Of a stretch of 64,000 bases of DNA, positions 1 through 64,000 are shown piece by piece. The first letter of the stretch is position 1, and every line of letters begins with the position of its first letter. Position numbers and translations under genes: made by a program. Below the pieces are notes generated by a model that saw only the letters and a list, made by a program, of their open reading frames with translations, was not told the DNA's origin and did not search any database. This stretch comes from Polytrichum commune (Eukaryota > Streptophyta > Polytrichopsida > Polytrichales > Polytrichaceae): contig OX485804.1 in assembly GCA_950295325.1 (NCBI GenBank), positions 58,390,429-58,454,428 of the forward strand. Reading direction: 5' to 3'.

Positions 1-81
1 TACGGCCCTTGCCTCAGTTGTGAAGTGGCCATGTATATTCAACTTCGATCCCACAAGGATTGCCGGTTGGCACTCCTTTTT

Positions 82-485
82 GGCTCTGTCTGTAGGACGG
101 AGACTATGCATCAAGTTTTATGTTTCAAGAGCAAATTTCCTAACCACTTTGCGTTCACACTTGGACGTTACATGTTCCTATTATTTTTGGTCTAGTCTAT
201 TTAAGGTGGATGATGAAAGTTTGCATACCTTGGACAACTAACCAACTACTTCATCTATTAGTTAACTAGTTGCCTTTCGTGACTATAGTTGTTCACGATT
301 TGAATTGCCAAAAAATGTAGTTAACTATAGTTATATACATCTAGTTTACTATAGTTGTTCCCTAAAATGTATTGAAAAAAAATATGATTGGTTATAGTTT
401 GTTATAGGTATAGTAAATAGCCATGGACTGGCATGAGCAAAGTATACAACTACACTTGTAGTCTTTCATAAGAAAGGACAGAGCC
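82..485 (+). repeat. Dispersed repeat family R1, copy 1
   Basis: Copy of a roughly 400-bp dispersed repeat whose other copies lie at 3280-3698 (same orientation) and 7480-7868 (opposite). The copies share blocks such as GACTATGCATCAA, GAGCAAATTTCCTAACCAC, CATGAGCAAAGT and the terminal GACAGAGCCTCACGG. The ends form a short inverted repeat (GGCTCTGTC at one end, GACAGAGCC at the other), so a non-autonomous DNA transposon is the likely source. No target duplication is clear. It encodes nothing; the reading frames in it are incidental. Confidence 0.55.
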
Positions 486-1275
486 TCACGGTTCTACAGT
501 TTTTACTAGTCACCGCCACTATTTCAACATAATTCTCCATTAATATTGTTAGTTGCACTAGCCACATGACTCGTCAAATGGTGGTGGTAGTTGGCCACCA
601 TGTGGCCAACCGTTGGATAGATTCATATCTCCAAGTCATGGATTGTGTTTCTTAACGCATATTATTGGGGTGCAATAAATACTCACCTCTATAGGTTTAT
701 TGTTGTTCTCATACTAAATTAACCTCATTAGACTACTTCAAGGTCTTTGGATCTCGATTTTGTGTTAATTCATATTAAATATTTTTATGTCCGCGCTCTA
801 CATAGGAATCGTCATTTTTACCCTCCCAATAGTAGGGGTTGTAAGCACGTACCCGCATGTCACAACATGTGAAATACATTGCATGTCATGTTGCACTTTT
901 AGGTTGTATTCAAAGTAGGTAGGGGTAAACAAAGGCGGATCCTCAGTTCCACAAACTTCTAGTGTTGTTTAACCCTAAAATGGTGTGAGGGGTGCTTAAC
1001 GCTTTAGTGTAGGTGGGTGCATTTTAATGAACTTGGGAACTTTGTACCACCCTTGATGTCAAGGCCAATTTAGTCCACTATCACCAACATTTTTATGATC
1101 AACCACTAGTGTGTGGAAGCCAACCCAATATGAAGATCTAGGGAGAAAAGATATTTGTTTCATCAAAATTTGAAAAGATCCAGCTGTTATAATGTTGAAA
1201 TTCCCATTTTGAGGCAACTATTGTAATTATTTTTTTCATATTTGAATCACAAGAAGGATGCCAAATTTCAATAAG

Positions 1276-1280
<5 letters not shown>

Positions 1281-1325
<45 letters not shown>
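1281..1325. repeat. (TC)n microsatellite
   Basis: An uninterrupted TC dinucleotide run of about 22 units, in non-coding AT-rich sequence. Confidence 0.95.
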
Positions 1326-1326
<1 letters not shown>

Positions 1327-2664
1327 GTTCTTGATCAAGGCTATGATATTAAACACTTTGTGATTATAAACTTTCACATTAGTCTACTAAAAATTGTTTT
1401 CTTTACAAATAGATGACAATACAAGCAAGAGATCCTACATATACATACATGGAAAATGGTCATACTTTCCATACTAGATATGTAACGAGGATGTAGATGA
1501 AAGAGGTATAGTAACCATGATTACAACCGTGAATCACGTATGTAACCCATGGTAAAAAAACATGGTTCGGAAGAACTTACCATAGGTAAGAACTCCAATA
1601 TAAACCCCTAACCCTAAAAGAAGCCTCCTTTTCTTACCATTCATGCAAGCGCAAGGTGAGGTGACTTTGTGCATACTCACTAGAATAGTTGATACGTATG
1701 GAAAATGAGAGGAACAAGGACGAATCACCAAGAGGAGTATTCTACTTGGAGTAACTTAGTCATGGCCAAGGATCAGGTTTGAACACCCATATGTCATTTG
1801 GCAATGAGTGTTATAATTTGAAATACTGCAATGTTTTTGATGGTGTTTATATGTGTGCGACATGGATAACAATTGGGTCATGCTGTTATTTACCTCGTGT
1901 ACGTAACTAATCCTCAAATGTTTGTTGGTTGGTTGCATGGGCACAGGTGAGGCACGCCCTTCACACTCTCAATACGAGGATGTATTGTGATTATGACATT
2001 TTAAGCATTTCTATGGGTTGATGTTACTAGGGACTTTTCCTTTGTAAGCACTCCATACATGGGGTGGAGTAGATATATGTACTTTGTAGTGAAGCAAGAA
2101 GATAGGTGATTAAACCTCAAAGGTATGGAGCAGTCAAACTTAAACATTTGTTGTTGGTTACCATGTTATTACGGAAACCCTAAGTAAGGTACATAGTCTT
2201 GCAAAGCAAAGTGAGTTATAACACAAAAGATCAAGGTTGTACAACACATAGATGAGCATGATTGCAAACAACTACACTATGCAAAATGCTATTGTGTTAC
2301 CAAGTAGGACGATGCCAAGAGAATAGAAAGAGTCTTGTGGAAATTCCCACCCATCCACCCTTGTATTGCATAGAAGAAGTTATTGAAGGATTTGGCCTCT
2401 GAGGAAGTTCAAACTTTGTAAAAGTTTTGAAAAGTCAGCTCTCTCATAAAGCATAGGTGTTTAAACCCAAACCCCACCTAAAACCAACACCATGGACTTG
2501 TGCATACTAAGTGCGTATTAGTCATGAGGAAAAAACATACTTTGATACATTGGAATCCCGATCCATGCTTGACGATTAAAGTCAAATTAAGAAGAGTGAC
2601 CACACATGTAAGAGCCACATAATGTAAATGTCCTAATTCAGTACCTCATCTTAAACATAAACCT

Positions 2665-2960
2665 ATGTTTGAGTAGTATGTGGTTGGATGTGGATCTAAG
2701 AGCAAACAAAAAGAAAAGCATATGTTGATGAGGTATTGGGCTATGTGCTCGACATTTATTAACCATTCTAGATGCAATAGCCCACATTAGGAGGACCTGT
2801 ATGATAAATTGATTAAATGGAAGATTCACTTTGATAATGTACATGATATTCTTCCAACTCCAAAAATTATGAGGAAAGTGACTACGGAAACAATTTGAAT
2901 TTGCTAATCATCTCGCACTAATTGCGTGTTTCATATCCTACGAGAAGTGTTGTAGGGAAG
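2665..2960 (+). repeat. Dispersed repeat family R2, copy 1 (diverged)
   Basis: Diverged member of a roughly 300-350-bp family. Recognisable blocks in order are TATGTGGTTGGATGTGGATC, CAATAGCC, a GGACCTGTATGA block, CTCCAAAAATTATGAGGAAA, ATTTGCTAA and CATATCCTACGAGAAGTG. Other copies lie near 12799, 32921 (inverted), 34680, 40377 and 46960. No protein is conserved between copies. Confidence 0.5.
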
Positions 2961-3279
2961 AAGAAGAAAAATGTATGTTTATGACACGCTTGTCTTAGCA
3001 TATGATCACACGTGGTCGAGAATTGTGATGTATTAAAAGTTAATTCCCTTTTAATAGAGGAGTTGAACTTACCCCTCTTAAAAATTGAATATGTGAAGGG
3101 GCGAAAGGCTTTAGAGGGGCGGGGGAGCTCCCTCTAAATTGGCGATAATGAGATCTTGTAGAACCCTATTGTGTTAAACATTCCCTATAAATCAACAGTA
3201 AAGATTCAGAGGGGCATGTGCATTGATATCGAGTGAACGTGTTGTGACCTCAAGACACGTGGGTTTTATTTGGTTTGTT

Positions 3280-3698
3280 GGCTCTATCTATAGGACAAAG
3301 ACTATGCATCAACTTCTTCGTTTCAAGAGCAAATTTCCTAACCACTTTGTGTTCACACTTGGAATTACTTGTTCTTGTTATTTTTGGTCCACTTTATGTA
3401 ATGTGGATGTTAACTATAGTTTATATATATATATATCTATATATCTATATATCTATATAAAAGTGCTCCCTAAAATGCATTGAAAGAAATCTAGTTAACC
3501 ATAGTTATTTCCGTAGTTCTTGATTATTTATTTAAAAAATTTTGGGTGATAAATGAGTAGCTTCGATCCTTGACCTGTATTTGAGAAGGAGGTGCACAAA
3601 ATCCAAGAAAGGTTTGGTATAGTGAATAGCCATGAATTGGCATGAGCAAAGTGGACAACTACAATTATATATAGTCTTTCATAATAAAGGACAGAGCC
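3280..3698 (+). repeat. Dispersed repeat family R1, copy 2
   Basis: Second direct copy of the R1 repeat, with an internal TA-rich stretch around 3424-3460 that recurs at the matching place in the inverted copy at 7480-7868. It ends in GACAGAGCCTCACGG, and similarity to the inverted copy continues a little beyond this into CCGTTTTCTTGTTT. Confidence 0.6.
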
Positions 3699-4040
3699 TC
3701 ACGGTTCTACCGTTTTCTTGTTTTACAAGTTGTCCAATTTCTACCAATGATTTACACAACACAATTTGTGTTCGTTAGAACATCTACAATGGAACATCTG
3801 CAAGAATTGGATTGCAAATCGGACCTTTCTTGACTTAGTTATGGTTATTGGAAGTTCATGTTTCTTGATTTTTTAATTGGATACATAGACTTTCCTAGTG
3901 TTCTTCACTACTGAGTATAGAATGGTTATAGATATTTGGAAACATAGTCCAATTTCTTCTTAAACATGTGTATCTTTGCGATGTTTACTATGTGCTCCTC
4001 ACCGAACCACGTGCCAATAAAATTTAGGGGTCCAACTAAT

Positions 4041-4195
4041 AGCCCACCCGCAGTTATTGATGTGGGCCACCAATGAACGGTTCCTACTAGCAAGGGTCAT
4101 TTTTAGAGCTAGTTCAGCCAATGAGAGCCACTAGATGCAAATAGTGTTGGTATTCACCGTTCACTGGTGGCCCGCACTAGTAAGTGTGGGTGGGT
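4041..4195. mobile_element. Small MITE with about 40-bp terminal inverted repeats
   Basis: The left end (GCCCACCCGCAGTTATTGAT and onward) is the near-complement of the right end (CTAGTAAGTGTGGGTGGGT). The inverted match covers roughly 40 bp and includes GGGCCACCARTGAACGGT. The flanks suggest a TA target duplication, but this is not certain. Non-coding. Confidence 0.55.
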
Positions 4196-4217
4196 TATAA
4201 GAAAATAAGCCACTTAA

Positions 4218-4772
4218 GGGCTACTTCACATTATGGCCGAAGGTCAAGAGGCTGTCAATTCCACCAATCAGATTGCAAGAAACCAAGAATTCGGCCTCTT
4301 GGCCCTTCACACTAGAGGCCAAAGTCCAAAGGTTGTTGCTCTCCAAAATGCCTACATGGCAATACTTTTTGACCCACGCAACGGACTCTCTAAGGAAGTT
4401 TGGGTCGAACAGGAATGGAACCCCAAACTATGGTCGAGAGGTTGTCGAATTTTTTTCATTAAAATTGATTGATTTATTTAGTTAGTTACTAAAACAATTG
4501 ACAAGATCTTGGCCATTAGATTGGAGGGGTTGTTTTGGGCAATTCATAAAATGGGACACTCCTTCATGGAAATGGACAAATACCTGACAAATGGTATGGG
4601 TTTGGACTTTGGGCTTGGCCTTTGGAGGCTCCACATTATGCTTGGCTGAAGGCTCCACTTCCCATATTTGATTTGTTGTGTATTTTCAGCCCATTTCTTT
4701 GGACTCTCAACAAAGTTTGGCCATTCAATCCCACGGCCTCTCGACTTGGACAGCCATAGTGTGAAGTGGCCC
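4218..4772. mobile_element. PIF/Harbinger-like MITE, 555 bp
   Basis: The left terminus GGGCTACTTCACATTATGGC is the near-complement of the right terminus GCCATAGTGTGAAGTGGCCC. TAA flanks both ends (4215-4217 and 4773-4775), as expected for the 3-bp TWA duplications of PIF/Harbinger elements. The right-hand TAA is shared with the next element, so the two lie end to end. No transposase is encoded. Confidence 0.7.
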
Positions 4773-4775
4773 TAA

Positions 4776-5867
4776 GGGTCGGTTTACACTATGGACCATG
4801 AAGTCAGACCATGTGAGATGGCCTTTGTCAATGGTCCGAGTTCATGATCCGACTTCATAAAATATTAGTTTTGAGAGCCTTGGGCCCCTCACTAGGTGTT
4901 AACCAAATGTGGACCAAGAAAAATGACCATGCACCAAAAAATGAAGGTGCTGATTTTTTTAATACATGCCCAAAAAGGGCAATTTTGAAAAAATTCAAGT
5001 TTGACCATTCTCTTGTCTTCTCTTGGGCTTCACTTGTCTTCACTTCTTGTTAAATGTGTCAAAGATGTGGCTTGCAAATCTTCTCACAATAATTTTTACA
5101 AAAAATGAGCAATTTAATTTGTACATGTGAAATGTACCTTGTGTTGTCACTACATTAAACAAGATATTTAGTGTTTTATTATATTTAATGTTGTTACCAC
5201 CCTACCTTGCTCAACACTAAAGTTCAATTATTTGATAATTAGTGTTGGAAGATTTCCCATTGCTGTTCTTTTGACCACCCTGATCTACAGTCACTAAACG
5301 ACTACAAATTTTTGTTTTTGTTTTGAAACTGTAATTTTAGAAATTTGTGCATCATGTAATATACCGTTGGAAAGGTATTTTCAAGAACTTTCCAACGGTA
5401 TATTACAAGCCCCCAACTTCCAAACATTGCAGTTGGTAGAGCAAAAAAACAAATATGCACTAAAATTCTTGAGTTCTAGATGTCCCACGTTGTTTGGTGA
5501 AACACGTGGGAGCCGGTTTAAGGGGTAGGGCAAGGTAGCAATGGTATATCTCATGGGCTATGATACGATTAAGACACATAGAGGGTAGATTCATTAAAAG
5601 TTTGTTAAAACAACTTCTCTTTGCCATGGGCCCTTGCCTTTTCCTACCAAACCACCTCTCTCGCCTCTCTCATCACAGAAACCGTTGGACCATGTCAGTG
5701 CATTGATTAGGCCTTCAAAATTATATCTTGGGAACCTCGACCGTGATGGTCCTTCTGACATTTTTTCCTTAGTGTAAACCGAAGTTGTTCCAGGACAACT
5801 TCAGCAACCAATCAGTTGCCTTACATAGGCCTGGTCCAACTTCATGGTCCATAGTGTAAACTAGCCC
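4776..5867. mobile_element. PIF/Harbinger-like non-autonomous element H1, copy 1
   Basis: A 1092-bp element with termini GGGTCGGTTTACACTATGG and CCATAGTGTAAACTAGCCC, flanked by TAA on both sides (4773-4775 and 5868-5870). The inverted repeats run inward through GACCATGAAGT and ACTTCATGGTC. A second copy lies at 31617-32750. No transposase is encoded. It carries an internal 20-bp perfect inverted repeat (5355-5407). Confidence 0.8.
5355..5407. repeat. Internal hairpin of H1 element
   Basis: TGTAATATACCGTTGGAAAG is followed after about 13 nt by its exact reverse complement. The same hairpin is kept, with one mismatch, in the other copy at 32238-32290. Confidence 0.85.
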
Positions 5868-5870
5868 TAA

Positions 5871-7479
5871 GACCCATCGGCCCCAAAACAAGCATTGTAT
5901 CCACTCCATGGAACGAAATCACATTTTGCACAAGGGAAGTGGGGCCTCGAGACAAGGCCGTGTTGCCAAAGTAAGTTAAGCGGGTGAATTAGCGGGGCCG
6001 ACAAGTCGGGATGCCAACCGGCCAATCTAAGCTCACCATATGGTCAAGCTCGGAAGAAGTTCTACCGGTCCGGTCAGGTGAGGTCAAGGTGTAAGAAGAC
6101 ATCATTCCTTGGCCGGAGCAAAAGGTGGGAAAAGAAACCCTAGCCTAGGTGCCTACTTGCTACTTTACTTTGCCTCATGCCCCCGTTCACACGGGAGCTC
6201 GGGTCAAGAGCGTGAGCTTGCATGCTTCTTTTGGCCCCGTTTGGAGCTTGGATATTGTCGAAGTTCATCCGAAGCTCAAGTCCAGGGTCCGAGAAGCCTA
6301 GGTCCAAAAGACCCTTTGATGGGCCTTGTTTCTGGACTCGAGACTGGATCTAAGTTTGAAGATTGGTTTCTTGAATCAAGAGTACTAGGATTTTTCGAGT
6401 GAGGATTGTCAAGATTTGGCGGGAAAACAACATCACATTTAGCATCCGTATCTTGGACTAGACCTTTACCATAAGATCAGTGAATCTTAGAGTTGTTTTG
6501 GTCTTTGACCCGAGGTTAAACCCACCTTAACGCATTGGGAGGTTCTGAACCTATCTTGAAGCTCATTGAACTTTTCAGCAAGTATAATGTGACCATGTTG
6601 AAAGTGAGATGTTAAGGAACGGTCGATACTAAACAATTGAAGATTTATGACAAACCGAAAGCCTTCGGAAGCTCATTGGCTTGGGACCCACAAAATGAGC
6701 ATTCGAACTCTTGACATCCCTAAGCGGCCTTGTGATCAAGACGCGGTTATCAAATTTACAAAGAGCTTGTTGTGGTCATTGTTCCACATGGGATCCCCTC
6801 AAAGCTCCAAGTAAGCATGGGAAGCTCAAGAAAGGTATCCAAGCTCTCAAGTTGAAAGGTCAAGTGTAAAAGTGGAATTGAGTGGACAACATGCGTAAGA
6901 TGCTCAATTCCATCATTGAGAATGCTCCATTCAAGCTCTCGATATGGGAGCTCTCAATTACTCTATTGTAGTGTAACATGGGTATTATACTTTACCTCAC
7001 CTTGCCACCTCACCTCACCATGGGTGTCTTCAAATTTTTAGTGCATGCAATGGTAGATGCCCCTTTTACACTGAAGACGTTGAGAGCTCAAAGAAACAAA
7101 CCTTTGCATTGGCAGAGAACTTTTTACGCATGTTTGTTCACTCAAGTCCACTTTACACTCGACCTAACAATTTGAGAGCTTGTACTTAAGGTTGAGGCAT
7201 TTATAACCGATAAGGTAAGAGTGTTTGCATATGTTTAGGAGGAGTAATATTCCATAATTATTTTTTTGGCAAAGAGAAACACATTCCAAGGAGAATGCAA
7301 ATCTCCTTTTTTTTCATGAATATGGAAATTGCTACAAATTTCGAAGCGGTAGAGTTGGGGTAATACATAGTCAATGTATAGGTAAACCCATAACCGCTCA
7401 TTCAAATGGTAATGCTTGGCTATGACAGTTGTCAAAACTCTTGTGAGGGTAAATAAACAAGAAAACGGTAGAACCGTGA
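5871..7479. other. No gene seen
   Basis: A 97-codon frame at 6109-6402 has no recognisable domain, and I do not call it a gene. Sequence around 5940-6400 is richer in GC than its surroundings and may be an old retroelement fragment, but no termini are visible. Confidence 0.45.
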
Positions 7480-7868
7480 GGCTCTGTCCTTTATTATGAA
7501 AGACTACAATTGTAGTTGTCCACTTTGCTCATGCCAATTCATGGCTATTCACTATACCAAACCTTTCTTGGATTTTGTGCACCTTCTTCTCAAATACAGA
7601 TCAAGGATTGAAGCTACTCATTTATCATCCAAATTTTTTAAAATAAATAATCAAGAACTACCGAAATAACTATAGTTAACTAGATTTCTTTCAATGCATT
7701 TTAGGGAGCACTTATATATATATATATATATAGTTAACATCCACTTTACATAAAGTGGATCAAAAATAACAAGAACAAGTAATGTCCAAGTGTGAACACA
7801 AAGTGGTTAGGAAATTTGCTCTTGAAACGAAGAAGTTGATGCATAGTCTCTGTCCTATAGACAGAGCC
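7480..7868 (-). repeat. Dispersed repeat family R1, copy 3 (inverted)
   Basis: Reverse-complement copy of the repeat at 3280-3698, including the internal TA run and both termini (GGCTCTGTC and GACAGAGCC). With copy 2 it forms a long inverted repeat separated by about 3.8 kb, which spans the MITE cluster. Confidence 0.6.
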
Positions 7869-10800
7869 AACAAACACAAGCCACCACCACATACACCTTA
7901 ACTTCGTTCACCTAAAAATATATAGATCTCATCCATGTCGGCATTACATGACCCTAGTGAGCAGTCAAATGGACATGGTCAACTACGGATACCTTGACCT
8001 TAGGCCTAAGTAGCTTGAGCACATATTTACCTATGAGCATAGGTTCAAGAGTGAAGTGGTTCTCATTCACGCCAACCTTTTGGTGATGTCTTCTCTCTAT
8101 GTTAGGTTATGATCAAGCTCAATAGTTTGAGCTCTTGATAAAAGCTTGTCAAATTCAAGTAAGTATCGAACTCCCAAAAGTTGCTAAGCTTGCAACTCAA
8201 GCTTTAAAGTGAAGGGAGCCTCGTGATTGTTTATAGGCACAAGCATGGTCAAGTACACAACTCCACTACCCTACATAGGTGTAAGTGAAAGTGATTCGGA
8301 ACTATGTACTAACTTTGAATTTTGTGATCTTCAAAGCCAAGCATATTATGTTGACAATTTTTTTAGGAAAAGTCTACATATTTTAGAAGATGGTGTAGGT
8401 AGGGTGCAAGTAGATATATTAAACATGAAATTGTTTAGAAATTGTTTAAAACATGATAGAATTACATTAAATTTATTTGTTTTCTATAAATGTTTGTAAT
8501 GGTACCCTCAAGTTTATAATGAATTCAAGGAACATAGAGAAAACAAAAATCCAACTACAAAATATCGAAAGTTATGAAATCTACGTCCAAAACCAAATGT
8601 AGTTATTACCTTTTGAGTAGTGTTGTTAATGATAAGTTTTGAAGATCTCATTTTGATATTTTGTATTTGAGTACCTAACACAACAATAGAGGGCATCATG
8701 AACAAATCATAGTTTAAACAATACTTTGCTATTATTTTAGGCATTTGACCCAAAAACGTTATGGTTTTAGTATATTGGAACATTGTTTCCATATAGTTGA
8801 CAACGCTTGCTCCCTACACTATGTCATTGTTTACGGCCCTACTTTGTTCACATATGAACTTTTGTCTATCTATGAGAAAGGTAAAGCATCCCTAAATCAC
8901 GCCAACACGAGTGGTTCGTGTCATTGTCTTTGTTGTCTTCTCTATCTACTATGTCTCGTTTCTTAAGTCCAATGGTTTCAAGAAATAGGATTTGGGAGGA
9001 GCATGGTCCTCCACAAAATGGCTTTAGGTACACTACGTCCCCATGCTTAAGTTTCAATATCTTTCAGGGCAAAAACCTTAAAAAAAAACTTTATGAGATT
9101 GGATTTTACATAATCTAGAGTACTATGATTCAAATGGCAAGATTTGTAGCTTAAATGGTCACCAAAAAGGCATTAAGTGTTACAATAAGACTAATCTATG
9201 TTCTTATAACATGGAAAATATTCTAGGTTCAACTGTGAGCACAATTGTGAGGGCCTGTGTGAGCACCTAGATAGAGAAAATAACAAAAACTTTGCTTGGA
9301 TCTCCTACAAGTTATGCATCTCAACTTTGATTATGAAACTCGACATGAACATTTGCATGAATCATGATTGCCAGTGCTAGATGAAACAATCCCAATTGGT
9401 GTCACAATCTAAATTGTTTGTAGACTTGGGAATGCCCACAATAGGGCCACATAAATTAGGATATGTTGAATGGTTCTAGGTGCATAAGTAATGTACTATC
9501 GCAGTTACAATGCATAGGTGTTGTCACATTCCTCTATTTTCACAATTATAAACATTGAATACTACACATGAATCAATAGATTATGATCTTCCAACTTTGT
9601 ATACACAAAGGCTTTACAACCTAACCATACGATTGTCATTGTCTTATGAGCTTGAACCCCCTGACCATAGGAGAGAAACAAAATCTCTTCTCTCCTTCCC
9701 CAAGCTCCCTTTTATACCAAAGGCATTACTTTTACCTTCTATTTCTCATATAGTAAAAGTTTATTTATTCATAGCTCTATCTTTGGTTCTAATATGAATC
9801 TTTTGGCTCAATCACAATTCACTAGTTGGCATTGTCTGATTCCAACTTGATACATTCATTTATTCTTCTAGCTGGAATTGCCTAATTCCATCAAGATTCA
9901 ATTATTCATTAAGAGTTAAATAATTCCAATGAATGATATCCATATCATGGGAGTTATAATTTTGATTCATATCTTCTAGTTGAAGATGTCTAACTCTCAT
10001 GTACAATCCCTTCATGAGTTGTCTAGCCCTTGTGCAAATTATTCCTTTGGTTGTCTGACCCAATTCTTAATTTAAAGTTGTCCGTCTCCAAACCTCATCT
10101 ACTCACATGCTAAGTACAACAAAGTATGGATAATCCTTTTTTCCTTGCATAATCAAACAAACATTAAATCTTTTAATCCAACTATATCACAAGTATTCAG
10201 CCAAACATTCATGGCACTCACTTAAGCAAAGTGAAATCTTGTATATTTAATGAATTTTACTAGAATCTACCTAAATAGCCTCAAAATTAATTATTGATAC
10301 CCTAAAACTCTATAAACGTTCACAATTTCTACTTAGAAACATTAACATGACCCATCATTTATCGCAAGGCACTCTCCAATGGGACACCGATGAACTCCTC
10401 CTCCCCTCCAATGCACTCTAAGTTGTAGGTGAAAACATGGGAAACCTCTTTTAGAACGAGTTGTTGTATTTCAAGATGATTTGACTCCCATTTGACCCCA
10501 AACTCGACAACAATGACCACATATTAGTCGAATGCTACACATACTTATACTATATTGAACACTCGATCCAATGCAAGAAATGTAAAATTGTACACTAAGA
10601 AAACAATGACCAAATGTATAAAACATAGAAAGAAAACTGACACCAACATATACTTATGCATTTTATTTAGTTAGAGTACTTGTCCTCGCTCAAAACATAT
10701 GCACTACACCCATCACTTTGATCAACTTAATGAACTTCTTTATAACTAATATTGTACACTATGACATACTATACACAAACATATGTGATCAATGGTATCT

Positions 10801-12311
10801 ATTTGTGGAACTTAGTTCAAAATGTATGCTATTGGAGGCATAGTAAAAATTGACCCCTCTCAAGTTTGTTGTTGATTCACTTACCTTCTAGACTGTAGCT
10901 CTATAGCAGCTTGGGCACCTTTATGCTTAATAATTAATTAAAGTATGAAAGTAAGTTAGGTAGCCCAACAAATAATATTCTAAAATTGGGCAGATTCATG
11001 AAGTAATTTAAAATAAATTAGACATTCATTCCCGTTTGCTTGTCTCATTCTTGTTTTTTTATGGTAGTGTGTTAGCATGACTTGTGGGGCAAATTCATGC
11101 ATGTATTGTTTTTAGACCATGAGTGAGATTGATGCCGCGTGAAGACATTGTTGAAGTCATTTGATGCTACTTTGTTGGATTTCAATGAATGTCCCATGCA
11201 TTATTGTGGTTTTAGGCACTCTTTGAATATTATTTCTTATTTTTGGACACTCATTAAAATCATTTTCCCAAATGAATTATTTTCTGCCCAAGCTGCTAGA
11301 GAACTACGGTAACCCATCTGTATTCGACCCCATTTCATGTATCATTCTTACTACAAATGTAAAGTTAACCATCATCCTCAATGATGTTTCTATGCGTTTT
11401 CATCCTCTCCCATGGTAGTAGGTGTCACAATGCTTTGCTCCTTCGTTCGTTGACTAGGATGTGTCGGGAAAAATGGAAGAAGAGTAAAGTTACCTAGCAT
11501 TGATGATGTGGACCGAGGTCCGTTGGCCAACCTTGGTTCAAGTGCCAAAGCTCCAAAGACCGAGGACGGGTGCCATTGCCTACTTTGTGAGATGGAGATG
11601 GAGATACTTATTGTTAGAGGGTGGGTCGGGTGCCACGAGACCATGGAGAGTTTGAATTTGAGACCCCCTATGGTGAAGTTCCAAGTAACCCCCCCCCTAA
11701 AATAAAATAAAGGGTGTTGTTCGGTTACTTTTCTTGATCAAACACCTATATTTCACCCGCGTGGTATCATTGGGTGAGGATCAAAGAACAAATGCCTCAA
11801 AGACACGTGGTAAGAAGACGAGACTGGACTATGATTCTGTTTTCATATCTTACATACTAAAGCAATCGTCCCAATCAATGCGTGTTACTGACCGGACTTA
11901 CCCGCACTGCAATAACACCTTACTCAAGAATTCAATTTTTACTAGCAAAAGTTCAATAGGTTGTTTGGACACCATAGAACATCAACGACTTTGCTTGGTA
12001 GAAATATTACATAATTAAAGCATTGCATAAGTCTAAACATTGACACACGCTGATTGGGATATCAATGTACTCCACACTCAATAATGAACTCAATTGGGAG
12101 GACTACTGTATTCAATTAATGAGTCAACAATCATGTAATCTCAATAGTTGGCTTGGGCATAAGGTTGAGTCGAACCATTTATTCCCGATCAGGACCCTGT
12201 CGAGAATCTATAGGGTGCCATAATTTTGATAAGGTTGGGACTAATTTCAATTCTTTTTCTTTTTCTTTTCATGAGTGGTTAAAATATGGTTTAACATTGC
12301 ATGGTTTTTAA
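7869..12311. other. Gene desert, no gene seen
   Basis: AT-rich DNA with only short frames showing no domain or family resemblance. A stretch at about 9290-9450 resembles 33236-33425 in block order (CAAGTTRTGCATC, then GGAANTGC followed by CACAATAGG), which suggests another old dispersed repeat. Confidence 0.5.
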
Positions 12312-12433
12312 GGGTTAGTTTTCATGTTGGCTACTTGTCCACCATATTCTAGTGGAAATGTAGATGCCACCAAATGGAATCTAACTTTCCACTAGAATTT
12401 GGTGCGTGAAGTGGCCTATATGGAAACTAACCC
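12312..12433. mobile_element. PIF/Harbinger-like MITE, 122 bp
   Basis: Termini GGGTTAGTTTTCATGTTGGC and TATGGAAACTAACCC are inverted. A second inner inverted pair (TTCTAGTGGAA and TTCCACTAGAA) continues the foldback. TAA flanks both sides (12309-12311 and 12434-12436). It is a classic small foldback MITE. Confidence 0.75.
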
Positions 12434-15400
12434 TAAGTCTGCCAACTATGGTTATGATACCACCATGGAATTGATAGTGACACGACAAATGTCCCCTGTT
12501 TTGAGTGCTAAAGTGAGGAAAAATTCATCTCAAAATGAGCAATTATGCAAACTCTAGGCATTGGTAATGTGTCCGGGCCAACTTTTGGCTTCAAAAATTC
12601 ATAGTAATTTCAATGTAAGGGACAAAATTACCTACAAATCTGAAGTCCTCCTGATTACTATTTCCTTGCATATAGAAAGTTTGCACCGCTTATGCTTCTC
12701 CAGATTTGGCATAGCAGTTCTTAAGTGATCGGTTATGGGCGCCTCTACTCTAAAGTGGGTGTCATTCGGTTTGTCGTCTTCAACGAGATACCTAACCTAT
12801 GTTGGAGTGGTGTGTGATTGGGTGTGGATTGTAGAATGGACACCAAAAAGCCCATGTTTTTAAAAGAGATTAGACTATACGTTCATGATGTGTTAACCAT
12901 TTGGAATTCAATAGCCGACATAATTGTCGGGAGCTGTAGATTTAGATGATCTACAGCATGGGCATGGGAACATGGGAACATGAGAACATAGCCGAGCTCC
13001 AAGCAATCGGAAAGTAGAAACCAACCTGTGGATGGAACTTGGGAACTCGGGAACAATGGAGTTGTGAATGACTGGACGGGCTTACAACTTTTGAGAAGCA
13101 ACCCACTCATAGTCTAATGGTATAAGGTACGCGGCTTTATTATGGGCACTTCCAACTTCATATACAATTTTGACCGTTGGATGGAAAGCGATCTTAGTGG
13201 GTTAGTAATTGCAAATCACCCGGTTTGCCATTTCAAGTTTCAAAAAAAGGTTTCCTAAAGTTTTAAAAGTTTCATGCAACTTTTAAAATAAGCTTCAATA
13301 TATGACAAGTTAACGAACTCTTAATAAAGATAGTTCTCAAAGAAGGATCAAAATCATAGACTTTATGGACAACTCTACTAGAGTTGTCTGTACATGAAAG
13401 CGAATGAAACTATGGGTTTAGTCCCAACCCATGAGTTTATAAGAATTAACACAAATTCACCCAAGTTTTCTTAATGCTTAAATTATCGTCAACAAGGAGT
13501 GGTGTCATGCTATTAAAAACGGGCTTTCTCACTTGTCCTATTGGATGGGATGGGCCAAGCTAGCAGTACATAGGCCAATCTGGGATTTAGGACAACGTGT
13601 CCCATGCGCATACTTTTCTTCTAGATCCTAAAACTATCTCAAAGTTTGAAAGGTGGAAAGAGGTGGTTCCAAAATTTGCACCCAACTTTCAAAATAGGCT
13701 CCGAAACACGATGAGCTAGCGAGCTCTTAATAGAAAGTTTTGTCAAAGAAGGATCAAACCCACAATTCCATCCCTCTTTGAGAGACTTTACAAATGACTC
13801 TAATGTTTCGTACATTTTAAGCACATCGTCCAAAATTCATCACTTGCTTCCATATAAAGTCGATGTCTCCTCTCTCCTTTAAACCTCATAGCAACACCTG
13901 TTTTGGTGACCATTCTTAACTAAAAACAACTTGCCATATATTGTTCTCCCTCTTTAATAGGCCACATTTGGTTGTGCAAGAAAGTGTCACATTATCCAAA
14001 TGTCATATTCTAGATAATATCATATTTTGGCCTCAAATGTTGTATTATCGAGGTTCTTTGAGGAAATTGCCTATTTCAATGTAAAATGTCATTTTGTATA
14101 CACAATTAAGATAAACAAGTATGGTATAACATCCTAATTGAAGAAATATGCTAACAACATCACACAATATGGAGGTAAACAAAAATATAGTCCCATGGTG
14201 ATGTCTTCACCATATCACACACTACGAGAGTGAGAATCTATTGTCTTGTGACGATGTTGGAAATTGATATCTTATTCAGTTTATTCATAAAAAGATTGCG
14301 TGTTCATCACATCTACAACTAGAAACTCCAAAGATTGCTTCATTGCAAAATTTGATAGTAATCGGGCATACTCATGGGCTTGAGGAAGCATGACTATTGG
14401 TGTTGGTTGGTCATCCACATCAATCCCCTCCATTGACTCTTCGTTCAAATCTAAACACAAATGGACTTCTCTATCCCCATGCCAAATCCACCACCTCAAC
14501 TGTGTGGTACTTTACATCAACAATTTCCTCCCCTGTCAACTGCACATATTCTTCAATAGGCATTTCCTCACTTATAATATTCAAAGATGAAATGAAACAT
14601 GGTAGTTCATTTGTTGTTTTTTTCATTATCAAGTTTTTCATGTTCATTAGCCAAGGCAAAATTGACACTATAGTTTAAAGGTAAAATCGTGGACGTCTTC
14701 TAGTTGTTTTGTATGATTTTGGGGTTCATCTCTCTCCACGCTTGAGAATTCCGCATAATAGCATGCCTTACATTAGGCATTGTTTTCCTCAAGTCTTGGT
14801 GAGTAGTAGAGAATCAAATTGAAAGAGAACCCTTCCAAAGACTTTTTCTTATACCAAACTTTGAACGAAGCAATGATGTCATGATCCAAGAGTTATACCA
14901 AATGCATAATATTAGGTGGTAAGAAAACAATAGTAGTATTACTCAATTACAATGCTCACTGCATCCTGGATCCAAAGACTGATCTCAACAACTACAATCC
15001 CTAAACTTTTCAACTCCACCCAAACCCAAAAGTGCAAAAGATTTGTCTCATCTAGAACCGGGGTTTAAAACAACTACCTTGAGTTAAGTTAAGCTAACCC
15101 ATCGATGAATTCATTATGTACTGGGAACAACTCCACGATCCCAAGGCAAATCCCAATGCCAGTCCCACCACTTATGCACATTATTTACCTTCATTATATG
15201 ACAAATCGGGCCTAAAAATGTCGTATTACGAGTGTCGAAGTCATAGTATCAAGGTAAATCATCACTAGAAAGTTTGGTTGATGGAGAATGCATTTGTATA
15301 CGGTAATCAAGTTTAGACTATACACCTTGTTTGTAAGTGTTCAACTAAGATGATCAGCCACATAAGGCCCACATCTCTAACGAAAGGGGGTAACCGCATA

Positions 15401-16000
15401 CGAGTACTAATAGTTACACATGGAAATCCCACATAGAAATTTTGAAGTAGCATGGAGTTTGGAGGCTACTTTTTTACATCGATTTGACACCGGAAATAGT
15501 TACAAAGGCCTTGAATCAATCAAGATAGTCAAAGTCATTTGAGACTCCATTGCAAACACATAGAGGGGTCAAGTTTTAATGTTGGAAGGAGGAGAGGTAC
15601 GCTTGTATGTGGAAATTCCCTTTGAACCAAAGCATGCGCAACATATTTCATTCAATGAGAAATCAACACACATATGATGCTCCTCAATGAAAATGGAATC
15701 GTCCATTTTGCTACTGACAAGGGAAAATTGTTGCATATGAACATACCTCTCATCCATACAACACAAAAACTCGAACCCTTACAAGTTTGTGGATGATGCA
15801 GTTCAATTGCATAGAACTACACTAAATCGGGGTCTTTACAACTAATTTATGGCGTCAAATCAACTAAGAAGACTAACATCCAGGCTGGAGACTAATTTTA
15901 AGACGAGGAGGTTGGATGAATGAAAAATATGCTCATATGCGATAATTCATCCCTCTCGCCCTTTTCCCCTCTTTGTTTCGAATTTTTGTTTTAATTTTTT
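12434..16000. other. Gene desert with old repeats, no gene seen
   Basis: No supportable gene. It includes a partial R2 copy (12799-12940) and a diverged internal duplication: 13230-13400 resembles 13640-13820, sharing blocks such as AACTTTYAAAATA, CTCTTAATA and CAAAGAAGGATCAAA. Confidence 0.5.
12799..12940 (+). repeat. Dispersed repeat family R2, partial copy 2
   Basis: Shares TTGGAGTGGTGTGTG, GGGTGTGGATTGTAGA, TTTTTAAAAGAGATTAGACTA and TTCAATAGCC with the better-preserved copies at 34680 and 46960, then diverges. Confidence 0.4.
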
Positions 16001-16073
16001 AAAAGTTTATTTATCCGGCCTTTCCCTTGAGGCTTTACGACAAGGGATGCATAAAGGGGTATGGGAACGTAGG

Positions 16074-16520
16074 TTACTTTGGGAACGTGGAGCGACCACA
16101 ACGGTCGCCCGAGCGAGGTGTCGGTGGTCGCCGACCAGGGGACCGCGCCGCCTCGTACAGCGGCGCTGTCGGAGCGACGGCGGCGTCCGTCCGCCGTCCG
16201 TCGCGACCCGGCAGGCTGGCAAGCGCGGGGCGGGCCAGTTGGCCCGGCCCGGCCCGGCCCGCCTTGGGCGGGGTATCGTCCGTCCGGCCCTCGTGGGCAG
16301 CCAGCCGCAACCATCCCCTCCCCTCCTTGGGCCCCGTCGTCGTCCCCCTCGGTCGTCGGGCTCTCTCGTCGTCCTTTCGTTCGTTCGTCGTGCCCAGGTG
16401 CTTGCTTGCTTGCTAGCTGGCTGGCTGGCTATGGTGGTGGGGTTGGGCTTTTGCAACCAAACCCTCGCCTCGCATCGCACGCTCTCGACGCCCGAGCTCT
16501 CGCAACTGGACCTGTAGACG
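16074..16520. promoter_or_regulatory. GC/CpG-rich island upstream of RAPTOR
   Basis: An abrupt GC- and CpG-dense block (for example CCCGGCCCGGCCCG near 16245) inside AT-rich DNA, about 1.2-1.6 kb upstream of the RAPTOR start codon. It opens long frames in several phases on both strands, which is what GC-rich composition produces by itself, so I do not call them genes. The likely role is the core promoter and first-exon region of RAPTOR, inferred from position and composition. No TATA box is obvious. Confidence 0.45.
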
Positions 16521-17707
16521 AGCACGGCACTCGCAGCGTCTGCAGTGGCACAAGATCTTCAAGCCAGAGAGAGTAGTAGCACGAAAGGCCGTGGAGTATA
16601 GCGTCAGAACCAGCTGACAAGAGGTTTCAAAGGAAGCAGCAAAGGTTTCCATTCCCATTTGTGGCGAGGAGAGCGGAGAACAAAAGAACGGTGGTCAATT
16701 GCGCCAACAGTAGTGTTGCCGTATTATTGGAGGTGGCGAGGACCGGAGCATCTAGGGTGGAGAAGATTTGTTTTAGAGAACCGGAGGGTTTTCGGAATCT
16801 CTGGATTACCAACCACAAGGCAAGGCGAGCCTGAGGAGCACTAGTGGCTATTCCTATTCCGGGAATTTTTATACAGGGAAGCACTTTTTTCCGGGAAGCT
16901 CTCGTCCTCACACTTCGTGCAACTCTGTGCGGACTGAGGCTGTCAGCGGAGCAACAGTGGAGAGGGGGGGGGGTTTGAAAAGTCTATCACGCCTCTAGAT
17001 TCCACTTCTTGAAGTGTATTGGTGGCCCTAGCTTCTTCTTCTTCTTCTTCCTCTTGAGTACCTTCCTTCCTTGTGTGGTGGCGAATCTAGTTTATTCTGC
17101 TTCTCTAGCAACATCGAATCGAAGCGGACCTGCCTGCCTGCTTTGTGAAGAGCGTTGGTTGGTAATTACCACTCCGGCCGTGCAGAAGGCGTCTTGTCTT
17201 AATTATTCGGCCTGTGTTGTATATCTGCTGCCCTAGGGGAGAGAGGCAGTAAATTTGTGGTGCCTCGTGGGGTTGAGCAACAGTAGCAGCCGGACCTATC
17301 ATCGACCTTGAAATAAAAGCAGACAAGGGAAAAGAGCTCCTCTCTTTAATGCTGGAAGGTGGCAATGTTTGAACCTCGAGAGCTACGGGCGCCTTGTGTC
17401 GCCTGTTCTTTCGTGCAATGGCGCCCCCCTGATGCAGCTGCAGCCACCTGTACCTTGTTGGTTCCTCGTTAATGTGCTCCTCTGGGTCCCTTCCTACTAT
17501 ACGGAAGTATACTCTAGGCGCCATTTGTTGTCCTCTTCGAAGGTTTTTAGCAAGGACGACTCCTCAAGGGTTGTAAGTTTGCAGGGTGAATATGATGTTA
17601 AGCATGATGTTGTTTTAAGGGTTTGCAGAAGAAACAAACGAATAGGAAAGAAAGAAAGAAAAGAATCCGGGGTGTATGTGACATGGTGGGTTTTGGAGTG
17701 GGAAGAA
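16521..17707 (+). promoter_or_regulatory. Probable long 5' leader of RAPTOR with upstream ORFs
   Basis: Between the GC island and the conserved start lie pyrimidine-rich tracts (CTTCTTCTTCTTCTTCCTC near 17030, GGGGGGGGG near 16966) and several upstream ATGs, including a 75-codon frame at 17009. An in-frame ATG at 17369 would add 113 residues to RAPTOR with no stop between, but that extension has no resemblance to plant RAPTOR N-termini. The leader may contain an intron; I could not fix one. Confidence 0.4.
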
Positions 17708-20700
17708 ATGGCGGTGGGAGATTTAGTGCTGTATAGACATCGGTCCATGGATAGCATGGGGGGGGGACACTTAGGTCCGCCTGGTCCGCATCATCTCTCT
17801 TCTACCTCGCCACTCCATACACGACAGCAGCTGAATCTTGCGGAAGAAGAGAGCAGCCACTGCCACGACTATCAGCAGCCAGGGGTTGCTTACCTCCCTA
17901 GTACTTCCTACCTATGTGACTTGCGTCATGATGCCGATGAAGCCTCCACTACTGTTGTCCCTGCAGCTGAACCTGGTGTTGTTTCAAGATGGAGGATGAA
18001 AGATAGAGTAAGTTCACAAACCCACCTCCTCCTTGTTGGGTAGTTCTTGAGTTATTTATGTACGTGTTGTTTCATATTTTCCCTTGATGAATTGGGAAAT
18101 TGCCCATGTTACGCAATCCTCAAATCTGCAAGCTCCCACTGACGGTCAATGATGGACAAAGAGCTTGTGGATCATCATTTGAGGTGGATGGTGTATAATG
18201 TGGTGGCCCTGGATCGGCAATTCCATTTCAGGAGAATAATGAGAATGGTCTGCACAGTAATTGCCCTTTTATCTCCTGGGAGTTTGGCCCTCATTGGCTT
18301 TCTATGCAATGTGATCCTGTTTGAGGAGAATGAGTATTTCTAGGTTTCCCTTAGCAGACATGGGTTGAATTTGGCGATACTGGAATGATGGAATTCATGA
18401 ACGTGCTATTTGTCCATTTGAATTCCACACAACTTGGGGGTTGTACTCTGGCCTGTGAAGTCAAATTTTTTCTTCTCGTGCTGGTGACACATACCAAAGG
18501 GTTTCAAATGTTATAGTTTAAGGTTGTGTTTCCAAATTGACAAGTACAGTGCAGTTTGTCTCTTACAAGGTACAAAACCACTAAGCAGCCATGTTGATCC
18601 TTTTGTGTATCACTGTATCTCACTTGTTGTCTTCTGCAATGTTGGAAGGCATATTATGAACTTGGAAATCTCAAATTGTGCCATAAATGGTGCATGACTT
18701 TTTTATGGTGCCAGCGGTTTGCTTCAGTTCTTTGTCGCAGATTGTGCAAGTTTAAGAGGCAGCTTTCTCACAGGCGCCCCACTTTGTCTTTTATCTTGTT
18801 GTAAGGATCTATTGTTGTAATATCCTGGGTTTGAAACCTACCTGTGTTTTACCTGCCAATAGAAATGGTTTTTTAAATCCAACCATGTGCTCAAGCAGTC
18901 CCACTGTCTGAATCTCAATATTCTCAATTGCATGATTTACTGAACTCACCGAGTTACGAGGTGTATGATTTGAGGGAGCCTCTGATCATATTTGTACTAC
19001 TTTCTGACATGCTTTTTAATTGCAGATGAAAACAGGATGTGTGGCGCTGGCAGTGTGCTTAAATATTGGAGTGGACCCACCTGATGTCATCAAAATTTCT
19101 CCATGTGCTCGCCTGGAATGTTGGTTAGGTATACGGCTGTCTTACCCATTTTTAATCTTTTGTGTGTCATTATTGAGCTTGTGATATGTATCAGCACTCA
19201 TCAGGCTTCTACCAGGTGATTCTGGTCTGATGAGCCACATGTGCACTTTACTAGCCCCTAACCAGCCTTGTATTGACTATAGCTAATTATTTTTACAGGT
19301 GTAGAATCTTTGATTGATATGTTGTGGTCTTTTGTTAAGTAGCAATTTCCTGACAATGTGTTAAACTAATCTGCAGACCCATTTTCCACAACGCCTCTGA
19401 AAGCTCTAGAAGCAATCGGAAAAAACTTGCAAGCTCAGTATGAACGGTGGCAACCTAGGGTAAAGGTCTCTTCAATTCTTTTGTTTCAAGTTGCTGCTGG
19501 GGTTGTGTATGCATATGTATATCGATCTTGAAGTCACATTGCCATAACCTACTAGGTGAATGAATTATGTGGGTGCTGGTTTCTCCCAAATCACCCTTGT
19601 CAATTGCCTTATTGGCTGACCAAGTGATGAAGCATTGCTACAATTTGTATCAATTGTTGATTAGGTGAATTCCATAATAGTTCATGTTGGATTCTGTTTG
19701 CAGGCGCGATACAAGCAGGCTCTAGATCCCACTGTTGATGAAGTGAAAAAGTTGTGCCTACACTGTCGAAAAAGTGCCAAGAGTGAAAGAGTGTTATTTC
19801 ACTATAATGGTCATGGTGTCCCTAGACCAACAATCAATGGCGAGATTTGGCTGTTCAATAAGGTGATCAGTGATTCCACCTTAAGATGTACTTGTTGGAG
19901 TTCTCTGTATATTGTTCAATACTTCTATTAAGGAACAACTCCTGCGATATAGGGTTAAGGTGCCTTGGTAATGTTTGAAGAGGTCTTTCACTTTGGTCAT
20001 GCTCATTTTGTTCTGCAAAGATGTGTTCCTTCCTGGCTAGATTGGTTGCATAACTCTGGCAATAATGGATGTATGCAGCACTTCACACAGTACATACCAT
20101 TGTCAGTTTACGAGTTGGAGTCGTGGCTTGGAAATCCTTCCATCTATGTGTTTGATTGCTCGGCAGCAGGCATGATTGTAAATGCTTTTTGTGAAGTGAG
20201 TTTCTTCAACCATTTAAGGTTTAGAGCTTTGAATGGAACTTCTTTAGCAAGTTTTAAAGCAATATTTAAATAATGAGTTCAGAAAATAGGAGATGTTAGT
20301 ATTGCAAAGATGTGCCAGCTTGAACTTTGAACTCAAGCTAGAGTTAGTATTATCTATTTGTTATTTCAGCTTTTCATAGCTTTCATTTGTGAGTAGCTCT
20401 AGTGTTTCCAAGAAGGATCCCATCAATTTTATGGTTGAGAGTTATTATCTTATCTGAGATTCATCTCACCCATTTCCCTATTTCTCTATTTTATCTCAGC
20501 CCATTTCTCTAGTTCCCTGCTCTTACTTTAGCTTAATTGCAGCAACGACCTGAGTGGGGCCCTAGTGGTTCTCTTGCGTCTGCTCCAACATCTTCTATGC
20601 GGGATTGCATATTACTGGCTGCGTGTGGGGCAAATGAAATACTTCCTCAAAATTCGGATCTTCCAGCTGACGTCTTCACGTCCTGTCTGACAACTCCAAT

Positions 20701-23700
20701 CAAAATAGCTTTGAGATGGTGACCCTTCTCACCTGAAATCTGGTTATTCTGCTTTGCAAATTGCAATCATCCCTGTATGTCCTTCCACACGTTTAGATAA
20801 GCTTGAAATGCAGAATTTCTCAATGAGTATCATGACCTTGTTGCAATGTATAGTGCATTTGACCAGTGGAGAACAATATTTGTATCTGCATTAACTTCCA
20901 CATAGGTACTGTGTGAATCTAATAAATTCTCTGGCTGCATAAATTGACACTTGCTGAAGTAACCCTGTGCATAAGCTTTAGGTTGAGAAACTAAATGACT
21001 ATGTTCGTTGAAGTTGATTGACTTCCTTGTCAAAGGAACCTAGAAGTCAGCTTGAAAAATGATTTTTTTTGGGGACTATGCAAATTGTAGTTCATTCTAT
21101 TGAAGAAATCTGCAATGATGTGAGCCTGATAGGTTTTTGTTGTTTTTTGTTTCCAGGTTTTGTCCACGTTCGTTACTTGCCTTGGAACCCGACCTTATAG
21201 ACAAAATTCCTGGCCGTCAAAATGATCGAAAAACACCATTGGGAGAACTCAATTGGATATTCACAGCTATCACAGATACAATTGCATGGAATGTGCTTCC
21301 TCGAGGTGAGGAGTTCATATCATTCTGGAGGGTGTCATCTGATTGGAGTACCAGATTGAAGTTTTGATTGCACTTTTGTTCAAGATGTAAATATTTCACA
21401 TCTGATATGTGTTCAGACTGTCTGTGTAGTTGGAAAACAGGAGTGCAGCTATGGTGACGTGTGATTTACAAGTGTCTGTTTTTGTGGCTCTGGATGATGT
21501 AGAATTGTTTCAGCGGTTGTTTCGGCAAGACCTTCTTGTGGCTAGTTTGTTCCGCAATTTCCTTCTAGCAGAGCGCATCATGAGAGCTGCAAATTGCTGT
21601 CCCCAATCATTCCCTCGCTTGCCACCAACACACCAACACCCTATGTGGTATGCAGCTGTCATTCCAATTTGAAAAATGTATTATAATAAACGAACTGGAG
21701 TAGCCAATTCATTTCTGACTTTTCATGCATAATTTATAGGGTGCTTTTTTGGGGTTGTTCATAGGTAATGTGGAAAGACTTCCAGAACGTTTTTGATTTG
21801 GAATATGTAACGAAGAAATATGGACTTGATGTTGCGATTGTTCTGTGTATTGTTATTTTTCCTTTTGACATTCTTTTGCTTCTGTAGGCATGCTTGGGAT
21901 ATGGCGGCTGAAATCTGCCTGGCACAGCTGCCAACATTGTTGGAGGATCCAACTGCAGAGTTTCAGGTGTGCACATCAGTACACGCATGATACAGTTTTA
22001 TTGGATTTAATGGTGTTCTGCAGAAATGTCACATCTTGAGACGAAGTTAAGATCTCTGATTGGCCCACTAAACAAAAGCCATGATCTGCTTCTGCATTCA
22101 TGCATTAGTGTGGATCTGTTATTATAAGAGGCTTTCTGACCAAGTAGCTACTGTAGAATTGGAGTAGGCTTTGCCAGCCTATGTGTTCATCAACCTGCCA
22201 GTTGTGCATGTGGTTACCTTCGTTGGTGCAAGTCCCCTTATTTGAGTTTTTGTCAAAGGCCTGTAGAGCACATTGCTGAGTGTAAGCTAACGTAATACAT
22301 ACTCACATTAGAGGTTAAAGAGTAATTGCAGCATTTTGAAGTATTTTACAAATTTTTGCAGCCGAGTCCATTCTTCACAGAGCAGTTGACAGCCTTTGAA
22401 GTATGGCTAGAGAATGGTTCTGAAAGGAAGAAGCCACCAGAGCAGCTGCCCATTGTCTTGCAGGTATAGTCTCTTGTCATTCTTCAGTTATTTATATCTA
22501 TATTCAACTCAAAAAAGGACTTGGTAAATCATCTGCATCCCAATTTTTCTTGAGATTGCATCTGATTGTATACTCTGAATGAACTAGAACCAAATCTGAA
22601 GAATTGGATGATCATTTTTGTGTTCCTAATTTTGAACAAATTTTGTCCACCGGTGTGAGTTTTGCAAGAAAGAAGTCATTCTGAATGTCTAATTATTAAT
22701 ATCTTAGAACCTACTAAACTTTCCAACTGGGTTGGATCTCCAGGAATGTGCATCTTGCTAGCACTTGGTTTGAAGAAGATACTTTGTGCTGGGTCTGTGT
22801 GTTGAAACCACATGATTTGAATTTTCACTCTTGTTCTCTAGCGCTCTATATTCTCACCCACACTCTGTTTCCCCACTGGTTTTGGTGTAGTTTGATGATT
22901 GTCTTTGAAAGGCTTAGGTTAAAGCCTTGATTTGTGCTCTGTGTTGCAGGTTTTACTGAGCCAGTCACATAGATTTCGTGCCTTGGTGCTTTTAGGACGG
23001 TTTCTGGATATGGGAGCATGGGCTGTTGATCTGGTAATGACAGTCTTTCAATAGGGCTTGCACTGAGTAAGGCAGTATTTATAAAGCCTCAACAGAGATT
23101 CAGACTGTAAACTTCAGTTTGTAGGATATCTAATTTGGAGTTTCGCAATGAAAGATGTTTTCTGTCTGCCAGCAATATCTTCTGTCCCTGGCATTTAGAG
23201 TTGTTGATGTGCTGGACATACTACCTCTGTGTACACTGTTATTGCTAAAATTCAACATCATACATAAGAAGTTAAAGTACATCTTGACAGGGATGAAGCG
23301 TTCCTTATTTTTTGAAGGATTAATGGGAATTGCTTTTTCCCCCTCAGTGTTGTGTTGTTTGCGAGTTCTCAGTTGTGTAATATGTTGGACTGGTGAATAT
23401 GATTGTGGCCAGGCACTGTCTGTGGGTATATTCCCCTATGTTCTCAAGCTTTTGCAAACCACAGCAACAGATTTGCGCCAAATTCTTGTTTTCATCTGGA
23501 CAAAAATTCTGGCTCTTGACAAGGTACCTTCCTTTTGTCCAGGTTTCAAGTGTTTGTTTAGTGATAATTTGAACTTCTTGACTATTAAAACTTGCACTTT
23601 GAAGTAATTACATTAAGGAGCTTCAGGGGAACTTCCTCCAGTTCTGTCTCTTTTAATGTTGAACCGGACATCCTAGTTATCTGATCAGTGGTGGGCGTCT

Positions 23701-26700
23701 TGTGCAGTCATGCCAAGTTGACCTAGTGAAAGATGGGGGACACTCGTACTTCATCCACTTTCTGGAGAGTCCTGATGTTCACACTGAGCAGCGTGCGATG
23801 GCTGCATTTGTTCTGGCGGTCATAGTTGATGGTCATCAACGAGGGCAGCAAGCATGCATCCAAGCTGGCCTAATCAGCATATGCCTCTCACACATACAGG
23901 CGGCTCCCAATGTTCCAGATGGACAGCCAGAGCCATTGCTCTTGCAGTGGCTGTGTCTTTGTTTGGGAAAGCTTTGGGATGGTTCTGCAGAAGGAATAGC
24001 CTTGGCTCTTCATGACGGTGCACCGTCAATTCTAGCTAAAGTTCTTTCTGAACCACAACCAGAAGTGAGTGCACAAAGCCATGATACTCCATTGGTTTTT
24101 AAAAATTATCAATAATTGTAGCTCAAGACATATTTATATTGCTTTGTCTTTTTGATGTGAGATGTACTAAGTTCTTGTGGAGAACCTTATGTGAAGTGGG
24201 GGCTGCTAATGTAGTGGTGAAAGGTGGCAACAACGTAAAGATGTAATTTGACTTGTGGGTCGGTTCAGCCGGAAGTGTTCCTCTCTAGTTTGACTTGTGA
24301 ATCTCTTTATAAGTGCTTTTTGCAACTTTTGAACTCATTTAATTTTCATGGTTACAAGGTCCAAATATCCGAAGATCCTTGATATCCTTTTTTGTCCCTA
24401 TATTTTTTCTTATTTATTTATTTAAAAAAATGTCAAGAGACTTTTTTCTGGATGGTATTAATTCTGATATGTGTGTTACCTTGTAGGTTCGTGCTGCAGC
24501 TACATTTGCGTTAGGCACACTCATCAAAGTGGGGTTGGATCCCCTTCCTGCAGAAGGAGTGGATGATGATGTGGATGATGAAAGCCAAATGGCTGAACAA
24601 GAGATAGCCAAATATTTGCTGAAAGTACTTGGGGATGGAAGCCCTCTTGTCAGGGCTGAGCTTGCCATAGGTGACAATCTTATACATGAGCTCTTGTGAT
24701 TTCTCAGTCAGAGTAGCAAAGAAAGATGAACAAATATCCTGGCGATTCTTATAAGGATCAACATTACATGGTTTCTGGTGGAGGCCTATGAATGGATACG
24801 GATGGTTGAACAACTGTAGGTTTCATCAATAAACTCCATTCAACCTCACAGATAATTATCTGCAATATGTGGACTGAACATCAGAAACTGATGTGCTTGT
24901 GAAACATGCATGTGCTGCGCTTTGATAGACTATGATATACACCACAGGCAGTAATGCCAAGAGAAGTAATTGAGTATTCAGAGTAATCAGTTTCCAACCC
25001 TTAACCAGCTTTTTCTTTGACTTGTGAATTACAAAGGCCTTAGTCCTTGCTTTCGTAGTGCAGTTTTGTTTTGCATTTATGTCATTACCTAATGTATATT
25101 GTCTCTTGCGCAGCTATTGCACGGCTAGCTTCTAGTCACAACCGGATGTTCCGGCTGGCTGCTGCAGCATATCTCAAACCGCCATCTCATGCAGCAGTTC
25201 TCCCAAACTATGCACCAGGTTACAGAAGCCCAGGGGGCTATCATTATCCGATTTATCCTGCTTCTCACTTGGACCCAGATCAAGGTCTGCAGACATTAGA
25301 TGGTGGCACTCCTTACAGACCTGTCCTTCGTGTTGTTGCAAGTAGTGGCTCTTTGGCAGGGTCTGCAGGTATCTAATCATACCTCTTGTATTCTCTTTTT
25401 GCTGAACTAATTTTTTTGTGAACGGATTGTGCTGCAAAGCTTCTGATGAAATGAGTGAAAAACAGTCTCTTCAATTACTTGCTGTTCCTTGCTTTCATCT
25501 AGAACTGCTTACCAGGTTTTGAACGACTTGGATTTTATTACAATTCTTCAGGTTCTGCAGGAAATTCCCCATTGTCTGATAATCCGGTGCTGGGAGACTG
25601 CATTGGGATTGGGAATGGACCTAGCAATGGAGGTGCCAGGTCACTGAGGTGTTCAGAAGATGGGAATGTGTATGTGCAGTGCATTACAGCTGTATATGCA
25701 CTGGCTAGGGACCCTTCTCCAAGGGTGGCAAGTTTGGGCCGACAAGTGCTCAGAATAGTTGGAGTTGAGTCAGCTCAAGTTGTTGTAGCTTCAAGAGTTG
25801 GCATGAATGGGGTTGTAAATCCACAACGGAATGCATCTGTGGCTGCTCTTCCCCCTACTCCACCCATGCCTGGTGTCCTGCATCGGTCCACCTCCTGGGT
25901 AGCATCCTCTTCAGGTAACCACATGTTAAAGAGCTTGATGATTGGAGTTTCGGGCATGTGTTCCAAAGGGGCATTCTATTTCTCTTGATTGCATCAAGCA
26001 TTTTCTGTAAAGAATCTATGAACAAGTTCATTCTCCCAATGTAAAGAGTTTAAGCTTCATTCTATTTGAAGCTCAAATCTGTAATATTGGTACCTGTTAT
26101 TGGTGGCCAGTGGATCCTTTCCTTATGCGCTTTTAATTGTGTGTACCAAAGTTGCACCTGTGGAGTCTCTTTTCCTGTTGCAAGTGTGAGGATGTCTGGA
26201 AATGCACATTGAAGCTAAGTCATTCCCAATCATTTGACAGGGAATATTACAAGCACTTGGCGGATTTTGACACCACCTCCAAGCCCTCCCACTCGACCAG
26301 CGTTTCTTGGTCCTCCTAGCAGCTTAAGACGTGTGGCGTCAATGGACATATCTGCTGCATTAAATGGAACATGGGATACTTCCAAACACCCTGTGCGAAT
26401 ATCTGGTGATATTGGAGTTCAAACATTGTCCCCAGTACCTGGGTTTGGAACCACAACTTCTGGTCTTGCTGATGCAGGAGGGATGCTGGCATCTGGTCTT
26501 TCAGCAGTGAATCTTGAAAAAGCTGCTGTTACCCCTGTATTGCCAGAATCAACATTTTACAGGTGGAGTTGTGGACACTTCTCTCGCCCTTTACTGGAGC
26601 CCTCACATGATGATGAGGAAGAGATCTTGGCACGGCGAGAAAGAAGAGAGAGAGAGGCGCTCGATGGCATTGCCAAATGTCAACGTTCAAGTGAGTGGGC

Positions 26701-29700
26701 TGCCTAGTAAATTGGTGAAAGATCTGCAGTTATATATGCAGAGTTCAGTACATAAAATTATTAGAGGTTCTCAAATGTGGAAATTGTGGGTATGATTAGT
26801 GTGAGTTTGTACGCTGTGCTCATACTCATATGTCTGTCAATCCGAGAGAGTGGAGTTATAACAGCTAGCCTCCCATAGAGGTCTGGAATGGACAATACCT
26901 TCTTAGTTGACTCACAAGACTCCCAAGCCACCTTTTTGACTGTGGTATTGATATATTGATATTTGTAAGTTGTTTTTCAACTTCGTAGTACATGATATCC
27001 ATGTTAGTCCTTGAAGCTACTAAAAGCTGTGTGGAGAATTATCTGTGCCGTAGTGTGAGAATGGAAGAGCAGTCTTTGAGTAACTGCGGATTCTGGTTGG
27101 TAGACTTGAGAGGGGGTAGCTACTCTTGCCTTCATATTTTTGCTGCGTTCTTGCATGCAAGTCAGTGCAAATTCAGCTTCTTAGCGTTAGTTAACAGCAT
27201 TCATGAACAGCTCACATTGCCTGCCTTTTACATTTCACTATATTGATGGTATTGACTTCCTGTTGGATATGTTTTGCACAATTGCAAATTGGAGAGCCAT
27301 TTGTGGTGTGTTACGAGGGTTTATGAATGTTTTGATTTTGGGAAGCAGGTGTGAGCAAAGTCGACGACCAGTTGCCAACTTATGATACTAAGTCTGGGGT
27401 GGGAACGAAAGCAGTGCTATTGCATCCATTTAAGCCTCTTATTTGTATTGCAGACGAGAAGGAGATCATCAGGTATCACTTCAGTTTGGTTGGATGTGAT
27501 GAGTATCTTGGATGCACTGAAAATATCGATCTTGAAGAACATTCTGGATTCTCTAGCTTTGATTAATTTAAGCATGATTATTTTCTAGAGAATCCTGCAG
27601 AGCGTTGAGCTGAAATGTTTGAAAACTCTTGTATCAAAGCAGGATCTAGTCTAATATGCTAAGTTGGTTCTTTCTTGAAGTCCTGTAGAAATCAAACGTC
27701 ACACAATGATCTTAGCTCTAGAAGTGAAGCAAATTGTAAGGATGACTTTGTAGTGGTGCTGTTATTGAGTGTTATTAATGCGATTTTGTGTCTAGAATAG
27801 GTAAGAACTTAGATGTAGTTGCATGTTCTAGCATTGATCATAAACACTGTTTGTGCAGGATTTATGACTATGAAGAATCTGAAGTTGTGAATACCTTTGA
27901 TAACCACATTGCTCCTGACAAGGGCATCTCCAAGCTCTGCTTGCTGAACGAATTGGATGATAGTCTTCTTCTCGTCGCATCATGTGAGTTGTTATTCTTG
28001 ATGTGTTTCTCTCCCTTCTGTTACCTCAGTTTCAAGCCAACAAGTTCCCTTTGACTTGTACAGGCTGGCATCTCATTCATGCTAGCACTGTAAACCCTTT
28101 GCATCATCTATCCTCATCAATAAGTGATGGCCATCTAGGAGAATCTGACTAACACTCTTTCTATGGTGAATGCTTACAATATAATGGTTTTGAATCAGTG
28201 AAATGATTGTTATTATCTTGTGTTTTGATCAAATTTCAGGTGATGGAAGTGTGAGGGTTTGGAAAGACTACACACAGAAAGACAAACAACGCCTAGCCAC
28301 AGCATGGCAGACTGTGCAGGGCCACCGGCCTGGTGCTAGAAGCATTAGTGCTGTAGTTGACTGGCAACAAATGACTGGGTGTTTGGTAATACATGACCCC
28401 TAGTTTGTTTGTCTTTGCAGTGCTGATGATATTTTCCTTGACATCATTCATCTTAATTTTGTAGTGGCGTAGGTTGGTAGCAGTGCCCAAAATGTGGTAG
28501 AGAGCACCTTGGATTTTCATTTAGTCCAGAGGAGTTATTAATCAACGCTCACTGATCATGTAGTTTATTCATTTATTTATAATATGCATACCATTATCTG
28601 GATGTTACACCAGGATAGATGGCTATTCATGCTTTGCTCGTGGACTACTATCTTAATTATCTTTGATCATTGAAATCTGGTTGGCCCATTGTTGGTCTTT
28701 TGTGCAGTATGCATCGGGCCAAATCTCTGACATAATGGTTTGGGATCTTGATCGTGAGCAGCTACTCTCACGCATCCCTTCCCACTCGGACAGTTGTGTC
28801 TCTGCTATGGTAAGTTTCAACTTTCAAGGCTCTCTGAGAAAGTGGGAAATTTTGTTTTTGCCCTCAAATGTGCTGGAATCAGTGATAATGTGGAAGAAAT
28901 TTTAAGAGGGGTGGGTGGATCCACTTGAACATGTCTCATCTGTGTATGTTGTGCTTTTAGTGCAGCAACTTAGTCCTTTAGGATTTGAGAGAGCACTTGT
29001 AGCACTTTTGACTCTGAATAGGCCTCAAATGTTTGTGCATTAATATATCCGGATGGCCTCCTTTTGGAGCATAGAAGGATTGGTAGGAATGTGCAGTGAA
29101 GTAATACTTGAAAACAAAAAGCTATTTTGGTGGAATTGGTTTTACTTCAGAGGTGACTAGCTATACATATCTGAGCCTCATTAGTTTGTTAGCGGTTTAT
29201 AAATGGATATTTTCTTCAACACTTATGCCAAACTTAGTGTATCACTGTTTTGCATGACAGACAGCTTGTCAGACGCACAATGCACATGTCGTCACTGGCT
29301 GTGGAGATGGTTATGTGCGTGTTTATGACATACGATCACGAGAAATGTAGGTGACTCGGCTTTGATTATTTATTTGTACATAACCTGTTTATGAATATCC
29401 TGCTACGGAATACTTGATAAGCTTTTGAAAATAGTTCGTCCTTGTGTTCTTCACTTAGTTACGAAATTCCTTTTTATCGTAGTTCTGGTGCTTGGATCTG
29501 CTCTAGTATCAAAAATGGCATCCCTGTTTTTTTAAACTCAGTGTTGGATTTATGGAAGAGTATTAGTGTTATACCTGATGGGATGGGCCCTGGCACTGCG
29601 TAGTTAGAACTTGCTCCTAATCTGGTCCTGTGCAAACCTCTCTCATTGATAGGAGGTTTTTCTTGAGTTCTTTGGTCATGTTCTGTTTGATGTACAATCT

Positions 29701-30318
29701 ATACGTTCTTGACATTTGATATGGCATGATGTGTACAGGCTCGTCTGTTCAATGAAGCCACATGTGCAGAAAGTTGTGGGGGTTGACTTTCAGCCCGGAA
29801 TGGACTTTACAAAGGTTCAATTCTTAGCCTCAAAAGGGGTCAATCACCAGTATCATATGGACGAAAATGACAGAGATGTTTGAATTTACTGCTAGTTTGT
29901 GGGTATGGAGTGCTGAGTCTATCTGCGTGCGCTACATGGAGTCTTGTAATTGCTCATGAAAGGATACTTCATCATGCAGATGGTATCGGCTTCACCAGCT
30001 GGGGATCTCAAATTCTTAGATATGAGGAAGAGTTCAGCACCCTACCTTGAAGTGGAGGCACACAAGGGCCAATTGACTTCCTTGGCTGTACATCGACATG
30101 CCCCTGTAATTGCAACAGGTTCAGGCAAGCGGTTCATAAAGACTTTCAGCACTGAGGGGGAGAGGCTTAGCATGGTACGGCTTCATTACTCCTTTATTGG
30201 GCAAAGGATTGCCCCTGTCACCGCCCTGCGTTTCCACCCCTACAAGGTCTTGTTGGCTGCTGGAGCAATTGACTCCATAGTCTCTATCTATGCGGGAGAG
30301 AGCATCCAAGGAACATAA
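17708..30318 (+). CDS. RAPTOR: RAPTOR, regulatory-associated protein of TOR (24 coding exons)
   Basis: Scaffold subunit of TOR complex 1, which presents substrates to the TOR kinase in the cytoplasm. Exons: 17708-18007, 19026-19128, 19377-19459, 19704-19862, 20079-20195, 20543-20718, 21157-21305, 21503-21647, 21888-21966, 22362-22463, 22950-23033, 23413-23523, 23708-24064, 24487-24670, 25114-25368, 25552-25914, 26241-26690, 27349-27472, 27859-27983, 28240-28385, 28708-28809, 29261-29346, 29739-29814, 29980-30318. All joins are GT-AG and keep frame, giving 1404 residues; plant RAPTORs are similar in length. Residues about 55-310 are the caspase-like RNC domain ([20 protein letters not shown]), about 313-720 the HEAT/armadillo region (GRQNDRK, FDLM-type LGRFLDMG), 720-1070 a Ser/Pro-rich linker, and 1075-1404 WD40 repeats ([21 protein letters not shown]). 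The start is chosen because MAVGDL and [14 protein letters not shown] match plant RAPTOR. The intron after exon 23 has a weak donor (GTTCAA). No lesion seen. Confidence 0.96.
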
Positions 30319-31616
30319 GGTTGTTTTTTCTCCACCTGCTGGTTTATTCCTCCCTGCACAAGCAGCTGGCAGTACTTCAGATATGAGAGTTTCCGCTTTC
30401 CTGGATGACGATTGGTGGCCCAAGGGTGTTTGACAAGAATGTCTGTCAGATTTCGGCTACGTAGGAAGCTGCGGTCGTTTGTAAACAGGAACTAATTCAG
30501 GGAGATGGACTCTCTCTGGACTGCGTCTTGTTTTTGGAAGGGCAGTCCTGTGTTAATACTTGTCCTCTTCTTCTGTTTCCGTCTCCTTTGAAATGATTAT
30601 TCTTGTTAGTGGAAGACAGAGTCATGTCACACTGATGTATTTATATACATTCATTGATTCTGGCCTCGAAACACATTTGGGACGTACAGTCTTTGAATAT
30701 GGAAAACACTGTCAGGGGCCATTTATAGTTTGGGAGTGAGAATCGACAATTAATCTGGTCCACTGGATCCTTCTTTGAACTGGAAACAACCTTCTATTTG
30801 TAATTACTCTGGCGATCCACATGTCAAATATTGAATGCAGCTTCTGTATGCTAATGTGTGCAGTTTAATGTTTGTTCCTTTTGCAAATCCATTTGTGTCT
30901 TGGTAAAATCATAACCAAATTAATCATTTCTACTACCATAGTGTCTCTGTTACTGGTAGGTTGTTGAAAGTTAACATTCTTATTTTATGATGTTCTAAAG
31001 CCGTTCCAACAACTGGAGGAGGGTTTTGCCATGCATCTCTGGCATCCTGCACACTTCTCTTGTCACAGTGTTGCAGCTGGCTGTTGAGTCTATTTTTGGA
31101 AATAGTAATCTTGACAGTGTTTATTTCAATGTTACTGCCTGTAGTGGTTGACTGTCAAACTCTATGTCTTGAATTTGTGGAGGTTACACAAGCATCCGAG
31201 AGGAAAAAGTATTGGCATGATTGACTCAGAGGTCAAGGGACTGTAATGATCAATGGATCTGTGACAATCACAGTTCAATGTTTTTGACCACAAAGTGAAT
31301 CAGCTCAATTCCATCTGAAACAATATTTGTTGAGGACGAAAAATTTCCATCACATTTATGACAATGCATTTGTAACTTACATGCAAGTATCATGGTGACA
31401 CTTGTAATGAGAAATGAGAACACGAGCACAAATGCAAGTCTTACTAGGCTAATGACTACTCTCAAATTGAAGATCAATGTTGCATTTTTCTGATTTACAA
31501 AAACAAAATTTGAATCATTTCAAAATTGGGCCCTAGAGGACCAAATAGTGTATGTTTAATCTGTCCAATTTTAAAGTGCTAAACTCTACATGTTTTATTT
31601 GTAAGCCTGCAACTTA
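30319..31616. other. RAPTOR 3' flank
   Basis: The 3' untranslated region probably occupies the first few hundred bases, but no decisive polyadenylation signal is visible. The rest is AT-rich with no gene seen. Confidence 0.4.
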
Positions 31617-32750
31617 GGGGCGGTTTACACCATGGACCATGAAGTCGTCCCACGTAAGAGGCCTATTTTGCGTGGGACGACTTCATGGGACGACTTCCAT
31701 GGTCTGAGTTACTAAAATATTATTTTTCATGGTTCGTGGGCCCTTCACTAGGTGTAAACCGAATGTGGACCATGAAGAATGACCATGCACCAAAAAGTGG
31801 AGGTGCTGATTTTTTTAATACATGCCCAAAAAGGGCAATTTTGAAAAAAAAATAAGTTTGATCATTCCTTGTCTTCTCTTGGGCTTCACTTGTCTTCACT
31901 TCTTGTTAAATGTGTCGAAGATGTGGCTTGCAAATCTTCTCACAACAATTTTTTTTAAATAAAATAAAATGAGCAATTTAATTTGTACATGCTCAATGTA
32001 ATTTGCATGTGACATGTACCTTGTGTTGTCACTACACTAAATAGGATATTTAGTGTTTGATTATATTTAATGTTGTTACCACCCTACCTTGCTCAACACT
32101 AATTTTCAATTCTTTGATAATTAATGTTAGAAGATTTCCCATTGCACTTCTTTTGACTACCCTGATCTACAATCACTAAACCACTACATATTTTTGTTTT
32201 TTGTTTTTCAACTTCATTTTGTAAGAATATTGGGGTGTGTAATATACCGTTGGAAAGGTATTTTCAAGACCTTTCCAATGGTATATTACAAGCCCCAAAA
32301 TTCCCAAAATTACATTTGGTAGACCAAAAAAACAAATCTGCACTTGAATTCTTGAGTTCTAGATGTCCCGCGTTGTTTGGTGAAACACGTGTGAGCCGGT
32401 TTAAGGGGTAGGGCAAGGTAGTGTTGGTATGTCTCATGGGCTATGGTATAATTAAGGCGCTTAAAAGGTAGGTCCATTAAAAGTTTATTGAAATGGTATT
32501 TCTCTGACATGGGCCCTTGCCTTTTCCTACCAGACCACCTCTTTTGCCTCTCTCAACGCAAAACCCGTTGGACCATGTCAGTGCATTTATTAGGCCTTAA
32601 AAATTATATTTTGGGGACCTCGACCTCCATGGTCCCTTTGCCATTTTTTCCTTAGTGTAAACCGAAGTTGTCCCGGGAGAACTTCAACAGCCAATCAGAT
32701 GCCTTGCAGAGCCCTGGTCCAACTTCATGGTCCATAGTGTAAACCGCCCC
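31617..32750. mobile_element. PIF/Harbinger-like non-autonomous element H1, copy 2
   Basis: A 1134-bp relative of 4776-5867 over its whole length, in the same orientation. Termini GGGGCGGTTTACACCATGG and CCATAGTGTAAACCGCCCC are nearly perfect inverted repeats, flanked by TTA duplications (31614-31616 and 32751-32753). It carries the same internal hairpin (32238-32290) and no transposase. Confidence 0.85.
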
Positions 32751-32920
32751 TTAATCGAACTCAGAATAACTCATTTAACATATTTAGTAGAATCGAAATC
32801 CACACTCTGTTTCTTGAATATGGTGATTGTTTAATAAACATGTCTATTAATATCGGCATTAAGTACAAGATGGTTAGCAAATTCAAATCAAGGCTGGAGG
32901 ACTATTCCTCACAATTTTCA

Positions 32921-33152
32921 GAGCTCATATGAATATCTTACTTGTTATCGAATTGAAAAATCTTGTGCTCATTGAATGGTCATATATGCCTCCCCAATTA
33001 TGTGGACTATTAGGCTTATTATCATTGTTATATTTTGAGCAATTGGCAACCACGACAACATTGTTTAGTCCAATCTTTTCTGACCACATGTCTTCTTGGT
33101 ATACATTCTTGGAGCCACACCAAACTGTATACCACTCAAATATAGGTGTCCT
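32921..33152 (-). repeat. Dispersed repeat family R2, copy 3 (inverted)
   Basis: On the minus strand it reads GGACACCTATATTTGAGTGG, then GTGTGGCTCCAAGA, AAGACATGTGG, CCTAATAGTCCACATAATT, TATATGACCATTCAATGAGC and ATATTCATATGAGCTC, the same block order as 40377-40735. Confidence 0.55.
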
Positions 33153-34679
33153 AATAAGGAAAGTACCATATAAGAGTTGTACCATTGTTAACACACCAAT
33201 AGTTAGCACAATTGGGAGACCCTACGTGATTGCTTGTAAAGAAAGAGAATCTTCACTTTGATCTCCTGTTCTCTGGCAAGTTGTGCATCCCACCTCCGAT
33301 TTTGAGACATAAAAATGATGATCTACATGATCTGCAATTGCTAACTGGGTGATACAATTGCCAATTCAATATAAAGGCTAAATCATCTATGGAATTGGAA
33401 GTGCTCACAATAGGCCACACACCTTATGGCTGTTTGATCTCACTCACAGGTCCCAGAAATCAAACACTGCAGGCAGCTCGTGTTTTGTGGCTGGACCTGG
33501 ACTCCAGGCCATGAGATTTCTGTGGGTTCTAACTTGGAACATACATCTGGATTGAAATACAATTTGTGTGATGTAGCCAATATCAGACTGGTAAAATTAG
33601 AGATCATGGTCTATTTCAGCCTTATTAGTGCTGGAACGTAGTTTCCACAAGTGATTCAAGTGGTCTCCTCCAATATAGGAATGACACGTGACAGACTTTG
33701 ATAAAACAATAGATGTTTATTTGTCAGGATAGAGTCCCCTATGGATGTAGCCTCAACAGGAATGTGAGGTAGGACTCAAGTGAAAATCCTCGATTGTCAC
33801 GCAGATTGATCACAAAAATGGTGTTGGAAATTGACCTGGTTCTGCTTCATCTCTTACCCTCTGGGTTGACATTATAGGCACACAGAAATTCACTTCACAG
33901 TGGATAAAGTGAATTCAAATGTCCCACTTATGGTTTAGGGTTCACTGGCTAGTGAACTCAATGTCTGAGTTAGGGTTTACTGGATTTCCACTGTGCTAGT
34001 CAAATTCAACTAGAGGTGGTTTCAGATGGATTTGCAACGAGATCCGTGTTGAGTAGAATTGGTATTCCTGAAATGTTCACGATCTTCGGTCAATGTATTG
34101 CACTATCAAGCTCGTGGGGCTAGGCTTAATCCTTTCTTGAGAGAAAAGCTCATCGATTTGTAGCCAAGGTAGATTCTGATGTATTCGGTGTCAAAATCAG
34201 GAGTGACGAGTGGGCATCAGTGATCTCACATTCCGGGATAATAAGTTTCAGCGACCAAAGTTTGACAACATGGTTGTATCTGTAAAGTACACGAACTGTG
34301 CTGATACAGCATCAGAAAATTGGTATTGAACATTTCATTGTTCCTGGTGCTGAACTTTGATTGACGGAAAAAAGAGATTGTAAATTGATGTAAATAAAGA
34401 TTGTAAATAGCTTCAGTTTGGATGAATAGTACTCATTCCCATATAAAGGTTATGTGGAGTGATTAATAGGTATAGCAATCCAATTCCCATACAAAATATT
34501 GGCTTGTAGAAACGTAAACGACTTGTATCGATTTTCCTAATTATGACAAGATAAAATGTCTCCTAAGAGAGTTGGAATTAATGAACATTGCAATAATCAT
34601 GTTGCAATGCCATCAATATGTGGAGTAGTCATTAAGCCAGGCGACCCTTATTTGGTTACTTTTCTTATTCCTAGATTTA

Positions 34680-34988
34680 CGTGGTGTGTCTGGTTCTAAG
34701 GATGGATACTAAAAAGACATGTGTTTAAAAGAGATCAAGTTGCGTGCTCAAAACATGATAACCTTTCTAGGGTCAATAGCCATTGGAGGGGACCTATACG
34801 ACCATTTCATAAACATGGGAATTTCTCACTTTGATATTGAATAAGATACTCATATGAGCTCCAAAAATTATGAGGAAGGTATCTCCGGCTTCGATTTGGA
34901 TTTGCTAACCATCTTGCATTGATCGAGTGTTCCATATCCTAGGAGAAGTGGGCTAGTTGGAAAGTAGTAACCATTTAAGACCCATCTA
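34680..34988 (+). repeat. Dispersed repeat family R2, copy 4
   Basis: Carries AAGACATGTGTTTAAAAGAG, GCTCAAAACATGATAACC, GTCAATAGCC, ATATGAGCTCCAAAAATTA, GATTTGGATTTGCTAACCAT and CATATCCTAGGAGAAGTGGG. It is among the best-preserved copies. Confidence 0.6.
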
Positions 34989-36691
34989 CCTCAGTGTTGC
35001 TTGTCATGCACTGGATATGAATGAGAAGCTGTCCTACTCTCACGGCCACTGTTTTTGTATCGAAATCAATGACTATCAAGGCCGTGAACATAGTGCTGTG
35101 AACACGACATTTTGCTGACACCACCCACTCTATATGGAGGCTGGCAGAGCAGGAACTTCAGAGATTTGAGGGGATATATTGAGCTTGATATAGGTGGACA
35201 GACAGCACCCGGATTAACCCTATAGTTTCCACCAACATGGAGTTGGGGATGAAGCTGGTTTATATAGCTATGGTGATGATGTGCGCTGCTATAGAGGCTC
35301 CATGGCTGGGATTGGCTCAAGGTGTCAACAATATTGATCCGCAGCTCATGATCTGGAGCTCCCCTAGGATTGCTCGAGAGTTTCTTGACGCCTACAACAA
35401 GTTTCTTGGGCACCGCAAGTCTGCTCGTGTGGAACGAAACACTTGTCAAGATCGCAAAAATCTACGCGGAGCAGCAATGTGCGAGCTTAGTGACGTGCTG
35501 CAGCACTGTCAGTGCTGTTGATGGAGTGATTATTGTTCCCCAGTGTGTCTTTGGCTTGCAAAGCCCTTGGGATCAGGGTTCGGGAGGATTTTGAGCTCAA
35601 CCAGCTAAAATCCGCCCCTTCACAAATTCTATTGGTTTTTTCAGGATTTGATCGGTTTCAAACTTGTTGTCATTAATTTGGACCGGTCAATATCCTATAT
35701 ATGTATACATATTCAAGTGCCGGCTAATTTCCTTTTCATATTAGTGATAACCGCCCAAAAGCTTGGGCATTGATATGTAAGCTGGTTTCCAATGTAGCAA
35801 AATTATATCTACAAACAACATACACCATTCAACAACAACGTTCAAAGAACATATCAACGTACAACAATAATATGTAATGATATCAACATCCAACAACAAT
35901 GATCAACAATTTATCCATAGCAAGAGTTGAACCTGAAATAACCCATCAACCGTTTGATGGCCATGGATTTACTCTTCTATCATACCTAGGTCTTAAAACC
36001 TCATTAGATTTGAGGCCACAATGTGATAAAAGAGTAACCTAACGTACCATACTATATACAAAAATGAAATTCATCAATTGTTAGAGTCAAAATCAGTAGT
36101 ATCATCTTCACCTTCAAGAGGAAAACGCCCTAAAAGGTATCTCTGTGGATTTGAAAACAACCATCTAAACTTTGTAGAGTTCCTCCATAAAGCTATGGCT
36201 TCCATTAGTATGTTATCAAGATCACCATGAAGATCTTTCATAGACACATGCATAATATATTCTATAGCTCGCCGTCAACAATGAAATGCAATAATGAAGC
36301 AAAAGCTTCACCTATCTGCCATTCACCAAATTGCTACAAGCCTACAACGAACACATAACCTAAACCCTAGAACCAGATGATATCCGGCCCTAGATGAATC
36401 AAACCGGATGAAATCCGCCTATTTTCACAATTCATCTGGGTAAAAATCCTCCTCCTCAAAATGGGTGCCGGTTGATATCCGTTTTTATTTTTAAAGGACC
36501 AGTTTCACATCCTCTGCTTTCCCAATTCAACCGGACTTTTCACAAAACCAACCGGCTGCCATTACACCAAATATTGGTTCTCCCCGGGCATTGCTTGGGA
36601 TGCAGTAACGACTATGCATTGAAGTCCTAGGGTGGCAACTCCCATATCGTTTTAAGAGTAGAGTTACTGAATCTTAGAACACTAAAAATGT

Positions 36692-36915
36692 CACTAGAAG
36701 AAAACTGGTCCATTCCAACCATACGTTGCAACTTGTCCATTGCGACTCATGGCGAGAACATGCATGAACAAATAAATTTGGTTGTCAATTAGAGGTTTTT
36801 CATTCCAATTATTGAACAATTGGCAACCAAAGTGATTTATATATACTTTTCTTGCCATGACTTGTAATAACCTAGTTGCAATGGATGGTTATAGTGGACA
36901 AGTTTTCTTCTAGTG
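36692..36915. mobile_element. CACTA-type MITE, 224 bp
   Basis: The left end CACTAGAAGAAAACTGGTCC is matched by the right end GGACAAGTTTTCTTCTAGTG as an inverted repeat. CACTA termini are diagnostic of the En/Spm superfamily. The flanking 3 bp are TGT and TGC, an imperfect target duplication. No coding content. Confidence 0.65.
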
Positions 36916-36935
36916 TGCCAAAAATCAACTTAATT

Positions 36936-36955
36936 TATATATATATATATATATA
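36936..36955. repeat. (TA)n microsatellite
   Basis: A short pure TA run in AT-rich DNA. Confidence 0.85.
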
Positions 36956-37215
36956 CAATCAAGGAACTCAACTTCTACATCTTATGACATAATTATTATA
37001 TGCAATCATACACCATCATCCATTATAATAGGTTATCGTATGTTATCATTTGCTATCTTCCATTTATTATGCGTTACCATAAGTTTGACATATAACTAAG
37101 CTTCACTTATCATATCTAGGCTCCGTTGCAAATAGTATGGGAGCCGTCACCCTGGGCAATTATGACAAACATTGCCACGGAGAAGGAGGTGATGAGGAAC
37201 AAGGTGATGGGGAAG

Positions 37216-38581
37216 CACGGGGAGGTCACTCAGTAGGATTTTTGTGTACCACGTGCGGCGGAGGGGTATTTGTTTAGGGGCTATTTACCGCCAAGGCACG
37301 AATTAAAAGCTCCCTATAATTACATAATATTCTAAAATGGCCTATTTTTTTGTACCCTACCATTACCCCGGGTACGCAACTCCCGTATTATATGGTCCTG
37401 ATTATAATCACTTATAATGCATTTTAGTCCAATATTGAGTGATACAATTTGTTTTAATGTAGGAAACCCTTGTAGCCCTTCTAACAAGGAATCCAAAAAT
37501 GTAATTATATATAGGAAATGAATATACTTTGAAGCATATAATTGCATTAAAAACCTAATTATATGATTTTTTCAATACAGGTACCATAGGTCAAACTACC
37601 CAACTTTTTGGACTTTTTAATAAAATTTTAACATTGTGAATGAATTATAATTTTAATGGGAGGCAACTATTCGTGGCCTATAATTTTAATGGGAGGCTTA
37701 ATAAATATGCAACCCAACTTTTTTTTCATCTCATTTTATTTAATTTGGTCTTCACCCAACTTTTTGATCATTTTAATTTGATAGAATTTGATATAATCTT
37801 TACAAAAGCCGTCCTCTAAGCCGTTTTAAGTACGATGCCCCCTGCGTATAATATGGGAGTTGCGTACCCGGGACCATTACTTATAATGCCCATGTCATTG
37901 AAATTTTTTGTAGTCTATATTCCTTTTAATTAAAAAAACTGAATTTAAGAATGTATGCAATGCAAAAGTGATGGGAAAAGCATGGCAACAAAAAAATATA
38001 AAAATTACGTACCATTGCAAAAACCAAGTACAAAAACTTAAAGTGAAAATACAAAAAGAAGACTTAGGATGGAACACAACATGATTGAGTGTGTGTTTAC
38101 AAACACAACAAGATTGTATGTGTGTTCACAAACACAACACCCGCTCCATAAACCCTAAACACAACGGTGAGGCTCAAATGTTGTGCACAAACGGGCGCTC
38201 TACAATCGGGTTGAAGAGTTTCAAAAGAGAAGGGGAGAAAAACCACCAAGAGAAGTCGGGCATAGAGTTAGGCTTCCAATTTCATCCATTTTTTGGGGAA
38301 TGATGAGTAATTTTTCATCCATCCCTCGTGAGGCATGCGTACGAAATTGATTCTACTAAACATACATCCTAAGATCCTTATTTTTAGCCCCTATATTATT
38401 TTTACTAAAAGGGAATGGCCCATATTTTATACCTATCTATTTTACTTGTAATGGGCTTATGTACTTTTAATGAACCCTTCATTATTTGGAATTATTTTAT
38501 AATTTTTATGTGAAATGATTTTAATCCTCCCTATATTATGCCGCACGTCGTTTTTAAAATGCACTAAGTGACCTCCCCGTG
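37216..38581. mobile_element. hAT-like element with 8-bp target duplication, inside the CAP pseudogene
   Basis: The left end CACGGGGAGGTCACTCAGTA and right end CACTAAGTGACCTCCCCGTG are inverted, and similarity continues inward through ACGTGCGGC. The 8-bp repeat TGGGGAAG flanks both sides (37208-37215 and 38582-38589) and lies in the acidic-repeat coding part of the CAP pseudogene, so the insertion post-dates that gene copy. The length is 1366 bp, including a 506-bp element nested inside. No transposase frame is evident, so it is non-autonomous. The 8-bp duplication and CA-G-rich terminus fit hAT. Confidence 0.8.
37367..37872. mobile_element. Nested DNA element, 506 bp, with 8-bp target duplication
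   Basis: Termini CCCGGGTACGCAACTCCC and GGGAGTTGCGTACCCGGG are perfect inverted repeats that continue with one difference into RTATTATA. ACCATTAC is duplicated exactly at both flanks (37359-37366 and 37873-37880). It sits wholly within the 37216-38581 element, so it is younger than that insertion. The 8-bp duplication suggests a hAT-like mechanism. Non-coding. Confidence 0.8.
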
Positions 38582-38607
38582 TGGGGAAGAAGGCGATGGG
38601 GAAGAAA

Positions 38608-39195
38608 GTGATGGGTCAAGTGATGGCAATACCGGTGGCTCTGTCTCTAAACCCACCCTTGTGCCTCTTTTTGGCACTAACCTTCCCCATGCTCTTTCCC
38701 CAGGCTCCAGTGGTGTCTCTAGCTATGACCCTTTCCCTTACCCCTTGGCTCTGCCCCTGCCCCTATCATTTACCATGGCACTCCCAGTATAGGCAACATT
38801 GCCGATGGCGAAGAGGGTGGAGATCATGAAGAATGCGATGGAGGAGGGTCGGAAGATAATATTGGGGTTGTCACCTTGGGCAAGTTTGCTAGTTATGACA
38901 AGCACTACCATGGAGAAGAAGGTGATGGGGAAAGAAGTGATGGATCAAGTGGTGGCAATGTTGGTGGTTCTGTCTCTAGACTGACCCGTCCACCTCTATC
39001 TGGCAATAACCTTCCCCCTTGCCCCTTCCCTAGGCATTGACGGTGTCTCTGGCTCTGACCCTTCCCCTTACCCCCTGGCTTTGCCTCTGCCCCCATCATT
39101 TACCATAGCACTCCTTGTATAGGCAACATTGTTGATGGCAAAGAGGATGGAGATCATGGAGAATGCGATGGAGGAGAAATGGCGGAGGGTCGGAA
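38608..39195 (+). repeat. Diverged tandem duplication within CAP pseudogene
   Basis: Two units of about 250 bp, offset by 330 bp, both running from GTGATGGRTCAAGTG through GGTGTCTCT and CATTTACCATRGCACTCC to GGAGGGTCGGAAG. They encode decayed versions of the acidic and Pro-rich insert of the CAP family. Confidence 0.7.
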
Positions 39196-39280
39196 GTTGA
39201 GTCTCATGCGCAAACAATGAGCATGGGTTGCTACAACCTCCATTGCAGCGATAATGGTATATCCTATGCTGTCTAGCTAC

Positions 39281-42200
39281 TACCCATGACTCATAGGATC
39301 ATAAGAATACTGAAATCTTCATAACATACTTGAGTAAGACAATGCTCGTAAATTTTCATACTCTGTTGGAGGAAATATGAAGGCTTAGTTTCAATCTGAG
39401 AGGCAAGGAGTTTTGGCATCCCAAACCCTAGATCTGAGCATCATGTGTCCTTGTTCTCAGGGCCCACAGAACAACCGGGAGCTGCTGAGAAATGTTACGC
39501 GGCAGCTCATGCATTTTGCAGATTCACAAAAGTATAACTCAGGCCATCATAATATGCAGGGTAGCATACACGAGTACTACTGCTGTGACCTGTTGAATTT
39601 TCACATCAATAAAAAAATAGCTGTTGCCGTGGCAGTCTCCTCTTCAGGATAAGAAGTAACGCATAGGAATTAGCGAAGAATACTCTTTTTGTTTTGGAAA
39701 TGATGTATCGGCCCAATGAGCTCAAATGTTGGACATTGGTTTCCCAGTAATTTGGGAAAAATCTTTGTGACAAAGTTGTCAAAATTTTGTTTCAAATAAA
39801 TACAATAAATTTTACTCATGCCAAGACGATATTCATGACTATGATCCTGATTCCTCGATGTCCTGGTCGTGTCCTCGGGATGGCAACTCTCCTCTTTAGA
39901 ACAGTTGTTTCTTATTCACTTCGAGTACTTCTAATGAATCGATGAGTTGTTATTTCACAAAGAGAAGCAACATGCTTAATAAAAGAGGGCATTGAGAGGA
40001 ATCGATTGGTACGATTTGTGTCCAAATTAGAAAAGGTTTGCACATTTGAATGTCATTTTTGAAACCAAATAGAAGAGATTTTCTACAACAAAATCATCAT
40101 CCAAATCCCCTAGATATTGAATTTCCATTTCTAAAAAAATCCATAGAAATGATTGGAATTTATAATTAAAAAAAAATCTTATGACATGAAAGCAACTCTC
40201 AAATTTATGCTCCTTAGAAATGATTTAGAGACTCCACACTAATTTTTGAAGATTGTGACCCCTATAGGTGCTACAAATAGTTGTCACCTTGGGGTTGTGT
40301 TGAGTATCGCATCAACCTAAATTACTTAATCTTATTGTATAAGATGAATGTGCCTAATTCCATTACTTATTTTAATCGGACACCCATAGTTGAGTGGTAT
40401 TTTGGTTAAATGTGGCTCCAAGAGAAGATACCAAAAAGACATGGATTTGATAGAAATTGGAGTACATGCTCAAAACATAATAACCATTATAGGCTCAATA
40501 GTCAACGTAATTAGGAGCTTGGACCTATGTGACCACTTAGCGAGCACAAGAATCTTCACATTGATAATGAATCAGATTTTCATATGAGCTCCAAAACTTA
40601 TGAGGAAAATGGCTACAACCTCGATATGGATTTGCTAAATTCTAACCATTAGGCTGGTACTAATCGTGTGTTTCATAGCCTAGGAGAAGCAGGCTAGTCG
40701 GGTAGAGTAATAATTTAAGACACATATACCAAGTTATACACTATATTCACATGTCTGTAACCAATTGCGGCTCATGAGCGACTCGTATTACACATGATAC
40801 AATACAAGGGCCTCTGAAGTTCATCACCTCTGCCTTGTATCTAGGATCCATGTAGATAGTGTTACTAGGGAACATGGATATCTCTCGGGGAGATCACTCT
40901 TTGTAATTTAAGGTATACACCTGAGTAAACATGGTATTTGATGTGGGGCAATTTACCTTAAATCTTGAATTTTAAACGACCGTATTTTTATATAAAAATC
41001 TACAGAGGGTGTAAATTTAGGATACCCTAAAGTTTGATATAAATTCCTTGATAGTATAAATTAAATGAGGGTATTTTACTTATAAAATTTAGGGGTGCAA
41101 GCCAAACCCTACCCCCATGCAACTAACACAAATCGCCAATTCGCTACGCAAAGGTAAGCTGCAAAGGAGAATTGCAATGTCAAATCCAAACCCTAGCCAC
41201 ACACAATTGAAACGGACGAGATTTGCAAAAGATCCAAACCAAAGCCCTCTCTAACCCTAGCCGCATGAAAATGAAGGCATGCAAAACCTTCAAAAGGGTC
41301 TTTCATCTAAGCAAACGGAATGCAGATTTGAGGAGAAAACCCCCGTCATTCACCCTTCATCCTAGAAAATAGCGATGATGTCACATTTTTTCATCCATAA
41401 GGTATTATCATTCAGCAATTGAACTCACCCTACTAAGAAAAATAAAATCATGCCCCTTTTTGTCAAGGCTAACTTATTAATAAAAATCAATACTACATGA
41501 AGTTTTTACATAGCCTACTTTATATATAATAGATTAAGTACCATTTCATGGACCTTATGATAGCCCTATAGATTATATAGGATTTCTCCCTTTCGAATTA
41601 AATGAACCTTACTTTTTTAATCACATAATTTCCTAAAATATCAATAGTGATCTCCTCAGGGGATATATATCTACCCTTGGCCGAGAATTTAAGATAGAGG
41701 TGATTAGGGCCCTTGTGTTGTTGCTTGATAGATGAAAGATGTGAATATGATAGGGTCCAACGATGTAATGCTCCTTTGTAACTCAACCATTCAGATTTAT
41801 GAGGGGTTTACGGTTGGAGACTTGATTTTGTTGCTGTTTTTCCTTTGTACTTTTTTTTTTTTTTTTTAAAAAAAAAATTTATTGCAAAAAAATACAAGGT
41901 CCTGGGGACCCGAAAGAGAGAGCGGTTTGATTTTTTTGCTTTTAGTGCTTGAGGTGGTTTCTACACGTCAAGACAAAGTGACCAGATAGAAAAGTGAAGG
42001 TTGGGTTACTGCTTGAGTTTGCACATGTTTGATTAAGAGCAAGAGGTCTAATTATGCTTACTTGGAGCAAAGATGCTAGGGTGGCCCATAATCTTAATTT
42101 GGATGATAGGGACCAAGAGAGATTTTTTGATTTCTTCAAATTAAGTCCGTTTCCCAACAAACATGTTGTCCTCCCCAAAAGATCTTGCAAACCCATCACA

Positions 42201-43797
42201 AGGGCATATTCAACTAAATAAACATTCATATCTTGTTCTAAATGTGTTGCAAACAACACTTAATTTTCTTTTGTATGGAATCATCACAAATCTTTTATAA
42301 CAATTATGCAACAATTTCCCATGGACCTTCCAAAGCCCTTGGATTATATTTTGCACATAATATGTGTTTACCCATCTTTCATCAAGATTTTATACCAATC
42401 CAAGCACATTTTAAATTTCTTTGGAGCACATCTCCATCATCAATTTCATAAGGTTATTAAGTGAGGAGAGCATGCTCACTTTCCTTGAGAATATTTTTTG
42501 TTGGATGCAATTTACTTCTAGAATGAAAACGCAAAGATGCACAATCTTGATTACAATTTCAGCCTAAATATGAAGTGGATGAAAGAGAGAGGGTACTCAT
42601 ACCTTTGTACATGTTGGATTACAACCTATCTTTGACATGTATGGACTAGATAACTAGCGAGAGAATATTGGATAACAACCCATCGGAGTGGCAAGTCATC
42701 CACCTACTCGAGTTGGTTATCAATCATAGCCAATTAGTTCATGACCAGAATCTAGGACATATGGACAAAATTGTGCCTCCATGGATGCAAAATTGTGATG
42801 AGTTTTGATAACCCTTTTGCTCTTGGACGAGTGATCAGTTATGGAGAGGGTGTCGTTCCATGTAGTACTCTTGCGCACGTCCTCTACCTTGTCCATTTTG
42901 GCAAATCAAGCATCATTTAACTGCTTGTCAGTCTGATCTCCGGTAAATGAAAAAGACCTGGATGGAATCTGGTGCAAAGAACTGTGAGAAGATTTCAGAA
43001 TCAGCTGGAAACAGGCCAACTATTACAATGTACCCAATTAAGCTCCTCAAATCAGCCACCAAAACACAATTGTGGATGCCCCACCATTCACTGATCACTA
43101 GCTGTTAAATTTCAGAGAATAACAAAATGACTGTCCGTTATTCATTGTTCAAACTTCACATCATAACATAGGTCGCTATATATTCTGGAAGAAAAGGACA
43201 GTGGATGTACATGGAACACTGTCGACTGAAAAAGAAACGAGTTGTAGTATGAAGCCTCTGTCACTAATTTGCAGGGCTGATGATCATCAACACTTCTGCC
43301 GACACGGATGGATGTATGATAGATCAATCCTGTCCTGTCACGGCTCTGTGTCATGCCGGTAGGCCTGTCACGCATCTCCAGGAAGCCACAAATCTGTGGA
43401 CTTGCACTCACAAGCAGATTAAAAATTCCACATGCTACCAATGAAAAGCATCAATTTTTTTCGGCAGCTACGTAGTTCTCGTTCAGGGACGATCGATGCA
43501 GTACTTGAATGCGTGCAGCATGATCAGGAATTCGGTGAAGTAGGAACACCAATTTGGTGATCAATACCAGTTTGCTGTTTCTAATGCATCAACGGCCGTG
43601 CTCGATTTGATATCACAGAATCGATCGGCAGAAAAAAAGTTGGGTGTGCTAACTTGAGAATTTTCTGGCGTCGAGTTCTATCATGCGCTCCATGCATTGC
43701 CATGAGATGATGTACTCCTCGCCTGGCCGAAGACATTGTATCCAAGACGACTGCCAAGCTCACGAATATTGTAATGCAAGTACCTGCCTGGCACCAA
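39281..43797. other. Intergenic, no gene seen
   Basis: AT-rich, with an R2 copy at 40377-40735 and a T17-A10 homopolymer junction near 41851-41877. Short frames such as 39413-39652 show no family resemblance. Confidence 0.5.
40377..40735 (+). repeat. Dispersed repeat family R2, copy 5
   Basis: Nearly complete copy running from CGGACACCCATAGTTGAGTG through TGTGGCTCCAAGAGAAG, CTCAAAACATAATAACC and ATATGAGCTCCAAAACTTA to CTAGGAGAAGCAGGCTAGT. Confidence 0.6.
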
Positions 43798-43805
43798 TTT
43801 ATAAG
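43798..43805 (+). promoter_or_regulatory. Possible TATA box of the CAP gene
   Basis: TTTATAAG about 155 bp upstream of the CAP start codon, with a pyrimidine-rich stretch just downstream. This is a positional inference only. Confidence 0.35.
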
Positions 43806-43960
43806 GAACTCTCCTCTCCAGTTTCTATCATAGCAGGAAACCTTATAGGGACTTGTCTTTAAGCGATCATCCATCTGCTTCGGTGGAGCAGTTGAGCATC
43901 ATCATCATCAGTGCTGACAAATCAGTTCCATTCAACTGAAGCCGATTTCGACCACACATT

Positions 43961-45181
43961 ATGGCGAATTTCGGGTACATGAAGGTGCCCCTAGCCTACA
44001 TGGTGGCTATGGTGATGTGCATCATAACCATCACGGCGCCATGGCTGCAAGTACCATTGGCTGCAGCTCAGCAGTTCACATTGAGTGCTGACGCCCGAGA
44101 GTTTCTGGAAGCACACAACCAGCTGCGAGCCACGGCTCGTGTTGCAAATCTCGTGTGGAACGACTCGCTTGCGGCGGTTGCAAAATCCTTCGTTGAGCAG
44201 CAATGTGCAAGCTTGGCGCCATGCAGCAGCAGTAGCAGCGCCCAGGGTGTGCCCGCATACTCCAGCGGCCAGAATTCTTGGTGCATTGTCACCAATGCCA
44301 ACACCCAGCCGACGAGTGCTTCCCGAACCGTTGCCACGTCTTCGCATTGGGTTACGAGCAGGTTTGCGAGTTACGATGAACACCACCGGCACTGCGATGG
44401 GGAAGAAGGCGATGGGGAAGAAGGCGATGGAGAAGAAGGCGATGGAGGCAGCAGCAGCGGTGCGGCGACGGCTGGCCCTGTGGCTCGTCCTGCCCCTGGC
44501 CCAGTAGGCTCAGCCTCGGCTCCTGTCCCAGTAGGAGCCGGTTTTGCTCATGCCCCAACAGGCTCTGTGGGCCCTATTACGGAGCCTCCTACCCCTCTCG
44601 TTCGTTCCGGGATTGGCATGCCCCCTTCCCATAATAACGATGCTTCTGGTAACACTGGCACCAACTCTTCTCCCACCCGGGGATCTAGCTCTGGCGGAAT
44701 CGACGCTTCTCCCACCCCTGGATCTGGCTCTGGCTCTGGCGGCATCGACGCTTCTCCCACCCCTGGATCTGGCTCTGGCTCTGGCGGCATCGACGCTTCT
44801 CCCACCCCTGGATCTGGCTCTGGCTCTGGCTCTGGCTCTGGTGGCGTCGGTGCTTCTCCCACCCCTGCACCTCTCATCGTCCCTGGCACTGGCAGCAGCA
44901 ATGACGGCGAGGAGGGAGATGGTGAAGAAGAGCATCACCATCATTGCCATAGGGAGGGAGATGGGGAAGGAGACGGAGAGGGAGACGGAGAAGAGGGTGG
45001 AAATGCGGCACAATACTTTGCGCAGATGGTGGACAGCAAGACAGTGAGCACGGGTTGCTACAGCCTGCAGTGCACCGCCAATGGGGTGTCCTACGCCGCC
45101 TGCGAATACTTTCCCGCATTGCCGGGGATTCCCTACCCACCTCCGAACCCCTTCACAAAAGTGCAAGGGTTGAATTTATAG
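43961..45181 (+). CDS. Secreted CAP/PR-1-like protein with large acidic and Ser-Gly-Pro insert
   Basis: A single-exon frame of 406 residues. Residues about 10-36 are hydrophobic and end in AAAQQ, consistent with a signal peptide and secretion. The CAP domain starts at SADAREFLEAHNQLR, with LVWNDSLA and EQQCASLAPC following as in PR-1 proteins. In place of the usual short link to the GHYTQVVW strand there is an insert of about 200 residues: acidic EEGDG repeats, a Pro/Ala stretch, GSGSGGIDASPTP repeats, then a His-rich EEHHHHCH and further EGDGE repeats. The domain resumes at YFAQMVDSKTVSTGCYSLQC and closes with ACEYFPALPGIPYPPP, the CAP C-terminal signature. The GEN motif is GQN and the conserved second His is absent, so canonical metal binding by the CAP tetrad is doubtful. 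A broken relative lies at 35237-39280. The role is unknown; PR-1 proteins bind sterols or act in defence, but that is not shown here. Confidence 0.85.
   Translation: MANFGYMKVPLAYMVAMVMCIITITAPWLQVPLAAAQQFTLSADAREFLEAHNQLRATARVANLVWNDSLAAVAKSFVEQQCASLAPCSSSSSAQGVPAYSSGQNSWCIVTNANTQPTSASRTVATSSHWVTSRFASYDEHHRHCDGEEGDGEEGDGEEGDGGSSSGAATAGPVARPAPGPVGSASAPVPVGAGFAHAPTGSVGPITEPPTPLVRSGIGMPPSHNNDASGNTGTNSSPTRGSSSGGIDASPTPGSGSGSGGIDASPTPGSGSGSGGIDASPTPGSGSGSGSGSGGVGASPTPAPLIVPGTGSSNDGEEGDGEEEHHHHCHREGDGEGDGEGDGEEGGNAAQYFAQMVDSKTVSTGCYSLQCTANGVSYAACEYFPALPGIPYPPPNPFTKVQGLNL
44391..44452 (+). repeat. Coding minisatellite, acidic EEGDG units
   Basis: Tandem units of about 15 bp (GATGGGGAAGAAGGC type) encoding repeated EEGDG in the CAP insert. 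Similar units occur near 44907-45000 and in the pseudogene, which points to an expandable low-complexity module. Confidence 0.8.
44695..44860 (+). repeat. Coding minisatellite, Ser-Gly/Thr-Pro units
   Basis: Three or more units of about 54 bp, each running GGCGGCATCGACGCTTCTCC then ACCCCTGGATCTGGCTCTGG, encode GIDASPTPGSGSGS repeats. The near-identity of units indicates recent expansion. Confidence 0.85.
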
Positions 45182-45754
45182 GGTCCCAGCAGCGTCCGGA
45201 TGATCGATCGGCGTCCAGGGTGCGTGACTCGCAGCTGGATCACACAAGCGATAGGATGCACTCGATCGGTGGTGCCCAACATCTTGTCGATCATGTTCTT
45301 GCAGATTACACTAGAATAATGAGGCCATTCATTGGCGTCTGTTCTGCGGGACGATACACTTGACTTCAAGATGAATAGAAGAAGTTTGTTTTGTGGCGTT
45401 TAAACAATTATTGTTGCAGGGCTCTCCTTTCCGATGCTGAATGAAGCAATCGGACATGGAGCTCACAATAAATGTACTAAGCTGCATAAGTACTTGTATG
45501 CTGATTTTGTATGGGAATGATGTGTTCGGATAAGCTACTAAGTTCTACTTTGCATGATGTTCAACAAGTTCTACGGCCCGAAGTGGCAACAGCTACAGCT
45601 GGGATTATAATACAACATCATTAAATTGTATGTTACTTTACAATGGTATCAATATGATTATTAACTTAGCATTTTTTACGTGTTGATAAAGAGATAGTCA
45701 AGATGAATCCAATGGTATCAAAATTTATGTAAATAAATAAGCTTGTCATATAAA

Positions 45755-45838
45755 ATATAATGGTTTAAAGTTGTATAATAAGGTTATTTTATATCACAGG
45801 TCCTAGTTCAAATCCTGGGATTTATTATTTTCATCTAA
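45755..45838 (+). repeat. Possible tRNA-derived SINE fragment
   Basis: CCTAGTTCAAATCCTGGG forms a T-arm-like stem-loop containing a pol III B-box-like AGTTCAAATCC. About 60 nt upstream, TGGTTTAAAGTTGTATAATAAGG could be a decayed A-box and D-arm region. It cannot fold as a functional tRNA, and no second copy was found. Confidence 0.3.
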
Positions 45839-46959
45839 TTAATAATTATAATAAGATCTTACAATAAAGATTAAGTATTGTAGTAGATTATTCAAGCATT
45901 ATAGTATTTTCACTCTAGCTCTTGTTTTGGAGTTTTCTATAACATTATTACAGAGCCATTATCAACTCTCAAACGGACTCATTACCGGAGGACCCTTGCA
46001 ACATATTCCAATTGTTGCCACCCTGGGTTCTATGGATTGCCATTTCACTTGAAAGTTGATCCAGTGGGCACCGTAGGGTTAATGGTATACACTGTGGGCA
46101 CACTATTCATGTGACTTACACTTCGCATCAATATAGTGTGGCCCACAACACACATCATCACACATTAAAGTAGTGTGAAATCTTATGCTTGAGAGAATAG
46201 GTTGTACATCGATTTCTCCCCACACCCGAAATTCGTGGAAAGTCTAACTATAACAATAACCTTTTTGGTTAAATGCTTGTTTTCAATTGGATTATAATCT
46301 AATTTTAGAAATAAAAAGAAGTACTACACTTTCAGATCTAAGACTGTCCAAGTAGAATGGTGATGAATTGAATCTCACCATGTTGGAAGTCCCTCAAATG
46401 CACACTATTTTCCATACCAATTGAGGTACTATGATGTACAACATAGATCTTCAATTTTACATATTGTGGGTTGGAAAAGACGTGTACCCATGATACTATC
46501 TCCAATGTTTTTAGTGTTTAATTTCCTTGTAAATAGTGTGGCCAACAGTATTTACCATAAACCGTGTAGTGGCATTAGCAGACTAATCTTCTTTTAATTT
46601 GGGCTTCGGGAAGTGGATAATGAATGTTTATGTAATCTTCCATGGCACTTCCTGAAGCCCAAGTTTGATCGATGATCTATAAGTTACAACATCAACAAAA
46701 CATGGCCATGCTAATATTGGATTGTGAACAGAAAATTTAGGGATCAATTTGGTTCCCTCCATGCAAAGGGATAGAGATTCCCATCTCAAACTCATCAATC
46801 TTTCTGCTATCACAGGGAACTGTGGTAATTTACCACATAGAGAAACATGTCGTAAAGTGGACAAAACCAGATGAGTGGGACTACCAAATTGCCCAAAGTT
46901 CCTTGTGTATGTTGAAGAAGCAATATGTGCAATAAGGTAGATGTTCGGATATTTATGTT

Positions 46960-47312
46960 GATTGGACACCTATATTTGAATGGTATGTGGTAAGGTGTGG
47001 ATCCAAGACTGGACAACAGGAAGACATGTGTTAAAAAGAGATTGGGACATGCTTTCAAATTATGTTAAGCATTCTAAGTTCAATAGTCAATATCATTTGG
47101 GGGGGGGGGGGGGGAGGGGGGAACCTATATGATCATTTAATGAGCACATTAATTTTCAATTTAATTGTGAATAGGGTATTAGTATGAGCTGCGGATTTTT
47201 TGAGGAAAGTGGTTATGGTCTTGATTTGGATTTGCTAACCATTTTGCCCTAATTACGTGTTCCATGTCCTAGGAGAAGTGGGCTGGTAGGAAACAACAAC
47301 CATTTAAGGTCA
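46960..47312 (+). repeat. Dispersed repeat family R2, copy 6
   Basis: Runs from GGACACCTATATTTGAATGG through GTGTGGATCCAAGA, AAGACATGTGTTAAAAAGAG and GATTTGGATTTGCTAACCAT to CCTAGGAGAAGTGGGCTGGT. A G-rich tract (47099-47121) is inserted in its middle. Confidence 0.6.
47099..47121. repeat. Poly-G tract
   Basis: Sixteen G, one A, six G. It interrupts an R2 copy. Confidence 0.9.
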
Positions 47313-48656
47313 AGGCATCCATAGTTGACCAAGTCTAGGGATGTGCAAATGGACATGACCCTTGGCCTTTGGCCATCGCGTTGCGTCACATCGGGACATG
47401 ATAGTTGAGGACATGTTGATTTTTTCAATTTCATAATTTGTTGTAAGAAAAATTATTGTTTTGATCGACTGCTCTAGTCAACTACAAATAGTAGTCGACT
47501 TCTAGAACCAATTCCAAAAATTCCAAAACTATGCAAAAAACACCTAAACTGTTAAATCTTATTAGATGCAAACTCACTCCGTTGTATTTAGTGGGAACAT
47601 GTGAGCATACAAGGTGTTTTTTGGGGGTATTATATTGGAGAAGGGAATTATTTTGGACCTTACTATTATGTTATTTTCTAACATTCACTACTTTTGAGGA
47701 CCCTATGGGTAGGTTAACTTAGTATTTATTCTTCTTTTACATGGGCATATAGAAGTTATAATTTGTAGTTTTTGTTGATGTTCAAGAAGCAGTTGGAGGT
47801 TTGTGCTCCTACATTTCCTCAAACAAAACAATTCTACAATTTACCTCCACATCATAGTAGAGAATCACATAGGGCATCGCAAAGAACCTTCAACTCAATG
47901 ACACTCAACTAAGCTAATGGCTTAGACAACAACTACAAATTTGAGTTGCTTTGATAAGTGGCAGGTCTTCTTAAACTGACCCATGTTCTACACATATTGG
48001 TTTCTCATGTACTCACTTGCTGTCACCCACAATGCCTCTCAATTGTTTGCCAAATCCCCAACAAGACTTGACCTACTTCGATTAAGATCCCCAACTAGAG
48101 CATTTTTTATTTTTTATTTATTTATTTGTTTTCCCTCATTGGCACTAGTTTCATTCATTGCACTTAGTTCTTGAATGCCTTTAGCCACTCATGTCTTGAT
48201 GGTTGGATGTGGTCAAGAAATAGAGTTCCCTATAGAGGCTTGCGATTGGGGGTGATTGCTAAACTAGACTCCCATTCTTCAACACCAATTTCGAATATGC
48301 ATGTTAGACATGAAGCAATTTAATATTTCCAAAGACATTTGGGCAAAGAGGTTGTGGATTGTGTTCTTGGAATGATCTCCAATGGTGGATCCAAAATCTT
48401 TACAACACTCCACGCACCTCTATTACACCCACAAAATTTTGGTCTAGAGACCTTAAGTGTAGTTGGTAATCCTCCAAGGTTATTAGTTTCAATTTTTTCC
48501 TAAGTTTTTCTCTGGCTAGCAAATATCTAGCCATAACCTCGGAACTCACCAATGTGGACTTCAAAAGAGGTGCCACATGGTAAGTGCTTCACCACCTACC
48601 CTAGAACTAGTAGGTGAAGGCAATGGCTAGTCAGAGTCATCAAGAGGGGTAAGGTT

Positions 48657-49068
48657 CTAAGGTAGGGGTGGCAATTTCCGTGCGGGTCCTAAAGTCGACC
48701 CCTATGTCGGAAGCACCTTTTTAGGTATTTTTACCTGGGTTTACAAAAGCACCTATCAAGGTGCTTTTACTGTTCATAGCGCTGCCAACATTTCATTGGC
48801 TGCCAGCGGTCGGTTTAATGTTGCAAGCGGTCGGTTTTAGAAATCCACATTGTGGATATACCACGTACCCTATGTGCGAGTGTTGGTCACTCTACAAGGT
48901 TTCCTTTAAAAATTTGTAGGAAATCATAAACATGCTGGAAATTTTTGATTTTTTCATAGTTGCTTTTGCACCAGCTTTGCGGAGCGCTCAAAATTTATAA
49001 AAAAATAGTTTCAGCATCCCAACTAGGCACATCTGAAATTTGGACGGAAATAACCACCCCTACCTTAG
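48657..49068. mobile_element. MITE with about 25-bp terminal inverted repeats, 412 bp
   Basis: The left end CTAAGGTAGGGGTGGCAATT and the right end AATAACCACCCCTACCTTAG are inverted, with the match continuing into TTCCGT. The target duplication is not resolved because the termini are themselves TAA/TTA-like. No protein is encoded; the 122-codon frame overlapping it at 48960-49328 is incidental. Confidence 0.65.
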
Positions 49069-50682
49069 TTGATCCCAACCTTGAATCCAAGAAACGCATG
49101 CGTGTGGTTGACCTAGCTTTTATTTATGACTCCCAACAAACTCTAGAGTGCATAGTAGAGGAGAACAATTTCAACTTCAAAGACATTGCAAACCTAATTG
49201 TGACCAACAACCTCACTAGAACTGAGTACCGTGAGTCGCAATTGGTATTGCTCATACAAACACTTATTGTTGACATTGGCCCCCCCCCCCCCCTCTTTTG
49301 CATCAACAATGCTCCTAAAAAAATGTGAGAACTCATAACAAAAATTAAAAACCCTAAACCTTACCCATATACCAAGCAAACAAAACCCAATAGTTGGAAA
49401 AATGAAGATTGGAATGGGCGCACCTGAGGAGTGCAACTATGCGTGTGCACCTATTGTCCAACCTTCAACAATCAACCATCAACATTTGCCAAGTTTGCAA
49501 GATGGTGGGAGTTTGCACAAACATGAACACTTCAAAGAGCTTAGACTGCAAACCATAACTAGGTTCTCATAAAGCCAAACACAATGCACAAATCCGCCAA
49601 GAGCCCTTCCCACATATGAGCTAATAGATTACATCCAACTACCAAGAGACATCCGCGACATGTCATCCAATGGTGCTCATCCATAGCGTGGGGCCCTAAT
49701 ATATAATATTCTAGTTCCCCATCCTACCAAACCCTATGGTACGTTAGTTTTACAACTTCTCTAACATGATCAATTTGTAAACACCCTAAGTTAATTATAC
49801 CTTGGAGTTCAATATATAACTTGAGCTTTGTTACAAATATGAGTTTTATAATTTGTAGGTTGCAACTTTAAAATGGAGCCTATATTTGTTCTCACGTAGT
49901 TTTCAAAAACATGAGAGTGACCCCCCAAGATGCAAAATCTACCGTCCATAATTTTTTCTAAAATTTTATTGATTTTCAAAACATTTGCGGGTACTCAAAT
50001 GACGGCAGATTAGGCTATAGACTTTTAGGTGGTGGGTCATCAATCACCTCACCTCAAATCATCATTGCGCTAGAATAAAGAGCCACCAAGCAAAGAAATA
50101 ACTGACAGTTACAACAAGTGGTTACACAAGAATAATCAAGACTAAGTTATACTTTGTTGAGGAGCGGAAGAGAGCTGCAGTTGCCGAGAGAAGTGTAGAC
50201 CCTGGCGATCAAAGTTGTCTTCTTTGCAAAAACACATGTAAGTTCTATGTATAGTTTTGCTTTGTATTTTCCTTGAAAGTAACACTATATTCGGTATTTG
50301 GAGACTTTTTGTTGATTATGAGACTATATAAGGATGCACATTTCAAAATTGGACCAGTAATGACGACTAAAAATCCCATATGTATAATGGTATGCTACTA
50401 TTATTATACATAAAGGCATGGAAGTGAAAAAAAATGTGAGGCATACATGAAAATAGTTGCGTATGAAATGACAACTCGTTATGAATGGAAGGGAAGATGC
50501 GAAGAATGAATGGAAGTTGAATGAATTAATTGGGATAGAAATACAATTATAATGGAAATACCATCAATGTCTTGAGTAACTTGGAATAGCATAGAAAGTA
50601 AGCACTTAAATATGTTCTACACCTAAGCCCATTTAGGGAGCCCGTCCCACTAGTACGCTTCTAGTCACACTAGTCCGACCCA
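49069..50682. other. Intergenic, no gene seen
   Basis: AT-rich, with a poly-C tract of 14 at 49280-49293. This is the 3' flank of the large minus-strand gene. Confidence 0.5.
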
Positions 50683-51652
50683 CTATTTTTTTTTTGCGGC
50701 TAAGTCCTTTTTTTGGGCGGCCTCCATGGCTCTAAAAATCTCAGGCCCACGACTGTATCCTTGTGTGTTGCCTGGAAAGGAATATGTGTCGTTCTTGCAT
50801 GTTTCAGGACGCGCTCCCGAATTGTACGAGGTGGTATTATAAGTAGAATACGAGGGCGTTTGCGAAAGGGAACGTCTTGCGCTTCTCCGGAGGGCCAGAG
50901 AACGATCGGACTCGGAAGATGCGGCCTTGAGGGCGTGCCTTGGCACTGACGAAGTCGAGGAGGGTTGGCCACCAAGCGAGCGGGGAGCCACCTGCCAAAA
51001 AACGCCATAGGAAGATAATAATAAGAACGGAGTGGGGAAAATGAGGAAGGGCGGTTTGGGATGGGCGCTCGTAAACCTCTTGGCACGCACAGACAAAGAG
51101 GAAAGCAACGGTGAATATGGGTTTAGGGACAAAGAAGGGCACCTTGGATTTGGTGACATCGATCCCGGGGACGATGGGGGCGTCGAGGAGAGCATACGAA
51201 TCCGGTTGAATTGCGGCACTGTTCAGTAATGTGGGGGAAGCATGGCAAGGAGGGCCAATGACCGGGGATGGGTTTGCAGGAGGAGGAACGGGGACGACGG
51301 GGGAGGGGTCGCACCGGGTTGCTTCCAGGTGGAGACGTCGGCTCGGCCCACGACGAGCGATGGCGTCGTCCCTCGAGGGCGACACATGCCCCAAACGAAC
51401 GAGCGTCCGCTTCTCCTTGGAGAGGGGGGAGGGCGACGGGGCGAACGCCCGAGGGACAACCCTGGGGGGCGGGCTGTTGACAACACCGTCGTCGACGTCC
51501 CGGGAGTAGTCCACGGCCGAGGCTGCATCCACCGCCGAGAAGTGGTAGAGTGAGGGGATCACGGAATACGTCACGCCGCGGGAAGGGGAGCCTGGGGACG
51601 AGGGGGGACGGGAAAGGCCGTCGAGGACGGGGGCATCACATATGGGGGCAAA
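50683..51652 (-). CDS. Exons E and F: Pro-rich segment and basic C-terminus
   Basis: Exon E (51652-51077) follows a pyrimidine-rich acceptor ending CCCCATAG and encodes a Pro/Ser-rich segment (PRAFAPSPSPLSKEKR, VVPVPPPANPSPV). Exon F (50991-50683) follows TTTTGGCAG and encodes SSESDRSLALRRSARRSLSQ and ends EIFRAMEAAQKKDLAAKKK then TAG. The donor of E is uncertain; GAG|GTTTAC keeps the frame. No domain is recognised. The clean, highly basic C-terminus supports a real 3' end. Confidence 0.45.
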
Positions 51653-54600
51653 CTATGGGGAACAACAACAATAACAACAACAACACAGACAACAAAGACA
51701 TCCAAAAACGGATGAAGCGTTAGATATGTGAACCAAATGATAACACGCACATACATGAAGATATTTCAAATGAGTTTATTAAATTTCGCGAGCCTCATGA
51801 TGCTCTTGTATACATTATCGCGGGGGCTTAGTCCCACATTGCCGATGGGGTTGGACCTAACAAAAAAGGGGATGCTACCGGCGTGGAGGACAAGCCTTCT
51901 AAGGTACGGCGCTAGCGTATCGACCAAAAATGCGTCCTTCCTATCTCCGGTCCACGTGTCGGGAAAGATGACGTTGCCCGGGGGGTTCAAAACGCTCTTG
52001 GCGGGGCTGTCGTCGACCAGGAGGGTGTTCTCCGGAGTAGGCCACCACCCGTGGGGGGTCCCCTGAAGCCGGGGGACGCCGCGCCAAAGTCTGGACCTTA
52101 GGACCTTGAGGAACTGTTGCCCTCGGCCTCGGCCGCCGAACTTGGGAACCGGTAGACCCTTTTCGTCGAGTAGTTCATCGCAGTCCTCTTGCCCGAGGAC
52201 AAGGCAAGGGCTCGGGAGATCACGGAATAGGAAGTCGACGATGGGTTCCGTGTTCTCCATGACCATTGAGCTCCACACAATGACGTGGGCGAACTCGACA
52301 ACCTCGCGAAGGAAGTTGCGCAAGCCGGGACGGGTGCGGACAGCCTTGCGGTTTATTAGGGTGTCGAGCTCGCTGTCATAGTCCCTTTCGTCGGGGTGAC
52401 GGAAGGGACGCGTGGGGACCCTCGGGATGTGTTCGGTGTGACACAACACCCCGTTGAGGTCAAACACGATGAACGGCTTGTTTCGGGTCTGAGGTCCACT
52501 GGTGGAGGGGTTGCGACCTATCTCCGGGGGGTCCTGTGATTAACAATTCGACTAGTTTAATGCTATGATCCAATAAAGAATTTAGCAAACATGAAGATGC
52601 AGTATGGAAAAAGACGAAGGGCGAGAACAAGGGTACATTTGCGAACGATCGTTCGTGAAAGGCCAGCAGTGACCATGCGCACCATTCACGAACGTTCATT
52701 TGTGAATGAACCCTATAGTGCATTTACGAACGGGCGTTCGTGAAGGAGATGGTCGCGGGGTGGCATCCTTTTACGAGCGTCCGTTCGTGAACGAGGCAGA
52801 AATGCACAACAAATTTGAACCCGCATGAACATACACAAAACAACCAATGCGAGACGACGCGATTCGATGCAAAAAAATGTTTCATTTATATGAATTCCGT
52901 GAAAATTTACAGTTTGTCTCAGATGATAATCTATCGTACAGGTTCCTAGGGCAACAAGATGCCGTGTCCTACAAAACTGGTCGACCTGAGGAAGCACGCA
53001 AAAATGGGCTATGTCGCAACCCTTGCTAGCCCTCGACCATCTTGCCAATTTTCATTTCCTAGCAAAGGTTACGAGCGCTAACCATTCGCATACCGCCATG
53101 CTAATGGTTAGCTCCTCTCACCCCGGACCTTATAGTTCATAGGAGGGGAACCAACCCTCCTACTTTGCTTTCGGGACTCACCCCTTCAATCGCTAACCAA
53201 CCCCTTTAATCGGTAACCAATCCTTAGATGTGGACTTCCATCCATGGAAGTCCAATCTTATGTTGATCATCGCGTTGCCGGAGCAACACTACAACAACCC
53301 GAACCATACTAGGCAACTATGGCCTCACATTAGGCCAATGCCAATGGAGGCCGTGCCGTTCGGCCTCGGGTGGGTGAGGCCACACCACCTCACCCATATA
53401 AGCCTCTAGGACTTTACGCGGGGCCCCTACCCCACCGTCAGCCAACCTCTTGTCTCTCTACCAAGAGTTGGGGCCAAGTGGACACTTTCCCTTAGCCGCT
53501 GGGCCTAGAAGCCCCCACCAGCTTTAGACCATCATAACTTCCTTGTATGATGTCCGATTCCAGCAACCAACCACTCCATCTTCATCTACGCTTCACGTAG
53601 ATGCCGATGGACTCCTCACTTGCCCCATTCGGGCAAGTGGTGAGGAAGTTATGCCTGTTTGAACCTTGGCAGTCCCGGGAATCACTCCCAGGCACTGCTG
53701 TAGCAGGGCGCTGTCCCAGGACAGCACCCCACTCAAATGGCCATAACTCCTAGCTCACACCTCCGATTGAGGTGTTCTTGAGCATTCTAGAATCACCACG
53801 CCATGAGCTACGCATAGCTCATGGCCTTACCCTTGTGCCTCCTAGTCTTCGTGGGTGGGAGGCGTTCCCAACGCCCGGGGCCCTCACCCACACTAGGATC
53901 ACTTGGGCCCTCTCACCAACGGCGCCACAAGTCCCGGGTGTCACTCCGGGGTCCCCCTTGTGCCCATGGTGTTTCGGCCACTCCTCATGGAGAGGTGCGC
54001 GACAGGCTATCGGAGGTCTCGGATGCCGATGTATACAACGCGCCAAAAACACAACGCATGTGGTTAGAGATGTTACGAACGCGCGTTCGTAAATGCATGC
54101 GGTAGTCTCAAAGATGAGTTACCTCGTCATCGGAGGGAGGGGCAGCGGCGCTGGATTGAGCGGCAGCTCCCTCCTCAGCGATTAACGAACGCGCGTTCGT
54201 CACATCCGCCGCCGCAGGTGCCTCAGTCTCCATTACGTCGTCAGCACGCGCCGCCTGAGACGTCTGGGTCTGCTGTATGTCGTCCTCCTCGCCACCCAGG
54301 TCGAGAGTCTCCATGTGCACGTCCCCAATGCATGCGGGGGGATGTCGGTGTTCCGCAGGGCTGTCCTCGACGTCCATCCTCTGGACGCCTGCGGTGTCAC
54401 TCGGGCTCCCCTGCGTGTCCTCCACAATGACCAAGTCAGTGTGTCGCGCAGTATCATCACCCCTTGTCCTATCTAGTAAACTGGGGACGACGGTGAAAGG
54501 TGCCGTGTCCGTCTGTGAAGGCAGTCCTACCCTTGGTGGGGGTGGGGTGAGGACTGTTGGACCTGAAGATTCACGAACGTGTGTTCGTAAATCCTCGTCC

Positions 54601-57600
54601 TCACGGATAGCCGCCGAGATTGTGTCGTGTATGTTGGCGGTGTCCATGGGCATTGTAGGGGGTGGAGGAGTCCCCACCGGCATTGGGTGGGGCGCTGGCT
54701 GGTAGGAATGCCCTCCCGGGAAAGGACCGTGCATGGGGTATCCCGTAGGGAATGGGAATGCTGCCTGAGGGGCCACTGCAAAGTTCTGCAGCCTGGTCAG
54801 CATCGTCAGTATGGCGTCCGTCTTCTCGTTGGAGGACTTCAGCTCCTCCTCAATTTTTCTCATTTTCCGGGCATTCTCCTCTGCAGCCGCAGCCATGTCT
54901 TCCTTCATCTTCTGCTCGAGCTTTGCGTTAAGCTCGGCGACGGAAAGGGCCTCCTCCTTGACCCTCTTGTTCTTGTCGAACTCCACCCCAAGCTCGACCA
55001 TAATGTCAATGTCCCCCTCGTCCTCGTCGGAGACCTCGATGATCGCCCCCTCGGGCAACTCCACGTACGGGGTCTTCTTCATCCTCCGTCGCGTGTTGCG
55101 GAACAGGTCCAACGTGGGACGGGAGCGTTGGTCGAGGACATCGAGGGTCTCCATTTTCGGGACCGCCAGCCTTTGCTTGGGGGACACTGACATCGAACAA
55201 CCTCCTGGCGTGCCGAAGGGCTCCGCGCCTGAGGTAAGCGCGGGGAGGACATCCTGGGTGGCACCCGCCGAGGATCCAGTACATCCAGCCGGTGTCCCTT
55301 GGTATTCTGAAGGCTCCCCCGATGGGGCCAACAACCGGAGAGGAGTGACATCCAAAGCCTGGAGGATGGCATCGACGTTGACGGAGGGGCCAGGCTCGTC
55401 GTCCTCTGTTTCCATGGGCGGCATGCCTTCATCGGCCGGCATGTTGAAGTCCGTTATGGGCACGGACATGTCAGCTAGGTCCATCGTCGACGCTTTTGTC
55501 ATGTGGAACTTGTAATCCTCCTCGTCGACGGCGTCAATATATGTGTTCACGCACAACCCCAGCATCTGAGATAAGAAGGCAAAGATTCAGTCATTTACGA
55601 ACGCGCGTTCGTAAACATGAAGGCTTTGAGCGAGGAAATAATAAAAAAACAATTCACAAAACAATCATAAGTATCGGCTGCCCATGGTAAATTGTTTGGA
55701 GCATGCAGTGTTTACGAACGAGCGTTCGTAAAAAGTGGTGTGAGATGGCTTACCATGGCCGCGTACATAAATTTGCTGCCTCCAAATACGTTGTAGACAG
55801 TCTCGCCAGTCATTGCCAAACCCTGCAATATGGAGACGTAGAACTCCATCCTCAGCTCCAGCGCCGGGAAGACAGTGTACAGAGTCTCATGGAAGAGATC
55901 CTTTGGAGGTGGGTGAGGGATGCTGTATATCTTCTTGAATGTGTTGATCGCCTTTATGGGTGCTCGCCCATTCCTAAGCGCATTGTACGTCAAGAAGATG
56001 AGGCTCACCGCTCCCACCTGCCTGTTGCCTCTGGCCTCGTTTACGGCAACAATTCCCTCCGTCTTCGCTGGCACGTATGTGCTGTGGAAGATGTTGTACT
56101 CGAACTTGATCTTGTTCTCATACAAATCGATGACGACGGATTGCTTCTCCTGCTCCACAATCCACAGCCATACGTGGGGCTCCCTTATGGTCGGAGATTT
56201 GTGCTCCATGAATTTCGCCATGAAAGGGTTGTAAAAAGGCTTGTAAAAAGGCTCCCCCTTCGCGCCCTGTCGCGAGGCACCGGGTATCCCTCTGAAGTCG
56301 ATGACCGCGAAGGGACAACCCCTTCGATCCTCCCTGACCTCGGACCTGCTGAAGGTGCCATCCCACTTGGAAAACGTGGTCCTCTCCAGCCCTGTGGTCA
56401 CCACACAAAATCTTGCCACGCCCTCGAAGATGGCGTTCCTCTTCCTCTCCAAGAAGGAGATGTACCGTTGAATATCTTCAGGTTCCGTTTCTGTTTTTTT
56501 TGCTCTTTTGTTTCCCTTGAGCTTCAGGACGGCGACGTGCTCCTTCACCAGGCTGCGCATTGAGGCACCGTTGATATTGTACAGCGCCTTGAACTCCTTC
56601 CATTTCGCCCAGTTGATATCTTCGTCGGCCTGGAAAAGGTGCATCTCAGGCAATAGGCCGCTAATCTCCCGCATCGCAGCGGTCTTCAGCTTCCTGTGGT
56701 CGCACCACTCTTTGATCGAGTACGTGCCGGGCTTGTGCTTTGGTCTCTTCAAAAATATCTTGGGATAAGGGATGGTCCTTCCGATGGTGTTCCCAAGAAC
56801 GTGAACCGCACATCGCTGCAACTCTGATTCAGTCAGTCCTTGCAGGGCCCTAAAAAATTCCCGCAGTAGAGGCGGAGCCTCTCCGCTCTTCTCTTGAGCG
56901 TACTTCTCTTCTGTGTCTGGGTTCACCAGATCGCCCGAGCTGTGAGCGTCGAAGAACTGGGTCCACAACTCCCAGGTGTCTCTGTTGCAGCAAATCAGAC
57001 GGAGCTCACCTTTGAGCTCCAGAACTGATTTGGTGCTTGTGGACTTCATGTCGATGGAGGAGAATTTGTCCACCATCGCATCACAGAACGCCTGCAACAT
57101 ACATACGAGGACGTCAGTGTTCAATACTAAATACGAACGCGCGTTCGTAAGTTGGAAAATTTAGAAATTGTTTAATGCAACATATGCTTTACGAACGCTC
57201 GTTCGTAAACTCACCTTCCACTGTGGAGATTGCGTCTTGGCGTTCTCCCTCTCTTTTGGCGGGCATCCGTGCGCGACCCACACGTCTCTGGCCGCCACTA
57301 TATTCGCCGCCCAGGAGGCCTCAAATGCCTTGATCTTGTTTCCGGAATTCAAAAATGTCGATATTTTGCGGAGCTTGTCCCAGTCGTCAGACCAAACCAA
57401 AAACGCCTTCCAGTAGCGCAGGTCCGCCTTGAGCTCGTGCTGGAAGTTATCATCCTTTAGGATGATCTGTGACGCCTCTAGACTGTGTTGTCCATCGATT
57501 ATCCAGAACTCTCCATTCTGGATTCTTGGCCAATCCTTCTCAGTGGGGCGTGACAAAAAACCCTTGGGCATCACGCAGACGGTCTGCCTATCCCACTTCA

Positions 57601-58510
57601 CGTTGTTCATGAGGTTATTAATCTGCCACTTCACCCCTCCGCTTTCACGAGACCTCACCACCCACTTGTTAGGAGATTTCTCGCACTTGAAACAATCCAC
57701 GTTGAAAGTGAAGTGGCGTCCCATAGGCCAGCAATCCTTGGAGTAGTTGTTGAAGTCTCGAAGGATTTTTGTCGCTTTGGCAACGTCTGGGTTTTCTCCC
57801 TTCTTCAAAGGGGTTGGCATCACTGGCGGAGAACTAACCTCAGCGCCTTCCGTCAATCCGGACTTCTCCATCTCGTCCCTCGACCTCTTGGATGGAGTGG
57901 ATTGTCTGTTGGGCCCTTCTGTCAACCTGCTCCCCGAAGGCACAGGCCGCGGAGCACTTCTCGATCCTCCTGCCCCCGAAGCAGCTGGTTTTTTCGGACT
58001 TTATTTTATTTTATTTGCCTCCGCGGCAACACTGTTGTACTTCGAAACATTCAAGGTCAGGGCAGTCAACTTCCTCGCCGTCCAGTGTTGACTCAGGGCA
58101 TATTTGGTGAAGAGAGCATCCAGATTGAAATGTTTCGCATCGGATGCGACATTATTGCATGCATAAGCATAAGAGAATGGGTGCAATAGGTAGTTTAAGA
58201 GGAGGTTCACATGGTCTTTTTTATTTTTCATATCCAGAATAACAAAGTCTCTTTGTGCCTCTGCGGATTCTATCTCCCAATTCTTTGTCTGCACCCATTG
58301 GTCTGGTTGGTCAGCCCTTGTCTGCAGCTCATAAGTGAATTGCAATGCAAACAACCCTTCCTCGGTCTTCGTGGGGATGGCCGTCCACTCAGCCATGAAT
58401 TCTTCTTTTGGGACATAGTTGTCGTTCCCATTGGTATCCGAGACGCCCTCTGGAAGGCGCTCCACTGGCACTGCGAACAAGTCGATGGCGTTTCTGCTAG
58501 CTTTAGCCAT
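50683..58510 (-). CDS. Predicted multidomain gene: ParB-like, methyltransferase-like, coiled coil, FCP1-like phosphatase
   Basis: Six minus-strand blocks join by GT-AG sites that are all phase 0: 58510-57215, 57091-55754, 55565-54123, 52533-51814, 51652-51077, 50991-50683. That is 5682 nt, about 1893 codons, open except for one TAA at 58001-58003 (codon 170). Domain order is an unrecognised N-terminal part, a ParB/DGQHR-like domain, a degenerate N6/N4 methyltransferase-like fold, a disordered and coiled-coil linker, an FCP1/NLI-like HAD domain, and a basic tail. The N-terminal ATG follows an acceptor-like TGATGCAG, so an upstream exon or 5' UTR intron is likely. The first three joins are strong. 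The joins after 54123 and beyond 51814 rest on splice-site and phase agreement only, and the 3' third could be separate genes. GC content is higher than in the surroundings. The domain mix resembles cargo of large mobile elements. The nonsense codon may mean a pseudogene. Confidence 0.55.
51814..52533 (-). CDS. Exon D: FCP1/NLI-interacting-factor-like HAD phosphatase domain
   Basis: 240 codons, phase 0 at both ends (acceptor AATCACAG|GAC, donor GATAAT|GTATAC). HAD motif I reads FIVFDLNGVLCHTEH, motif II VIVWSS, and the C-terminal motif TLLVDDSPAKSV, the arrangement of RNA polymerase II CTD phosphatase relatives. The usual DxDGT/V is DLNGV, so the second catalytic Asp is Asn, as in some plant NIF-like proteins, and phosphatase activity may be lost or altered. 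If not joined to exon C, this would be a stand-alone NIF-like gene with a missing first exon. It could also end at its own stop (51766) after NKLI. Confidence 0.75.
52638..52791. repeat. Palindrome cluster near the 3' end of the large gene's third intron
   Basis: Four palindromes of the ACGAACG-NN-CGTTCGT family at about 52638-52660, 52684-52708 (decayed), 52723-52745 (exact core, centre GG) and 52769-52791 (one or two changes). They lie 104-260 nt before the exon D acceptor. Confidence 0.9.
52795..54072. other. Interior of third intron, possible retroelement-derived sequence
   Basis: About 1.3 kb between the palindromes. Stretches such as CATAACTTCCTTGTATGATG, GGCCATAACTCCTAGCTCAC and CTCCGATTGAGGTG resemble phrases common in plant LTR retrotransposon LTRs. 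No TG...CA termini, target duplication or coding frame could be fixed. Confidence 0.3.
54073..54092. repeat. Palindrome just downstream of the exon C donor
   Basis: Exact core with centre CG, about 30 nt inside the intron after GAG|GTAACT. Confidence 0.9.
54123..55565 (-). CDS. Exon C: acidic, Pro-rich linker with coiled coil and two in-frame palindromes
   Basis: 481 codons. It opens with the end of the methyltransferase-like fold, then Pro/Ser/Asp-rich sequence, an acidic IIEVSDEDEGDIDI stretch, a clear coiled coil (VAELNAKLEQKMKEDM through MRKIEEELKSSNEK), a PFPTGYPMHGPFPGG region, and a long disordered acidic tail ending PSDDE before the donor GAG|GTAACT. Two copies of the local palindrome lie inside the frame: one encodes LRTHVRE (54571-54592) and one VTNARSL (54182-54203). 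Read through the donor, the frame ends at VTHL and a stop at 54108. Confidence 0.65.
54182..54203. repeat. Palindrome inside coding exon C (encodes VTNARSL)
   Basis: Exact core ACGAACG-CG-CGTTCGT at 54185-54200. The flank that would usually read GTAAA, and create a TAA in this frame, instead reads GTTAA on the coding strand, so the frame stays open. Confidence 0.85.
54571..54592. repeat. Palindrome inside coding exon C (encodes LRTHVRE)
   Basis: One arm mismatch (TG-TGTTCGT on the plus strand). It is inserted in a different reading frame from the other coding copy, again without a stop. Confidence 0.85.
55594..55732. repeat. Palindrome pair bounding the second intron
   Basis: Full palindromes at 55594-55615 (centre CG) and 55711-55732 (centre AG). 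The intron runs from 55753 down to 55566, so one palindrome starts about 21 nt after the donor and the other ends about 28 nt before the acceptor. Confidence 0.92.
55754..57091 (-). CDS. Exon B: degenerate DNA-methyltransferase-like region
   Basis: 446 codons from an acceptor at GTTGCAG|GCG to a donor at GCCATG|GTAAGC. The first half is helical and charged, with KKTETEPED. The second half has CPFAVIDFRGIPGAS, HVWLWIVEQEKQSVVIDLYENKIKFEY, and at the end ETVYNVFGGSKFMYAAM, continuing in the next exon as MLGLCVNTYIDAVDEEDY. That last segment follows the motif-I arrangement of N6/N4 DNA methyltransferases (a Gly-rich FxG loop, helix with Ala-Ala, LG, then an acidic strand end). The catalytic DPPY-type motif is not intact; IDFRG may be its remnant. 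Activity is therefore doubtful. ParB-like domains fused to such methyltransferases are known in phages and mobile elements. Confidence 0.55.
57133..57209. repeat. Palindrome pair bounding the first intron
   Basis: 57188-57209 (centre CT) begins 5 nt after the donor GTGAG; 57133-57150 (centre CG) ends 41 nt before the acceptor. The whole intron is 123 nt (57214-57092), so the two palindromes make up about a third of it. Confidence 0.92.
57215..58510 (-). CDS. Exon A: N-terminal region and ParB/DGQHR-like domain, with in-frame stop
   Basis: 432 codons. Codons 1-169 (MAKASRNAIDLF and onward) match no family I know. TAA at 58001-58003 sits in an (AAATA)3 pentanucleotide run, and the frame continues open on the other side with SPKKPAASG, so the two parts belong together. 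The second part has a Cys pair (DCFKCEK), then INNLMNNVKWDRQTVCVMP and EFWIIDGQHSLEASQIIL. The last pair matches the ParB/sulfiredoxin-fold pattern with a DGQH core (codons about 339-342). A product starting after the stop could use the ATG at 57871 and would keep this whole domain. The exon ends in K at CAGTGGAAG|GTGAGT. Confidence 0.6.
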
Positions 58511-58541
58511 CTGCATCACACAAGAGCAAATCAGAATTGCT

Positions 58542-59028
58542 TTTACGAACGTTCGTTCGTAAACAACACCGTGCCATGCATATTATTTTCATAGTGTGGT
58601 TTTTGGAAATACGAAGTTTTGAATGCTTTATGCATTTCAGGGTGTTTCTAATGCATTCACATTGGTTCACATCTTTCACGAACGCGCGTTCGTAATATCA
58701 TATACATGTTTATTAGTAGTTTGTACATAACTATACGAACGCGCGTTCGTAAAGTCATGCGATATTGTGGAACCTACTGAGTTAAATTTAGTGTTGTGAT
58801 TGGATTTAAGTACTTATATGAATTACAGCATGGATATATCCCTCCATTTTGGATTTAGAGTTTTGAACGCACATTCGTAAACGTAGTCCGTGGGTTCCAA
58901 AGAATCTTTACGAACGCGCGTTCGTGAAATGGTATATATTTTGCGCGGCCTATGCATTTACGAACGCGCGTTCGTAAATGGGTGTATATTGTGCGCGGTA
59001 GAGGTATTTACGAACGCTCGTTCGTAAA
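58542..59028. repeat. Palindrome cluster upstream of exon A
   Basis: Seven copies: 58542-58563 (centre TT), about 58675-58696 (CG), 58735-58754 (CG), 58861-58882 (decayed), 58907-58928 (CG), 58957-58978 (CG), 59007-59028 (CT). The first is about 30 nt from the acceptor-like TGATGCAG before the exon A ATG, as expected if this is the 3' end of another intron. Confidence 0.92.
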
Positions 59029-61050
59029 TGAGCCTGTTGTTTGTTTTTATATATATAATTAATAATAACAATATAGTGTCCATACATATACGGATTCATA
59101 TATATACGAATTCGTATACATACGTATGGCAAGGTCTTGCTTGCTGTGTCTCAGCAAAGCTTGCACTTGTGCCTGCAAGTGTTCGTCAGAAAGGTGAGAT
59201 TGAAGAAAAACAATACAATCAAAACATATAGACTTGGAATGTGACAGAGAATTCAGAACGAGGATCCGAACTTGACTTCCAAAACACATGCCATTCAATA
59301 ATGAACAAATATAGACTGTGAAGGATTTGAGAAGGGAAGGAATATTGTGCTTACTCTGAAATTTTACACACCCAAAAGCTGCTTGCTCCTTTGTTGAAAA
59401 CCCCAGGAAACCCCACAAAAGCAAGGTGATTTGAAAGTCAAATGCACCACTGCACCACTGAAATTTCCTTCACACTAGTTGTTGCATGCTATGTACGAAC
59501 CCTAACTAAGACTCTGATGTATATGCAATTTCAAATGCAGTATTTCTCAAGCTGCTACTCTAAAACTTGCAATTATCAAGCTTATAGCTTGAGTATCCTA
59601 ATCTTAAGCTTCCAACTCTCAAGCTTTAAACTCTACAAACTTTCAACTCTCCAACTTTCAACTCTTCTAACTCGAGTTCTCTATTCTTGAGCTGCAACTC
59701 TCAAGGGACTGTCAATAACTCTCAACACTTGCGCCTACAAAAGAAGTGCACCACACAAAACTAAAAAATGCAAGAGCTTCGCCTCTAAACTCTAAACCAA
59801 CGCGGCGCTCCTCCTCTCTCTGCTCCAAATGAGAATGAGGAAGGAGAGGAGGGGGCGCGGGGAGGTAGCCCGCGCCTCTAGGGTTTTCCCTCGGGCTGCC
59901 ACATGGCCGCTTCCCATTGGGGAGGGAAGGGATGGGTCGGGCTAGGAAGATGAGGGGATGGGATGGGGAGATAGCATGGGGTGTGGGATGGGTGGATGGG
60001 GGGGATGGGTTGGAATTCATTGGGGTTTAGTAATTCAATGTAATCAAAGCACATAAATATATTCAATGTGACTTAATAAAGTGATTTGCATGGGGGGCAC
60101 TAACCGATTTGACATAAATCTATGTCATCACAATAAGAAATGCAACTATATATTACACCATTTGCACTTAGTTTGAGACTTTCCCAACTCTCTAATTAAC
60201 GAAAATAATCTAAGTTGGATGTATAAGCAATAAAGGCACGTTAATTTCAAGCTTTTTAATATGTATATGCCTCCATCACATAAACATAAGGAGTCCAGTA
60301 CAAAACATGCATTTTAAATGCTACATCCCCTTCATCTACTTTGGATTCATTGTAAACATCTTCTAGATAAGGAGTATGAATTCAATTTCCACATTGCACA
60401 TCATGTACTAGGGATTCGATGAAAACCCTACCCCCAACGATGTGTATTAATATGGTGTTTTCAAATATATAGTGTTCTCATAATTGAAATATCTTTCAAG
60501 TTTTTAAATGGTTCCTCAAATAATTTAATATAAGATCCATAAAGGTCCCGATTTAAGATTGGTGGGAACGGTTTAGGATTTTCTTACAAGAGGTGCGGGA
60601 AAATTCAATTTCAAATACTAGGCTTTCAATTCAGTTTATTATGTGTGAACTTGAACTACTGCATTAAATTTATTATTATATTTGTTAATCCGAGACTTTG
60701 GAAAGTCTCAAAATAAATGCAAATGATTTAATATGTGGTTCAAATTCTTATTCGGATGAGATGTATTTGTGCCAAATTGGTTAGTGTTGCCCATGCAAAT
60801 CGCTTTATTGTGTCACATTGAATGTATTCTTGTGTTTTACTTGTTCTTTATTTGAATACCATGTTCTGAAATAGTATCCAAAATCATGAAAATGTCCCCA
60901 ATTACAGAATATGGTGATCGTTGAAAGTTTGGCTCGCATCAAATGTAAGCTACAAATAAATTAAGTTAGTGCAATATGGATTTATGAGTAGTGAATATAG
61001 TTTGTATGTAAACCCTGTTATATGAACTACTGGACATGCACATCCCTCAC

Positions 61051-61078
61051 AAACCCTAAACCCTAAACCCTAAACCCC
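61051..61078. repeat. Interstitial plant telomere-type repeat
   Basis: About three to four units of CCCTAAA (AAACCCTAAACCCTAAACCC and onward), the Arabidopsis-type telomere motif. Short arrays of this kind also occur as telo-box promoter elements. Confidence 0.85.
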
Positions 61079-61429
61079 TAGTTTTTTTTACCATCCGCAC
61101 TATATGGGGGAATGTTGTGATCCAACCTAATAGTGTTGAGTGCATTTTAATTACACAATGCATAAGTGGGACTCCATATAGGTATGGTTTCAATTCATAT
61201 CATTACACTATCTTATGCACCATTCCAAATTAATTCAACATTTCCACACAATGTTGAATCAATTCACTATTTGCAAACCTGGAGTTGCATTTGAATTAAG
61301 ATATAAAGTATATCTAGGCATGGTTTGAATTCATCTCCTTAATCTACCTTAGTAGCTTGCATGAATTCACCAGACTTTTTATTGGTGTTCATGCACTTGG
61401 TGAGTATTTGCCGCAATAATGTACATAAA

Positions 61430-61650
61430 TGTAATGTAGATACATGTAATGTAGATACATGTAATGTATATATATGTAAAGTATAGATATGTAAAGTATA
61501 GATATATGTAAGAAACATATATATATAGATATATATTCACACATATATATAGGTATATAGATATATATTTACATATATACAAATATATATATATATGTAA
61601 ATATAAGTAAATATATACATCGATATGTATATAGGAATATATATTTTATT
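61430..61650. repeat. Compound TA/TACATGTAATG microsatellite
   Basis: Degenerate tandem units of GTAATGTAGATACAT type grade into TATATG and TATAGATA runs. The apparent ORF there is low-complexity only. Confidence 0.8.
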
Positions 61651-61849
61651 TTTTGGTTCGGGAAACCTTGGTAACACCTAAGGTGTGGAACGGATGAACA
61701 TATTATCAATGCGTGCATGCCATACATATTCAATACAGAAAGTTATTTATGTCCCGCATGAATAGAATGGCATATTGTTAGGTTAAAGTAGGCGGCGGGA
61801 ATCCGCTTTTCAAAGAGAATCCAAGGGATTTTGAACCACGATAGAGGAG

Positions 61850-61858
61850 TATTTAAAG
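61850..61858 (+). promoter_or_regulatory. Possible TATA box for the plus-strand gene at 63032
   Basis: TATTTAAAG, followed by GC-richer sequence and then the distal palindrome cluster. If used, transcription would start near 61880 and the palindromes would fall in the 5' UTR or a leader intron. Inferred from position only. Confidence 0.3.
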
Positions 61859-62016
61859 CTCTCCCCCCCATTGCAGAGCTCTTTTTTGCGGGAGACACCA
61901 AGTGTGCGCTCCAGACACCCGACGGAGGGCGCTCGAGCCAGTTTCCTGTGCGTGAACCGTACACTCATAGGTGGCAGACAACCTTATCCCGCAAATACCG
62001 CCGCAAATACCGGGGG

Positions 62017-62866
62017 TTTACGAACGCGCGTTCGTAAACCTGCAGTGCGCGCATGTGTTTGTGGATGAGATATATCGAGGTTGGTTGGATGTTTACGAAC
62101 GTGCGTTCGTAAATACCGCCTTGGCGTATATTTTACATCCATAAATGTATAGACCCAGATACGATTATGCATAGGCACAGACAATATGAAAGTCATATAC
62201 GAACGAGCGTTCGTAAATGTACATTTTGAGCATCCGAAGAACATTGGGAATGTGCAAGAGTTTACGAACGCGCGTTCGTAAATATTGAATGCGCGTAAAC
62301 GGTGTATGGTACATACTGAAATGACATTAGAGTTTACGAACGTGCGTTCGTAAGTGACACTGCTTATTTTCAGAATCCATATACTCATGGATATAAGGGG
62401 TATGAAGATGTACATACAATACGATAGTAATTTGCAAACAGAAGGTCGAAAATATCAATGATTTCAGCAGATATATATAAGATGAGCGAGAGTTTACGAA
62501 CGTGCGTTCGTGATTTCCACCTGGGAGTATGTCGATGCATACATCACGCCTCCCTGGGCACGCACACAAATATATATGTATTTACAACAAAATATTAGAC
62601 ATAAATACGAACGTGCGTTCGAATTCATTCAAGGAATGTATCTGGACATTGACTGCGGGATGTGGGAAAATGCTCCATTTGCTCCACATACACATAGTAT
62701 GGGCGAGGGATGTGTATTTGGGGCACATGGAATAATACATTCATATGCGTCAATGACTCTCGGAAGTTTTGTGTAGGCATATAACAGGTATCTCTGCACA
62801 ATTGAAACGGTCCATGTTTTAGTTGACATACAGAATGACGGGGAACATTCGAACGCCCGTTCGTAT
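62017..62866. repeat. Distal palindrome cluster upstream of the plus-strand gene
   Basis: Eight copies: 62017-62038 (CG), 62092-62113 (TG), 62196-62217 (AG), 62261-62282 (CG), 62333-62352 (TG), 62493-62512 (TG), 62606-62623 (one change), about 62848-62866 (one change). A further remnant lies near 62901. Spacing is irregular (about 50-225 nt). Confidence 0.92.
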
Positions 62867-63031
62867 ATATGCCCAACTCAAACAGAAGCGTGTTTGCATG
62901 CAGACGATCGTTCTGTTATTCCCACTGTGACTTGTGCTCTATTGTGACTTAGGTTTACTAAAATCTTGTCGTATTTGTGATTGACTTATATATGTTGTGA
63001 TTCCATGTTCGCGTCATTAGGTGGGTTTGCG

Positions 63032-64000
63032 ATGGATATGGGAGATAGTGCATTTGAGTTGTCGACGAATGCATCGTCGTCGGATACGGAATGTCGCCTC
63101 TCTTCGCCTTCGGAGGATTATATTCGAGGGGCTAACGTCCTGGGTGTGTCTGGGGATACATCCTCCCATGAATCTTTGGAAGGGCAGGAACATTCCCAAC
63201 ATTATGGGGATGATAACGACCACATTCCATTGTGTGCCGGTTTCGGGAGGGAGCAGTGGGTGGGCCTTGATGTTGTTCTTCTGAACGAGCATGGTGTCCC
63301 TGTGGCAAATGGCATTTGTAGAAACTCCGATCCCCTTGAATGTATTGATGCCAACCCCCTTGGATTGGATGATGTTGGCGTTTGCATCTTGAATTCTTTA
63401 CTTCCGTTGGAAGTCCCGTTGACTTGGAGATTTTCCTTGCGGCGATGGCCCCTGCGTCGAGTTCTCCATGAAGAAGTAAGCTTGTGGGATCATGGGCGAC
63501 GGCACAAGCCAACGCAGTCAGCTTTGTTGGCCGCAAGACGTCCTCGCAAAGGTCTGCGCAAATACGATTCTAGTCGCGTGTCTGGCATACAAAAAGAACG
63601 TAGACGGGATTCCATACTTGGAGAGGACTCTATCCGTCAAGTATCCACAAAGGACTGTTGTGCGAAGAAATGTTGTCAATTCTTTCCGCGTGAAAAAATT
63701 AGGTCCCTTCGGCAAGAGATGTGGCTTGCGGATTTTCGTATGAGGTCGGCAAAAAAACTCGAGGTCCACAGAAATTTGCACGTTGACAGCCATGGCAATA
63801 AGGTGGTTACCCTTGAGAATGTGGAAGTGTGTTGCACAGCATGGTATTCCATCCATGCAGTCTCCAAGGCTGATTTTTATAGATTTAGGAAGTATTCTTT
63901 GTTGGGACGCCGTTCTCGATTTCATGGCAACTTGGGCACCAAGAAACCTAGAGAGGCTACACTCCAAGCCTCCGCGACACTCTCCACCATCATAGTCCCG
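63032..64000 (+). CDS. Partial protein, Cys-rich transposon-protein-like, runs off the window
   Basis: From ATG at 63032 the frame is open for 323 codons to the last base, with no stop on this strand in this frame. The N-terminus is Ser/Asp/Glu-rich (STNASSSDTECRLSSPSED), then a basic stretch (SLRRWPLRRV, ARRPRKGLRKY), then CCAKKCCQFFPREKIRSLRQ and, about 60 residues on, ENVEVCCTAWYSIHAVSKADFYRFR and RRSRFHGNLGTKKP. The order CC-x-CC-phenylalanine-Arg, a later Cys before an aromatic helix, and a closing HGN resembles the N-terminal part of a widespread eukaryotic transposon-encoded protein family whose name I cannot fix. An acceptor-like CATTAG lies at 63015-63020, so a leader exon is possible. 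The open frames on the opposite strand are shadows. Confidence 0.65.
   Translation, partial: MDMGDSAFELSTNASSSDTECRLSSPSEDYIRGANVLGVSGDTSSHESLEGQEHSQHYGDDNDHIPLCAGFGREQWVGLDVVLLNEHGVPVANGICRNSDPLECIDANPLGLDDVGVCILNSLLPLEVPLTWRFSLRRWPLRRVLHEEVSLWDHGRRHKPTQSALLAARRPRKGLRKYDSSRVSGIQKERRRDSILGEDSIRQVSTKDCCAKKCCQFFPREKIRSLRQEMWLADFRMRSAKKLEVHRNLHVDSHGNKVVTLENVEVCCTAWYSIHAVSKADFYRFRKYSLLGRRSRFHGNLGTKKPREATLQASATLSTIIVP

Follow-up and report, generated by a model that had tools for sequence, protein, structure and literature searches.

The question raised by this locus is what purpose is served by a family of short palindromes, with the core ACGAACG-NN-CGTTCGT, lying toward one end of the window, the 64-kb stretch of Polytrichum commune DNA that was analyzed. 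The initial annotation had counted 19 exact and about 8 decayed cores and had offered three readings: a dimeric protein-binding site, a foldback mobile unit, or a structured RNA element. A search of the window allowing up to three mismatches found 27 sites, 19 of them exact, where 0.60 were expected (the highest of 100 shuffles gave 3 matches). The centre dinucleotides of the exact cores (CG 10, TG 3, AG 2, CT 2, GG 1, and TT 1) agreed with the earlier counts in all six classes. The TTT and AAA flanks that had been described were also usual; in 113 exact sites from six copies of the element described below, T was present at −3, −2, and −1 in 91, 105, and 95 sites, respectively. All 19 exact cores lay within window positions 52726–62511, and none was found in positions 1–50280. 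Seven inexact sites with one to three mismatches fell inside the 52.6–62.9 kb range, and one with two mismatches, at 51395, fell slightly beyond it. The proposed confinement to about 10 kb thus held for exact cores in the window but not for the genome, in which the 22-bp form occurred 2,909 times in 408 Mb and its reversed control 0 times. Seven contigs of this genome measure 42–78 Mb, and AAACCCT repeats in it are in keeping with a plant.

The palindromes lie within a DNA transposon of approximately 16 kb and are not free-standing units. The copy in the window (copy W) exceeds the window's right end, the whole element corresponding to window positions 50281–66559 (C2:58440709–58456987). Its orientation in the window is the reverse of that of copy A (C5:45639365–45654667); copy B lies within C5:7840001–7866000. 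These three copies had identical boundaries and were 98–99% identical. Target duplications of 4 bp were found in four copies (AAGT for copy W; TCCT, CAAG, and TAGT for the others), and a matching empty site for the TAGT copy was found in L035. The foldback reading is not supported, because it is the surrounding 16-kb element, and not the single palindrome, that has defined ends and is flanked by 4-bp target duplications. The features of copy W, in window positions, are as follows:

50277..50293, + strand: AAGT target duplication (50277–50280, again at 66560–66563) and terminal inverted repeat AACACTATATTCG (50281–50293)
50281..64000: the part of copy W that lies in the window
51766..52539, − strand: NIF/FCP-type phosphatase ORF (PF03031, E 1.2e-15)
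52638..52791: four palindromes in the region upstream of the NIF ORF (52641, 52688, 52726, 52773), 1/4 exact
53013..54004: insertion of about 990 bp, seen as a gap in the W/A alignment and absent from copy A
54072..54591: palindromes at the gene 1 3′ end (54075) and in low-complexity exon 3 (54185, 54573)
54108..58518, − strand: gene 1, three exons, from ORFs with splice sites taken from the sequence, not from transcripts
about 54108–55570, − strand: gene 1 exon 3, low-complexity
55594..55732: palindrome pair in gene 1 intron 2 (55597, 55714)
about 55754–57094, − strand: gene 1 exon 2, with a possible methyltransferase-like remnant
57130..57209: palindrome pair in gene 1 intron 1 (57133, 57191)
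about 57212–58518, − strand: gene 1 exon 1, interrupted by a stop in copy W and open in copy A
58542..59028: six palindromes in the region upstream of gene 1 (58545, 58678, 58735, 58910, 58960, 59010) and a decayed one (58863)
62017..62867: eight palindromes in the region upstream of the transposase ORF (62020, 62095, 62199, 62264, 62336, 62496, 62607, 62849)
63032..64000, + strand: start of a DUF7869 transposase-like ORF that runs past the window end

Placement in copy W was scored for the 25 sites with up to two mismatches, leaving out 51395 (two mismatches) and 58863 (three mismatches). Eight are upstream of the transposase ORF, six upstream of gene 1, and four upstream of the NIF ORF; the others are two in each gene 1 intron, two in exon 3, and one just 3′ of gene 1, and exons 1 and 2 contain 0/25. 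In copy A the outermost exact cores lie 4.05 and 2.46 kb in from the two ends. The 990-bp insertion is a repeat, copies of which are carried by L024 and L026 at 91–98%. The phosphatase ORF is present in A, B, and F1–F4 at 89–98%, and the 692 family has a diverged form (E 1.6e-8). The transposase-like ORF of copy A is an open frame of 1060 aa (protein P0004; PF25273, E 4.3e-40), for which a Pfam scan up to E 1 gave DUF7869 as the sole match. It is 40% identical to that of 692, about 50–63% to that of 502, and 69% to that of 539. The genome search for DUF7869 proteins scored 150 of 1492 candidates, and a literature search covering few subscription journals and no preprints found no paper on DUF7869.

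Among the matches listed, on C1, the genome-wide 22-bp sites were clustered. Two stretches chosen by position alone, C1:640001–647500 and C1:2270801–2276800, each turned out to belong to an F1-like element; the former resembles such an element in noncoding DNA only. More distant families have other palindromes of the same format and in comparable locations, each adjoining a diverged gene 1; their arms are ACGGACG (L028), TGGGTCG (L033), ACGGGTG (the A right flank, L025, and L034), and TGAGGCA (L026 and L030). In L033, the region upstream of the transposase holds 18 of the 31 sites and that upstream of gene 1 holds 9; the other 4 are in intron 1. Exact long forms numbered 2909, 1310, 819, and 155 genome-wide, per motif, with 0 for the controls. 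Scoring of five motifs in 13 palindrome-bearing stretches gave a diagonal matrix with a single exception, one ACGAACG core in L028. Stretches B, F2, and F3 were checked separately from this matrix, and the foreign cores in the B and F3 stretches fall outside the elements. CpG sensing by the palindrome was considered and rejected as a general property of the motif groups, because the TGAGGCA arms contain no CpG. Tandem arrangements were found at C1:644986–646096, in 502 (18 copies upstream of the transposase), and in D, where the sites are tandem repeats with a nearly fixed centre (CA in 17/17, two loci).

Gene 1 homologs accompany all five motif groups. The D-type gene 1 is linked weakly by sequence to those of 539 (E 1.6e-4), 502 (E 2.4e-4), and A (E 0.024), and had no sequence match to that of 692. 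E-family stretches carry relatives of gene 1, yet 3/3 lack any repeated palindrome. No gene 1 was found in the 14.8 kb stretch examined for the 692 family; on C1, a gene 1 lies some 13–14 kb away from the transposase-side palindromes of that family, and the two would be parts of one element.

Comparison of sister families indicates that the arms are under strong constraint while the 2-base centre drifts. From A to F2, 3/168 arm bases had changed, compared with 192/1261 neighbouring bases (p 3e-8) and 8/24 centre bases. Changes in arms and neighbours were 0/252 and 71/1816, respectively, from F1 to 540 (p 1e-4), and 6/154 and 293/1558 from F4 to F3 (p 2e-7). Palindrome positions were kept even where the flanking promoter DNA has lost alignment.

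In its predicted fold, gene 1 exon 1 encodes a ParB N-domain. The model aligned with ParB 7bnk_B over 95 residues (VIA Z 10.9, rmsd 2.1 Å) and with KorB 8qa8_A (Z 9.3), and the best 14 rows of the VIA comparison were ParB, Noc, PadC, or KorB without exception. The top Foldseek matches were Noc bound to DNA (7ol9_B; E 3.2e-3, prob 0.99) and ParB, none having an E below 0.001. When a helix-turn-helix DNA-binding domain behind the N-domain was looked for, Noc 7ol9_B aligned over model residues 29–371, but at an rmsd of 7.9. Confidence in the model is moderate, with a mean pLDDT of 55 that reaches about 80 only across the ParB-like part; an AlphaFold model of the E-family protein (mean pLDDT 38) was kept out of the fold comparison. 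Serine kinases and sulfiredoxin also carry the ParB fold (Z 6.2–8.4 against the gene 1 model), and according to PMC12704722 no DNA-clamp role is known for them. Pfam scans of gene 1 proteins gave no ParB_N match, and the ParB_N profile PF02195 had three matches in the genome (contigs C12 and C23), none of them at a gene 1 locus. Gene 1 sequence searches of Pfam, NCBIfam, PHROGs, and PDB gave nothing significant; the best PDB profile match, Cas1 4wj0 (E 0.57), was taken as chance, and a GmrSD_N match (E 0.12) as a lead at most. By our reading of the motif correspondence in six aligned rows, the arginines of the ParB GERR motif are absent from gene 1, which has GQHS, GKHS, GQHT, or GQHI instead. 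The exon 2 part of the model had weak methyltransferase-like fold matches (Dnmt2, MTA1, and Mod; E 0.15–0.5); a methyltransferase is not established by these, as model confidence is low in this part and acetyltransferases and Alba score similarly.

Of the three original readings, that of a site bound by a dimeric protein agrees best with the data, because the arms are constrained, the 2-base centre is free, families of the same format have other arms, and the element encodes a protein with a predicted ParB fold. The gene 1 ParB-like protein probably recognizes the palindromes; the binding itself, like the nucleotide use and the effect of this protein, we infer. We think it fairly likely that the palindromes are family-specific operators for this element-encoded protein, which would control or protect the element in the way that VANC acts on VANDALs. 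A dimer of the gene 1 protein would recognize the palindrome of its own family, perhaps load there, and spread along the element like ParB, Noc, or KorB. The spreading protein would mark the element as self, and this mark would set expression of the element's genes or hold host silencing off, as for VANC at Arabidopsis VANDALs. Changes in the arms between families would stop the protein of one family from acting on copies of the others. A stronger form of this proposal, ParB-parS-like self-recognition in a eukaryotic nuclear DNA transposon, is possible but doubtful; in it, each family's own NTP-dependent clamp of ParB fold would load at that family's 22-bp palindromes, in introns and upstream of genes, spread over the whole element, and block silencing, and new families would arise by joint change of clamp and palindrome.

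Binding of the palindromes by the DUF7869 transposase, for synapsis or autoregulation as at the subterminal repeats of CACTA/Spm, is unlikely. Its divergence between motif groups runs parallel to that of gene 1, so that the transposase could be the binder, and palindromes are present upstream of its gene; however, the palindromes are not subterminal, the outermost exact cores in copy A being 4.05 and 2.46 kb from its ends, and many are intronic or mid-element. CACTA (EnSpm) elements have a 3-bp target duplication, ends starting with CACTA, and repeats clustered subterminally, whereas the present element has a 4-bp duplication, AACACTATATTCG ends, and, in copy A, no exact core nearer than 2.46 kb to either terminus. 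Sola is among the superfamilies with 4-bp target duplications. Quite unlikely, too, is recruitment by the element of a host transcription factor or silencing component. The sites do lie upstream of genes, as activator sites would, but a host factor should give one common motif, and five motif groups were found, each held to its own element family.

The palindrome pair in each gene 1 intron of copy W could be taken to indicate RNA hairpins, with pairs at intron ends aiding splicing and upstream copies working in the 5′ leader; a loop would likewise free the centre bases. The 18 tandem copies upstream of the 502 transposase speak against hairpins. The imperfect sites, too small a sample to be informative, showed no clear preference for G-U-keeping changes (19 wobble-keeping and 14 pair-breaking transitions, and 9 transversions). 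We regard this explanation as very unlikely, although the intron sites may form structured RNA. Passive repeats without function, spread by tandem duplication and gene conversion, would be consistent with the arrays in 502, D, and on C1. This seems highly improbable, since the arms have changed at a rate some 5- to 9-fold below that of their aligned neighbours, or have stayed identical, as the centre drifts, and positions are retained where the surrounding promoter DNA is no longer alignable.

For the favored operators of the gene 1 protein, one of the closest parallels is with VANDALs, which are MULE-type elements with target duplications of about 9 bp. Each VANDAL family is described as having its own short motif, repeated many times across introns and noncoding intergenic DNA, often in tandem, and differing between related families (PMC5735166; PMC10398659). 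The element here likewise has a family-specific short motif dense in its noncoding parts and a second, non-transposase protein; it differs in that its proteins are of the DUF7869 type and of a predicted ParB fold, and in that its target duplications are 4 bp. VANA is named as the VANDAL transposase, and the VANC21 motif, YAGTATTAY (PMC5735166), is not palindromic, whereas the sites here are 20–22-bp palindromes with a free 2-bp centre. VANC, an anti-silencing protein that removes DNA methylation, carries DUF1985/DUF287 (PMC5735166; PMC10398659). These domains were absent from Pfam scans of the gene 1 proteins (E ≤ 5; E ≤ 10).

ParB-type bacterial proteins bind dispersed operators and slide away from them, and the parS and NBS sites are palindromic. 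The parS site is 16 bp (PMC8494293). ParB-parS and Noc-NBS share with the present case the ParB N-domain fold, as predicted for gene 1, but act in chromosome segregation and nucleoid occlusion; here the setting is a eukaryotic nuclear transposon, and the GERR arginines are not conserved. KorB of plasmid RK2 works from 16-bp sites located 4 bp to more than 1 kb upstream of promoters (PMC11790492). It too is a ParB-family protein with operators near and far from the promoters of one mobile element; the differences are its bacterial plasmid, its KorA partner, and the lack of a ParB_N sequence signature in gene 1. Among the matches listed in a literature search covering few subscription journals and no preprints, there was no case of ParB with palindromes in a eukaryotic transposon.

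If true, the proposed recognition would be a second, independently built case, after VANC/VANDAL, of a transposon protein reading a family-specific code in its own noncoding DNA, and the reading would be done with a bacterial-type clamp fold. With several motif groups and diverged proteins in one genome, the recognition code would be testable at once, and how a short site marks a 16-kb element, by a spreading clamp or by site density, would become an experimental question. Gene 1 proteins could also yield orthogonal DNA-recognition modules for plants.

Phages, too, are described as having proteins in which a ParB fold is fused to another domain, an N6_N4-methyltransferase (PMC12704722); the words "transpos" and "plant" are absent from the main text of that paper. 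Gene 1 resembles these fusions in the weak methyltransferase-like matches of exon 2, which lie in the low-confidence half of the model.

On recount, the 19 perfect cores (ACGAACG-NN-CGTTCGT) and their centre bases were exactly as claimed in the initial annotation, and the claimed absence from the rest of the window was borne out by finding no core in window 1-50280. Allowing up to three mismatches gave 27 matches in the window, versus 0.6 expected by chance. The description of the family as locally confined was correct within the window but not genome-wide: a whole-genome pattern search found the 22-bp form TTTACGAACG-NN-CGTTCGTAAA 2,909 times and its reversed control not once. These sites were clustered among the matches listed, all on contig C1. 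The window palindromes are a real feature and a functional-looking one.

The palindromes are dispersed within a mobile element. The longest minus-strand exon ORF served as query in a genome search for copies; among the 88 of 1,184 candidates scored, copies were many, and several were 98% identical and open across the entire query. Boundaries were identical in the window copy (W) and in two copies on contig C5 (A and B). The ends consist of inverted AACACTATATTCG, with 4-bp duplications on either side: TCCT (A), CAAG (B), ACTT (W, in A's orientation), and TAGT in the related copy F1. Copy A is 15.3 kb long; copy W, at 16.3 kb, extends beyond the right end of the window. The element encodes a 1060-aa DUF7869 protein, likely the transposase; gene 1, a three-exon gene, is divergent from the DUF7869 gene, and a NIF-type phosphatase gene lies downstream of gene 1. 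Exon 1 of gene 1 contains a stop in W and none in A.

Features of W and of a distant family (692, stretch L034)
Window 50281-66559: element copy W
Window 51766-52539: NIF/FCP-type phosphatase gene
Window 53013-54004: extra insertion of ~990 bp in W, between NIF and gene 1
L034:6144-6809: NIF/FCP-type phosphatase gene of the 692 family

The phosphatase accompanied the element in W, in each of the six further copies examined, and in the 692 family. The repeat inserted in W recurred at 91-98% identity in stretches L024 (four matches) and L026. Copy B (C5:7840001-7866000, L012-L014) adjoins transposase parts of another family and TACGGACG palindromes, which suggests one element nested in another. 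F1 likewise lies within a repeat, and in its empty counterpart in L035 both F1 flanks are joined with a single TAGT.

At up to two mismatches, 25 sites were tallied in W (site 51395 was left out). Eight were upstream of the transposase ORF, six upstream of gene 1, and four upstream of NIF; each of two gene 1 introns held two, one lay directly behind gene 1, and two were in its low-complexity exon 3, with none of the 25 in exons 1 and 2. The palindromes are not subterminal, the nearest exact cores being 2.46 and 4.05 kb from A's ends. Stretch L035:644-6096 (C1:640644-646096) held 33 exact cores in 5.4 kb, partly as a regular array; the element interior there had no recognisable genes within the 7.5 kb read.

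The palindrome arms are constrained. The relatives F1, F3, and F4 were 78–86% identical at the DNA level across the main blocks that could be aligned; A's two upstream-cluster stretches were no longer alignable, with palindromes still at the same places. F2 had no transposase block within the stretch read. Where noncoding DNA aligned, arms exact in one copy were scored in the other, using nine hand-chosen segments; local duplication makes sites within one copy partly dependent on each other.

Changed bases in arms, neighbours, and centre (Fisher p, arms versus neighbours)
A to F2: arms 3/168; neighbours 192/1261; centre 8/24; p 3e-8
F1 to 540 (another relative): arms 0/252; neighbours 71/1816; centre 3/36; p 1e-4
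F4 to F3 (14 arm bases fell in a gap): arms 6/154; neighbours 293/1558; centre 4/22; p 2e-7

Judged from sequence, the earlier reading of the palindromes as protein-binding sites holds up.

More distant relatives were found by a genome search with PF25273 (150 of 1,492 candidates scored), and over-represented palindromes of any kind were sought in stretches of up to 10 kb. All family palindromes share a 2-bp centre.

Palindromes by family
540: ACGAACG arms, as in the window
539: GTTTACGGACG-NN-CGTCCGTAAAC
502: GTTTGGGTCG-NN-CGACCCAAAC
692/677: CCCACGGGTG-NN-CACCCGTGGG
D: GGTGAGGCA-CA-TGCCTCACC

The motifs are family specific. When five cores were matched against 18 stretches the matrix was diagonal: 13 stretches bore palindromes, each with its own motif, and the sole foreign core among them was one ACGAACG in L028 (family 539). 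None of the five occurred in three stretches of family E, gene 1 relatives that lack a repeated palindrome, or in two control regions. F2, checked outside the matrix, had no foreign core; those in the B (two) and F3 (three) stretches lay outside the elements proper. Genome-wide, the long forms occurred 1,310 (539), 819 (692), and 155 (D) times, and the controls 0 times. Family 502 (L033) had 18 sites upstream of the transposase, nine upstream of gene 1, and four in intron 1, and neither exon 1 nor the fetched exon 2 sequence contained any. In L034, sites 381 and 477 were upstream of gene 1, 3632 was between ORFs 2 and 3, and 4303 was in ORF 3; four more lay behind the third ORF, two of them upstream of the NIF ORF. 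A copy of 692 type beside A had one palindrome between its two transposase ORFs.

Each of the five motif groups had gene 1 relatives. Compared with A, exon 2 was 54% (539), 38% (502), and 20% (692, E 6e-12) identical, and a conserved stretch reads GRxFxFxV...R...DGQH. By sequence comparison, gene 1 of D is more weakly tied to the others (it matched A at E 0.024, 539 at 1.6e-4, and 502 at 2.4e-4, with no match to 692); an E protein bridges the gap, being 30–33% identical to D genes and matching A at E 0.001 and 502 at E 7e-5. An intact relative of 881 aa in a single open frame (L029:2383-5025, C2:44398383-44401025) had no repeated palindromes nearby; one relative lies close to a DUF7869 match (C6:11668398), and another is at C1:3725621. 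It is perhaps an older family or a host-kept gene.

The profile searches made recognised gene 1 with no sequence profile, and its membership of ParB_N at the sequence level was ruled out. A genome search with PF02195 (ParB_N) gave three matches, none elsewhere than on high-numbered, presumably small contigs (C12:29034-29273 and C23:8829-9982), possibly bacterial contamination or a symbiont.

The predicted fold of gene 1 is ParB-like. An AlphaFold2 model built from 11 rows had a mean pLDDT of 55.3, and of ~80 across most of residues 32–150. In Foldseek, DNA-bound Noc (E 3.2e-3, probability 0.99) and a number of ParB structures ranked highest, and no match had an E below 0.001. VIA-align against ParB 7bnk_B gave Z 10.9 (rmsd 2.1, 95 residues), above the best Z of 7–8 that is common without true kinship; the first fourteen rows were all ParB, Noc, PadC, and KorB, followed at Z 6.2–8.4 by serine kinase and sulfiredoxin, which share the fold and have other functions. 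Noc 7ol9_B aligned over residues 29–371, at an rmsd of 7.9, and the region behind the ParB-like part may, in this model, be the counterpart of the Noc DNA-binding domain. The second half of the model was poorly predicted; methyltransferase matches there were weak (E 0.15 and above), with acetyltransferases and Alba scoring alike. Gene 1 lacks the GERR arginines of ParB. According to PMC12704722, ATP or GTP can also be the ligand of the ParB fold, and the bound nucleotide is not reliably predicted from sequence or AlphaFold3.

We infer that the gene 1 protein would bind its own element's palindromes as a dimer and might spread from them, with regulation or anti-silencing as the putative outcome. 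An element-encoded protein with a family-specific noncoding motif is an already known arrangement. As PMC5735166 describes for VANC21, of the Arabidopsis VANDAL transposons, the motif lies in intergenic DNA and introns, arrays have grown in tandem, and each family has one motif. A second likeness is KorB (PMC11790492), whose ParB-type control on a mobile element is exerted from 16-bp operators both close to promoters and at a distance. Unusual here are the ParB-like protein and the number of parallel motif groups within one genome. The element itself is not a VANDAL, as ruled out by its other transposase, the 4-bp duplication, and the absence of DUF1985/DUF287.

A short telomere-like AAACCCT run lies within the element at window 61051-61077, near an AT-rich tandem region (61417-61644). 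An ORF with a CAP (PR-1 type) domain at window 43940-45181 contains 45-bp tandem repeats. To the right of the element, minus-strand ORFs (L001:5768-7255) presumably resemble a hAT-type transposase.
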